Of a DNA stretch of 45,203 bases, positions 1 through 45,203 are shown in pieces. The DNA is taken from IMG/VR virus record IMGVR_UViG_3300046507_000889, positions 1 to 45,203 of that record; one strand, 5' to 3'. Every line of letters starts with the position of its first letter. Position 1 is the stretch's first letter. The translations under genes were made by a program, and so were the position numbers. The notes below the pieces were generated by a model. It worked only from the letters and a program-made list of their open reading frames with translations. It made no database searches and was not told where the DNA came from. This stretch comes from a virus.

Positions 1-44
1 TCATAACCTGAAGGTCATAGGTTCAAATCCTATCCCCGCAACCA
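1..44 (+). tRNA. 3' half of tRNA-Met(CAT), cut by window edge
   Basis: The window opens in the anticodon loop: base 1 is the U33 position, bases 2-4 are the CAT anticodon, followed by the variable region, a T arm with GGTTCAAATCC, an acceptor strand and an encoded CCA at 42-44. The 5' half lies outside the window. The bases look like an elongator-type tRNA-Met of Hyphomicrobiales. It is the integration target of the element, since the recombinase gene runs antisense into it. Identity as Met rests on the anticodon reading and on the loop sequence TCATAA. Confidence 0.85.
1..44. other. candidate attL core in the tRNA 3' half
   Basis: The tRNA 3' half abuts phage DNA and the recombinase gene, which is the usual layout of an attachment site that restores the tRNA after integration. 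The exact crossover cannot be set because no second copy of the tRNA end was found in the window; attR is therefore expected beyond 45203. Confidence 0.5.
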
Positions 45-1623
45 CCACACCCCTCGGGCCTGATCCTGTAGCGATCAGGCCCGAGGTGGCGGCCTCGCCG
101 GACAATTTAAGGATCGCGGCAAGGTGGCCGTGAATTTCGATCTCGACGGGCTGATGCGGCTTGCGCGGGTGAATGACGATTTTTTCGGTTATGTCGCGGA
201 TGCTTTGGAAAGCGATGTCGCGGCTATCCGGGTCGGACTTGGCGAGGGCGCGCTTGAGGTTCCTGATCTTGTCGCGATAGGCGTTAGCGGCGTTCGGGTG
301 AAATTCGACCGGCTCGGCGACCACCTCGGCGCGCTCGCGCTCGATCGCGTCCCGTTGCGCCTCTAGCGTGCCCAGGCGCTCTTGCAGGGCGCGGCTCGGC
401 GACGCGATCAACATATCAACCAGCTTGGAAATCGCGCTGTTGACGTTCCCAAGCCGTTTATCGATCTCGCGCTTGCGTCTGCCGGCCCGGCTGTTCAATT
501 CCCGCGAAACGCGGTGATACTCGCGGACGTATTCGGCGACAATCTCAGGGTCGCCAAGGTTCTTTTCAATCCCGATCAAAACGTAGCGCTCGATTGTCTC
601 GCGCTCGACTCGGCGGTTGTTATCGCAGAGTCCGGTTTCTTTCATGCGCGAGCAAAGCAACAGCGACGCTTTGCCGGCGCCGATCGCGCCGACGACGTAG
701 CCTGATCCGCAGCATCCGCATTTGAGCAGGCCGGAAAGCAGGTGCTTCGATTTCGCCGCCTGTTTGGTTCCGGCGCGCTCGCCTCGGCGCGCCTGTACGC
801 GCGCCCAAGTCTTGCGATCGACGATGCGCAAATGTTCGGCGTCGGCTGTCATCCAATCGGCGGGCGGGTTCGGTCGGCTCACGCGCCGGCCGGTCTCCGG
901 GTCCTTAATGAATGCCTGCCGGTTCCAGACAATGCGGCCGGCGTAAAGTTCGTTTTGCAGGATGCCGTTCATGCGGGCGCGGCTGCCGGCGATGGTTGAT
1001 GCGTTCCAGGCGCCGCCGCGCGGCCCAGGCTGCCCGGCCTTGTTGAGGGCAACAGCGATGTCACGCGGCGAATTGTTGGCGAGGTAGGAGTCGAAAATCT
1101 GCCGGACTATCGCGGCCTCGCCGGCGTCGATTTCGAGAATGCCGGGCCGGCCTAGCACGGGCCGATAGCCGTAGCTGCGTCCGCCGTTGTGTCGCCCGTC
1201 GCGAACAACGCCAGCTTGGCCGCGGTGCGTCTTTTGCGCCAAGTCTCTGAGGTACAGCGCGCCGAGTAGTCCCTTGACGCCGATATGTATCTCGCCGGCG
1301 ATTCCGTCTTGCGCCGTCCTGATCTCAACGCCGGCGAATTTGAGCCTCTTGAAAATCCCGGCGATGTCCTCTTGATCGCGCGATATGCGGTCAAGGGATT
1401 CGGCCACAACCACGCCGAACTTGCCGGCGGTGGCGTCGCGCATCATGCGCTGCAGGCCGAGTCGGTTGAAAGTGCTGGCGCCGGAAATGGCGCGGTCGTC
1501 ATAGACGCCGGCGACTATCAGTCCCTCGCGCCGGCATACCGCCCGGCATAGCTCAACCTGATCCTCAATGGATTTATCGGTTTGCTTGTCCGAACTGAAT
1601 CGCGCGTAAATCGCCGCCTTCAT
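1..1623 (-). CDS. large serine recombinase (prophage integrase)
   Basis: Site-specific recombinase of the large serine family, 540 aa, expected to integrate and excise the prophage at tRNA-Met. The start at 1623 gives MKAAIYARFSSDKQ, the canonical beginning with catalytic Ser10 in the Y-x-R-x-S motif, and has GAGGG seven bases upstream; an in-frame upstream extension adds 19 unlikely residues. Resolvase domain about 3-150 (ESLDRISRD at 75-83), recombinase domain about 165-280, a zinc ribbon with Cys302, Cys304/305, Cys324 and Cys333, and a charged coiled coil about 372-435. The last 14 residues and the TGA stop are encoded by the antisense strand of the tRNA. It is the distal gene of the leftward operon and overlaps the preceding small gene by 50 bp. 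No recombination directionality factor is recognised; one of the small upstream genes could be it. Confidence 0.93.
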   Translation of the reverse strand: MKAAIYARFSSDKQTDKSIEDQVELCRAVCRREGLIVAGVYDDRAISGASTFNRLGLQRMMRDATAGKFGVVVAESLDRISRDQEDIAGIFKRLKFAGVEIRTAQDGIAGEIHIGVKGLLGALYLRDLAQKTHRGQAGVVRDGRHNGGRSYGYRPVLGRPGILEIDAGEAAIVRQIFDSYLANNSPRDIAVALNKAGQPGPRGGAWNASTIAGSRARMNGILQNELYAGRIVWNRQAFIKDPETGRRVSRPNPPADWMTADAEHLRIVDRKTWARVQARRGERAGTKQAAKSKHLLSGLLKCGCCGSGYVVGAIGAGKASLLLCSRMKETGLCDNNRRVERETIERYVLIGIEKNLGDPEIVAEYVREYHRVSRELNSRAGRRKREIDKRLGNVNSAISKLVDMLIASPSRALQERLGTLEAQRDAIERERAEVVAEPVEFHPNAANAYRDKIRNLKRALAKSDPDSRDIAFQSIRDITEKIVIHPRKPHQPVEIEIHGHLAAILKLSGEAATSGLIATGSGPRGVVVAGIGFEPMTFRL

Positions 1624-1753
1624 GATAGCCCTCGCCGCCGTTTTGGCGGTTATAATCCTCGATTGCGGCGGCCCGCGCAAGCGCTCGGGCGATGCTTTTC
1701 AGGGCCTCGCGGGCCGGGTCCGCCGCGGCGGTTTTGCGGGTTGCGGCGGCCAT
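1574..1753 (-). CDS. small hypothetical protein upstream of the recombinase
   Basis: 59-aa Ala/Arg-rich helical protein; function not recognised. The start at 1753 is chosen because it overlaps the stop of the preceding gene as TGATG, the same coupling used through this operon. Its 3' end overlaps the recombinase start by 50 bp in another frame. The N-terminal half (ARALARAAAIEDYNR) resembles short proteins often annotated beside phage integrases in Hyphomicrobiales, from memory. A role as accessory excision factor is possible but unsupported. Confidence 0.6.
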   Translation of the reverse strand: MAAATRKTAAADPAREALKSIARALARAAAIEDYNRQNGGEGYHEGGDLRAIQFGQANR

Positions 1754-2019
1754 CACGTCGACTCCGCGCAGCGTAACGGCACGTCGCGGGGCGACTCGCA
1801 AGCCGATTCGTAGGGTAGCGCCGTTCCATTCTCGAAAAGCGTAATCTGATACTGGCCGCCGATGTTATCGTGAAAAAACGCCGCCCATTCGATTGCCTGG
1901 GCGCGCGACATGCCGAGGCGTGGATATGGTTCATAGCGGTCATTGCGCCATGGCCGCTCATTCGACTTGAAAACGATTTGCAGCCAGTATTCCGCGGCCT
2001 CGGCGCCGGCGTTTTTCAT
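1753..2019 (-). CDS. hypothetical protein
   Basis: 88 aa, no recognised family. GAGGTG lies upstream of the ATG at 2019, which overlaps the previous stop as ATGA. The mixed composition with several Trp, Tyr and Phe residues (AEYWLQIVFKSNERPW near the N-terminus) looks like a folded globular protein rather than an accidental frame. Leftward operon gene, co-transcribed with the recombinase. Confidence 0.7.
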   Translation of the reverse strand: MKNAGAEAAEYWLQIVFKSNERPWRNDRYEPYPRLGMSRAQAIEWAAFFHDNIGGQYQITLFENGTALPYESACESPRDVPLRCAEST

Positions 2020-2192
2020 GCCCGCACCTCGCTAAAGCGCCGCTGCAATTCGATCAGCCCGTCGTCGGCGATCTCGGCGGCATGATGCGGGTCGACGCCG
2101 CGCCAGATGGCAGCCGTAAAAATCAACAGCCATGAATTGCGCCGGTGCCGCGCGGCGTACAGTGCGCGGACTCGCGCAAAGATGATCTTCAT
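2016..2192 (-). CDS. small hypothetical protein
   Basis: 58 aa starting MKIIFARVRALYAARHRRNS and ending in a helical segment (EIADDGLIELQRRF). Start at 2192 makes an ATGA overlap with the upstream stop, and the stop overlaps the next ATG the same way, which is the main evidence that this is a real gene; the longer open frame upstream of it is a shadow of neighbouring genes. Function unknown. Confidence 0.65.
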   Translation of the reverse strand: MKIIFARVRALYAARHRRNSWLLIFTAAIWRGVDPHHAAEIADDGLIELQRRFSEVRA

Positions 2193-2416
2193 TGCCGCGC
2201 CTCGGGGTTCGCGATCGGCTGAATGTCGCACCCGGCGACCAGCATGCCGCCGACGCGGACGCTTGCTGAGTCGCGGGTACATTGCGTGGCGTGTACTGTC
2301 AGGATCATGGCGGCGGCTAACAGCATGCCGGCGAGGGCTGCGCAGCAAAGCGATAGCGTGGCGAGGATTGAGTGCTTGCGCGCCGACGGCTGGAATCCGA
2401 ATCCGCGATCGGTCAT
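2189..2416 (-). CDS. small membrane protein
   Basis: 75 aa. Residues about 17-43 are strongly hydrophobic (LATLSLCCAALAGMLLAAAM), giving one transmembrane segment or an uncleaved signal anchor, followed by a short Cys-containing outside or periplasmic tail. ATGA overlaps at both ends place it in the leftward operon. Possible roles such as superinfection exclusion are typical for such genes in lambdoid phages but nothing in the sequence shows it. Confidence 0.65.
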   Translation of the reverse strand: MTDRGFGFQPSARKHSILATLSLCCAALAGMLLAAAMILTVHATQCTRDSASVRVGGMLVAGCDIQPIANPEARQ

Positions 2417-2754
2417 GCCGCGGCCCTCCGCAAGGCTTCTGGAATCGCCGGCACGAAATCGTAGGTGCCGATGTCGATGGTGCCGGCCGGCAACCATTCC
2501 AGTTCCTTGAAACGGACATCGGTGCCGGTGCGCACCGAGCCGCGCGGCGGCTCGGCATCGGCGGCGGCTTTGAGGGCGATCAGCGACTCGCGGATGCGCG
2601 CGGCTTTCGCCTCAAGCGCGATCAGTCCGCGGGCGCGCAGATCGGCATACTTTTCCGAGGGCGTCCGCCGGCGCTCGCCTTCGATCTCGCGCTCAACGTC
2701 TTGCAGGGCGAGCGCTGCAGTCCGGTATGCCTCGCGGGGTGATGCGGCGATCAT
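2413..2754 (-). CDS. hypothetical protein, coiled-coil N-terminus
   Basis: 113 aa. Residues about 8-65 are charged and helical (REAYRTAALALQDVEREIEG onward), probably coiled coil; the C-terminal third (FKELEWLPAGTIDIGTYDFV) looks beta-rich. Start at 2754 overlaps the previous stop as ATGA. No family recognised. Confidence 0.7.
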   Translation of the reverse strand: MIAASPREAYRTAALALQDVEREIEGERRRTPSEKYADLRARGLIALEAKAARIRESLIALKAAADAEPPRGSVRTGTDVRFKELEWLPAGTIDIGTYDFVPAIPEALRRAAA

Positions 2755-3005
2755 GCGCGCACCTCGCCGATGTCGCGGGCGATCTCGGCGCCGCGGGCAT
2801 TGAGCGTCGCACGCTTGCCGCCTTTTGACGTGCTGATGTCGACAAGTCCGCGCGAGGCGAGGCCGTCCACATGGGCGTTCGGGATTTTGCGCCAGCCGGC
2901 CCTGCCGGCCCATCCGTTGCCGCGGTGCTTGTGGTAAAGCGAACCGCGCATTGCGCAAACGGCCAGCGCCAAGCGCTCGCCTTTCGGTAATTCTGATGCT
3001 GTCAT
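2751..3005 (-). CDS. small winged-helix-like protein, first gene of leftward operon
   Basis: 84 aa. The middle and C-terminus (a helix NAHVDGLASRGLVDIS followed by a basic hairpin KGGKRATLNARG and a terminal helix) read like a winged-helix DNA-binding fold. As the first gene directly under the two leftward operators, it could be a regulator or a directionality factor; both are inference. Upstream GGGG near the ATG serves as a weak ribosome site. Confidence 0.7.
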   Translation of the reverse strand: MTASELPKGERLALAVCAMRGSLYHKHRGNGWAGRAGWRKIPNAHVDGLASRGLVDISTSKGGKRATLNARGAEIARDIGEVRA

Positions 3006-3029
3006 TGCGGCCCCGTTTCCGATGAACGG

Positions 3030-3046
3030 ATAGCCGATTAGGCTAT
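3030..3046. promoter_or_regulatory. operator palindrome OL1
   Basis: ATAGCC-GATTA-GGCTAT, perfect 6-bp arms with 5-bp spacer. It lies 25 bp upstream of the first leftward gene and 35 bp (start to start) from a second copy. Expected binding site of the repressor encoded at 3221-3973. Confidence 0.85.
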
Positions 3047-3064
3047 TCCAGGGATTCGCGCAAG

Positions 3065-3081
3065 ATAGCCAAATCGGCTAT
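3065..3081. promoter_or_regulatory. operator palindrome OL2
   Basis: ATAGCC-AAATC-GGCTAT, perfect arms, same spacer length as OL1. The stretch 3082-3120 upstream is AT-rich compared with the surroundings, so the leftward promoter probably sits across OL2/OL1; no clear -35/-10 pair stands out. Confidence 0.85.
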
Positions 3082-3160
3082 TCCAAAAATTATTTTGCGA
3101 CTTTTACGATTATTTTTAGCGATGCGTCCGATTCCGATAGTTGCGTGATCCGCAAAAAAA

Positions 3161-3185
3161 GCCGGGGACTGGTTAGGTCCCCGGC
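3161..3185 (-). terminator. intrinsic terminator after the repressor gene
   Basis: GCCGGGGAC and GTCCCCGGC form a perfect 9-bp stem with a 7-base loop, with an A7 run on the left and a T5 run on the right, so it can work on both strands. On the minus strand it ends the repressor transcript before the leftward operon promoter. Confidence 0.9.
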
Positions 3186-3220
3186 GTTTTTCCTCGCTGC
3201 GCGCGCGATCGGCGCTTGCC

Positions 3221-3973
3221 TTAGTCCTCGCGGATATAGACGCCGCGCACGCGGCCGATGATCTCGACCTTGATTCCGTCCGCGCCTTCAAGCGGCATCC
3301 ATGTCTGATGCGCGGGATGATTGGACTCCGGCTTCAACCAATACCTGCCATCGCGATCTTGCGTTAGGCAGCGGATGGTTTCTTCCGTCGTTCCATCGGG
3401 CCGCGTTGCGCGGACGTGGTAACGTCGATTGATGGCAATTTCATCCGGTTTCGCCATGATGCGACTGCAGATGATTACCGTTTTTTCAGGAAACCTCGCA
3501 TCGCTTGCCGGCCCTTTGAGTTCGCCGGCATACAGTTCGACCCCTGCCAGCGCAATATCTTGAGGTATCATAATCTCTTTGCAATCTGTTGCGGGCCACT
3601 GATGATTCTTAAGCCAGATACCGCCTTGGAAATAAAATGTCACCTTAATTCTGATCATATCACCATTGAGCGGTTGCGCGATCAGGTCGGTTGCGGGAAC
3701 CGAATAAACTTCGCCGAGCATATTCATCCAATCTAGAGTCAAAGTGCGCAGCCCGCTTGCGAGCTTGCCGATTGTTACTTCGTGGGTTTTTAAAAAGTTC
3801 TTTAGTTTCTTTTCGCGCGCGCGGCTGCGCACGCGTTCCGCCACCTCGGCATAAGTCCAGTGCCGTTCCTGGGTTAATTCGAAAATTCGGTTCGGGTGTT
3901 GTCGCGGCGCTGCGGTTTGCGCGGACGCCTTGCGACGGCCGGGTGTCCGGCTTTGGGCTTTGTGATGCGGCAT
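3221..3973 (-). CDS. LexA/CI-like prophage repressor with degenerate catalytic dyad
   Basis: 250 aa. N-terminal XRE-type helix-turn-helix about 28-98 (ends with GLRTLTLDWMNMLGEVYSVP), then a linker and a C-terminal S24/LexA-like beta domain about 110-250 ending VEIIGRVRGVYIRED. It should maintain lysogeny by binding the ATAGCC-N5-GGCTAT palindromes on both sides. Compared with the family pattern RGxSM...P(D)GTVxIC, this protein reads KGPASDARFPEKTVIIC: the catalytic Ser position is Ala156 (next residue Ser157), and the catalytic Lys of the ATVKEY-type strand is Arg201 in EETIRC. It may therefore be non-cleavable. The start at 3973 is the first ATG; an in-frame TTG lies three codons upstream. 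The ribosome site is weak. Function as repressor is strongly supported by context; loss of cleavage is by manual alignment. Confidence 0.88.
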   Translation of the reverse strand: MPHHKAQSRTPGRRKASAQTAAPRQHPNRIFELTQERHWTYAEVAERVRSRAREKKLKNFLKTHEVTIGKLASGLRTLTLDWMNMLGEVYSVPATDLIAQPLNGDMIRIKVTFYFQGGIWLKNHQWPATDCKEIMIPQDIALAGVELYAGELKGPASDARFPEKTVIICSRIMAKPDEIAINRRYHVRATRPDGTTEETIRCLTQDRDGRYWLKPESNHPAHQTWMPLEGADGIKVEIIGRVRGVYIRED

Positions 3974-4017
3974 GGTTCGCAATTGTATCCCAATGAAATC
4001 AATATCAAATAGCCAAA

Positions 4018-4039
4018 ACTGTCAGGGGCCGTTGACAGT
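4018..4039. promoter_or_regulatory. inverted repeat ACTGTCA-N8-TGACAGT upstream of early operon
   Basis: Perfect 7-bp arms with spacer GGGGCCGT. The right arm provides a TTGACA -35 hexamer. Related copies occur at 15227-15246 and 38554-38573 with the same 8-bp spacer length, and a degenerate one near 13930. It lies between an isolated ATAGCC half-operator (4009-4014) and the full operator at 4041-4061. Confidence 0.7.
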
Positions 4040-4060
4040 AGAATAGCCGATATGGCTATT
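4032..4060 (+). promoter_or_regulatory. early rightward promoter
   Basis: TTGACA at 4032-4037, 17-bp spacer, then GCTATT at 4055-4060, which lies inside the operator palindrome. Repressor binding would cover the -10 region, matching a lambda PR-like arrangement. The -35 is perfect, the -10 weak. Confidence 0.65.
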
Positions 4061-4061
4061 C
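4041..4061. promoter_or_regulatory. operator palindrome OR1
   Basis: GAATAGCC-GATAT-GGCTATTC, perfect 8-bp arms, the strongest of the three operators. A half-site ATAGCC starts 34 bp to the left, the same spacing as between the two leftward operators. Confidence 0.87.
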
Positions 4062-4174
4062 TCGCAAAGTTGGGTGCGTCGATTCGGGTTGAGGCCCGGT
4101 CAAAAAAATCTCTTGCGTTTTCAGAAAAAGGGGCAATCGCCGGCCGCATCACGGTTCCGGCGAGGGGGTTTCCT

Positions 4175-4747
4175 ATGTCAAAAATCGACGGCCACGGGCC
4201 GGCGCATGCGGAGTTTTGCCAGTGTCCCGCGTGCCAATCGCCCTTTACCTCGCGGCGGCAGCCCGTTTCGGTTTTCGTTAGCACGCCGGGCGTTCCCGAC
4301 ATTCCGCGCGGCGACCGTTTTGAACCGCTGCCGCCGATCGACGGCCGCGCGCTGACATGCGGCAAGATTGCGCCATACCGCGCGCCCGTCGCGATCTTGA
4401 AAACCAACGTCGACGTTCTAACGGCGCTGATCGCGCTCGCCGAGGAAATCGTTGCGCGCGAGCATGCCGCCTTTGACAAGATGGTCGACCTTTGTGCGCT
4501 AGAGCCTGACTTGAAGGCCGCGCAATCGCGCCCGGTGCGCCACGTCGCCGACGCCGAGACAATCCTTTTTCTCGCGCTTTCCCAAATCGCCGGCGGCCAT
4601 ATCAGCACGGTTGATGTCTACCGCTATCGGCTGATCGCAACCGACGTGTTGCCGATCGTGCGCGATCATCTTTACGCGGCGGCACTCGCCGAGGCGTCGG
4701 AATCCGAACCGCAACTAAAGGCGGCGCGCGCATGGGGGAAGCTATGA
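4175..4747 (+). CDS. hypothetical early protein with N-terminal Cys cluster
   Basis: 190 aa, first gene of the rightward early operon. Start at 4175 has a strong GAGGGGG site; the earlier in-frame ATG at 4052 lies inside the operator and is rejected. The N-terminus has C-x-C-x2-C (FCQCPACQSP) and a further Cys in ALTCGK, a possible partial zinc site. The C-terminal 100 residues are helical. Family not recognised. Its position is that of cro/cII-type regulators, but no helix-turn-helix is clear. Confidence 0.8.
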   Translation: MSKIDGHGPAHAEFCQCPACQSPFTSRRQPVSVFVSTPGVPDIPRGDRFEPLPPIDGRALTCGKIAPYRAPVAILKTNVDVLTALIALAEEIVAREHAAFDKMVDLCALEPDLKAAQSRPVRHVADAETILFLALSQIAGGHISTVDVYRYRLIATDVLPIVRDHLYAAALAEASESEPQLKAARAWGKL

Positions 4748-5268
4748 GGCAGACGTTGCGAGACAGTTTGCGGTCGGCATGGCATGGCCCGTTGACGGCC
4801 GCCGAGATCGCATCGCGCGAGGGCGTCAACGGGCGCCGCGTGCAGCGCTTTTGGGCGCAGGAAAAAAAGGCCGGGCGGCTGCCGACCGATGCGCCGCGCC
4901 CGCATTTCATCGATAGCGCAGCGCGCGACGTGCAGGTTGCCGTCAAGGCGGCGATGGGTTTTGCCGCCGACGACGGCGAGGATGATGCGGTCGACTTTAC
5001 CGCGGACACCGCGCCGATCGGCGGCGCCCTCGGCGTCCGCATCCCGGCGCCGGACCCGTTGCTTGCGGCGCTCAATCGCGAGCATGCCGCGGATTGCTGG
5101 CGTCATGTCGACGGCATGCCGGCGGACGTTCTGAAAAAAGAGGCCGATGGCGTTGTGCCGGCGCGGTGGCGCGTGGCGCAATTCGCCATGCTGCGCGACG
5201 CATTTGTGTCGGCCCTGATGCGCCTCGTTACGCAACGTCAAACTCGGATGATCGGAAGGGCCGCTTGA
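4744..5268 (+). CDS. putative helix-turn-helix early protein
   Basis: 175 aa. The first 55 residues (HGPLTAAEIASREGVNGRRV followed by QRFWAQEKKAG) look like a winged helix-turn-helix; the rest is helical and acidic in the middle. Start at 4744 overlaps the previous stop as ATGA and has GGGGGAAG upstream; an ATG four codons earlier is possible. Probably an early DNA-binding regulator, or a replication-initiation accessory protein; not recognised further. Confidence 0.78.
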   Translation: MRQTLRDSLRSAWHGPLTAAEIASREGVNGRRVQRFWAQEKKAGRLPTDAPRPHFIDSAARDVQVAVKAAMGFAADDGEDDAVDFTADTAPIGGALGVRIPAPDPLLAALNREHAADCWRHVDGMPADVLKKEADGVVPARWRVAQFAMLRDAFVSALMRLVTQRQTRMIGRAA

Positions 5269-5624
5269 TGCCGGACAACCATTCAAAAACCGTGACGCTG
5301 CAAATCGTCGGCGGCACCGGAGCGAGCCGGTCGGAATTGCGCGATGCCATCGCGGCCAACGCGTCCCGCCTGGGTTTCGAAATTGTCACCTCGGGCGAGC
5401 TTCTGTTTTCCGGCGGGCCGACCATGACGTTGCGCCGGCTCGGCGCCGATCGCGGGCACTACATCGGGCTTGATCGCGCGCTGCCGGGCGAGACGGTCGC
5501 ATTCGGTCGGCCGGAATGCGTCTTTGCATTCTGCCCGCACGGCAACGATTGCAAGCAACGCGCCGAATGCCGGCATCAGCGCGCCGACACGGCGGACGAA
5601 ACAAAACCACGCGAGGGAAAGTAA
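5268..5624 (+). CDS. hypothetical protein with C-terminal Cys-rich motif
   Basis: 118 aa, starting at the TGATG junction with the previous stop. The C-terminus contains C-x4-C-x5-C-x5-C-H ([20 protein letters not shown]), which could bind a metal. The N-terminal 80 residues look alpha/beta. Immediately precedes ssb. No family recognised. Confidence 0.7.
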
Positions 5625-5628
5625 GCAG

Positions 5629-6168
5629 ATGGCTGGTGTTAACAAGGTAATTCTGATCGGCCACCTCGGGCGCGATCCCGACGTGCGGCGGACACAAGAC
5701 GGCCGGCCGATCGCGTCGTTGAGCGTTGCGACATCGGAAAGCTGGCGCGACAAGGCGACGGGCGAGCGCAAAGAAAAAACCGAGTGGCATCGCGTTGTCA
5801 TTTTCAACGAAAAACTCGCCGAACTTGCCGAGCAATATCTGAAAAAGGGCGCCAAGGTTTACTTTGAGGGCAAGCTGCGGACTCGCAAGTGGACCGATCA
5901 GGGCGGCGTCGACAAGTACACCACTGAGGTCGTCTTAGAGAATTTCGACGGCTCGCTACAGATGCTTGACGGCCGCCGCGAGGGCGGCCCGCCGGCGGCA
6001 GACGAAAATTCCTACGGCGAGCGGCGTGACTCTGGCACCGGCGCTGCCGGCGCCGGCGGCGATCGTCCAGGCGTCGCGCCTCGTGGCGGGGCGCTGCCGC
6101 GCAACGGCTCGGGCGGCATCACGTCCGGCGTGCGCAATAGCGACATGGACGACGACATTCCATTCTGA
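5629..6168 (+). CDS. ssb: single-stranded DNA-binding protein
   Basis: 179 aa. OB-fold domain about 1-110 beginning [20 protein letters not shown] with the conserved WHRVV ([15 protein letters not shown]) segment, a Gly-rich linker and the acidic tip DDDIPF that recruits partner proteins. Binds single-stranded DNA during phage replication and recombination. GAGGG precedes the ATG at 5629. It is a phage copy, located between early regulators and the methyltransferase. Confidence 0.97.
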
Positions 6169-6179
6169 GGGCTGAACCC

Positions 6180-7526
6180 GTGGCTGAGACGTTTCTTGAC
6201 GGCAAGGTTGAACTGCATTGCGGGGATTGCCTTGAGGTGATGCCGACGCTGCCGGAAAATTCTGTCGATCTCGTCGCGTGTGATCCTCCATATCATCTGC
6301 AATCGATCGTCGATCGGTTCGGCAAGGAAGGCGCGGCGCCGGCGCAAGATGAGCGCCAGGGCGGCGCATTCGCGCGCAAGTCTCGCGGGTTCATGGGGCA
6401 GGATTGGGACGGCGGCGACATCGCTTTCCGTCCCGAGGTGTGGCGGCAAGCGCTTCGCGTCTTGAAGCCCGGCGGGTTTCTGCTCGCGCACGGATCATCG
6501 CGCGGCTACGGCCGCATGCAAGTCGCAATCGAGGACGCCGGGTTCGAGACTCGGGATTGCGTTCTCGAAATTCTCGACACTGATCCGCGCGTTGCGGCAT
6601 TCGTTAATTCACTAGACGACGCGCAGCGCGTCGCCTTCCTGCAAATCGCCGTCGAGTCGTCGGATGTCGGCGGTTTGCTGGCATGGATTTATGGCAGCGG
6701 GTTTCCGCACTCGCACAACGTAGCGCTCGATTTTGAAAAAGAGTTGTGCACCGAGTCCAAGGGCGCCGGCGGCGTCACTGTCTGGCACTATGTCGACGAC
6801 GGCGTTGAAATGGCGCGCGAGGCGCCTTTCCGCAGTGACATGGCGAATGCCTGGGCGGGCTACGGCTCGGCGCTCAAGCCGGCCTTTGAGCCGATTGTGA
6901 TGGCGCGCAAGCCGATGGTCGGCAGCATCGCCGAGAATGTCCGGCTATGGGGCACCGGCGCCATCAATCTCAACGCGTTGCGCGTCGGCAAGCGCTATCC
7001 GTCGAATGTCATCCACGATGGCAGCGCGGCCGTCCTGGGCGCGTTCCCGGCCGAAACCGGCAAGTCGTCCGGCGGCGGCATGAAAGACTTGCGCAACGGC
7101 GGCAAGCTGTTCGGTGGCGCCGGCTCGGGCTTAAAAAACGTCACGGCCGCCACCGGCTACGGTGACTCCGGTTCGGCCGCTCGCTTCTATTACAGCCGCA
7201 AGGCCGATGCCGATGACAGACTCGGTTCAAAGCATCCGACCGTCAAGCCTGTCGACGAAATGCAATACCTTGTGCGCGGCTTCTCGGCGCCTGGGCAAGT
7301 TGTGCTCGATATGTTTGCCGGCACCGGCACAACCGGCGAGGCCGCTTTCCGCGAGGGCCGCCGCGCCATCCTGATCGAACGCCATCCGCCATATCAGGCG
7401 GACATCCGCCGGCGCATGGCGCTGTGCCTCGCCGGGCCGGATGAACGCAAGCGCGAGTCGATCAAGGCGGCCGGCGATGAAAAGCCGTTCGGCGCGGACT
7501 CGCTGTTCGCGGGGCTGGTGGTATGA
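6180..7526 (+). CDS. DNA methyltransferase (N4/N6 type), orphan
   Basis: 448 aa. Catalytic motif IV DPPY at 35-38 comes before the AdoMet-binding motif I FAGTGTTG at about 379, the order of beta-class amino-methyltransferases. A conserved VKPVDEM segment precedes motif I. The 340-residue stretch between the motifs is longer than usual and likely holds the target recognition part. GTG start at 6180 with GAGGG upstream; no closer ATG fits. No restriction endonuclease is nearby, so it probably protects phage DNA or alters expression. Recognition sequence cannot be read from the protein. Its stop overlaps the next start (ATGA). Confidence 0.93.
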   Translation: MAETFLDGKVELHCGDCLEVMPTLPENSVDLVACDPPYHLQSIVDRFGKEGAAPAQDERQGGAFARKSRGFMGQDWDGGDIAFRPEVWRQALRVLKPGGFLLAHGSSRGYGRMQVAIEDAGFETRDCVLEILDTDPRVAAFVNSLDDAQRVAFLQIAVESSDVGGLLAWIYGSGFPHSHNVALDFEKELCTESKGAGGVTVWHYVDDGVEMAREAPFRSDMANAWAGYGSALKPAFEPIVMARKPMVGSIAENVRLWGTGAINLNALRVGKRYPSNVIHDGSAAVLGAFPAETGKSSGGGMKDLRNGGKLFGGAGSGLKNVTAATGYGDSGSAARFYYSRKADADDRLGSKHPTVKPVDEMQYLVRGFSAPGQVVLDMFAGTGTTGEAAFREGRRAILIERHPPYQADIRRRMALCLAGPDERKRESIKAAGDEKPFGADSLFAGLVV

Positions 7527-8053
7527 GCGCGATCTTTTCGCCCTGCCGGACCTATCGCTATCGCCTTGATCGCGAGGTGCAGCCCGAGGGCGTGACGGCG
7601 GCCGTGTTGATGGTGAACGGTTCGGACGCCGCCGAGCAATCCAATGATCAGACGGTGCGCAAGTTGATCGGGTTCGGCGAGCGCTTCGCGTGGCGTCGTT
7701 TCATTATCGGAAACAAGTTCGGGTTTGTCTCAAAGGACATCAAGGCGCTGCGCTCGGCGCATGATCCGATCGGGCCGGACAATGACCGGCACCTAGAGCA
7801 GATCATGCGCGATGCCGACGTGCATGTCGTCGCCTGGGGCGCGCTGGCGAAGCTGCCGGAAACTTTGCGCAAGCGCTGGATCGATGTTGTGCGCATCGCC
7901 GATCGCGTCGGCTGCGACCTGTATTGCATCGGCGTCAATGACGACGGGCACCCGACGCATCCCGTTATGACGGGTTATGACGTGCCGCTGACAAAGTGGC
8001 GCGCGCCATGGTTTCCAAACCGCAAGCCTGCGAGGCGACTCAATGAATGGTGA
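7523..8053 (+). CDS. DUF1643 family protein
   Basis: 176 aa. The core VLMVNGSDAAEQSNDQTVRK, then IGFGERFAWRRFIIGNKFGF, then DPIGPDNDRHLEQI matches the DUF1643 layout (VMLNPS-type strand, T-x-R-K helix, xxNLF strand, DPxGPDND). Biochemical role of the family is unknown. It sits among nucleotide- and DNA-modification-type genes, which suggests nucleic-acid metabolism but does not prove it. Confidence 0.88.
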   Translation: MSAIFSPCRTYRYRLDREVQPEGVTAAVLMVNGSDAAEQSNDQTVRKLIGFGERFAWRRFIIGNKFGFVSKDIKALRSAHDPIGPDNDRHLEQIMRDADVHVVAWGALAKLPETLRKRWIDVVRIADRVGCDLYCIGVNDDGHPTHPVMTGYDVPLTKWRAPWFPNRKPARRLNEW

Positions 8054-8189
8054 GCATAAGGCTGTTTTCAACGATACCGAACCCGATGCCGATTACGTCC
8101 TTTGGATCACAAAGGACGGCGAAAACGAAATTGAGCACGCGCGCTTGATGGTGCCCGGCTCGCAATTGGAGGGCGACTCCAATGCGTGA
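8043..8189 (+). CDS. small acidic protein (48 aa)
   Basis: 48 aa (MNGEHKAVFNDTEPDADYVL onward), overlapping the end of the DUF1643 gene by 11 bp and the start of the MazG-like gene by 8 bp. GAGG lies 8 bases before its ATG at 8043. The tail (WITKDGENEIEHARLMV) looks like a compact beta-rich protein. Function unknown. Packing against both neighbours in a third frame is the main support. Confidence 0.65.
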   Translation: MNGEHKAVFNDTEPDADYVLWITKDGENEIEHARLMVPGSQLEGDSNA

Positions 8190-8511
8190 ACCGGCCGCCG
8201 AGCGTTACGTGACTACGGCGGCGCTGCCGTCGCCGTATGATCGCGAGTTGCTGACAATTCTAATCGAAGAATGCGCCGAGGTTGCGCAACGCGCGACCAA
8301 ATTGTTGCGGTTCGGCGCGGCAGAGACTCAACCTGGGCAGCCGCTCAACAATGTTGAGAGGCTATCGGAGGAAACCGGCGATCTCCGGTGCATGCTTGCA
8401 CTGCTACAGCGCCGGCGTCTGATTTCGGGCGGACACGTCGCGGTCGGGTTTATGCGCAAGCGATCTCAGCTTGCCAAGTTCATGCAAGAGCAACCGGAGT
8501 CCGACGCATGA
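8182..8511 (+). CDS. MazG-like nucleotide pyrophosphohydrolase
   Basis: 109 aa. The helical motif LLTILIEECAEVAQRATKLL (E-E-C-A-E) followed by LSEETGDLRCML (E-E-x-x-D) is the metal-binding signature of the MazG/phosphoribosyl-ATP pyrophosphohydrolase superfamily. Such phage enzymes hydrolyse NTPs or dNTPs to monophosphates and may shift the pool or alarmone levels. GGAGGG precedes the ATG at 8182. Substrate unknown. Confidence 0.85.
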   Translation: MREPAAERYVTTAALPSPYDRELLTILIEECAEVAQRATKLLRFGAAETQPGQPLNNVERLSEETGDLRCMLALLQRRRLISGGHVAVGFMRKRSQLAKFMQEQPESDA

Positions 8512-8690
8512 CCGGGCCGGATGCAGAGTTCGCAATCGCGTCGACGCAAATGCTGTTGCCCGTCGCGCGCCTCGCGGTCGGCGCCGTGGTGTTGCTAGGC
8601 GCGGCGCTGATCCTGATGGCCGCCGCATGGTGCATCGCCCGCCTCGCCCGCGCCGGGGCGTTCATTCGTTTTCTGGAAAGGTTGCACTGA
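8508..8690 (+). CDS. small membrane protein
   Basis: 60 aa. A hydrophobic helix about 16-45 (VARLAVGAVVLLGAALILMA) with a basic C-terminus gives one, possibly two, membrane segments. ATGA overlap with the MazG-like gene and TGATG junction with the HD gene. Function unknown. Confidence 0.7.
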   Translation: MTGPDAEFAIASTQMLLPVARLAVGAVVLLGAALILMAAAWCIARLARAGAFIRFLERLH

Positions 8691-9259
8691 TGTCTGAGGC
8701 ACGCATAGGCGACTGGATTCAGACGTTCAGTGGCGGGCAATTCTGGCCGCTTGATCCGCGGCCCGAGGAAATCGAGGTAATCGACATCGCGTCTGGCCTC
8801 GCCAAAGAATGCCGTTTCGCCGGGCATTGCCTGCGCTTCTATTCGGTCGCTGAGCATAGCGTGCTGATGTATCGCCACGCCAAGGCGCGCGACGCAAATC
8901 TGCGGCTTCGCCGCGCGGTTCTATTTCATGACGGCTCGGAAGGACTCGGGCTGCGCGATATTCCGCGGCCGATCAAGCGTGATCTCGGCGAGTATAAGGC
9001 AATCGAACGCGGCGTCATGGGCGCCGTAGCGCGCCGGTTCGATTTCGATTTTCCATTTCATCCGTTCGTAAAGGAGCTTGATGAAGCAATCGGCCTCGCC
9101 GAGCAGATGCAAAACATGGCGCCGTCGCCGGCGCCTTGGTTCCAAACCGCGCGGTTCGATGCACCGGCGCCGCTGGCCGTGATGCTGGAATACTGGCCGC
9201 CTGATCGGGCGATGGTCGAGTTTCTGAGCGCTGCCGCCGAGTTGGGTTTGCTGCAATGA
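8690..9259 (+). CDS. HD-domain phosphohydrolase (YfbR-like nucleotidase)
   Basis: 189 aa. The pattern WIQTFSGGQFWPLDPRPEEI, then AEHSVLMYRH, then VLFHDGSEGLGLRDIPRPIK matches the phage/bacterial HD family with metal ligands H, HD and a later D/E (ELDEAIG). It likely dephosphorylates deoxynucleoside monophosphates, feeding the dNTP pool together with the MazG-like enzyme. Start at the TGATG junction. GDMPRP of common relatives reads RDIPRP here. Confidence 0.88.
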   Translation: MSEARIGDWIQTFSGGQFWPLDPRPEEIEVIDIASGLAKECRFAGHCLRFYSVAEHSVLMYRHAKARDANLRLRRAVLFHDGSEGLGLRDIPRPIKRDLGEYKAIERGVMGAVARRFDFDFPFHPFVKELDEAIGLAEQMQNMAPSPAPWFQTARFDAPAPLAVMLEYWPPDRAMVEFLSAAAELGLLQ

Positions 9260-9624
9260 GCAACCGCGGCGAGGGCTTCACAGTCGAAACGGTGCGGCGC
9301 CGCGCGCCGAATGCAGACTACGCCTCAAAGCCGGGCGATGCCCGGCGCTCGGGCCGTATCGATCGCGCGCGCGGGCAAGCGGTTGTGACGATCGAGTTCA
9401 AGGACTCGTCTGCGCAAATCGAGGCGCGGCTTGGAGTCGTGGTTGTCGGCGCCGTCACGCATGACGTTACCACGGGCAATTACTTTTGGGCCGTATTCCT
9501 GCCGATGATGTCGAACGTGCCGCGGCCGGCGCTCGATGCCGAGAAAGCAAAGGGCGCCATCGCGCACAAGGTTCGCGAATGGTGCGAGGCCGCCGGCCTG
9601 ATCAGCGTGCGGCGGCGGGGTTAG
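9256..9624 (+). CDS. hypothetical protein
   Basis: 122 aa, ATGA-coupled to the HD gene. Basic N-terminus, beta-rich middle (VVVVGAVTHDVTTGNYFWAV) and a helical C-terminus. No family recognised; position suggests a role in the same replication/modification block. Confidence 0.75.
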   Translation: MSNRGEGFTVETVRRRAPNADYASKPGDARRSGRIDRARGQAVVTIEFKDSSAQIEARLGVVVVGAVTHDVTTGNYFWAVFLPMMSNVPRPALDAEKAKGAIAHKVREWCEAAGLISVRRRG

Positions 9625-9628
9625 GTTA

Positions 9629-10147
9629 ATGGCCGCGATGCTGATCGATCCGCTAGTTTCGTTCGACTCGATTTCGATGGCGGAATTGAACCGATGCCTT
9701 GTCGCGTGGCAGCACAAGATGGGGCCTTGGCAGCGTCCGAACTACGGCGCACAGGCGTTTCACGGCTTGCGCCATGACGGCGTGCTGGTCGCGGTGTGCG
9801 CAGCTGCGCCGATGATCCGAGGCGAGACGGTCGGCGGCTTGACCCGTGATGACGCGTTTGAACTTGGCCGCGTCTGCGCCGAGCGCCGCGATCTCTGCCG
9901 CGTCGCACTGCGCTTGTGGCGCGAATTTGTATTTCCGAGCATGTGCCGAGCGCACGGGTGGCGATGGGTAATCAGTCACCAGGACGCGGCGCTGCACTCG
10001 GGCGGACTCTACCGCTTTGACGGATGGGTAGCGCTCGGCACGTCGCGCAGCGGGACGGATCAGCGCTCGGGCCGCAAGGGCCGTAGCAAGGTCGTTTGGG
10101 GATGGTCCCGAGATCGCGCGGCCATGGACGAGAGGCGGTCGCCGTGA
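9629..10147 (+). CDS. GNAT-like protein resembling phage Mom / XF1762 families
   Basis: 172 aa. The order of motifs, FELGRVCAERRDLCRVALRL (core acyl-CoA-type strand and helix), then WVISHQDAALHSGGLYRFDG, then a basic C-terminus GRKGRSK, parallels the Mom-type pattern E-L-x-R-V, S-[FY]-x-D-x4-H-x-G-x-[IL]-Y-x3-[NG]-W. Mom proteins of phage Mu modify adenine in DNA and defeat restriction. Whether this protein does so is inference from similarity in memory; a plain GNAT acetyltransferase is the alternative. ATG at 9629, a second ATG at 9638. Its stop overlaps the next GTG start. Confidence 0.6.
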   Translation: MAAMLIDPLVSFDSISMAELNRCLVAWQHKMGPWQRPNYGAQAFHGLRHDGVLVAVCAAAPMIRGETVGGLTRDDAFELGRVCAERRDLCRVALRLWREFVFPSMCRAHGWRWVISHQDAALHSGGLYRFDGWVALGTSRSGTDQRSGRKGRSKVVWGWSRDRAAMDERRSP

Positions 10148-10311
10148 AGCTGGCAACCGGCCTTGCCCTCTTGCTCGGGCTGATCCTCGGCGCTGCCGGC
10201 GTCGCCGGGCTGCGCGATCTCGACGCCACGGCGCGCCAAGTGTCGCGCGCTATCAAATCTGACATGCGAAGAGCGGTTGAGATACGCCGCGACATGGAGC
10301 GCCCGCAATGA
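10144..10311 (+). CDS. small membrane-anchored protein
   Basis: 55 aa, GTG start overlapping the previous stop as GTGA. Residues 2-22 are hydrophobic (KLATGLALLLGLILGAAGVA), the rest is a charged helix. Single N-terminal membrane anchor. Function unknown. Confidence 0.6.
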   Translation: MKLATGLALLLGLILGAAGVAGLRDLDATARQVSRAIKSDMRRAVEIRRDMERPQ

Positions 10312-10652
10312 ACCCCGAACCCCGCTCCGATGGGGCGCCCCTGGAAAAGATCACGCCGCAAGACTTGTGGAATGCGGCGGTCGTCGAACATGAGCGTTCC
10401 GCGATCTCCCGCGACGCGCTGTTAAGGCAGGCGGCCGAGTCCGATCAGCGCAGCGAAGCCGGGCGCGCCGAACTGCGCTCGGCGGCTGCCGCGCATGGTC
10501 GGCGCGTCGCGGTATTCGAGAAAATCGCAAACCTGATCCGGCGCGCTTTTGACGACGCGGAAATCCTAGCGCGTCTGCGCGAAATCGACGCCGAGGAACG
10601 GCGCGTCGCTGCCGAGGATAGCGAACCCGAGGCGGACGCGGCCGATGCGTAA
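10308..10652 (+). CDS. hypothetical helical protein
   Basis: 114 aa, ATGA-coupled. Predicted mostly helical and charged, with an acidic C-terminal tail (EERRVAAEDSEPEADAADA). Could be a coiled-coil accessory of replication; not recognised. Confidence 0.7.
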   Translation: MNPEPRSDGAPLEKITPQDLWNAAVVEHERSAISRDALLRQAAESDQRSEAGRAELRSAAAAHGRRVAVFEKIANLIRRAFDDAEILARLREIDAEERRVAAEDSEPEADAADA

Positions 10653-10791
10653 GATTGTAAAATTTCCCGGCAATCCCCGCCCGGCGGTTCGGCAGGCATT
10701 GCCGGCGGCCTTGCTGATCCTGCCCGTGATCCGAATCGAGGGCGAGCAAGAGACGCCGCGGCGCCGGCGTGCACGGCGCCGCAGAAAATGA
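10645..10791 (+). CDS. small arginine-rich protein (48 aa)
   Basis: 48 aa starting MRKIVKFPGNPRPAVRQALP and ending in a run of Arg/Lys (RRRRARRRRK). It overlaps the previous stop by 8 bp and the primase start as ATGA, with a hydrophobic middle (ALLILPVIRI). The basic tail suggests nucleic-acid binding. No family recognised. Confidence 0.6.
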   Translation: MRKIVKFPGNPRPAVRQALPAALLILPVIRIEGEQETPRRRRARRRRK

Positions 10792-12089
10792 CGCGCTTTA
10801 CCGACGACGAGTTGCACGCGCTCAAGGCGCGGCAGCCGGTCGACGCCGTTGCCGGCGCATGGGTTCGGCTGCGCCGTCGCCCAGGCGGCAAATTTATCGG
10901 GCCGTGCCCGATATGCTCGGCGCGCGATAGCTCTAAGACCGCCAGCCGTTTCGAGTGCACCGCGGATAAGTGGGTTTGCGCCGTGTGCCAGGACGGCGGC
11001 GACGTGATCAAGCTAATGCGGATGCGCGAGGGCTTGGATTTCATTGCCGCGGTTGAACGCCTCGGCGGCATGCGCGGCGAAACCGTCACGCCGTCGATCG
11101 CCGAGCGCCGCGGACTGCAGGACTACGCCGCCGGCGTGAGCGATGACCCTCTAAACGTTCCGCCGCACTATGACGCGGACCCGGCGCTAGTGCGCGCGTG
11201 GTTCAAGGGATGGCGCAAGGGGAGAGATCGCGCCGATTATGAGCAATTCGCGCGCGAGCGCGAACGCGCCCGGTTGTATGACTTTTGGGCGGGGCCGAAA
11301 GGGCGCGACGGCGGACGCCGGCCGATCTCGCAACACTGGCAGGGCACGCTGGTCGAAACCTATCTTGCCGACCGCGGCATCATTGTCCCTGACAACGCGA
11401 GGCTGCGCTATCACCCGTCAATGCCGTCGTTTTGCGATGGCAGCGAAGATGAGCCGGTGCTTGCGCATCGCGGGCCAGCGATGCTCGCCGCCATCCGCGA
11501 CCCGGCCGGCCGCTTTGTCGGGCTGCATATCACTTGGCTTGATCCGGCCGGGCCGAAAGGCAAGGCCGTCATATGCGACCCGCGCGACGGTTCGGCGCTG
11601 CCGTCGAAAAAGGTGCGCGGCTCCAAGGCCGGCAATTATATCGACCTGGGCGGCGCTGATCCTGCCACGGCCACGCGCATGATCGCCGGCGAGGGCATCG
11701 AAACCGTTCTATCGGTCTACACGGCGATGGTGCGGGCCGGCCGGGACGTGTCGGGAATCATTTTCAGATCTTCGGCCGATCTCGGCAACCTTGCTGGCAA
11801 GGCGCTGGAAACGCTGCCGCACCCGGAACTGAAAACCGAGAAGGGCCGGCCGCAGCGCGTGCCGGGGCCTGATCCCGACATCACGTCGCCGGCGATGCCG
11901 GTGCCGGATCAGGTCACAGAACTAACCTTGCTCGGCGACGGGGATAGCGACCCGTTTCTAACGCGCAACGCATTGCAACGGTCCCGCATCCGCCACGCTC
12001 GCCCAGGACGCGCCGTGCGCGTCCGCTTCGCGATCGACGGCCTCGACTTTAACGACATGCTACAGGGTGAGAAAAAAGAAAATGACTGA
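10788..12089 (+). CDS. phage primase with CHC2-type zinc finger and TOPRIM domain
   Basis: 433 aa. A DnaG-like zinc finger with Cys40, Cys43, Cys64 and Cys67 (GPCPIC and WVCAVCQDGGDVI) lies at the N-terminus; a TOPRIM core beginning MIAGEGIETVLSVYTAM is near residue 300, with the catalytic Glu in GEGIET. Synthesises RNA primers for phage replication together with the helicase encoded next. Start overlaps the preceding small gene. The spacer region 90-290 is typical of phage/plasmid TOPRIM primases. Confidence 0.92.
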   Translation: MTRFTDDELHALKARQPVDAVAGAWVRLRRRPGGKFIGPCPICSARDSSKTASRFECTADKWVCAVCQDGGDVIKLMRMREGLDFIAAVERLGGMRGETVTPSIAERRGLQDYAAGVSDDPLNVPPHYDADPALVRAWFKGWRKGRDRADYEQFARERERARLYDFWAGPKGRDGGRRPISQHWQGTLVETYLADRGIIVPDNARLRYHPSMPSFCDGSEDEPVLAHRGPAMLAAIRDPAGRFVGLHITWLDPAGPKGKAVICDPRDGSALPSKKVRGSKAGNYIDLGGADPATATRMIAGEGIETVLSVYTAMVRAGRDVSGIIFRSSADLGNLAGKALETLPHPELKTEKGRPQRVPGPDPDITSPAMPVPDQVTELTLLGDGDSDPFLTRNALQRSRIRHARPGRAVRVRFAIDGLDFNDMLQGEKKEND

Positions 12090-13929
12090 GGATGATCCTT
12101 TCGCCGCCATTGCCAACCTGATCGACGGCGACGACGCCGCGTCGCCATTCGACGCCGATGCCCCGCACCCCGCGCTTGGGGGGTCCCCTGATGCGGGAGG
12201 GCTTGACGGTGAAGATGTCACACCGGCGGATAATCAGCGCCCGGCGGACGCCGATCAGCTACCGGCGGCGATCATTGAAGCGTGTTCGCAGGAACCGCAG
12301 AACGATACGGGCAACGGCAAGCGGTTGCTGGCGTGGTTCGGCGACTCTCTCTTGCACGTTCGCGATGTCGGCTGGCACGCCTGGGCAGACACGCGTTGGC
12401 TGCGCGAGGGCGGTGGTGAGATAGCGGTACGGCATGCGCAAACCACGGCGGCGCGCATCGTGCTTGAGGCCGACTTTATCGCGGCGTCGCCGAATGAGCA
12501 GAGCGCGATCGACGCCGGCGCCCAGGCGCAGCGCGCGCTAGATGATCTCGACAAGATCAAGACGCCGACCGCCGATCAGAGCGCGCAGCGCAAGCATCTG
12601 CTCGGGTTTGTAGAGGCCGGCGTTGAGGCTGCAATGGCCGTGAAGGCGCGCCAGATCGCGCGCCGAAAATATGCGGTTTCCTCGGGCAACACCGGCAAGG
12701 TCGACGGTATGCTAAAGCAGGCGTTGCCGCACCGTAGCGCGAGGGTCGACGACCTTGACAAAGACATGCTGGCGTTCAACGTCGAAAACGGGACGCTGCG
12801 CTTTGCCTACAGCGTTGAGCCTGATCCCGATGCGTCCGATCATTCGCAGGCGACGCGCAAGCGTTGGCGTGTCGAATTGCAGCCGCACAACCGCGCGGAC
12901 GGCATCACAAAGGTTGCGCCGGTCATATATGACCCGGCGGCAAGTTGCCCGACGTTCATGGCGGCGATCTCACGCTTTCAGCCGATCGTGCCGGTGCGCG
13001 AGTTCGTGCAGCGCTATCACGGCTATGCCATGACCGGGCAAACCGGCGAGCAATGCCTTGTGTTCAACTACGGCACCGGCTCGAACTGGAAATCAACATT
13101 CGTCGAAATCGTCTGCCGCATCATGGGCGACTACTCGGCTACGCTGCCGTTTGAGTCGTTGGCCGGCGACGCGCAGCGCAGCGGCTCGCAAGCGTCGCCT
13201 GATCTCGCGCGGCTGCCCGGCGCTCGCCTTGTGCGCGCGTCCGAACCCGAGCGCGGCGTGCAGTTCAAGGAGTCGCTGATCAAGTCATTGACCGGCGGCG
13301 AGCCGATGCTTGTGCGGCAGAACTTCAAAGATTTTTTCGAGTTCCGGCCGGCATTCAAGATGACGCTATCGGGCAACCACAAGCCCGAGATCGGCGGCGT
13401 CGACCATGGCATTTGGCGGCGCATCCGCTTTGTGCTGTGGCCGGTCACGATTGCCGATCATGAAAAACGGCCGATGGATGACGTGATCGCCGAGCTATGG
13501 GCAGAGCGTTCGGGCATCCTCAATTGGCTGATCGCCGGCGCGCTGGATTACCTCAACGGCGGGTTGCGCACGCCGCAAGAGGTGATCGACGCGACGGCCG
13601 CCTACCGCGAGGAAATGGACCCGGTAGGTAATTTTATCGGCGATTGTGTTGAGGCGGTGCCGCCGTTGCCGGATGGCAAGCCGGCGTCGACCGTGCGCGC
13701 GCGGGCGATGTATGACGCATTCGACTCCTGGGCCTATGCGAACGGGGTGCGACCGTGGAAAGAAACGGGTTTCGGCAAAACCATGTCGGCGAAGGGTTTT
13801 CAAAAAGAGCGCAGCGCCGAGGGGCAAAAATATCTGCACGTCAAATTGAAAAACGTGCCGCAAGGCCGTCGACCGGCCGGCGCTGATCGCCCGCCGCACC
13901 CGGCAGACAGCGATGAGGTGCCGCTTTGA
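12082..13929 (+). CDS. D5/P4-type replicative helicase (primase C-terminal family)
   Basis: 615 aa. The N-terminal half carries a D5-like region; the SF3-type ATPase spans roughly 320-480. Walker A reads GTGSNWKST where most relatives have G-x-G-x-N-G-K-S-T, so the Gly before Lys is Trp here (codon TGG). Downstream signatures GSQASPDLARLPGARLVRAS, SLTGGEPMLVR, KMTLSGNHKPEIGG and GIWRRIRFVLWPV are intact, so the enzyme is probably active. It unwinds DNA at the phage origin. ATG at 12082 overlaps the primase stop by 8 bp; a GTG five codons earlier is possible. The iteron-like array lies directly downstream. Confidence 0.93.
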   Translation: MTEDDPFAAIANLIDGDDAASPFDADAPHPALGGSPDAGGLDGEDVTPADNQRPADADQLPAAIIEACSQEPQNDTGNGKRLLAWFGDSLLHVRDVGWHAWADTRWLREGGGEIAVRHAQTTAARIVLEADFIAASPNEQSAIDAGAQAQRALDDLDKIKTPTADQSAQRKHLLGFVEAGVEAAMAVKARQIARRKYAVSSGNTGKVDGMLKQALPHRSARVDDLDKDMLAFNVENGTLRFAYSVEPDPDASDHSQATRKRWRVELQPHNRADGITKVAPVIYDPAASCPTFMAAISRFQPIVPVREFVQRYHGYAMTGQTGEQCLVFNYGTGSNWKSTFVEIVCRIMGDYSATLPFESLAGDAQRSGSQASPDLARLPGARLVRASEPERGVQFKESLIKSLTGGEPMLVRQNFKDFFEFRPAFKMTLSGNHKPEIGGVDHGIWRRIRFVLWPVTIADHEKRPMDDVIAELWAERSGILNWLIAGALDYLNGGLRTPQEVIDATAAYREEMDPVGNFIGDCVEAVPPLPDGKPASTVRARAMYDAFDSWAYANGVRPWKETGFGKTMSAKGFQKERSAEGQKYLHVKLKNVPQGRRPAGADRPPHPADSDEVPL

Positions 13930-14011
13930 GTGTCAGGGGTAGGCTAGCATTGCGCCGCGCCACGCGCCTAGATCGCTTTAGCGTCGTCATGGCCGCGTCG
14001 TCACGGCAAAA

Positions 14012-14292
14012 GCGATGTAGGGATGCAAGGTTAGTGTTGGGTTGCCCTTTCACTCTACATCGCATTTTCCGCTTGTGGCAGTAAGGGCTTAGCGAAAGCT
14101 ATGCAGGGATGTAGGGTTGGCCTAACTAAACGCGCGTGATCTTACATCGGGGGTTCGGGGGCCTAATTCAAAATCTCTCATATGTTAATCAAACTCACTC
14201 CCTACATCCCTACATTCAAGAGAAATAAGTATCTGAAAACATAAAAGGAAAAATTGGTGTTGGGTTCGCTATCACCCTACATCAACCCTACA
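14012..14292. repeat. iteron-like (A)TGTAGGG / CCCTACA(T) array, candidate replication origin
   Basis: The gene-free stretch 13930-14328 contains TGTAGGG-type words on both strands: 14015-14022 and 14109-14116 forward, 14200-14207, 14208-14215, 14275-14282 and 14286-14292 reverse, plus degenerate copies at 14055-14060 and 14143-14148. GCGATGTAG at 14012-14020 and CTACATCGC at 14055-14063 are perfect inverted arms. GTGTTGGGTT occurs twice (14034-14043, 14257-14266), each followed by CAC(t/c)CTACATC. The stretch 14170-14250 is AT-rich. Iterons plus an AT-rich tract beside primase and helicase genes suggest an origin; a regulator-binding array is the alternative. Confidence 0.7.
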
Positions 14293-14328
14293 ACCCGACA
14301 TGAACGAAAACGACAAGGGGCCAGCGAC

Positions 14329-15210
14329 ATGAAAAAAAATATCGACATCGAAAAACTTGCGCAGTGGGCGATGCGCGAGGAATTGCCGAAGGGGCAAGCC
14401 GTGTCATCCTCGCCCTGGGATTTGATCACGCGTTTCGGACAACTCGGCGTCACCGTGCAGAGCAGCGGATACGGCGGCGACGGGTTCGGGTTTGTGCCGG
14501 GCGCGCCGCACGCCGACGCGTTGATTGTCGCTGATGCGATCTCGGCGCTTGCGACCGATGCGCGCTTCAATGATGCTGCCGAAGTGTTGCCGTTGTTCGG
14601 CGAGTGGCAAGGCATTGCCGGCGATGCGGTCGACGCGATCGTGTGCGCTGTTTTCAATCCACGCTCTATCGTGTTGAGCAAAGCAATTCAATCGACGCGG
14701 CCGAAATGGGATTTCGAAACGCCGGCGCCGTATCGCATGATGATCCCGTTTCGCGATGCTGCCGGCGCGATGCGCGAGCGCCCGCTTGTGCACGGGACCG
14801 ATGCGAAGGGCGATATTCTTTATCTGCAACCGCGACGCGGACGCGCGGCAATGCGTGATGGTGTTTATGATTTTGCGATGTCGCCGCGGTCGCCGCTGCG
14901 ATGGGGCGACCCGTCAATGATTTCAGTAGGACACGCGCGCGCCGAATACGTCGCATGGCATGCGGCGCTTGTGTCGCTCGCGACAACGTTGAAAGGAAAG
15001 CTTGCGGAGTATGAACCGCAGGCGCCGGCCGTGATGCGCATGCCGTGGATCACGGGGCAAACACCGGCGTCGCGCGTGTTGCGCGCCGAGGTGCGCGAGG
15101 AAAAGGCGCCGGCAATCTTGCCGGTCGCGCCCAAGCGGCGCGCGCCGACTCAGCCGCTTCGCGCGGCGAACGGCCCGGCATGGCCGCGTTTGCAAGTGCC
15201 CGTCAATTAA
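14329..15210 (+). CDS. conserved-looking protein of unknown function, last early gene
   Basis: 293 aa. Start at 14329 has AAGGGG upstream; the longer open frame would read through the origin repeats. The sequence is well-behaved (MKKNIDIEKLAQWAMREELP, ...DAIVCAVFNPRSIVLSKAIQ) with a Pro/Arg-rich C-terminus (APKRRAPTQP). No family recognised. It sits where lambda has Q, directly upstream of the promoter-like element and terminator that precede the late genes, so a late-gene regulator is a reasonable guess. Origin-binding is another, because of the array upstream. Confidence 0.8.
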   Translation: MKKNIDIEKLAQWAMREELPKGQAVSSSPWDLITRFGQLGVTVQSSGYGGDGFGFVPGAPHADALIVADAISALATDARFNDAAEVLPLFGEWQGIAGDAVDAIVCAVFNPRSIVLSKAIQSTRPKWDFETPAPYRMMIPFRDAAGAMRERPLVHGTDAKGDILYLQPRRGRAAMRDGVYDFAMSPRSPLRWGDPSMISVGHARAEYVAWHAALVSLATTLKGKLAEYEPQAPAVMRMPWITGQTPASRVLRAEVREEKAPAILPVAPKRRAPTQPLRAANGPAWPRLQVPVN

Positions 15211-15226
15211 GGGTTTCGCTGCAATC

Positions 15227-15246
15227 CTGTCATGGGTATTTGACCG
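15227..15246 (+). promoter_or_regulatory. CTGTCA-N8-TGACCG element before the late region
   Basis: CTGTCA (15227-15232), spacer TGGGTATT, TGACCG (15241-15246). The T before the right arm makes TTGACC at 15240-15245, and 17 bp further ATACAC could be a -10. Shares CTGTCA-x-GGG and 8-bp spacing with 4018-4039 and 38554-38573. An intrinsic terminator follows 48 bp downstream. Confidence 0.6.
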
Positions 15247-15293
15247 GAACGGGGTGCTTGACATACACCGGACAAGTCCCAAAAGGAAAAAAC

Positions 15294-15323
15294 AAAACCC
15301 GCCCGCGCCCGCCGGCGGGTTTT
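15294..15323 (+). terminator. intrinsic terminator between early and late regions
   Basis: AAAACCCGCC (15294-15303) and GGCGGGTTTT (15314-15323) form a perfect 10-bp stem ending in TTTT. It ends early transcription or any short transcript from the element at 15227-15246. Confidence 0.85.
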
Positions 15324-15402
15324 CGCATTCAAGGCGGTGCGTCATGGTCAAGTAACGCGCGAGCGAAAACGTTGAACAGTGTAGCCGTTCGCCGAGGCGA
15401 CA

Positions 15403-15474
15403 TATCGGCTTGATTGATGGAAACAAGACCTATCGGACAAAGCGCCCGGTCCCGAGGCCCGTAAATATCGGACA
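15403..15474. repeat. TATCGG(ACA) direct repeats upstream of 15505
   Basis: TATCGGACA occurs at 15431-15439 and 15466-15474, 35 bp apart, with TATCGG also at 15403-15408. The 15324-15504 gap otherwise shows no gene. The spacing would place two sites on nearly the same helix face; they may be activator or repressor sites for the late region. Confidence 0.4.
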
Positions 15475-15504
15475 CCAATTTTTGCAGAGCGGAGTTGATG
15501 GGCG

Positions 15505-15741
15505 ATGATCAGCGAAATCAAGGTTGGAGATTTCGCCGACGTGCGCGCCGTAGTGATGGCGCGCGAGGGCAATACCATCACCGTTCGCATTCCAGGCACA
15601 TGCGCCTTGCATCAGATCGATGTCGGCGCGCATGCAATTCAGAACGTCACGGCGCGGTCGCCAGAAGCAATCGCGGCCGATGTCGTTTTCAACTCTTACG
15701 CGGCGCACTCGCCGCAATCTCTCGGCTCGCATCGCGCGTGA
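15505..15741 (+). CDS. small hypothetical protein
   Basis: 78 aa. The first half (MISEIKVGDFADVRAVVMAR, then EGNTITVRIPGT) looks like a small beta barrel; the rest is less ordered. GGAG lies upstream of the ATG. First gene after the early/late boundary. Function unknown. Confidence 0.65.
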   Translation: MISEIKVGDFADVRAVVMAREGNTITVRIPGTCALHQIDVGAHAIQNVTARSPEAIAADVVFNSYAAHSPQSLGSHRA

Positions 15742-16141
15742 CTCGTTCCTCATTCAAGAGCGAAGGCATTCCGCGAACGTACAGCTTCACGCCGTGACGC
15801 GAGCCGATCTAAACACTCGCGAGAGTTAAGCTAGGCTGAAAAAGCGCCGGCGATAATTCTCCCGAGCATCAACCCGCGCGCGGCATCCGGCCACGCATCA
15901 CAAGACAAGCACGCTCAAGCGGACAATGGCCTAGGCATCGGGCCGCCTCTGATTGCGTCGCATTGGTCTAGCTCAGCGAGATCGCTTTGCGTGCGGGTTG
16001 ATTTCTTTTCAGCGCAGGCCGGAAGCCCGGCCCGGTCTATCGCAACGTTTCCGGCAAATCGGGCGATCAGGTCGACAACAGAAGCCGGCGCGCACGGTTG
16101 ACCAACAGGTTGCCAGAAGCGCGACAATCAAGGGGCATGTC
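15742..16141. other. 400-bp gene-free stretch
   Basis: No convincing gene, repeat or strong hairpin was seen. A 70-codon frame on the minus strand (15915-16127) has no good ribosome site and odd composition. The stretch may be remnant of a lost gene between two late-region genes or hold regulatory sites; nothing specific can be claimed. Confidence 0.5.
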
Positions 16142-16366
16142 ATGCGGCGGTTGATTGGAAAGCTAATCGCGCCGATCTCGCGTGTGACGCTGCTAACTGC
16201 AATGATCCGCCTTGCCACTTTCGGCGGCGCGATGGTGCCGGCCGTGGCGGCAACTATCGTGCTCTATGTCTGCGGCGCGAGCGTGCATCTGATCATGGCC
16301 GTGTTGCTCGGCATCGCCGCGGCTGGCGTCTACCTCGGGCGGCGTATCACCACGCCGGCGGCCTAG
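16142..16366 (+). CDS. small two-helix membrane protein
   Basis: 74 aa. Basic N-terminus (MRRLIGKLIAPISRV) then two hydrophobic helices about 24-46 and 50-66. AAGGGG precedes the ATG at 16142. Could be a holin-like or exclusion protein; its position far from the lysis genes argues against a simple assignment. Confidence 0.65.
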   Translation: MRRLIGKLIAPISRVTLLTAMIRLATFGGAMVPAVAATIVLYVCGASVHLIMAVLLGIAAAGVYLGRRITTPAA

Positions 16367-16370
16367 GGCT

Positions 16371-17147
16371 ATGTCGTCCGACGCCGGCACGTTCGTTATC
16401 AATGTCCGTGATGACATAACGGCATTCATGGGCAAGATAGACTTTTGGCAGCGCGAGAGTATCCCGTTTGTTACGGCCTATGCCCTGACAAAGACCGCGG
16501 AGGAAATCAAAGAGGAAGAAATCAGCGTCATGGCGCGGGTGTTTGATCGCCCGACGCGGTTCACGTTGAATGCCCTCTTTGTGCGGCCGGCGACCAAGAC
16601 GCATCTGCAAGCGGCGGTTGGCTTCAAGGATGGCTTCGGATCAGTGCCGGCGTGGCGCTATCTTGGTCCCGAGGTAGAGGGCGGCCCGCGAGTTAAGAAA
16701 GGTTTCGAGCGCGCGCTTGAACGTGCGGGCTTGCTGCGGCCGGACGAGTTCTGCGTACCGGCGCGCGGCTGCAAGCTGGACAGTAACGGCAACATACCGG
16801 GATCGCTGATCGAGCAGATGCTTTCCGGCCTCAGTGCCGCCGAGCAGAGCGCCGGTTACATGGCGAACATCACGGCGCGATCAAAGAAGCGCAATCCGCG
16901 CCGTGGCCTGTATTTCATCTTACGCGCCACCAAGGGCGCGCCCGATGGCATCTATACACGGCTGCCCGGCGGCCGTGCCATCCAGGCGATGATCCTGTTT
17001 GTAGGGCAACCGCAGTACAAGAAGCGCTTCCCGTTCTATGAGACGGCGACTTGGATATTCCAAAGCCAGTTCGCAAAGCACTGGCGCCAAGGCTGGGCGC
17101 AATACGGCGGCTACCGCAAGGATGGCGGCTACCGCAAGGCAGGCTGA
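16371..17147 (+). CDS. minor tail protein Z-like / phage structural protein
   Basis: 258 aa. AYALTKTAEEIKEEE, followed by VFDRPTRFTLNALFVRPATK, then a middle with repeated basic residues and a C-terminus FYETATWIFQSQFAKHWRQG matches a family often found in phage structural regions and resembling lambda gpZ (an N-terminal A-x-N/T-x-T-A helix and a terminal basic helix). gpZ acts at the tail-head end in lambda. Here it lies upstream of cos and the terminase rather than between FII and U, an unusual place. Homology is by eye only. Confidence 0.6.
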   Translation: MSSDAGTFVINVRDDITAFMGKIDFWQRESIPFVTAYALTKTAEEIKEEEISVMARVFDRPTRFTLNALFVRPATKTHLQAAVGFKDGFGSVPAWRYLGPEVEGGPRVKKGFERALERAGLLRPDEFCVPARGCKLDSNGNIPGSLIEQMLSGLSAAEQSAGYMANITARSKKRNPRRGLYFILRATKGAPDGIYTRLPGGRAIQAMILFVGQPQYKKRFPFYETATWIFQSQFAKHWRQGWAQYGGYRKDGGYRKAG

Positions 17148-17192
17148 TAAAGCCCGGCCCCGCAGGCTTGGGTCCTTCCTAGGCCCCGTACC

Positions 17193-17209
17193 CCTCGCGG
17201 GTAATTCGC
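17193..17209 (+). other. cos-like site
   Basis: CCTCGCGGGTAATTCGC is close to the lambda cosN half CCTCGCGGGTTTTCGC and lies in a non-coding stretch (17148-17265) directly upstream of the terminase genes, with GGGTCCTTCC at 17170-17179 and an inverted CCCCGAGGGT downstream. Position and sequence fit a cohesive-end site cut by the GpA-type terminase. The exact nick points cannot be read. Confidence 0.65.
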
Positions 17210-17265
17210 ACCCCGAGGGTCCGCCAGTATGCGGGTCCCGATTTCACGGTTGACAGAGTTGACAA

Positions 17266-17916
17266 GTGGCAACCGAACCCGTTGACAGCCCGAGCGCACC
17301 GCCCGCCGCGGTTATGTGGTCGATTGGCGAGATCGCCGATCGCGACCGCGTTTCAAAGCAGGCGGTTTCGAAAAAGGTTGGCGCGCTCGTCGACCATCAC
17401 GGGCTTGAGGTAACGCGCGACGGCCGCGGGCGGATCAGCGCCGTCAACGTCGCGCAATACGATGTTTTGCGCGAGCGCTACGCCGACGCGACCAAGGCCC
17501 AGGCGCCGCGCGAATTGCCGCTAACCGGCGGCACCGGCGTCGGCGCGAAGCGCGGCGCCGATAGTCTTGAGGAAGCGCAGCGGCAACGCGCGTGGATCGA
17601 CGCCGAGCGGGCGCGAATGCAACTCGCCGCGGCGCGCAAAGAATTGCTGCCAGCGACCCGCTTTAACCAGGCGCTAGACGAGTGCGGTGCGCAGATCGCG
17701 CGCATCATTGATCGCCTAGCAGGATCATCCGACGACATCGCCGTTTCCGCCGGCCGCGATGGTGCCCATGGCGTCCGCGTGTTGCTCAAGTCGATCGCGC
17801 AACGGATGCGCGACGATGTTGCAACCGCGCTCGCCGCCATCGCGGCCGAGGCGCCCGAGCTAGAGGAACCGCAAGGCCAACAGGAGGGACTCATTCCGGG
17901 CGGCGCGGACGAATGA
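17266..17916 (+). CDS. terminase small subunit (Nu1-like)
   Basis: 216 aa. N-terminal MerR/Nu1-type helix-turn-helix (WSIGEIADRDRVSKQAVSKK) at about 17-50, helical middle with charged segments, acidic C-terminus. Binds the cos region and guides the large subunit. GTG start at 17266 is taken because the helix-turn-helix begins at residue 17 and no closer start has a better ribosome site; none has a good one. Three TTGACA words lie at 17250-17255, 17259-17264 and 17282-17287, possibly a promoter or binding sites. Confidence 0.88.
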   Translation: MATEPVDSPSAPPAAVMWSIGEIADRDRVSKQAVSKKVGALVDHHGLEVTRDGRGRISAVNVAQYDVLRERYADATKAQAPRELPLTGGTGVGAKRGADSLEEAQRQRAWIDAERARMQLAAARKELLPATRFNQALDECGAQIARIIDRLAGSSDDIAVSAGRDGAHGVRVLLKSIAQRMRDDVATALAAIAAEAPELEEPQGQQEGLIPGGADE

Positions 17917-17920
17917 ACCA

Positions 17921-19978
17921 ATGCGCGCAGTGCCGGGCTATCTCAATCCGCGAAAGCTAATCGCTGCCCGGCTTGCCGCTGCTATCCGCCCGCCGGCGCG
18001 CATGCCGTTTGACAAGTGGTTGCCGAGCAACATTGTCCTGATCGACGGCCCGCAAGCCGGCGAGCTTTGGAGTGCAGACGGCGCGCCGTATCTGCCGGGC
18101 ATCGCCGCATGCATGTCCGATGATCACCCGTGCAATCTCGTCACGGTTCGCAAGTGCCAACAATCCGGCGCGTCGATCCTCGCGCTAGGTTGGGGCCTGT
18201 ATGTCGCCGATCAAGAGCCGGCGAACATGCTCTATTGCGTGCCGGGCGACGAGGCGAAAAAGGCGCTGAATAATACCAAGTTTCAGCCCTTGACCGACGC
18301 CTATCACAAGCGCGTCGGGCGCACCGTGATCCTGCCGCAAATGTCGCGCTCGGGCGACGGGTCGACGACTTATGAGAAGCGCTTTCGCGGCGGCTTCCTG
18401 AAAATCGGCAACGCCAACAGCGTCATGGATTTGTCCATGATCACTGTCCGCAAAGGCGTCAAAGACGAGGTTTCAAAGTGGCAGGATATTCCGGGGTTCG
18501 GCGATCCTGAGACGCTGTTTTTCGGACGCTTCACCGCGCATCGCCGCGTCGCCGACTGGAAAATTCTAGAAATCTCAACGCCCGAGGTCGACTCGGGGCT
18601 TGATGATTTGGAGGATGCCGAGGGGCATTGCCGCATTGATCGCTCGTTTCGCGCGTCCGATCAGCGCTACTGGCATTGCCAGTGCCCGCATTGCGGCGTG
18701 TTTTTCGTTCACCGCTTCGAAAATCTGCGGATCGACGCGAGACACCCGCACCGCAGCGCGTATCAATGCGAGTGCGGCGACCTGATCAGCGAAGCGGAGC
18801 GGGTTGTCGCCGTCCGCGGCGGGCATTGGGAATCGATCCTGCCCGAGGATCAGCGCGAGGGCCGTCACCCCGGCTTTCACGTCGACGCGTTTATTTCGCT
18901 GATGATGTCCTATGGCGCCATCGCCCAGGACTGGATTAACGCGCGAACCGAAACGGAAAAAAAGGCGTTCTACAATCTTGTGCTCGGGCTGCCGTACAAA
19001 TACGGCGGCGACGCGCCGGATCATGTGCGCCTCGCCGAGCGCAAAGAGGCTGACTTGATCCGCGGCCACGTTCCGCCGCGCGGCTTGATGATAACCGCAT
19101 TTGCCGACGTGCAGATGCGCGGCATATGGTTGCTGATCCGCGCGCATGCGCCGAACCGCGAGTCATGGGTCATTGAGGCCGAGTATATCGACGGCGACAC
19201 CGCATCCGCGGAGGGCACCGCGTTCGAGCAGCTGCGCAAGAAAACGATAGACCGGGAATTTCCCGACGCGTTCGGCGGCAAGCGGACGATCGACGCGCTT
19301 GCCGTCGACTCCGGTTATCGCTCGCATGTCGTTTACAGTTGGGTGCGCAAGCATCAGCGCGTGCACCCGCTCACGGGACATGATGTCATCTTGGCGACCA
19401 AGGGTCTCAAGGGTTGGAATCGTCCGGCCCTCGGGCAGCCGACGCTTGTAGATATCGACATGGACGGCAAGGTTGTCCGTCAAGGCGTCAAGGTTTGGGG
19501 AATCGGCACTTGGCCGCTTAAGTCGGGGCACTACACCAACTTGCACCGGGAGAAAGACCCGCAAGAATTGGTGTATCCCGATGGCTATTGCCATCACGGC
19601 GCATGGCTTGATGAGGTTTTCTTTCGCCAGATCACGGCGGAATATCTCAAAGAGGTTCGCTTTCGCGGCCGTGTGACCGGCCGGGTTTGGGATAAGACAG
19701 GCCCGAACCATTATCTTGATTGCTATGTCGGATGCGACGCGCTCGCGGAATATCTCGGCATTTCGATCACAACCGCCGAGGCTTGGGCCGCGCTCGCCGC
19801 GGTGCGCGGGTTGCCGCCTGACTTGAGTCGGGTCGACCTGTTCACCGCGCGATCGGACGCGCCGCCGGCGCCGGCTGCACTGCCACGCGCCGAGGCAGAG
19901 CCGGCGCAAACCGAACCGGACGGCCGCAAGCCGGCAGGCTGGCTTTCAACCCGGCCCGCCGGCCGCTGGCTTCGCTGA
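17921..19978 (+). CDS. terminase large subunit (GpA family)
   Basis: 685 aa. Packaging motor and cos endonuclease. ATPase part: Walker A-like K-C-Q-Q-S-G-A-S at 78-85 in the form used by GpA terminases, and a DExx-like region further on. Zinc-binding CxCPHC and CECGD at about 245-285. The C-terminal nuclease core includes AVDSGYRSHVVYSWVRKH and later DCYVGCDALAEY. ATG at 17921, 4 bp after the small-subunit stop. Length is typical of the family. Confidence 0.96.
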   Translation: MRAVPGYLNPRKLIAARLAAAIRPPARMPFDKWLPSNIVLIDGPQAGELWSADGAPYLPGIAACMSDDHPCNLVTVRKCQQSGASILALGWGLYVADQEPANMLYCVPGDEAKKALNNTKFQPLTDAYHKRVGRTVILPQMSRSGDGSTTYEKRFRGGFLKIGNANSVMDLSMITVRKGVKDEVSKWQDIPGFGDPETLFFGRFTAHRRVADWKILEISTPEVDSGLDDLEDAEGHCRIDRSFRASDQRYWHCQCPHCGVFFVHRFENLRIDARHPHRSAYQCECGDLISEAERVVAVRGGHWESILPEDQREGRHPGFHVDAFISLMMSYGAIAQDWINARTETEKKAFYNLVLGLPYKYGGDAPDHVRLAERKEADLIRGHVPPRGLMITAFADVQMRGIWLLIRAHAPNRESWVIEAEYIDGDTASAEGTAFEQLRKKTIDREFPDAFGGKRTIDALAVDSGYRSHVVYSWVRKHQRVHPLTGHDVILATKGLKGWNRPALGQPTLVDIDMDGKVVRQGVKVWGIGTWPLKSGHYTNLHREKDPQELVYPDGYCHHGAWLDEVFFRQITAEYLKEVRFRGRVTGRVWDKTGPNHYLDCYVGCDALAEYLGISITTAEAWAALAAVRGLPPDLSRVDLFTARSDAPPAPAALPRAEAEPAQTEPDGRKPAGWLSTRPAGRWLR

Positions 19979-19984
19979 TAGAAA

Positions 19985-20002
19985 TTGTTTCGTACGAAAC
20001 AA
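19985..20002. promoter_or_regulatory. parS-like 18-bp palindrome TTGTTTCGTACGAAACAA
   Basis: A perfect 18-bp palindrome between the terminase stop and the ribosome site of the ParA-like gene. It equals the chromosomal parS consensus TGTTTCACGTGAAACA except that the central CACGTG is CGTACG. A copy with one mismatch is at 43832-43849. It may be a centromere-like or operator site for the ParA-like product or its partner; as RNA it could also fold into a 7-bp hairpin upstream of the start. Confidence 0.6.
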
Positions 20003-20018
20003 AAAGGAAAAGACGAAA

Positions 20019-20654
20019 ATGGCTAATCCGCCTCTTGTGATTATCGTTGGCGCCGACAAGGGCGGCGTCGGCAAAACGATGGTTTCGCGCGCGTTGCTTG
20101 ACTACCTGAAAACCAACGGCATCGAACATCGCGCGTTCGATACAGAAACCCCGGCCGGCGTGCTCAAGCGCTTCTATCCCGAAAAAACCGAAATCGTGGA
20201 TTTCACGGACTCGGATGGGCAGATGAAAGTGCTGGACACGCTCGGCGCGGCCATCACCGTCATCGACATTCGCGCCGGCCTGTTGACGCCGACCCTGCAG
20301 CTGCTCGCGCAGATCGGTTTCATCGATCCGGCCAAATGCCGGATAGTGGTGTTGCACGTCCTAGGCAACACGCAATCATCCATGGATGAGGTGAAGGCGA
20401 TCACCGCGAGCCTCGCCGGCGCGCGCTATGTCGCGATCGGCAACCGCATCAATGATACCAAGTTCGACTTTCCGGCCGCCGCGCTTGACATTCCGATGCT
20501 GAATGCGCGCGCGTGCGAGAACGTCGACGCCGCGAGCGCGTCGTTTTTCAGCTACATCAACGGCACGGCATCGGCCGTGTTGCGCGGCTACGTCAAGCAT
20601 TGGCTCGGCGTGGTGTTTGCGCAGTTTGACTCGGTGCAGATCGTCACGCGCTAG
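20019..20654 (+). CDS. ParA/TraL-like P-loop ATPase in the head gene cluster
   Basis: 211 aa. Deviant Walker A KGGVGKT at 14-20 with the signature Lys14, preceded by VIIVGAD; later VIDIRAG is the Walker B-like strand. This is the ParA/MinD/TraL group of SIMIBI ATPases, used to position or transfer DNA. It is unusually placed between large terminase and the head-joining protein. AAGGA precedes the ATG. No ParB homologue was recognised in the window; an RHH protein at the right end is a possible partner. The function here is unknown. Confidence 0.88.
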   Translation: MANPPLVIIVGADKGGVGKTMVSRALLDYLKTNGIEHRAFDTETPAGVLKRFYPEKTEIVDFTDSDGQMKVLDTLGAAITVIDIRAGLLTPTLQLLAQIGFIDPAKCRIVVLHVLGNTQSSMDEVKAITASLAGARYVAIGNRINDTKFDFPAAALDIPMLNARACENVDAASASFFSYINGTASAVLRGYVKHWLGVVFAQFDSVQIVTR

Positions 20655-21073
20655 AATTTTCCACCCAGGGGCGTCCGCCGTTACTGCCGTCGCAACGGTT
20701 GCGGAGAACGGCGCCCCGCCATCAGAGCCGTGCCAACCCGAGGGCGACGCGTCGGGAAGGCAGATGTTGGAGCAAAGGCACGTCCCGACTGAAGGCAAAG
20801 AAATCGGCGACCAACCAAGCCCGCTGTAAGGCGATGGGGCGAAACATCGTCGGCAGTCTGCAAGCTGCCAAACCAATTTAGATGCGAGTGAGTTCAACGG
20901 CGGCTTTCGTACCCGTCAGGACCCCTTTAGGCCGACAATCTCGCATCTTTCGCGCGCCGGGCGACGGCGCGCAAACCCCGCGGCGCATTGCCCCCTGCCG
21001 CGGCGGCGCCGGCGCTGATGCTCTTTGAGCGTCGCGCCGGCCTTTCAATTTTCGTGTGAAGGAAACCGAACGC
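20655..21073 (+). other. gene-free structured stretch, candidate ncRNA or leader
   Basis: Between two late genes of a dense operon lies about 420 bp without a convincing gene but with many stems: GGGGC/GCCCC and GCCGTT/AACGGC enclosing CGCAA-CGG-TTGCG (20668-20717), GTCGGGA/TCCCGAC (20751-20757, 20783-20789), CGATG/CATCG (20832-20849), GGCAG/CTGCC (20852-20869), GCGCGCC/GGCGCGC (20952-20972) and a terminal stem at 21008-21041. The number of stems suggests a structured RNA, but base composition alone raises the count and no covariation is available. Confidence 0.45.
21008..21041 (+). terminator. strong stem-loop before gpW gene
   Basis: GCCGGCGC (21008-21015) and GCGCCGGC (21034-21041) are perfect 8-bp arms followed by CTTTCAATTTT, a moderate T-rich tail. 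It may be a terminator or attenuator inside the late operon; strength uncertain. Confidence 0.5.
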
Positions 21074-21310
21074 ATGGCTTGGACTCAATCCGACCTTGAT
21101 GCGCTTGATAGCGCGATCGGGCAGGGCGTTCGCACCGCGACCTATCAATCCGGTTCGGTCACCTATCACTCGTTTGATGACATGATCCGGTTGCGCAAGT
21201 TGATGCAAGCCGAGGTTGGCGGCACCGCGCCGGCAACGCGAACCGTCGGCGCTTTTGATAGCGGCCTCGGGCATGGGTTTCTATTTAGCGCCGGATGGCA
21301 CCGCCGATGA
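21074..21310 (+). CDS. head-to-tail joining protein, gpW-like
   Basis: 78 aa. AWTQSDLDALDSAIGQGVRT, then SVTYHSFDDMIRLRKLMQAE matches the lambda gpW family (two helices around a beta hairpin). It completes the head at the portal vertex. ATG at 21074 with GAAGGA upstream; a GTG six codons earlier is possible. Directly followed by the portal gene, as in lambda. Confidence 0.9.
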   Translation: MAWTQSDLDALDSAIGQGVRTATYQSGSVTYHSFDDMIRLRKLMQAEVGGTAPATRTVGAFDSGLGHGFLFSAGWHRR

Positions 21311-22839
21311 AATCGAATTTCCTTGATCGCGCCATCGAATACGTTGCGCCGGTCGCTGCCGCGAAGCGCCGCGCCGCGCGTACGTTGATGGCGTATGACG
21401 GCGCCTCGCGGACGCACCGCACCTCATTCAAGCCGATCGCGTCGACCAGCGCGAACACTGAAATTGCGATGTCGCTGCCGCGCTTGCGCGACGTGTGCCG
21501 CGATTTCGGCCGCAACAATCCGACTGCAGCGAACATTCACGGCGTCATTCCGGCTTACACGGTCGGCGCCGGCATCATTCCGTCGCTCAAATCGGACAGC
21601 AAGGCGCAAAAGAAAAAGGTTCAAAGCCTGATCATCGATCACCTTGACACGCCGGCGATCGACTTTGACGCGCGCTTGAACCTGTATGCGCTGCAAAGTT
21701 TGGCGCTGCGCACCGTTGTCGAAAGCGGCGACGCGCTCATTGTGCGCTATCGGCCGCCGGCGCGCTTGCGCCTCGCCGTGCCGCTGCAAGTTCGCTTGCT
21801 TGATGCGGATTATCTGGACGCGCTGAAAAACGGCCCGGTCGCCGGCGGCAACGTTTGTTTCCAGGGAATCGAATTTGATGCCGATGGCCGCCGCGTCGCC
21901 TATTGGCTGTATGAGGAACATCCCGGCGGCGGCGTGACGTGGCGCATGCCGCAATCCAAGCGCGTTGACGCGCGCGATGTCATCCACCTGTATCGGCAGG
22001 ATAGGCCGGGCCAAGTCCGCGGCGTGCCATGGGGCGCGCCCGGCGTTATGACGATGTGGGACCTTGGCGACTATCAATCAGCCGAGATCATGCGCCAGAA
22101 AATCGCGGCGTGCTTCGCCGTGTTTTTCACCGGCGGCGATCCGGGCGGCCTCGCGCAAGGCGCTGTCTCGGGTCGAAGCGACGCCGGCAACCCGGTCGAA
22201 ACGCTTGAGCCGGGCATGATTCAGCGCTTGCCGAGCAATTCGACGGTCACAACGGCCTCGCCGCCGCTGATGCAGGGCTATCCCGATTTCATCAAGGTCG
22301 GCGACCGCCGAGTGTGCATTGCCTACGGCGTGCCGTATGAGGTCGGCACCAACGATATGAGCGGCGTTTCGTTTATCTCGGGTCGGCTCGGGCGCATCAG
22401 CTTCAATCTCAACATCGACCAATGGCGATGGCATATGCTGATCCCGCATCTTTGCGTCGGCATCGGCAATTGGTTTTTGGAAGCGGCGACCGTGCCGCTC
22501 GGGCGCGCGCCGGCCGTAACAATGAGTTGGACGCCGCCGCGCCGCGAAATGGTTTCGCCGAAAGACGAAATCCCAGCGATGCGCGACGCGACCCGCGCGG
22601 GCTTCATTCCGCAGAGCGAGCAAATCCGTTCGCTCGGGTTTGATCCTGATGCGGTGCGGCAGGAATACGCCGACGACGCGAAAGCGAACGACGACGCAAA
22701 TCTGCGGTTCGACTCGGATGGCCGCTTTCCGCTCAATACGCGCGCGAGCGAAAACATCACGCCGGCGGCAGATGATGCCGGCGGCAACGCAAACGATACC
22801 GGCGGCGACAACCCGCCGAAAGATCAGGGACAGAATTGA
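21307..22839 (+). CDS. portal protein (lambda gpB family)
   Basis: 510 aa. N-terminus NFLDRAIEYVAPVAAAKRRA and the segment GVPWGAPGVMTMWDLGDYQS with LEPGMIQRLPSNSTV are characteristic of lambda-type portals, which form the dodecameric DNA entry channel. ATG at 21307 overlaps the gpW stop as ATGA; an ATG at 21295 is the alternative. C-terminus is low complexity (NANDTGGDNPPKDQ). Confidence 0.95.
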   Translation: MKSNFLDRAIEYVAPVAAAKRRAARTLMAYDGASRTHRTSFKPIASTSANTEIAMSLPRLRDVCRDFGRNNPTAANIHGVIPAYTVGAGIIPSLKSDSKAQKKKVQSLIIDHLDTPAIDFDARLNLYALQSLALRTVVESGDALIVRYRPPARLRLAVPLQVRLLDADYLDALKNGPVAGGNVCFQGIEFDADGRRVAYWLYEEHPGGGVTWRMPQSKRVDARDVIHLYRQDRPGQVRGVPWGAPGVMTMWDLGDYQSAEIMRQKIAACFAVFFTGGDPGGLAQGAVSGRSDAGNPVETLEPGMIQRLPSNSTVTTASPPLMQGYPDFIKVGDRRVCIAYGVPYEVGTNDMSGVSFISGRLGRISFNLNIDQWRWHMLIPHLCVGIGNWFLEAATVPLGRAPAVTMSWTPPRREMVSPKDEIPAMRDATRAGFIPQSEQIRSLGFDPDAVRQEYADDAKANDDANLRFDSDGRFPLNTRASENITPAADDAGGNANDTGGDNPPKDQGQN

Positions 22840-23582
22840 TGGAAAACGATTTGCTGATCGGCGGCGAAATTTGCCTCTATGGCGATGTCGGCGACACCTG
22901 GGGCGACGGCTTTCTAGTGCCCGACGTGGCGCTTGCCCTCGCCGCGCATGGTGACGGCGATGTAACCGTGCGCATCAATTCCGGCGGCGGCATCGCGACC
23001 GATGGGCAGGCGATGTTTTCGCTGTTCAAGTCGCATCCGGGCAAGGTCACCATGATCGTCGACGGCGTTGCCGCCTCGGCGGCATCGCTGATCTACATGG
23101 CCGGCGACGTGCGCCAGATGCGGCAGGGCGCCATGCTGATGATCCATGATCCGGCAACCATCACCATCGGCAACGCCGCCGCGCACGCAACCGCCGGCGC
23201 CTTTCTCGACAAACTCGCGGACAACTATGCCGGCGTCTACGCGCGCGCCTCGGGCAAGACTCCCGATGATGCGCGCACCATCATGAAAGCGGAAACGTGG
23301 TTGACGGCGGATGACTCCGTTAAGCAGGGTTTCGCGACTGACGTGCTTGGCGATGCGGTCGCCAAGATGGCTGCATTCGACTATCGCGGCGTTTACATGC
23401 ACGCGCCGGCGACCTTGCCGCAGCGCGCCGCCCGGCCGCGCCGCGAGTTGACGACTGCAGCGACGACCGCGCTTGAGGCTCGGCTTGCCGCAGTTGAAAA
23501 ACAGATTGAGTCCGCGGATGCGGCAACCATCGCCGCCGTGCGGATGGCGATGCGGCAGCGCTCGCTGATCATCACCCGCTAA
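22839..23582 (+). CDS. ClpP/S49-like head maturation protease
   Basis: 247 aa. Catalytic Ser80 in VDGVAASAASLIYMAGD and His103 in MLMIHDP, with the oxyanion segment VRINSGGG at 44-51. Cleaves scaffold and capsid during head maturation; lambda gpC-type function. Start at 22839 forms TGATG with the portal stop. The C-terminal 60 residues carry a helical scaffold-like tail. Confidence 0.94.
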   Translation: MENDLLIGGEICLYGDVGDTWGDGFLVPDVALALAAHGDGDVTVRINSGGGIATDGQAMFSLFKSHPGKVTMIVDGVAASAASLIYMAGDVRQMRQGAMLMIHDPATITIGNAAAHATAGAFLDKLADNYAGVYARASGKTPDDARTIMKAETWLTADDSVKQGFATDVLGDAVAKMAAFDYRGVYMHAPATLPQRAARPRRELTTAATTALEARLAAVEKQIESADAATIAAVRMAMRQRSLIITR

Positions 23583-23623
23583 GGTTTTCCAGAAGCGTTC
23601 TAAGTCCGCCACCTACGATTCCC

Positions 23624-23663
23624 GCCGGGGCCGTAGGAATGAGGCGCTATGCCCCGGCTTTTT
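23624..23663 (+). terminator. intrinsic terminator upstream of the capsid gene
   Basis: GCCGGGGC (23624-23631) and GCCCCGGC (23651-23658) are perfect 8-bp arms followed by TTTTT. CCTACG/CGTAGG (23612-23617, 23632-23637) can form an alternative stem, so an attenuator is possible. It lies inside the late operon, so capsid expression must come from readthrough or a local promoter. Confidence 0.75.
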
Positions 23664-23684
23664 CCCCAAGAGGATCACAGCACT

Positions 23685-25322
23685 ATGTTCAAGCTGAGCT
23701 TCAATCACAAGCTGGCGGCGCTTGCCCTTGCCGTCGCGGCCGTTGCCGTTGCCATCACGTTCGGCGCGCCCGACGCGTTCGCGCACGCCGTTTCCCTTCA
23801 TGATCATCCGGCGCTTGTGACGGCATCGGCCGCGCTGATCGCGATGCGTTCCGAGCATGCGACGCTGACTCAGTCCGCTGCCGCCAAGTTCGCCGAACTG
23901 AAAGACGGCCTGCCGGCCGATGTCGTCGCGCGGATCAATACCGAACACGCCGAGATCGTGCAGAAAATCGCCGACGTGCAGGCCAAGATTACCGCCGAGG
24001 AAGCCAAGGCGCCGCCGGCAGTGAAGCCCTGGGCGCATGCGTTCTATATGTCGGCAGCCGTCGCCAACATCGAACTTTCGACGCTCAACACCATCGTTGC
24101 CGAAAGCGTCGATCTCGCCGCGGCGAAGGATCGCTTGATCGACGCCATGGCGAAAGCCGGCAACGCCGACAAGCCCGCCGGCAACGGCGCGCGCGCCGAC
24201 GTTGGCACCGAGGCGACCGCCAAGTTTGTCACCGGCGCAACCGCGTCGCTGCTCAACAAGGTGACCATGTTCTCCGACAAGGGCAAGCCGGCCGGCGAGC
24301 GCAACGAGTTTTCCGGGATGAGCCTGCGCGAACTGGCGCGCGTGTCGCTCGATTTGCGCGGCATCCGCAACATTCCCTATGACTCGATGACGATGGTGCA
24401 AATGGCGTTCGCGCCGATCGGGATGGCCGGCGCGCTGTCGACCAGCGATTTCACCAATATCCTCGCGAACGTCGCCAACAAGGCGATGCTCAAGGGCTAT
24501 GAGGAATCGCCCGAGACGTTCGACAAGTGGACCGGCAAGGGCACACTGACGGATTTCAAGGCCGTGTCTCGCGTCGATCTCGGGCTGTTCCCGTCGCTTG
24601 CCAAGGTGCAGGAAGGCGCGGAATACAGCTACGCCAAGATGAGCGACCGTGGCGTGACGCTCATTCTGGCGACTTACGGCAAGATCTTCCCGATCACGCG
24701 GCAGGCGATCATCAACGATGATCTCGGCGCGTTCACCAAGATTCCGGGCAAGATGGGCGGCGCTGCGCGGCGCACGGTCGGCGATCTCGTTTACGGGCTG
24801 CTCACGGCCAATGCGGCGTTCCTGGGCGGCCAGCCACTGTTCCACGCGAGCCGCAACAACCTGATCACTGGCGCCGGGTCGGCGTTCGCGGTGGCGGCGC
24901 TCGACAAGGCCCGCACGGCAATGGGCCGGCAGACCGATCCTGACAACATCAAGCAGGGCCTCAACATCCGCCCGGCTTATTGCCTTGTCCCGATCACCTT
25001 GGAGGGCACGGCGCTGCAAACGTTTGCGTCGCGCGCCGAACCCGGCCAGGAAAACCCGGCTATCGCAAACCGCGTGGCCGGCATGGCCGAGGTGGTTAGC
25101 GAGGCCCGACTCGACACCGCGTCGACTACCGCATGGTATCTCGCCGGCAACCCGGCGCAGTATGACACCATCGAGGTTTCCTACCTCAACGGCGTCGAAA
25201 CCCCGACGCTTGAGCAGAAGGAAGGCTGGAACGTCGACGGCGCCGAAATGAAGGTGCGGCTTGACGCCGGCGTGTCGACGCTGGATTTCCGCGCGCTGCT
25301 CAAGTCGGACGGCAACGGCTAA
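23685..25322 (+). CDS. major capsid protein with N-terminal scaffold-like extension
   Basis: 545 aa from the ATG at 23685, which has GAGGATC upstream; an ATG 12 codons earlier overlaps the terminator. Residues about 175-545 carry a HK97-fold-like/Mu gpT-like capsid (SLRELARVSLDLRGI, SDRGVTLILATYGKIFPITR, GGQPLFHASRNN, AWYLAGNP). Residues about 40-115 are helical and may act as scaffold (EHATLTQSAAAKFAELKDGL). Oddly, residues 1-33 look like a signal peptide (LAALALAVAAVAVAITFGAP then DAFAHA). Position after the protease fits a capsid. Confidence 0.9.
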   Translation: MFKLSFNHKLAALALAVAAVAVAITFGAPDAFAHAVSLHDHPALVTASAALIAMRSEHATLTQSAAAKFAELKDGLPADVVARINTEHAEIVQKIADVQAKITAEEAKAPPAVKPWAHAFYMSAAVANIELSTLNTIVAESVDLAAAKDRLIDAMAKAGNADKPAGNGARADVGTEATAKFVTGATASLLNKVTMFSDKGKPAGERNEFSGMSLRELARVSLDLRGIRNIPYDSMTMVQMAFAPIGMAGALSTSDFTNILANVANKAMLKGYEESPETFDKWTGKGTLTDFKAVSRVDLGLFPSLAKVQEGAEYSYAKMSDRGVTLILATYGKIFPITRQAIINDDLGAFTKIPGKMGGAARRTVGDLVYGLLTANAAFLGGQPLFHASRNNLITGAGSAFAVAALDKARTAMGRQTDPDNIKQGLNIRPAYCLVPITLEGTALQTFASRAEPGQENPAIANRVAGMAEVVSEARLDTASTTAWYLAGNPAQYDTIEVSYLNGVETPTLEQKEGWNVDGAEMKVRLDAGVSTLDFRALLKSDGNG

Positions 25323-25337
25323 TCCACGCCGAGCATC

Positions 25338-25368
25338 AAGAGGCCGTGCCGCTCGCGCGGCCTCTTTT
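25338..25368 (+). terminator. intrinsic terminator after the capsid gene
   Basis: AAGAGGCCG (25338-25346) and CGGCCTCTT (25358-25366) form a perfect 9-bp stem continuing into TTTT. It ends or attenuates capsid transcription before the decoration gene. Confidence 0.85.
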
Positions 25369-25432
25369 GCGTTCCCCCCCAAAATTTCATCAATGCGCGC
25401 ATTGATCCGCGCAAAACGGAGATACCCGAATT

Positions 25433-25762
25433 ATGAAAAACTTTGTGAAACCCGGCGACGTTCTTGAGGCGCCGGCGCCGGCCGGCGGCGTTGTCAGCGG
25501 CGACTTCGCGCTGATCGGGACGATCGGCGGCATCGCGACCGTCACCGCCGCCGATGGCGTGGTTTGCCCGTTCCAGCTTGAGGGCGTGTTTTCTCTGCCC
25601 AAGGCGACCGGCCAAGCGTGGACTCAGGGTGCCGCGCTCTATTGGGACGCCACCGCGAAAAAGTTCACCACTACCTCGGCAGGCAACACCCGCTATGGCT
25701 TCGCGGACGCCGCGGCCTTGGCCGCCGACACGTTCGGTAACGTCAACATCTACCCGCTGTAA
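25433..25762 (+). CDS. DUF2190 family capsid decoration protein
   Basis: 109 aa. Beta-rich with DVLEAPAPAGGVVSGDFALI and VFSLPKATGQAWTQGAALYW, the pattern of DUF2190 proteins that decorate or stabilise capsids next to the capsid gene (gpD-like place). AACGGAG precedes the ATG. Function in this phage is inferred from family and position. Confidence 0.88.
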   Translation: MKNFVKPGDVLEAPAPAGGVVSGDFALIGTIGGIATVTAADGVVCPFQLEGVFSLPKATGQAWTQGAALYWDATAKKFTTTSAGNTRYGFADAAALAADTFGNVNIYPL

Positions 25763-25768
25763 ACGCGC

Positions 25769-26074
25769 ATGAATGTATTCGACGGGTTGCCGGCTGTCTT
25801 TGTCAGAGTGTTCGGCGAACCCGTCGACTACACGCCGGCGGGCGGCGTCACCAAGCGCATTCGTGCGATTTGGAATGAGACGCCGCTTTCCGTGCTGCTC
25901 GGCAATGAAGCGGTCGACGGCAGCAAAACTGAACTGAGTGTTTGGGAAACCGACATCGCGGCGCCGAAAGAGGGCGATGCGGCCGTGCGCGTCAAGAATG
26001 GCAAGCGCATGGTTTTGTCGACGCCGATCATGCCAGACGGCAAGGGCATGATTGTTTGCAATCTTACCGATTGA
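25769..26074 (+). CDS. head-tail joining protein, FII-like
   Basis: 101 aa, 6 bp after the previous stop. VFDGLPAVFVRVFGEPVDYT and a beta-rich body fit the short head-tail connector proteins (lambda gpFII/ATP-binding-sugar-type families) found at this position. Assignment is mainly positional. Confidence 0.72.
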   Translation: MNVFDGLPAVFVRVFGEPVDYTPAGGVTKRIRAIWNETPLSVLLGNEAVDGSKTELSVWETDIAAPKEGDAAVRVKNGKRMVLSTPIMPDGKGMIVCNLTD

Positions 26075-26083
26075 GGTGCGGCT

Positions 26084-26269
26084 ATGGCTCAAAGCATGGG
26101 CAACGTCAATGTGCGCTTGCGCGATCTTTTGTCGACGGTGACGCTAACCGTCACCATGCCGGCCGCGTATGGCGTGCGCGTCGCGCTCGCGTGCGGCCTG
26201 ATCCGCGCCGCTGCTTTCGTGCTCGGCATGAAAGTTTCCATTTTCAAGATCAGGCGGGGCGACGCATAA
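26084..26269 (+). CDS. small hypothetical tail-region protein
   Basis: 61 aa with GAGGTG before the ATG. Contains a mildly hydrophobic stretch (VRVALACGLIRAAAFVLGMK). It may be a small morphogenesis or membrane protein; no family recognised. Confidence 0.65.
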   Translation: MAQSMGNVNVRLRDLLSTVTLTVTMPAAYGVRVALACGLIRAAAFVLGMKVSIFKIRRGDA

Positions 26270-26270
26270 C

Positions 26271-26717
26271 ATGCCGGCGCCGCAACACGCTCGCACGCAA
26301 ATTGCCGATCGGATCAAGGAAATTCTGACCGGGCTGCCGACGACGGGCGACAACGTTTTCAAGGGTCGCACCCGGCCGCTGCCGAAAAATCACCCGCCGC
26401 TGTTGCTGGTGTACGCGCGCAGCGAACAATCCGCGCCCGAGGCAATGGGCATTCTCGGGCGGCGCTTGCGGTTGCGTATTGAGGGCCGCGTGACGATGGC
26501 CGATGTGCCGGACGGCACGCTTGACCAGATCGCGCTTGAGGTTGAGCCGGCGATGGTCGCCGATTTCACGCTAGGCGGATTGGTGCGCGAGGTGACTCTG
26601 ATCTCAACGACGGTCGAAACCGCAGCGCCGGGCGATGCGCAGGCCGGCGAAATCGGCATGGAATACGAAATCTTCTATCGCACGCGCGAGGACGCGCCGG
26701 CGGTAGCCATCAAGTAA
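26271..26717 (+). CDS. minor tail protein U-like (tail terminator)
   Basis: 148 aa. N-terminal helix QIADRIKEILTGLPTTGDNV and the following beta strands (NHPPLLLVYARSEQSA) follow the tail terminator (gpU-like) pattern. It caps the tail tube for joining to the head. Begins 2 bp after the previous stop. Confidence 0.75.
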   Translation: MPAPQHARTQIADRIKEILTGLPTTGDNVFKGRTRPLPKNHPPLLLVYARSEQSAPEAMGILGRRLRLRIEGRVTMADVPDGTLDQIALEVEPAMVADFTLGGLVREVTLISTTVETAAPGDAQAGEIGMEYEIFYRTREDAPAVAIK

Positions 26718-26748
26718 TTTTTTCTCACACCAAAAAGGCGAGGACAGA

Positions 26749-27159
26749 ATGGCGAGCTATCACGGCAAAAACGGACTGGTAAAACTCGGCGCGACCGGCG
26801 GCAGCGCCGCGGTCGCCGAGGTGAAAAAGTTTTCCTGCAAAGCGGTCGCGGCGGTTGCCGACAATACGGCGATGGGCGACGGCTGGAAAACCCATATCGA
26901 GGGCGAAACCGTCAACAGTTGGTCCGGCTCGCTCGATTGCAACTATGATCATACCGACACCAACGGCCAAGTTGCGCTTGTGATCGGCGCATCCGTCACG
27001 CTCAATCTTTATCCCGAGGGTGCGCCGAGCGCCGCGCACTATCTGACGGGCAAGGCAACCATTACCGGGATCGATACCGGCGCGGATTCCAATTCGGCCG
27101 TGTCGCGCAGCTTCTCGTTTGAGGGCAACGGCGCGCTCGCCTGGGCAGTGCTGGCGTAA
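26749..27159 (+). CDS. major tail tube protein
   Basis: 136 aa, with AAGGCGAGG before the ATG. Beta-rich tail tube fold: VEVKKFSCKAVAAV-like strand, then VNSWSGSLDCNYDHTDTNGQ and a C-terminal strand SRSFSFEGNGALAWAV. Forms the stacked rings of the tail. Position before the G/GT genes supports it. Confidence 0.88.
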   Translation: MASYHGKNGLVKLGATGGSAAVAEVKKFSCKAVAAVADNTAMGDGWKTHIEGETVNSWSGSLDCNYDHTDTNGQVALVIGASVTLNLYPEGAPSAAHYLTGKATITGIDTGADSNSAVSRSFSFEGNGALAWAVLA

Positions 27160-27239
27160 AACGATCCCAACACGCGCGCGCACAAAAAAAGCCGCGCGCG
27201 TTCCCATCCATTCGAAAAAAACCGGGACTCGATCGCAAA

Positions 27240-27575
27240 ATGTCTGATCAGACGAATAAGTATCTCGCCGCCGCGACCGCGCACTACCGATCGCTCGGCA
27301 CGCCATCCGCCAAAATTCCGGAATGGATTGTTGAAGGCGTGCCGCTCGAAATCTTCTGGACTCCGCTCAATGGCGTTGAGCGTGATGAGATTTTCGATGG
27401 TTCGGTCAAAGACCTTGAAGTTTTCATGCTCAAGGCGCTGACGGCCGACAAACAGAAAATGTTCACGCTTGCCGACAAGCCGGCTTTGCAGCGCCTTGTC
27501 GCGCCGCAGATCATCACCCGCGTCGCGCAACAGATGATGGCGCTGCCGACGCCGGCGGACGTTGAAAAAAACTAA
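27240..27575 (+). CDS. tail assembly chaperone gpG-like
   Basis: 111 aa, first product of the G/GT locus. Contains VEGVPLEIFWTPLNGVERDE and ends PTPADVEKN. Binds the tape measure protein during tail assembly by family knowledge. A hairpin of CGCGCG arms lies at about 27171-27205 just upstream. Ends in the slippery sequence described next. Confidence 0.85.
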   Translation: MSDQTNKYLAAATAHYRSLGTPSAKIPEWIVEGVPLEIFWTPLNGVERDEIFDGSVKDLEVFMLKALTADKQKMFTLADKPALQRLVAPQIITRVAQQMMALPTPADVEKN

Positions 27576-27721
27576 GAGGCGATCCCGAGCGCCAGGTTTG
27601 GTTTGCGCTCGCGGATCGCATGGGGCGGCCTGTCTGTGAATTGCAGGCGGTGATGCCAATCACCGAGTTCATGGAATGGATCGCTTTTTTCAAAATTCGG
27701 AAAGAGCAGACGGAAAGTTGA
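27240..27721 (+). CDS. tail assembly chaperone gpGT-like, made by -1 frameshift
   Basis: Reading join(27240..27572, 27572..27721) gives a 160-aa fusion. The extension begins LRGDPERQVWFALADRMGRP and ends FFKIRKEQTES, and carries the T domain signature (WFALADRMGRPV, ITEFMEWIAFF) seen in siphophage tail chaperones. Its stop is 3 bp before the tape measure start. The lambda slippery site GGGAAAG is replaced by AAAAAAC. Confidence 0.9.
27566..27572 (+). other. -1 frameshift slippery site A AAA AAC
   Basis: The heptamer sits in the correct phase (GA-A AAA AAC TAA), directly before the zero-frame stop at 27573-27575. The -1 frame from 27572 stays open for 49 codons and encodes a conserved-looking T domain. 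Confidence 0.9.
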
Positions 27722-27724
27722 TCG

Positions 27725-29806
27725 ATGGCCGGTGCAGAGGTTCTTCCAGTCGTATTGGACGGCGAGGACAAAACCGGCAGCATGTGGGCATCTTTCACCC
27801 GCAATGCCAAGGGCGGCCAGAGCGTCATTGAGCAGCTGAAAGGCGCGCTTGCGGGGCTGGAAACCGGCAACACCTCGGCGTTGTCAAGCCTCGGCACCGC
27901 CGCGCGCCTGTTGGCAAATCCGTATGCCGCTGCGGCGGCGTTTGTGCTCGGCGTCGGCGCTGCCGGCATCAAGACGGCGCATGATCTTTCGCTTGTCGGC
28001 GCGGCGGCGGATGAGATCAAAACCAAGGCGTCATACGTCGAAGCCTTGGGCGATGCGTTGAAAAAAGTCGGCGGCGACTCCAGCGTTGCGATCGATGGCC
28101 TGAAAAATCTGCGCTCGCAAGTCGACACGCAATCGCGCGATGGCGGCTATCTCAACAAGCTTTTTATGCTCAACGGCAGTTCGTTGACCGATGCTGCCGG
28201 TAAGCTGAAAACCATTGAACAGATTTACGCTGAGATCGGCGGCTTTATCCTTAAAGCCCATGACGGCACGCAACGGCTGGAAATCGCGACCAATGCCTAC
28301 GGCTCGCAAGCCGCGCCGTTGATGGTGAAAGCGATTCAGGCCGGCGCCGACTCGCTCACGAAAATCACGAAAGCCGATATCGATCCGCTGATCCGGCAGA
28401 GCCAGGAGCTTGAAAAGGTTTGGATTAGCATCAGCCGCGAGGGTGATGGTTGGTTCGGCAAACTGTTGAAAGCCAATTCCGAGGCCGTCAGTTACAGCGC
28501 GTTGTTTTGGGCGTCGACCGTTGGCCGGTCGAAGCGTGCCGCCGAGGGCCTGTATCTCGCCGACAATCCCAACGCCCACCGCACCATGGACGCCGGTGCG
28601 GCGGACTCGTTCTATAATGCCGTTGGGGTCCCGTCGACAATTACGCCGTCGACGACGGTTATCGACAAAGCGACCGTAGCAACCGCCAAGCAAACTGCCG
28701 AGGTTCGCGCGCAGGCCGCCGCGGTCGATCTCGGCGCCGGCTCACTGGCGCGGCTGCAGACGCAAGCCAAGCTGCTCGCGGTGGCGGAAGAGTCGGGCAT
28801 CCCGCTAACCCAAACGCTGCGCGACAAGATCGGCGGCTTGGCGACCGATGCCGGCAATGCCGCAGCTGCGCTTGCCAAGGCCAAGGTTGCGAGTGAAACG
28901 GCGTTCGATCGCAAGACGATTTTCATATCGCCGGAAGATAAGAAAATCGCCGAGCAACTAAAGGGCCTGTACGGCACGGATGTGCCGCGCGCGCTTGCCA
29001 GCACGGAAGCGGCGGCGCTGCGCGTTAACAGCGCATTGAAGTTCGGCCGCGACGTTGGCTTTGAACGCGGCGCGGCGTTTCTGACGCCGGAAGATAAGCA
29101 GATCGCCGAACAACTGCGCGGCCTGTACGGCACGGATATCCCGGCGGCGCTTAATAGTTCGGAGGCCGGCGCGCTTCGCCTTAACAACGTGTTCAAGGAG
29201 ATATCCAACACCGGCCAGGACGTAAACCGCGGCGTGTTTGTGGATTTCACCACAAACTTGCGCAATGGCGTTCAATGGCTCGATAATCTGAAATCCACCG
29301 GCCTCAACGCGCTCGGCAAGATTTCGGACAAGCTGGCGTCGATGGCGGCGGATGGCTTGTGGAAAGCCGCGTTCGGCGGCAACGGCAATTGGCTGAGCAG
29401 CGTCGCCAGTATGTTCGGCATCGGCGGCGGCGGCGTCAATGCGAACGGTTCAATTACCGGTGCGGTCGGCGCAACGTCGGTTGGCGGCGCGCCGCTTGTT
29501 GGTGCCTTTGCCGATGGCACTAACAATGCGCCGGGCGGATGGTCGATAGTCGGCGAGCGCGGCCCCGAGATCATGAACGTCCCGAAAGGCGCGCAAGTCT
29601 TTCCTAACGGCCAAATCCCGGATTTTGGCTCTGGTGATTCCTCGCAGTTGGTTATGCAGGATAACCGAACCATAAATATCGGTTCTGGTGCGTCGCAAGA
29701 GACGGTCGCCACATTGCAGAGCGCGCTCGCGCAGGATCGTCGCGACCGATACGCCGATACGGTCAAGATCGTAGCAGACGCCAGGCAGCGCGGGATTCTC
29801 AAATGA
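27725..29806 (+). CDS. tail tape measure protein
   Basis: 693 aa. Hydrophobic Ala/Gly-rich helices about 45-110 and a C-terminal part with GGWSIVGERGPEIMNVPKGA, the tape-measure end motif, followed by a basic helix. It sets tail length and helps DNA ejection. Residues about 401-505 carry an imperfect two-copy repeat. The ATG at 27725 follows the GT stop. Shorter than lambda gpH (853 aa), so the tail is likely shorter. Confidence 0.93.
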   Translation: MAGAEVLPVVLDGEDKTGSMWASFTRNAKGGQSVIEQLKGALAGLETGNTSALSSLGTAARLLANPYAAAAAFVLGVGAAGIKTAHDLSLVGAAADEIKTKASYVEALGDALKKVGGDSSVAIDGLKNLRSQVDTQSRDGGYLNKLFMLNGSSLTDAAGKLKTIEQIYAEIGGFILKAHDGTQRLEIATNAYGSQAAPLMVKAIQAGADSLTKITKADIDPLIRQSQELEKVWISISREGDGWFGKLLKANSEAVSYSALFWASTVGRSKRAAEGLYLADNPNAHRTMDAGAADSFYNAVGVPSTITPSTTVIDKATVATAKQTAEVRAQAAAVDLGAGSLARLQTQAKLLAVAEESGIPLTQTLRDKIGGLATDAGNAAAALAKAKVASETAFDRKTIFISPEDKKIAEQLKGLYGTDVPRALASTEAAALRVNSALKFGRDVGFERGAAFLTPEDKQIAEQLRGLYGTDIPAALNSSEAGALRLNNVFKEISNTGQDVNRGVFVDFTTNLRNGVQWLDNLKSTGLNALGKISDKLASMAADGLWKAAFGGNGNWLSSVASMFGIGGGGVNANGSITGAVGATSVGGAPLVGAFADGTNNAPGGWSIVGERGPEIMNVPKGAQVFPNGQIPDFGSGDSSQLVMQDNRTINIGSGASQETVATLQSALAQDRRDRYADTVKIVADARQRGILK
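28925..29180 (+). repeat. 156-bp imperfect duplication inside the tape measure gene
   Basis: Two copies of a 52-residue block with PEDKKIAEQLKGLYGTDVPR in the first and PEDKQIAEQLRGLYGTDIPA in the second, 156 bp apart (ccggaagataag at 28931 and 29087). A clean in-phase duplication of a tape-measure module. Confidence 0.85.
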
Positions 29807-30447
29807 CCATTATCTATCCGCGCCCGTTCCCGACGCTGCGGTTTAACAACTGCGATTTCGCGCTTGTGCGAGTCGACGCGGTTAACCGCAGCCTTGGCGG
29901 CAATATCGACGCCTTTGAGTTGGCCGAACCTTATTGGTCAATGAATGCGGCGACCGTCAATCTTAGCATTGCCGATCGCGGCCGTTGGCAGGCATGGGCG
30001 GCGTCACTCAAGGGATCGAAAACGTTTTACGCGTTCGACCCTGACAAGGTTTACCCGGCTGCCTACGGGCCGGCGGTGTTGAACCTGATCCGCTACGGCG
30101 GCGGCGCGTTCGACGGCACCGCGACGTTGACCGCGACCGCGCCGGGAACGATTTCGCTTTCGGATCTTCCGGCAAATTTCGCGCATACCTGGGGCGATCA
30201 TGTTTCGATCGGCATGAGCGGCGGCGGCCGGTCGCTGCATGTCATCCAGGCGGATGCCGCCGGCGGTGCAGGCGGAACGTCGACGGTTGCAGTTGAGCCT
30301 CCCGTCATCGCCGACGCCGATTTTACGGCGGCGGTGCAGTTGGTTCGGCCGACTTGCATCATGAAATTGGTGCCGGGTTCATTCAAGGCGCCGGGTAGCG
30401 GCCTCGCCGCGCCGGTTTCATTCCAGGGCGTACAGCCCAGGCGTTGA
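29803..30447 (+). CDS. minor tail protein (M-like / distal tail region)
   Basis: 214 aa, ATGA overlap with the tape measure stop. Beta-rich with PRPFPTLRFNNCDFALVRVD and a middle Gly/Ala-rich segment. Position corresponds to lambda gpM. No closer family recognised. Confidence 0.7.
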   Translation: MTIIYPRPFPTLRFNNCDFALVRVDAVNRSLGGNIDAFELAEPYWSMNAATVNLSIADRGRWQAWAASLKGSKTFYAFDPDKVYPAAYGPAVLNLIRYGGGAFDGTATLTATAPGTISLSDLPANFAHTWGDHVSIGMSGGGRSLHVIQADAAGGAGGTSTVAVEPPVIADADFTAAVQLVRPTCIMKLVPGSFKAPGSGLAAPVSFQGVQPRR

Positions 30448-30457
30448 AGGTTCCAGC

Positions 30458-31090
30458 ATGAAATCATATGATCCGACGACGCAAGCCAAGCTTGACGCCG
30501 GCGAGCTCGCCGAGCGCGATATGATCCTTTTCGATTTTGGCGCCGATGGCTTGCACGGGTTTTGGACTGGCGCTGCCGTTCTCAATTATAACGGCGTCGA
30601 TTACATTCCATCCGGCCGCTTGTTCAAGCTTAACGCTATCGGCGGTTCTGCGGACCTTGCGTCAATCGCGGTGACAGGTTCGATCTCGGCTGTGCCGGAT
30701 AGCGCATTGACGCCGGATGTTTTGGCGTCGATCGAAAACTATGCGTGGCATCAAAGCCCGGTTGTCATCAGCAAGGTCTATATTGACCTTGACACTCGCG
30801 CTCTCATTTCGGTTGAGCGAATTTACCGCGGCTACTTCGACAAGCTTGATCATGATGAGCAGGCTGGCGGCGGTTACACGCTAACGCCGTATTTCGAATC
30901 GAAGTCACGCGATCATATGAAGCGCGGCTGGCGCGTCCGCGGCGACGCCGATCAGCGGCGCGTCAAGGCGACTGATGGCGGGCTGCGCTATGTTGCGGTT
31001 GCCGGCAATCAGGAAATAAAGTGGGGCCAGATTGTCACCACGGCGGCGGCGAGCAGCCTGCCGTCAACCATTGCGGCGGCCGTTACATGA
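30458..31090 (+). CDS. minor tail protein (L-like, DUF2163-type place)
   Basis: 210 aa. KLDAGELAERDMILFDFGAD and NYNGVDYIPSGRLFKLNAIG fit the family of tail tip proteins placed between M-like and NlpC/P60-like genes. Homology by eye; name by position. Confidence 0.7.
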   Translation: MKSYDPTTQAKLDAGELAERDMILFDFGADGLHGFWTGAAVLNYNGVDYIPSGRLFKLNAIGGSADLASIAVTGSISAVPDSALTPDVLASIENYAWHQSPVVISKVYIDLDTRALISVERIYRGYFDKLDHDEQAGGGYTLTPYFESKSRDHMKRGWRVRGDADQRRVKATDGGLRYVAVAGNQEIKWGQIVTTAAASSLPSTIAAAVT

Positions 31091-31488
31091 GGTTGCCGAC
31101 ATGGCCGGAAAACCTCGCCGAGGCAATCGCGGGGCATCAAGCGCGGCCGTTCGAATGGGGCGCGTCGGATTGCCTGATCTTTCCGCTTGAATGCGTCCGC
31201 GCCGTCACGGCGCGCGATCTCTTGCATTTATGCGGCGAATACGGCTCGCGGCTTGCCGCGTATCGGCGACTGCAGGCGCTCGGGTTCGAAACGATCGCGG
31301 ATGCGTTCGCGGCGCATTTCCCGGAAATTCACCCCGCGATGATGGGCCGTGGCGATCTCGCGACGGTGCTTGAAGATGGCGCCGTGTGCGGCGCCGTCTG
31401 TGTTGGTGCGGGCCTCGCCGGCAAGGCGATCGGCGGCTTGTCTTTCATCCCTCGCGCGCGAGCGCAGCGGGCTTTCAAAGTAGAGTAA
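31087..31488 (+). CDS. NlpC/P60-like or DUF6950 tail tip protein (K-like)
   Basis: 133 aa, start overlapping the previous stop as ATGA. The motif FEWGASDCLIFPLECVRAVT has the Cys of a papain-like/NlpC tail protein (W-G-x-x-D-C). It probably acts on peptidoglycan or in tip assembly. The His and third catalytic residue are not clear, as in DUF6950 proteins. Confidence 0.8.
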   Translation: MRLPTWPENLAEAIAGHQARPFEWGASDCLIFPLECVRAVTARDLLHLCGEYGSRLAAYRRLQALGFETIADAFAAHFPEIHPAMMGRGDLATVLEDGAVCGAVCVGAGLAGKAIGGLSFIPRARAQRAFKVE

Positions 31489-31490
31489 TC

Positions 31491-34400
31491 ATGAAGCATC
31501 GCAGGTTTGTAGCTGCGCTCCTTGGCGCGACGATGCTCTGTGGCGTGCCGGAACGCGCCAAGGCCGATCCGATTTCCGCGGCGATCTTGACGTTTGCCGG
31601 TATTGAGGCGACCGCAACGGCGGTTGCCGTGACGACGTTCGGATTAGGCCTCGCGGCATCGGCGGCGCTTAGCTATGTCGGCAGCCTGATTAAAGGCAAT
31701 CCGGCGTCGGCGGCAACGGCGTCAACGTCGACGGTCGGCACGCAAGTCAATGTGCAGTATGGCGCGACCGTGCCGCGCTCGCGCATCTTCGGCCGGCAGT
31801 TGACCGGCGGGCAGTTCGGTTTCTGGAATCTGTCGGGCGCCGACAACAAGTTTCTCGACATCATTTATCACGTCGGCGACGGCCCGCACCATTCGCTCGC
31901 CGGCATGATCGCCAACGGCAAGCCGTGCACGTTCGGCGCGCCGGATGCTATCGGCATTCCGGTCAATGAGTTTAATTCGCCGGACGATGGCACCCCGCGC
32001 ATGTGGGTGCAGTTTCATCAGGGCTTCGAGGATCAGGCCGCCGACGCGCGCCTTGTCGCGACCGCCAACCCCGTAGGCCGCTGGACTGCGGACGACACCT
32101 TGGCCGGCGTCGCCTCTGTGCGCGTGACGCTGCAGTATGATGAAAAGGTGTTTCCAGGCGGTTCTCTGCCGTCGCTGCAATTCGATGTAAAGGGGGCGTT
32201 GCTTTACGATCCGCGCAAGGATTCCACCAACGGCGGCTTTGGTTCGCACCGTTGGACCGATCAGCATTCATGGGAGTGGTCCGACAATCCGTCAGTGGGA
32301 CTCTACAATCATCAGCGCGGTTTGTACCTCAATGGCGAGTTGATGGTCGGAGAGGGCTTGGCACCCTTCGACCTGATCAACGAAATGTATATGACGGCCG
32401 CGAACGCGTGCGATGAAAATGTGTCGCTCAAGGGTGGCGGCACCGAAAAGCGTTACCGCGTCGCCATGAACGTCGGCGCTGATCAGCAGCATACCGACGT
32501 GATCAGGAACTTTCTTGACGCCATGGCCGGGCAGTTGCTCGAACAGGTCGGCGCGTTCGGGCCGATCGCCGGCGTTGCGCAGGCCGTTGCGTTGCCGACG
32601 TTGACGGATGCCGATCTTATCGATGGCAAACCCGTCAAGTTCTCTGCCAAGCGTTCGCGCTCGGAATTGATCAATGCGGTTTTCGGTTCCTACACGGACC
32701 CGGATCAGCAATACAGCATGATCCCTTATCCGCCGCGCACGTCTGCGGCGGATGAGGCTGCCGACGGCGAGCGCTTGGCGGGTCCGCCCGTCGACTATCC
32801 GCAAGTGCAATCCGGCACGCAAGCGCAGCGCCTCGGCGAGATCAAGCGGCGTCTGAGCCGTGCCCAGGCGACGGCGACGATAACCGTTAGATATCGCTGG
32901 CTCGTCGCCGATCCCGGCGATTGGCTGCCGTGGGATTCTGGAAATTCCGCGCGCGGGCATCGCGTCTACCGCGTTGATAGCCGAGTCATCAACGACGATA
33001 GGACGGTCACGCTGCAACTGCGCGAGATCAATTCCGGGGTGTACGCATTCAACCCGGATGTCGATCAGCTTGATCCGACCGTGCCCGGCGATTTGCCTGG
33101 GTTCGGCGCGCTGTTGACGACGGTTTCCGGGTTCGACCTTGAGGCCGTGCAAGTGTTCGGCAACAACGGCTTGGTTGTGCCGGCGCTGCGCTGCCTGTGG
33201 TCGCCGACATCCGATCGGTCGATTGTCAAGGTGTTGGTGCAATACCGCGTCAAGACGCTCGATGATAGCGGCCTGATCCGAACCTCTGAGTTCATCCGGC
33301 CGGATGGCGGCGAGGGCCTGATTTATGAGGGCATTCAAGCCGGCACGGTTTTCCAGGCCCGCGCAACCATCGTCACCAATCCGCCGCGTTTTACCACGTT
33401 CACAGATTGGCGCGATCAGCTTGCGTCATCGCAGCATGTCGTTCCGACTGCGACCAATGCGCTGCATGCTGCATTCGACGCGCTTGACGCTGGCGTTAAG
33501 TACAACATCACCGCGCTACAAAACCAGTTTTCCGGCGAGTTGCGGGACTTGCGGTCGCTGTTCGCTAGGATGGTCGCGCAGGTCGCTGCGCGCTCGCAGA
33601 TCAATAAGCAGATCGGCAACCAACAGGCATGGGACCACCGCGCGGATTTGATCTCGCGCATCAAGGTCGGCGACGACGCTTTAGGTGCGGAGATCGTGCA
33701 CACTCAAAGCGTTATGACGGCCGCCGATGCCGCGCAGGCGCTCGATATTCTCGACATCACTGCGAAGGTTGGCCCCGGTTTTTCGAACGTCAACACGGTC
33801 GCACAGGCAATTTCGGGACTTGATACCACTTATGGCGGTATCACTAGCGACATCACGGCTAAGCTTGGCCCCGGCTTCTCGAATGTCAACACGGTAGCGG
33901 CTGCGATCTCAGGCGTTGACTCGACTTATGCCGGGATCACGAGCGGCATCACGGCGAAGCTTGGCCCCGGCTTTTCGAACGTCAACACGGTTGCGGCAGC
34001 GATCTCTGGCGTTGACTCGACGTATGGCGGAATCACTAGCGACATCACGGCCAAGCTTGGCACCGGCTTTTCGAACGTTAACACGGTGTCCGGCGCGGTT
34101 GCGACGCTCAACGGGTACGCCGCGCATGTCACGGTGAAAACCAACGTTAACGGCTACATCGTCGGAACGGAATTGATCAACGGCGGCGCGGGCCTTTCGG
34201 CCTTCACTGTGCAAGCTGATAAGTTCCAGTTTCAGTTGCCGGGATACTTTGGCAGCGCGCCGGTTAGCGTGCTGTCGATCGGCACGCTCGCCGGCGTGCC
34301 GGCGTTCGGTTTCACCGGTAATATGTGGCTGGATGGAGTGTTGACGGCCCGAATGATCGCGGCGAACGTGATCAATGCAGGGCATATTCAAGCCGGCTCG

Positions 34401-34874
34401 TTCACGTCCGACTCCGGCGTGTTTGGCGCGTTGTCGATCAAGTCGCTTTCGCTTGGCGACAACGCTGTCACGGTCCCGAAAGTGCAGACGATCGGGACTA
34501 TCAGTGTCGTAACGGTCGGGGTGCCGCAAACTATCGCGTCATTCAACGTGGTCGTTGACGTTACCGGACTCAGTGGAAAGAACGTCACCGTGTACGCGAA
34601 TTGCGTTTTTGAGCAGTCCGTTGGCGGCGGCTCGGGGGCGTTTTCGACGGCGGCAACCCTGTTGGTCAATGGTGTGTCCGTTTGCTCCTACTCGTACCCG
34701 AACGGCGCTCAACCGCCCGTGTTCCCGCTCGCCGGATCGTCGGACGTTACTGTTGGCGCGGGTGTGACATCGTTGTCCGTCCCGGTGTCCGTGTCGTGGC
34801 AACCGGGAGTCAACTCTGGCTCGTCAACCCAGGTCGTCGGCGGCACTCTCTTTGCGATGGCTGTTAAGCGATGA
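31491..34874 (+). CDS. central tail tip / host specificity protein (J-like)
   Basis: 1127 aa. After an N-terminal signal-like segment (VAALLGATMLCGVPERAKAD) and a hydrophobic stretch about 35-75, the protein has the tip-attachment-type core (VPRSRIFGRQLTGGQFGFWN; YHVGDGPHHSLAGMIANGKP) common in rhizobial siphophages, fibronectin-like and coiled regions, and a C-terminal fibre-like beta part. Residues about 756-871 contain four near-identical 32-residue repeats. Determines host range and contacts the receptor. Confidence 0.9.
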   Translation: MKHRRFVAALLGATMLCGVPERAKADPISAAILTFAGIEATATAVAVTTFGLGLAASAALSYVGSLIKGNPASAATASTSTVGTQVNVQYGATVPRSRIFGRQLTGGQFGFWNLSGADNKFLDIIYHVGDGPHHSLAGMIANGKPCTFGAPDAIGIPVNEFNSPDDGTPRMWVQFHQGFEDQAADARLVATANPVGRWTADDTLAGVASVRVTLQYDEKVFPGGSLPSLQFDVKGALLYDPRKDSTNGGFGSHRWTDQHSWEWSDNPSVGLYNHQRGLYLNGELMVGEGLAPFDLINEMYMTAANACDENVSLKGGGTEKRYRVAMNVGADQQHTDVIRNFLDAMAGQLLEQVGAFGPIAGVAQAVALPTLTDADLIDGKPVKFSAKRSRSELINAVFGSYTDPDQQYSMIPYPPRTSAADEAADGERLAGPPVDYPQVQSGTQAQRLGEIKRRLSRAQATATITVRYRWLVADPGDWLPWDSGNSARGHRVYRVDSRVINDDRTVTLQLREINSGVYAFNPDVDQLDPTVPGDLPGFGALLTTVSGFDLEAVQVFGNNGLVVPALRCLWSPTSDRSIVKVLVQYRVKTLDDSGLIRTSEFIRPDGGEGLIYEGIQAGTVFQARATIVTNPPRFTTFTDWRDQLASSQHVVPTATNALHAAFDALDAGVKYNITALQNQFSGELRDLRSLFARMVAQVAARSQINKQIGNQQAWDHRADLISRIKVGDDALGAEIVHTQSVMTAADAAQALDILDITAKVGPGFSNVNTVAQAISGLDTTYGGITSDITAKLGPGFSNVNTVAAAISGVDSTYAGITSGITAKLGPGFSNVNTVAAAISGVDSTYGGITSDITAKLGTGFSNVNTVSGAVATLNGYAAHVTVKTNVNGYIVGTELINGGAGLSAFTVQADKFQFQLPGYFGSAPVSVLSIGTLAGVPAFGFTGNMWLDGVLTARMIAANVINAGHIQAGSFTSDSGVFGALSIKSLSLGDNAVTVPKVQTIGTISVVTVGVPQTIASFNVVVDVTGLSGKNVTVYANCVFEQSVGGGSGAFSTAATLLVNGVSVCSYSYPNGAQPPVFPLAGSSDVTVGAGVTSLSVPVSVSWQPGVNSGSSTQVVGGTLFAMAVKR
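33756..34103 (+). repeat. 96-bp tandem repeats in the J-like gene
   Basis: Copies start at 33756, 33852, 33948 and 34044 (last one partial), each encoding ITAK(L/V)G(P/T)GFSNVNTVA plus a variable end. DNA identity between copies is high, so recent expansion is likely. Confidence 0.93.
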
Positions 34875-35308
34875 TGATGCACGTTCACTACTGCACAACC
34901 ACGGGCAATATTGTCGCTTGGGGTGACGGCGATGGCGGCGATCCGTTTTTGCCGGGCCACGCTGTCATTGACATTGCAAAGCGAGAGATCGACGCGAAGC
35001 GACACAAGGTTGATCCCGTGACTTGCGTGGTGGTCGATAAGGCGGGCGATGACTTGGCGGCATCGCTGCGAGTCGAAATCGTCAGGGCCATCGAACGCGA
35101 GTTGAGTTTTACGGATCACTTTATTGATCCTCCTTCCGACCGGCCCCGTATAGGGCCGTTCGGAATCGACTGGCGGCCTTACCGCGAAGCGCTACGCCGA
35201 CTTTCCGATCTGCCGTCGCCGGCGGATATGGTGAAGGCTTGGCCGCCTCGTCCGAATGGGGTGGACGCTATCGCCGCGCTGCGCTCGCGGCTCGCCGCCG
35301 GCCTCTAA
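34871..35308 (+). CDS. hypothetical protein, possible tail fibre assembly protein
   Basis: 145 aa, ATGA overlap with the J-like gene. Central helix VVDKAGDDLAASLRVEIVRA and a C-terminal helical part (MVKAWPPRPNGVDAIAALRS). Position between the tip and tailspike genes suggests fibre assembly, but no family is recognised. Confidence 0.65.
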   Translation: MMMHVHYCTTTGNIVAWGDGDGGDPFLPGHAVIDIAKREIDAKRHKVDPVTCVVVDKAGDDLAASLRVEIVRAIERELSFTDHFIDPPSDRPRIGPFGIDWRPYREALRRLSDLPSPADMVKAWPPRPNGVDAIAALRSRLAAGL

Positions 35309-35378
35309 AACTAAAACACCAAAACCAAAAACAGAAAAAACCCTCCCGAAACGCGCGGGGGTTAAGGAGTCTTGTCTT

Positions 35379-38300
35379 ATGGCGGCGCTTGATTTTTACG
35401 ATGTCGGAACGATCTCGATTGCGGCGGGTGCAACGGTTGCCAACATCACCGGTGGCCCGCTGTTGCTTTCCAACGTCAAAGCCGATGATACCTTGATCGT
35501 TGACGTTCCGGGGTGCGGGCCGGTCGATGTCGTCGATGTGACGGACGACAACCAAATCGTTATCGATAAGTGGCCGTATGCGGCGGTTACAAACGCGGAC
35601 TACAAAGTCCGTAAGAACGGCCTCAACCGGTACAGCGACGCCGTGATCGCCGAGGCCGTCGTTAGTCTTACCGAGGATTTGGATTCTCTCGGCTACATTA
35701 CTTACGTTAGCGCCGTCGAACTCGCGCCTAATCCGCGCAAGGGTGACGAGGAACAGCTGGCGTTTCAGCAAGCGAGCGGCCGTTGGTGGAAAAAAACCGG
35801 CGGCGTGTGGGCTGACTATCGGCCGCCGGGGACTGTGCTTAGCGCGACAGCGCTCGGCATGAAGGGCGACGGGGTTGCGGCGAACGATGCCGCGCACGCC
35901 GCAGCCGTTGCCTATTGCGTCGCCAACAAGGTCACGCTGGCGCTGTATGATGGCGAATATCTGCACAATGGTCCGCTGAATTGGGCCTTCAATGATCTTC
36001 GCGTTCTGGCGCTCGGCGAAAACATAGTTTTTCGTCATACCGGCAGCGGTATTGCGCACAGCTTCAACGGTATGGCCAACTATCCCGGCTCTCAGGGATG
36101 CGTCGGCGGCGTGTTCGGGGGGCCGGGTCGCATCGATCTTAGGGGGAACGCCGCAACCACCCTGATAGATTTGGATAACTGGCATTGGGGCTATATGAAA
36201 GTCCGCTTGGCGGACGCGGCCATCGCCTTTTACGGGAACGACACGGGAGTCGTCGCCTCTTCATCGGTAGGTACGACGTTTGATATTCAAATTCTACCGA
36301 AGCCTGGGGCTGGCGCGTTCACGGTTAAGCCCGGTTACGGTATTAATTTTACGCGGCCGGTCGCTTGTGTATTTCCCGCGCTGCGCGTTGAAATGTGCGG
36401 TGCCGGCGGTTTGGTGGCCGTTAAGTTCAATGGCGCTGTAGACTGCCTTTTTTCGAGCGGGTCCATTGAAAGCAACGCCGCCGGCGGCCTCGAATTTGAT
36501 AGTGCGTCGGAGGATAACACCCTTACGAACATCGACGCCGAGGATAACGGCACGGGCAAGGATTGGATTATTCGCGGCAATGGCTTCACGCTGGACCAAT
36601 GCCGGGGCAACGGCACCGCGGCGGGATCATCGATCTTCGGCAACCACAACACGATAAGGGGCGGAAAGTTTACCTCGCTCACGATCGAGAGCGGTGCTTA
36701 TCGGAACCACTTGCACAAAGCAAAACTGGAAGGGGTTTTCACCGACAACGGCACCGATACATCGTGGTTTTCGCTGCAGGGTGGCGCGGCTGTTGCTGAC
36801 AAGATACTTTATCACGGGTCAATCTCGAACTATGCAACGCCGAATGGCGATGCGAGCTTTTCGAACAAGAACGATTCCGCGGGCGGTTCTGCTCGCGCCG
36901 TTTATGAAGCGGTCAACGGCGCCGGCGCTGCAATCTACGGCATCGCCGGCGCGAGCTATACAGACCGGCCCATTCTGGCAAACCGGGGCTTCCTGCTCGC
37001 CGGAGGATCGACTGCCGGCCTAGTGGTCGGGGCGCTCGGCGCTAGCCCGACGATTTTTGTGTACAATGGTGCCGAGGTTGGTAGATGCACGGCGAACGGA
37101 ATTACAAGCGCCGGGACGCTTGGCTTTAAGTCGAGCATCGTTCCTTATAATGTGGCGCTTGCCAGTTCGGAGAATCTTACCGCCGACCGAACGCTGTCTG
37201 TCCGGCTGTTTGACGCCAATCGCACCCTATCGCTTGGCGGCGACGTTCAGTTTAATGCAGCAACCGCCATCGCCGAGATCAACGCTGGCGATATTTGGTA
37301 CGGCTTCGCCAACGGTAACGCGCAGTCGCTTGCCGGCAACACGGCGGCGTCAACCAAATTTCTGACTTCGACGGGCACCGGCAGCGGCGCGCAAGCGCCT
37401 GCCTACGGCGTTACGTTGGACACGGACGGCACGCTGGCGGCCAACAGCGATACGCGTCTCGCCAGCCAGAAGGCTGTCCGTACTGCGATCAATGCGCTGC
37501 TGGATGCCAACGACGCGGAGCGCTTCAAGGGCCTGATTGACTGCTCTAGCAACCCGGCCTATCCGGCCGCGGAATCCGGGCACGTCTACCGGGTCAGCGT
37601 CGCGGGCAAGATCGGCGGCGTCGCCGGTGTCAACGTCGAGGTTAACGACCGCTTGCAGTGCATTGTCGATGGCAGCGCCGGCGGCAACCACGCGGCGGTT
37701 GGTGCTAACTGGTGGATCACGCAAGGCAACATCGATGGTGCGGTGATTGGACCTGCCAGCGCCGTCGATGCAACGCCCGCCGTTTTCGATGGCGCGAGCG
37801 GCAAGCTTATCAAGAATGTCAGCTTCGCATCGTTCAAAGCATCACTAGCCATTGCCATCGCGGACATCAGCGACTTTGTTACAGGGGTTGCCGCAAACAT
37901 TGCGCCGAGCATTCATGGCGCGACAAGCAAGGCAACGCCGGTAGACGCCGACGAGCTAGGGCTTGTCGATAGCGCCGCGGCGAACGTCCTAAAGAGGCTG
38001 ACATGGGCAAACCTCAGGGCAACGCTCAAGACATATTTCGACGGCTTATATGTCAGCACTAGCGCTCTTGGAACTGGGATCAGTACGTTCCTGGCAACGC
38101 CAACAAGCGCAAACTTAGCGGCAGCGTTGACCGACGAGGATGGCAGTTCGGGCGGCCTTATTCCGATGGAAACATCGGGAACATGGACGCCGGTTGACGG
38201 CAGCGGTTTTGGTCCGGCCTTTACCATCGCAATCGGCAAGTATGTCCGCGTCGGAAACTTGATGCATTTGTTTGGCAAAGTCCAATATGCGGCATCTTCC

Positions 38301-38531
38301 GACACTCACGCGGCATTGATTGGAGGTTTACCGGCGGGTGTACCCAATCAGGATTATGCGGAGGTTGGTCACTACACGAAAAATAACAATGGGTTCTCCG
38401 CATTGACAGTCGTCCCGGTTAAGAACACCGGGAATTTGGCTTTGTGGAACAATACCACCGCAACGGCCGTCACCAATGCGGGAATAGCGGGAACGATATT
38501 CTCGTTCCATGTGACGTTTCCAATGACTTAA
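35379..38531 (+). CDS. tailspike / tail fibre with right-handed beta-helix
   Basis: 1050 aa, AAGGAG before the ATG at 35379. N-terminal attachment domain to about 150, then the beta-helix entry ALGMKGDGVAANDAA (157-171), pectate-lyase-like coils with many Gly/Asn/Asp turns to about 550, then a C-terminal repeat-rich part and a receptor-binding-like end (SGTWTPVDGSGFGPAFTIAI). It may bind or degrade a surface polysaccharide. Catalytic residues could not be identified. Confidence 0.88.
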   Translation: MAALDFYDVGTISIAAGATVANITGGPLLLSNVKADDTLIVDVPGCGPVDVVDVTDDNQIVIDKWPYAAVTNADYKVRKNGLNRYSDAVIAEAVVSLTEDLDSLGYITYVSAVELAPNPRKGDEEQLAFQQASGRWWKKTGGVWADYRPPGTVLSATALGMKGDGVAANDAAHAAAVAYCVANKVTLALYDGEYLHNGPLNWAFNDLRVLALGENIVFRHTGSGIAHSFNGMANYPGSQGCVGGVFGGPGRIDLRGNAATTLIDLDNWHWGYMKVRLADAAIAFYGNDTGVVASSSVGTTFDIQILPKPGAGAFTVKPGYGINFTRPVACVFPALRVEMCGAGGLVAVKFNGAVDCLFSSGSIESNAAGGLEFDSASEDNTLTNIDAEDNGTGKDWIIRGNGFTLDQCRGNGTAAGSSIFGNHNTIRGGKFTSLTIESGAYRNHLHKAKLEGVFTDNGTDTSWFSLQGGAAVADKILYHGSISNYATPNGDASFSNKNDSAGGSARAVYEAVNGAGAAIYGIAGASYTDRPILANRGFLLAGGSTAGLVVGALGASPTIFVYNGAEVGRCTANGITSAGTLGFKSSIVPYNVALASSENLTADRTLSVRLFDANRTLSLGGDVQFNAATAIAEINAGDIWYGFANGNAQSLAGNTAASTKFLTSTGTGSGAQAPAYGVTLDTDGTLAANSDTRLASQKAVRTAINALLDANDAERFKGLIDCSSNPAYPAAESGHVYRVSVAGKIGGVAGVNVEVNDRLQCIVDGSAGGNHAAVGANWWITQGNIDGAVIGPASAVDATPAVFDGASGKLIKNVSFASFKASLAIAIADISDFVTGVAANIAPSIHGATSKATPVDADELGLVDSAAANVLKRLTWANLRATLKTYFDGLYVSTSALGTGISTFLATPTSANLAAALTDEDGSSGGLIPMETSGTWTPVDGSGFGPAFTIAIGKYVRVGNLMHLFGKVQYAASSDTHAALIGGLPAGVPNQDYAEVGHYTKNNNGFSALTVVPVKNTGNLALWNNTTATAVTNAGIAGTIFSFHVTFPMT

Positions 38532-38553
38532 CCCCGTTCTCTCGCCGAGAAAA

Positions 38554-38573
38554 CTGTCAGGGGTGTTTGACTG
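38554..38573 (+). promoter_or_regulatory. CTGTCA-N8-TGACTG element before lysis genes
   Basis: CTGTCA (38554-38559), spacer GGGGTGTT, TGACTG (38568-38573); TTGACT at 38567-38572 could be a -35. Same 8-bp spacing as 4018-4039 and 15227-15246. A terminator lies 60 bp further on. Confidence 0.6.
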
Positions 38574-38632
38574 AATCACGCCGGCGGGCAACACATTCTT
38601 AAATGTTGGCGCGTCGACATCGCTGAAAACGG

Positions 38633-38659
38633 GCCGCCTTTAGGGGCGGCTTTATTTTT
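38633..38659 (+). terminator. intrinsic terminator between tailspike and lysis genes
   Basis: GCCGCC (38633-38638) and GGCGGC (38645-38650), 6-bp stem with TTTAGG loop, then TTTATTTTT. Classic rho-independent terminator. Confidence 0.88.
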
Positions 38660-38690
38660 GACTATTCCGATCAGGAGAAGGGCCTTCTAA

Positions 38691-39932
38691 ATGTTTAGCG
38701 ATACCGTGATCAAGGCGCTAGTTGACGCCGCCAACGCCAACGGCATTGAGCCGGCGGCGTTGCTCGCAATCGCCGAGGTGGAAACCTCGGGCGCGACGTT
38801 TGAGCATGATGGCCGCACGCCGCAATTGCTGTATGAGCGCCATATCGCATGGCGCCAGTCGTCGAAAGTTTCGCGCGTGCTGCAGTCCGCCTTTGCCGCG
38901 GCCGGCCTTGCGATTCCGAAATGGTCGCGATCGACGCAATACAAGGATCAAGGATCTTCGGAAAAGCGGCTCGCCCTGATCGGCAAGGCGCGCGGTCTCA
39001 GCGCCGAGGTGGCGAACGCCTCGGCGTCATGGGGCATCGGTCAAACGATGGGCTTCCTGTATCGGGAGTTGGGTTTCGCATCCGCGTGCGCGATGGTCGA
39101 TCATATGACCGGCAGCCTTGCCGGCCAGATTGATTGCATGATCGGCGAGTTGAAAAACAAGCACCTGATCCAGCACCTCAATGCGCACAACTGGCCGCAC
39201 GTTGCGCTGATCTATAACGGCGAGGGCTACGCCGCGAACCGTTACGATACGCGACTGGCCGATGCCCATAAGCGATGGGGCCGCAAGCTGGCGACCGGCG
39301 CGCATCAGGTTGTGCCGGCCGATATGTCGCCGGCCGAGATCAAGGCGCTGCAAGCCAAGATGCGCGAACTTGGCATCAGCGCGGTCGGCAATCCGAACGG
39401 CGTTGCCGGCATCAATACGGTCGCGGCGCTGTCGGCATTCCAGGCGCATGAAGGCTTGACGGTTACCGGCAAGTTTGACGACGCCACGCGCGAGGCTCTG
39501 AAAACCGCCGTTCCGGTTGAACCGCCACGCGAGCGAAAGCAGGCGACCGCGCGCGATCTCGCCGGCGCCGGGTCGAAAACCATCAAGGTCGCGCAGCGCG
39601 GCGGATGGCTGGCGTGGATCAAGGGCATCGTCGGCACCGGCATGCTCGGCGGCGCCGCTGCCGAACATGGCGGCGGCGATGCGGCGCCCGATGTTGGCGG
39701 TTTGCTGCAGTCCGCGCAAGACGGCGTTGACAAGATCAACCAAGCAAAGGGCGTTTGGGAATCGTTCCATGATCTCGCCGGCCCGCTGTTCGGCCATCCG
39801 GCGGTGATCGTTGCCGGCGTGTTGCTGATCCTGTCTGCCGTGGCGCTCGCGTTTGTCGTCAAGCTGATTATTGAGCATCGCGTTGCCGACCATAACAGCG
39901 GCGTGCACGCCGGCCCGAGCAATGGAGGCTAA
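38691..39932 (+). CDS. endolysin: N-acetylmuramidase with PG-binding domain and C-terminal membrane helix
   Basis: 413 aa. N-terminal muramidase of the DUF3380 type with the catalytic Glu likely Glu31 in AIAEVETSG and the DGRTPQLLYERH segment. A peptidoglycan-binding helical domain about 212-275 (IKALQAKMRELGIS; FDDATREALK). The C-terminus has a transmembrane helix about 372-395 (HPAVIVAGVLLILSAVALAF). AGGAGAAGGG precedes the ATG. Such tail-anchored endolysins exist in related phages; the helix could also work as a signal-arrest-release-type feature. Confidence 0.92.
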   Translation: MFSDTVIKALVDAANANGIEPAALLAIAEVETSGATFEHDGRTPQLLYERHIAWRQSSKVSRVLQSAFAAAGLAIPKWSRSTQYKDQGSSEKRLALIGKARGLSAEVANASASWGIGQTMGFLYRELGFASACAMVDHMTGSLAGQIDCMIGELKNKHLIQHLNAHNWPHVALIYNGEGYAANRYDTRLADAHKRWGRKLATGAHQVVPADMSPAEIKALQAKMRELGISAVGNPNGVAGINTVAALSAFQAHEGLTVTGKFDDATREALKTAVPVEPPRERKQATARDLAGAGSKTIKVAQRGGWLAWIKGIVGTGMLGGAAAEHGGGDAAPDVGGLLQSAQDGVDKINQAKGVWESFHDLAGPLFGHPAVIVAGVLLILSAVALAFVVKLIIEHRVADHNSGVHAGPSNGG

Positions 39933-39935
39933 CGC

Positions 39936-40382
39936 ATGCTGACATCCTTAATTGTGACGGCTGCCGGTGTCGTCGGTTCGGGCGCCGGCATCTATATCGC
40001 CGCGATGTTCGTTCCGACGTTCGCGGCGCTGCTCAAGTCGACGCTCGACTTTCTGCGCTCGCCGGTCGGCATGATTGCCGGCGCGATGGTCGGCGCCTTC
40101 CTGCTCTACTCGGCGGGATGGGTCGGCGGCGACATTCACGGCACCAACAAAACGCGGACCGCATGGCGTGCGGCGCGCGTGGCAGCGGAAAAGGCTTGGA
40201 CAATCCGCGAGGCGGTAATCCGGCGTGACATGCGCGCCGAGGCGGATAGTCGCCTCGCTGCGATCGGCAAAGATGAAAAATCAATCGACGTGAAGGAAAA
40301 ACGATATGAGGACTCGACTGTTGGCCCTGCCTATCCTGCTACTGCCGACGATATTAAGCGGCTGTATTACGGCATCAGGTAA
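39936..40382 (+). CDS. Rz-like inner-membrane spanin
   Basis: 148 aa, starting 3 bp after the endolysin. Two hydrophobic segments (about 4-28 and 45-63) and a charged helical periplasmic tail (AARVAAEKAWTIREAVIRRD) fit an i-spanin, though classical Rz has one membrane helix. The Rz1-like gene starts inside it at 40306 in another frame, which is a strong spanin mark. Confidence 0.78.
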   Translation: MLTSLIVTAAGVVGSGAGIYIAAMFVPTFAALLKSTLDFLRSPVGMIAGAMVGAFLLYSAGWVGGDIHGTNKTRTAWRAARVAAEKAWTIREAVIRRDMRAEADSRLAAIGKDEKSIDVKEKRYEDSTVGPAYPATADDIKRLYYGIR

Positions 40383-40635
40383 CGGCCCCGCCGTCGACTT
40401 TCGCGACGCGTCGCCGGCGGCCGTTGCAAAACAGAACGTTCCGCGCGAGTGCCAGCGCATCTTGCAGCGCGTCCCTGATCCGGGCGGCAAAGATGGCGCG
40501 GAGCTTGTCGGCGTCGACTGGCGAAAGATCGCCGGGCGCTACCGCGGCGCATGGCTCAAAGGCAATCGCCGCATCGTCAAGGCTCGCGAGTGCGATGACA
40601 CGCAAGCCGACAAGCTTGCGAAAGGCGGGCGTTGA
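40306..40635 (+). CDS. Rz1-like outer-membrane lipoprotein spanin
   Basis: 109 aa. Signal peptide MRTRLLALPILLLPTILSGC with lipobox LSGC and lipid-accepting Cys20. Nested start within the Rz-like gene, +1 frame relative to it, as in lambda Rz/Rz1. It completes outer-membrane disruption. GAAGGAAAAACG precedes the ATG. The mature part is longer than typical Rz1 and less Pro-rich. Confidence 0.82.
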   Translation: MRTRLLALPILLLPTILSGCITASGNGPAVDFRDASPAAVAKQNVPRECQRILQRVPDPGGKDGAELVGVDWRKIAGRYRGAWLKGNRRIVKARECDDTQADKLAKGGR

Positions 40636-41024
40636 TGGCTGGAAAGCAAATTGATTTAGGCGCGCTTGAACAGCGCGTCTATAACCTCGGCGGCGGCCAC
40701 GATGATTTGCGCAAAGAGGTTCGCGGGCTTGAGTCCAAGATGGACTCTGGCTTCCTCTTGCTAGCGCAAAAGATCGACCAAAAGACGACGCCGAACTGGC
40801 AGCCGATCAGCATTGCCGTCACCATCATGATCGCGATTTTTGGGGCGCTCTACTATCCCGTGCGCGAAGCACTCGGCAAGCATGACGTGCAGCTAGAAAC
40901 GCTGCGCGCCTCAACCAACGTCGAAGTCGTCCGGCTTTGGGAAGCTGAAAACCGCACCTCGCGCGAGCTTTCCTATCTGCAAGGCCAGTTGCATCCGCTT
41001 GTGCCGATGCCGCCGGCGCGCTGA
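40635..41024 (+). CDS. membrane protein, possible holin
   Basis: 129 aa. Coiled-coil-like N-terminus (NLGGGHDDLRKEVRGLESKM), one membrane segment about 56-75 (QPISIAVTIMIAIFGALYYP) and a helical C-terminus. TGATG overlap with the Rz1-like stop. Location in the lysis cluster supports a holin or lysis-regulator role; not proven. Confidence 0.65.
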   Translation: MAGKQIDLGALEQRVYNLGGGHDDLRKEVRGLESKMDSGFLLLAQKIDQKTTPNWQPISIAVTIMIAIFGALYYPVREALGKHDVQLETLRASTNVEVVRLWEAENRTSRELSYLQGQLHPLVPMPPAR

Positions 41025-41064
41025 TCCGCGCGCCACTCTCCAAAGTTTTTCAAGGTTCATTTCA

Positions 41065-42291
41065 ATGTCAGAGTTTTCGGATGCCGAGATCGCGCGCGCG
41101 GTTGCGGCCTATAAAGCGCACGGTTCGGAACGTGCAGCTGCGCGCGCGATCGGACAATCAAAAACCTGGATTCATAACCGGGTGAAGGCTGGCGCCTTAC
41201 GTGGCGATCTCGGGTTCAAGCCCGTGTTGCCGGGCTTCGAGATCAAGCGCACGTCGGCACAACTTGACGCCGGCGGCGAGGTGCAAAAGGAATGGGTGAC
41301 GCAACACCAGGCATCCGGGCCGGCGTTCAAGATGCCGCCTGGGCAAATCCTCAAAGGCGTTTCCGCGTTCGTCGACGCCGATGGCAATATCCGGCATCAG
41401 TGGATCAAGACGAAAAACGAAAGCGCGATTTCTGATCTCATTCCGGCGCTGCTTGAGACGTTCAAGAGCTATCGCGGCCGTTCGCAATTGGTGCCGCCGC
41501 CTCGGCGCGTCGATCGCGACATTCTTTCGGTCTATCCGATCGCTGATCCGCATATCGGCATGCTGTCATGGCGCCCGCAAACCGGCGCCGACTATGATCT
41601 AAAGATTGCGATTGAGCGGTTGCTTGATTGCGCCGCAACGCTGGTAGCGCGCGCCGATCGCTCGCGCGAGTCGCTGATCGTCAACCTCGGCGACTGGTAT
41701 CATGCGAACGATCAGCGCAACATCACGCCGCGCTCGGGACATCAGCTAGACGTTGACGGCCGCTGGTACAAGGTTTTGCAGGCCGGCGTCAAAACCATGA
41801 TGCGGATTATTGATCTCAACCTCGCCAAGCATGAGCGGGTTGAGGTTGTCAACATTCCGGGCAACCATGATCCCGAGGCCGCTTGCGCTCAGGCGCTCGC
41901 GCTGTCGACGTTCTATGCCAATAACAAGCGCGTCAAGATCGCGTTTCCATCCGATATCTATTATCGGCAGTTCGGCCGAACGCTGATCGGCGCGGCGCAC
42001 GGCGACAAGATGCCGCCGGCGCGCATGGCGATGGCGATGGCGACCGATCAGCGCGAGGCATGGGGCCAAACCGCTTATCATTGGTTCATGTTCGGGCACA
42101 TTCATACGGACAGCCTCAAGACGATCGGCGATGTCCGCTGCGAATCCTTTTCGACCATCGCCGACAAAGACAACCACGCCAGCGGCGGCGGCTGGCGATC
42201 TGCCCAGGCGCTCAAGGTGGTGACGCTTCACAAGCGCGGCGGCGAGGCAAACCGTGCGCAAGTCAACATCCTGCCGCCGAGTATGAGGTGA
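41065..42291 (+). CDS. calcineurin-like metallophosphoesterase with N-terminal helix-turn-helix
   Basis: 408 aa. N-terminal helix-turn-helix (DAEIARAVAAYKAHGSERAA, AIGQSKTWIHNRV) then metal site motifs DPHIG (161-165), GDWYHAND (209-216), GNHD (266-269) and later GHIH. Such phage proteins may be nucleases or phosphatases acting on DNA ends or nucleotides. Start at 41065 with AAGG upstream; the longer open frame extends into the upstream gene. Substrate unknown. Confidence 0.9.
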   Translation: MSEFSDAEIARAVAAYKAHGSERAAARAIGQSKTWIHNRVKAGALRGDLGFKPVLPGFEIKRTSAQLDAGGEVQKEWVTQHQASGPAFKMPPGQILKGVSAFVDADGNIRHQWIKTKNESAISDLIPALLETFKSYRGRSQLVPPPRRVDRDILSVYPIADPHIGMLSWRPQTGADYDLKIAIERLLDCAATLVARADRSRESLIVNLGDWYHANDQRNITPRSGHQLDVDGRWYKVLQAGVKTMMRIIDLNLAKHERVEVVNIPGNHDPEAACAQALALSTFYANNKRVKIAFPSDIYYRQFGRTLIGAAHGDKMPPARMAMAMATDQREAWGQTAYHWFMFGHIHTDSLKTIGDVRCESFSTIADKDNHASGGGWRSAQALKVVTLHKRGGEANRAQVNILPPSMR

Positions 42292-42296
42292 TAACG

Positions 42297-42863
42297 ATGG
42301 CATCCAACAGCACTCCGGGCCGTGATGAATTGCAGCGCCGTGCCGTGCCGTCCGGCGTGGCACCCGCGCGCCGGCATGCGACCGAGGATCGCGCGTGCAT
42401 GCCGGCGGATGCGCCGCCGGCAAAGGACAATCCTAAAGCCGCGTTTGGCGCGCTCAAGGCGTGTCTGTCCTGGTGGCCGCTGGCGGTTGTCTTTGAGACG
42501 GCGCTGGCGTTCGCCGAGGGCGGCTATAAATACGGCGGGCACAACTATCTCGCCGTACCGGTGCGCGCGTCCGATTATGTCGACGCGACCATGCGGCACT
42601 TGTTTCAGTTTCACGCGCTCGGCGAGGATGTCGACGCCGATAGCGGCGCCGAGTTGCATCATATCACCAAGGCGATTGCCTCGCTTGCCGTTCTGCGCGC
42701 GGCGATGATCAACGGCACCTGGATCGATGATCGGCCGCCGCCGGCGCCGGCGGGCTTCCTGCAGTCGCTCAATGACAAGATGGCGGTGCTGGCGGCGAAA
42801 TTCCCTGATCCCGTCGCCCGTTATCTCGCGGACGGCAAGCGGGGGCCGGGCCGCATTCTCTAA
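42297..42863 (+). CDS. dATP/dGTP diphosphohydrolase-like protein
   Basis: 188 aa. The core FAEGGYKYGGHNY, then RASDYVDATMRHLFQFHALG, then EDVDADSGAELHHITKAIAS follows the N-terminal dNTP-diphosphohydrolase pattern (G-x-x-K-Y-G, R-H-x4-GE-x-x-D-x-S-G). By family knowledge it hydrolyses dNTPs, which would alter pools, consistent with the MazG- and HD-like genes earlier. GAGGTG lies upstream. Convergent with the next minus-strand gene (4-bp overlap). Confidence 0.83.
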   Translation: MASNSTPGRDELQRRAVPSGVAPARRHATEDRACMPADAPPAKDNPKAAFGALKACLSWWPLAVVFETALAFAEGGYKYGGHNYLAVPVRASDYVDATMRHLFQFHALGEDVDADSGAELHHITKAIASLAVLRAAMINGTWIDDRPPPAPAGFLQSLNDKMAVLAAKFPDPVARYLADGKRGPGRIL

Positions 42864-43054
42864 CGCCGCGGCGCCTTTGGGATGCGGCCGATCGTCTTTA
42901 CCTTGAAGATTCCGGGGTCGCTCCGGGTGTCGCGCTGGAACGGGTAAAACTCGCCGTGGATGCAATCGCGCGCCTCGCGCGCGGCGTGCGCCGGCGTGCA
43001 CGCCTTATCAAAGGTGACGGTAATTTTAAGGGTATGAGTGCGGGCTTTTTTCAT
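42860..43054 (-). CDS. small hypothetical protein
   Basis: 64 aa. KITVTFDKACTPAHAAREAR, followed by IHGEFYPFQRD, looks like a compact beta-alpha protein. Weak ribosome site. Its 3' end overlaps the previous gene by 4 bp tail to tail. Not recognised. Confidence 0.6.
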   Translation of the reverse strand: MKKARTHTLKITVTFDKACTPAHAAREARDCIHGEFYPFQRDTRSDPGIFKVKTIGRIPKAPRR

Positions 43055-43120
43055 GTCCGAAGATCCAGAATAGCAGGGGTTGGCGTAGGGGCGGAATGCC
43101 GGCGCGCTATCTCGGCAGGG

Positions 43121-43151
43121 GCCGGGCGCTTTTAACGCGCCACGGCCCGGC
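43121..43151 (-). terminator. stem-loop after the SprT-like gene
   Basis: GCCGGGC (43121-43127) and GCCCGGC (43145-43151) form a perfect 7-bp stem, with an inner alternative GGCGC/GCGCC. It lies just past the SprT-like stop on the minus strand. No strong T tract, so efficiency is doubtful. Confidence 0.45.
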
Positions 43152-43160
43152 GCTGGCCGG

Positions 43161-43859
43161 CTAATCGGCCGCCTCGCAGGCTATTAGCGGCAAGTCGCAT
43201 TCGCCGCACATTAGCGCTGCCGTCGCCTTTGCCCAGGCGGCGAGGCCGCAGCCGGCGCACTCGAATTTCGTCTTGCTCTTGGCTTTGGCTGCGCGGGCTT
43301 TCTTTGCCTTTTCGTCGCCTTCATTCCAGCGGTCGCCGAGCAATTCGCCGAGGCCCTGCTTTTCTATCTCAGTGAAGGCGAGATCGAACGGGCCGCCCTC
43401 AACGATGTAGTGGCTAACGCGCTGCCCGGTTTCCTTGCCGCCCGGTGCGCCCGTGCTTGACGGGTGCAGGCCGATCTTTTTCATGGCGCCGGCCCATTCC
43501 TTATTATGGTAGCCGTTGCGCGAGGGCTTGCCGAAATGCTGATGCCAGAGGTGCGCCATTTCGTGCGCGAGGGTCGACAAGATCGCCTTGGCGTCGCGCT
43601 CGGCAAAGTGCATCGGATTGAGTGCGATCTCGTCCGTGATGGTTGCGCCGTCGCGGCTGCCGAACCGCTCGGGCGCAAAGTAGCCATAGGCACCCTTGTG
43701 CCGCTGCATGGTGATCAGGCAGCGCGGCAGGTTGCCGTCGAATAGCCGGGCGTTGAAAAAGTCATAGGCGCGATTGAGGCCGGCATAGGTGTGCGTCGTC
43801 GGGTCGGCGATCGGCGCCGCGGCGGCTGAGTTTGTATCGTACGAAACAACGTTTAGCAT
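43161..43859 (-). CDS. SprT-like zinc metalloprotease-type protein
   Basis: 232 aa. HEMAH at 99-103 (LAHEMAHLWHQHFG), then a C-terminal zinc ribbon CAGCGLAA...CGEC near 200-222. SprT/Spartan-like proteins remove DNA-protein crosslinks or act in transcription; phage copies are common. GAGGAACGA precedes the ATG at 43859. Its codons 4-9 carry the second copy of the parS-like palindrome. Confidence 0.9.
   Translation of the reverse strand: MLNVVSYDTNSAAAAPIADPTTHTYAGLNRAYDFFNARLFDGNLPRCLITMQRHKGAYGYFAPERFGSRDGATITDEIALNPMHFAERDAKAILSTLAHEMAHLWHQHFGKPSRNGYHNKEWAGAMKKIGLHPSSTGAPGGKETGQRVSHYIVEGGPFDLAFTEIEKQGLGELLGDRWNEGDEKAKKARAAKAKSKTKFECAGCGLAAWAKATAALMCGECDLPLIACEAAD
43832..43849. promoter_or_regulatory. 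second parS-like palindrome copy (17/18)
   Basis: TTGTATCGTACGAAACAA differs from the 19985-20002 copy at one base. It lies inside the 5' end of the SprT-like coding sequence on the minus strand. A chance second copy of an 18-bp word is very unlikely. Confidence 0.6.
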
Positions 43860-43884
43860 TTTCGTTCCTCGGGCTGAAAAGGTG

Positions 43885-43902
43885 CCCGGCCTTGCGGCCG
43901 GG
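43885..43902 (-). terminator. terminator between the two small minus-strand genes
   Basis: CCCGGCC (43885-43891) and GGCCGGG (43896-43902), 7-bp stem with a TTGC loop, T6 on the right and A4 on the left. Works best on the plus strand but can serve the minus-strand gene at 43909-44091. Confidence 0.75.
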
Positions 43903-43908
43903 TGTTTT

Positions 43909-44091
43909 TTAGGATTTCGCCTTGCGGGCTTTCGTAGGCTTTTTCTTTTTCGCCGCCGCGGCGTTGAGCAGATCGGCGACTTTCAGCGCCATTCCGGTGC
44001 TGCGAAAGGTGGCTGTCGGGTTTTCCGTTGTCTCGCCCTTGGCGAGCAGCGCCACATAATCGAGGCCGCGGTGTACGGTGTAGAGGGGCAT
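43909..44091 (-). CDS. small basic protein
   Basis: 60 aa starting MPLYTVHRGLDYVALLAKGE, ending in a Lys-rich tail (AAAAKKKKPTKARKAKS). Start at 44091 has GGAG upstream; an ATG 11 codons earlier is possible. The C-terminal tail resembles small DNA-binding or histone-like tails. Function unknown. Divergent from the RHH gene across the GATATC cluster. Confidence 0.7.
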   Translation of the reverse strand: MPLYTVHRGLDYVALLAKGETTENPTATFRSTGMALKVADLLNAAAAKKKKPTKARKAKS

Positions 44092-44113
44092 TTTCAATCT
44101 CCGGTTCGTTTTT

Positions 44114-44201
44114 GTTGATATCATCTAAAATACATGATATCGTCTATTTGTCAATAGGTGATATCAACAAAGGGCACGGCCTTGACCACAAATGTGATAT
44201 C
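44114..44201. promoter_or_regulatory. GATATC operator cluster between divergent genes
   Basis: Four GATATC words at 44117-44122, 44136-44141, 44160-44165 and 44196-44201. GTTGATATCA (44114-44123) and TGATATCAAC (44159-44168) are perfect 10-bp inverted arms centred near the second word. Likely autoregulatory site of the RHH protein or the XRE protein. Confidence 0.75.
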
Positions 44202-44400
44202 TACAATTCTGCCGCGCGTGGGCAGGAAGCGAATCAATAACGAGCAAACGCCGGCGCGCTTTCCGGCCGGAACGCTGGCGCGGATCGATGCGGCCTGTGA
44301 CAAGTCTAAGAATGAGAAAAGGTCGGACCTGATCAGGGAGGCGGTTGAGCGCGAGCTACGCCGCCGCGAAAAACTCAAAGAGGGAGGGCGCGCCAAATGA
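44182..44400 (+). CDS. ribbon-helix-helix (CopG/Arc-like) DNA-binding protein
   Basis: 72 aa from a TTG start at 44182, which has AAAGGG at a proper distance. In-frame GTG codons at 44158 and 44194 are the alternatives. ARFPAGTLARIDAACDKSKN then SDLIREAVERELRRRE is the strand-helix-helix pattern. Overlaps the XRE gene as ATGA. It probably represses its own promoter at the GATATC cluster. RHH proteins can be partners of ParA-like ATPases; here this is only a guess. Confidence 0.82.
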   Translation: MTTNVISTILPRVGRKRINNEQTPARFPAGTLARIDAACDKSKNEKRSDLIREAVERELRRREKLKEGGRAK

Positions 44401-44786
44401 AGCAGCCCGACCTGATCGATCAGCATGTCGGCCGCCGCATCCGCATGCGTCGGGTGATGATCGGAATGAGCCAAGCGGAGTTAGGCGATCGGCTCAACTT
44501 GACGTTCCAGCAAGTGCAAAAATATGAGCGCGGCGTGAACCGCGTCGGCGCCAGCAAACTGCACACGATTTGCCGCGCGCTGGATGTCCCGGTTTCGTTC
44601 ATGTTTGAGGGTTTGCCCGGTGCCGCTGGCGTGACCGGCCTGCCGCTGTGGTTCATGGATTTCTTGGGGACGCCAGCCGGCCAGCGCATTGCCGCCGCGA
44701 TCGGGCTGATTGACGATCCCGACATCCGGGAGAAATTCGCGGCGCTGATCGAAAGCGTTGCGGCCCGCATCGGCAAAAAAGCCTGA
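44397..44786 (+). CDS. XRE-family transcription regulator
   Basis: 129 aa. Helix-turn-helix about 10-65 (VGRRIRMRRVMIGMSQAELG; QQVQKYERGVNRVGASKLHT), then a helical C-terminal part with IREKFAALIESVAARIG. The helix-turn-helix resembles regulators common in Hyphomicrobiales chromosomes. Co-transcribed with the RHH gene. May belong to the phage or to the flanking host DNA. Confidence 0.9.
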   Translation: MKQPDLIDQHVGRRIRMRRVMIGMSQAELGDRLNLTFQQVQKYERGVNRVGASKLHTICRALDVPVSFMFEGLPGAAGVTGLPLWFMDFLGTPAGQRIAAAIGLIDDPDIREKFAALIESVAARIGKKA

Positions 44787-45203
44787 TCATTTCCGGCGAT
44801 CGACATAAAAAGTCAGGTCGGCGCCCTCGAATCGCAGTGTGAGATCGTAAGCGCCGAACCGCGCGTGTCCGCGCCCGCCCGGTCCGCCCGCGCCGGCGAT
44901 CAGCCGCGACATCACGGCCGCGCGGCCTTCTTGCGTCGACGCCGGTTCCAGCATCATCATCATGGACCCGACATAGGCGAGGGCGTCCGTTGTATTGGCT
45001 GGCGTGTCCCGCTTTCCGGCGACCGTCAAGCTGATCGGCTGCCCGGCGGCATCGGTCCCGAGTGTCGACATGATGTCCCGGAACCGGGTTTCGCAATACT
45101 TGCCGGCGCCGGCCGGCGTGCATGTGGTCGGCGTCTGGCCGGATGCCGGCGCGGCGAGGGCGATCAATGCTGCTAAGATGGCGGCGGTTCGCGTCTTGAT
45201 CAT
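44787..45203 (-). CDS. secreted hypothetical protein, starts at window edge
   Basis: 138 aa. Signal peptide MIKTRTAAILAALIALAAPA followed by SGQ, then a small domain with two Cys and a Met-rich stretch (YVGSMMMMLEPAS). The ATG is the last three bases of the window, so an upstream start cannot be excluded. Convergent with the XRE gene, stop codons adjacent. Function unknown; could be a lysogenic-conversion gene or the first host gene. Confidence 0.75.
   Translation of the reverse strand: MIKTRTAAILAALIALAAPASGQTPTTCTPAGAGKYCETRFRDIMSTLGTDAAGQPISLTVAGKRDTPANTTDALAYVGSMMMMLEPASTQEGRAAVMSRLIAGAGGPGGRGHARFGAYDLTLRFEGADLTFYVDRRK

Follow-up and report, generated by a model that had tools for sequence, protein, structure and literature searches.

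The repressor gene at the left end of this viral record raises a question about the prophage switch, i.e., whether a repressor that keeps the LexA/S24 fold has lost the means to cut itself, and how the prophage would then be released. The window, meaning the whole stretch of DNA analyzed, is the entire IMG/VR record IMGVR_UViG_3300046507_000889 (45,203 bases) and is likely an integrated temperate phage. Family matches cover most of the structural, replication, and lysis genes (terminase, portal, head protease, capsid, tape measure, tail fiber, endolysin, primase, and DNA repair exonuclease were matched), and the phage is apparently intact. PHROGs gave no match for five of 20 window proteins compared (39936-40382, 5268-5624, 9256-9624, 20019-20654, and 40632-41024). 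The left end carries a recombinase gene:

1..1680, minus strand: large serine recombinase with Resolvase, Recombinase, and Zn ribbon domains (domain matches)

The 3′ end of this gene overlaps a sequence at approximately 1-43 which, read by eye, resembles a tRNA 3′ half whose anticodon is CAT. An ARAGORN scan of the window yielded no complete tRNA, and a search for attachment-site repeats found no 14-base word common to its first and last 2000 bases.

Our main reading, to which we assign a probability of about three in four, is that the repressor gene encodes the protein that maintains lysogeny in a temperate phage which looks intact, and that this protein is an S24-fold pseudo-protease uncoupled from RecA. 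This reading combines computed residue changes, a predicted fold, operators, a recognition-helix match, and the other phage genes. The gene and the altered positions are as follows.

3221..3973, minus strand: repressor gene, 250 aa, with HTH helices at residues ~29-98 and a LexA/lambda CI-like C-terminal domain at residues ~105-250 (ORF and predicted fold)
3620..3625, minus strand: Gly117-Gly118, where the family has its Ala-Gly cleavage pair (QAG to QGG, residues 116-118; alignment)
3506..3508, minus strand: Ala156 codon GCA, replacing the catalytic Ser (alignment)
3503..3505, minus strand: Ser157 codon AGC, replacing the Met located directly after the nucleophile in relatives (alignment)
3371..3373, minus strand: Arg201 codon CGC, replacing the catalytic Lys (alignment)

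The ORF starts with ATG at 3973, stops at 3221 on the minus strand, and is open throughout. Autocleavage of S24 proteins requires an Ala-Gly (or Cys-Gly) pair together with a Ser-Lys dyad, as stated in PMC8565304. The sequence-only reading had noticed K-G-P-A-S (residues 153-157) and E-T-I-R-C (residues 198-202) and proposed that the catalytic Ser and Lys are lost, which the alignment bears out, as Ala156 and Arg201 stand against Ser in 49/49 and Lys in 48/48 readable relatives (L142 ends before the Lys position). Aligned with S24-type relatives, the window protein departs at the Ser, at the Lys, and also at the Ala-Gly pair, which is kept in 49/49 relatives; this change to Gly-Gly was absent from the sequence-only reading and adds to it. 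The family motifs given there need partial correction: the Ser motif is T-R-G-P-S-M-N, with the Ser and Met as stated, while the Lys motif is A-T-V-K-x-L and not A-T-V-K-E.

These counts refer to a table of 49 relatives, i.e., 47 viral loci (L102-L148), one Nostoc phage, and one Agrobacterium plasmid, which includes near-copies such as L103/L104 and L114/L120. The 47 viral loci are the output of a scan with a nine-sequence alignment that limited the nucleophile to Ser or Ala and the next residue to Met or Ser, and other substitutions would therefore escape it. A second scan, in which the nucleophile and the residue after it were unrestricted, returned 13 loci (L192-L204), all with canonical residues, although most are records already among the 47; the Lys motif of L201 reads EDTVKTL in the printed sequence, the script's Lys pattern having matched the wrong place. 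The nearest annotated relatives are the repressors of Nostoc phage Nsp-JY10 (31.7% identity over 75% of the query) and of the Agrobacterium salinitolerans plasmid pAtCFBP5507b (34.3% over 72%), with 32-33% identity in the alignment, and both read QAG, GPSMN, and TVKTL where the window protein reads QGG, GPASD, and TIRCL.

Among 48 relatives (L142 dropped), 18 columns are near-invariant (at least 95% identical), and the window protein keeps 13 of them. The five losses are A117G, S156A, M157S, K201R, and G182N, and loss is thus concentrated on the autocleavage residues; outside the columns of Ala117, Ser156, Met157, and Lys201, 13 of 14 are kept. In a leave-one-out version of the test, the lowest relative (L148) keeps 15/19. 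If five losses fell at random over the 18 columns, A117, S156, and K201 would all be lost with a probability of 105/8568 = 0.012, and M157 as well with a probability of 14/8568 = 0.0016 (hand calculations). A chance reading of the motifs was rejected, as the losses fall among near-invariant columns, and a frameshift or misassembly fails as an explanation because the C-terminal domain aligns with its relatives almost without gaps.

Sequence profiles hardly recognize the protein. Pfam returned two unrelated families (E 0.02 and 0.15), with PF00717 absent even at an E limit of 10 and no HTH match; searches of PHROGs, NCBIfam, and PDB sequences gave no match. PF00717 was matched above the cut-off by L106 and by the Nostoc and Agrobacterium relatives, unlike the window protein. 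Across the whole record, PF00717 gave nothing at E up to 1, and a second S24 protein acting in trans was rejected on the lack of a Pfam S24 match elsewhere in the record.

The LexA/S24 fold, which had been read from the letters, nevertheless appears to be kept according to structure prediction. An AlphaFold2 model of the repressor (pLDDT 88.3, from a 44-sequence alignment) was compared with PDB structures: residues 107-248 match lambda CI (8gmu; Z 12.7, rmsd 3.1, 122 aligned), residues 108-248 match LexA (1jhe; Z 12.5, rmsd 3.4, 122 aligned), and residues 104-250 match the C-terminal domain of phage 186 CI (2fkd; Z 10.1, rmsd 2.9, 108 aligned). At the other end, residues 25-103 match the N-terminal domain of TP901-1 CI (3zhm; Z 10.5, rmsd 1.9, 75 aligned), and the N-terminal HTH also matches P22 c2 (Z 9.4). 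The model of relative L106 has a pLDDT of 92.8, and the family profile aligns its QAG, G-S-M, and T-x-K with those of lambda CI itself (3bdn). The C-terminal domain is probably retained for dimerization.

Whether such a protein would still act as a repressor depends on its sites in the DNA and on its recognition helix.

4044..4058, no strand: operator upstream of the repressor, TAGCCATATCGGCTA in repressor orientation, the same as in 7 relative loci (palindrome search)
3066..3080, no strand: operator of a pair past the 3′ end of the repressor (palindrome search)
3031..3045, no strand: other operator of the pair, spaced 35 bp from the site at 3066 and before the leftward ORF 2751-3005 (palindrome search)
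3764..3784, minus strand: recognition-helix motif H64-E-V-T-I-G-K70, pattern H..T[IV].K (coordinates derived from the ORF)

The palindrome TAGCC-N5-GGCTA occurs three times in the window (3031, 3066, and 4044), each time exactly; 0.38 sites would be expected with one mismatch allowed, and 2/100 shuffles reach three. The proximal operator TAGCCATATCGGCTA is the same at 15/15 bases in L192, L193, L194, L195, L196, L197, and L203, all of which have canonical residues and, unlike the window, an additional site close to their start. At least one repeated palindrome was found near 35/50 repressors, the window included, compared with 0-3/50 in 20 base shuffles; some of those 35 have palindromes outside operator-like places (e.g., L112, L122, and L137), and 15/50 loci had none. 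A site 70-110 bp before the repressor start, combined with two sites downstream of the gene that lie 34-36 bp from each other, was counted by hand in 14/50 loci, the window included. Operator arms vary by group over the 50 loci (TAGCC, TAGCG, TGTCG, and ATGGG) while a similar layout recurs.

Closest in arrangement are six loci (L103, L106, L107, L132, L160, and L195) which share with the window the domain order, an identical proximal operator, and the recognition-helix motif; identity to the window protein is 32-37% for the first five. Unlike the window, all six retain the canonical Ala-Gly, Ser, and Lys and bear an additional operator close to the start, and L132 and L195 have one exact site after the gene where the window has a pair. 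Nsp-JY10 and pAtCFBP5507b likewise combine a proximal site with two sites 35 bp apart downstream of the gene, but they differ in their canonical Ser, Lys, and Ala-Gly and in their operators (TAGCG-N5 and TGTCG-N5, respectively), and in the plasmid an extra site lies upstream.

The motif H..T[IV].K was present in 11/11 loci of the TAGCC group, the window with HEVTIGK included, and in 0/44 others, a pattern formulated after most members had already been seen; L195 was examined later but had been found by a pattern already containing a version of the motif, and L168 and L177 stand outside this table. In a protein-blind scan of viral_contigs for TAGCC pairs, 35 stretches were found, eight with a repressor frame by the C-terminal profile in addition to L157, which has a similar layout but a C-terminal domain that this profile missed. 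The motif lies near the sites in 9/35 stretches, exactly the nine in which this kind of repressor was found. Among the 26 stretches without it, 15 have at least four sites whose spacing differs, being mostly 18 or 24 bp, and such arrays (e.g., L158 and L161) are probably something else. In L168 and L177, a TAGCC pair 32 bp apart lies beside another type of S24 repressor that lacks the motif, and L166 and L190 each have two TAGCC pairs 33 bp apart. As a side observation, L158, L161-L163, L167, L169, L171, and others have at least four TAGCC-N5-GGCTA palindromes at 18, 24, or 36 bp and no repressor motif nearby.

Operator arms seem to go with the recognition helix; the helix of the window protein fits the TAGCC operator group and, together with the operators, suggests that the protein still binds DNA. 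Compared with its relatives, however, the window HTH carries an N-terminal extension and 13 residues inserted ahead of the recognition helix, so binding to these operators stays a prediction; inserts at that place also occur in two members of this operator group, L159 and L172. Judged from sequence, the window protein still looks like a working repressor.

The surroundings of the gene allow a tentative control circuit to be drawn.

2751..3005, minus strand: first leftward ORF after the operator pair, 84 aa (ORF list)
3161..3185, no strand: hairpin resembling a terminator, past the repressor gene and flanked by T tails in both directions (consensus scan only)
3982..3987, minus strand: TACAAT, possible -10 of the repressor promoter
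4032..4037, plus strand: TTGACA, possible -35 of a rightward promoter, 6 bp before operator 4044
4175..4747, plus strand: first rightward ORF, 190 aa (presumed start)

The start at 4175 is preferred because the ATG at 4052 falls inside the operator. The hairpin separates the repressor from the operator pair at 3031 and 3066, and a consensus scan of the window reported neither the TTGACA nor the TACAAT promoter. Repressor bound at 4044 would block the rightward promoter, and bound at 3031 and 3066 it would hold the leftward early promoter; it would probably hold its own promoter as well, with three TAGCC-N5-GGCTA operators in all. Autocleavage appears lost at each of its three requirements (scissile Ala-Gly pair, catalytic Ser, and catalytic Lys), and owing to these losses RecA filaments would not trigger self-cleavage and the lambda route of induction would be absent from this prophage. 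The earlier claim that the protein cannot autocleave after RecA activation is thus very likely correct, with both the residue loss and the changed cleavage pair in its favor. Release, if any, would come from a protein or ligand that lifts the uncut repressor off DNA, or from spontaneous switching; dimerization, noncleavage, and mode of release are, like operator binding, what we infer.

The sequence-only reading had gone further and held that induction must use another route such as an antirepressor or a competing regulator. Its account of fold and residue loss is supported, but the obligatory route is not: no antirepressor family was recognized among the window proteins scanned, no exact LexA box was found, and spontaneous release only or no induction at all fits equally. 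The box sought was GAAC-N7-GAAC, which we take to be the alphaproteobacterial LexA box and which may not be that of the host; it occurs 0 times in the window compared with 1.43 expected, and with one mismatch 33 times compared with 35.4 expected, i.e., with no excess.

Three modes of release were weighed. SOS-independent induction through a dedicated sensor or a small protein, or else purely spontaneous switching, is possible and is put forward tentatively. It agrees with the lack of an exact GAAC-N7-GAAC box in the window, as far as this box is that of the host, whereas no such sensor module was recognized there. Small proteins that inactivate CI without proteolysis and independently of SOS are described in PMC10432266, where 210 of the 271 CI proteins in one study are given as putatively non-autoproteolytic.

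An SOS-coupled antirepressor, where a LexA-controlled small protein would lift the uncleavable repressor off DNA, is somewhat unlikely. CI is uncleavable in N15-type linear plasmid phages, as predicted for the window protein, and N15 has the antirepressor AntC. Such coupling keeps several phages with uncleavable repressors SOS-inducible, according to PMC3121763 and PMC7708051: phage 186 is induced by the Tum antirepressor (PMC7708051), and the Gifsy repressors GfoR and GtgR, of ~150 aa and resembling the CI N-terminal domain only, are uncleaved and opposed by LexA-controlled antirepressors (PMC3121763). The window protein would resemble GfoR and GtgR in not being inactivated by self-cleavage and differs from them in its full C-terminal domain. 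Phage 186 CI, which is not known to have the Ser-Lys dyad, shares with the window protein a LexA/CI-like C-terminal fold, and its C-terminal domain is one of the structures matched by the model (2fkd, Z 10.1). Several small ORFs in the window are without known function and could supply such a protein. However, phage 186 has a LexA-controlled antirepressor and none was recognized in the window, nor does the search for GAAC-N7-GAAC, which may not be the host's box, favor LexA control, given no exact copy and no one-mismatch excess.

Also somewhat doubtful is the absence of any route, with a locked or decaying prophage that underwent an ind-minus change and obtained no replacement. The changes occur in one sequence only and a non-inducible lysogen would be expected to survive DNA damage, but the main phage genes are open and matched, the operators are exact palindromes, and the three autocleavage features are changed while 13 of 14 other near-invariant columns are kept.

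In LexA, a Lys-to-Arg change leaves slow cleavage at high pH, a point against the main reading. That the window repressor still self-cleaves through Ser157 and another base is very improbable and such a rescue would be unlikely on sequence grounds, for Ser157 immediately follows the changed nucleophile position but occupies the Met column of 48/48 relatives, and at this invariant position its side chain should therefore point elsewhere, Arg201 stands in place of the Lys base, Lys214 should sit on the opposite face of the sheet by the strand order of the model, and the cleavage pair is Gly-Gly.

No other carrier of the residue changes seen in the window protein was found by a back-translated K-G-P-A-x-D-x-R-F-P-(E/D) pattern in viral_contigs (0 hits), by scans with the window protein alone, by an alignment scan of genome_contigs, or by P0001 compared with 25 records with related terminases (run with no positive control), in search sets that may omit close neighbors of the window's genome. 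The residue changes are thus known from one sequence, with no close homologue in the searched sets, and the titles and abstract openings of the open-access literature described no dead S24 dyad for this phage group.

Related departures were seen in other phages. L088, L151, and L152, phages with related terminases, have S24 repressors that keep Ser and Ala-Gly but have Gly in place of Lys in an otherwise conserved block, where L153, L154, L155, and L091 have the Lys; the cleavage pair is Lys-Gly in L155 and Met-Gly in L091. The repressor of L157 (8866-9522), with TAGCC operators and a similar layout, has a C-terminal domain missed by Pfam S24, in which EGG and NNAL were read by hand in place of the S24 AG and SM, and it may be a second degenerate S24 domain; one profile alignment is weak over this domain, and another extended over the HTH and the start only. 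From the Lys-to-Gly change and the possible degeneration of L157, it follows that dyad loss may recur; if true, uncoupling would be a recurring step in these phages. In L007/L142, the repressor frame of an otherwise similar phage stops early, directly past the Ser motif.

Uncleavable phage repressors are already known; what would be new is a full S24-fold repressor without all three features in a group where the other members analyzed here retain them. A further-reaching idea, that release now answers to a different signal, which a ligand or protein would convey via the dead domain, in a group that otherwise keeps the DNA-damage switch, is rather unlikely. An S24-type repressor is often taken to predict induction by DNA damage, and a prediction from fold or layout would mislead here because the predicted fold and the operators of the canonical group remain while the chemistry is gone. 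Since relatives share the proximal operator sequence, this single site would allow a cleavable repressor to be set against an uncleavable one, and would thereby reveal how loss of the SOS switch affects a lysogen. The association of recognition helix and operator may also help to classify these phages by immunity.

Other genes of the window include, at 9629-10147 (plus strand), a protein that weakly matches the Mom-like DNA modification family (phrog_1384, E 2.9e-4) and, at 20019-20654 (plus strand) in the terminase-portal interval, a ParA/CbiA-like ATPase under the Pfam cut-off. The right end contains a SprT-like protein (43161-43859, minus strand) and a second HTH_3 regulator (44397-44786, plus strand).
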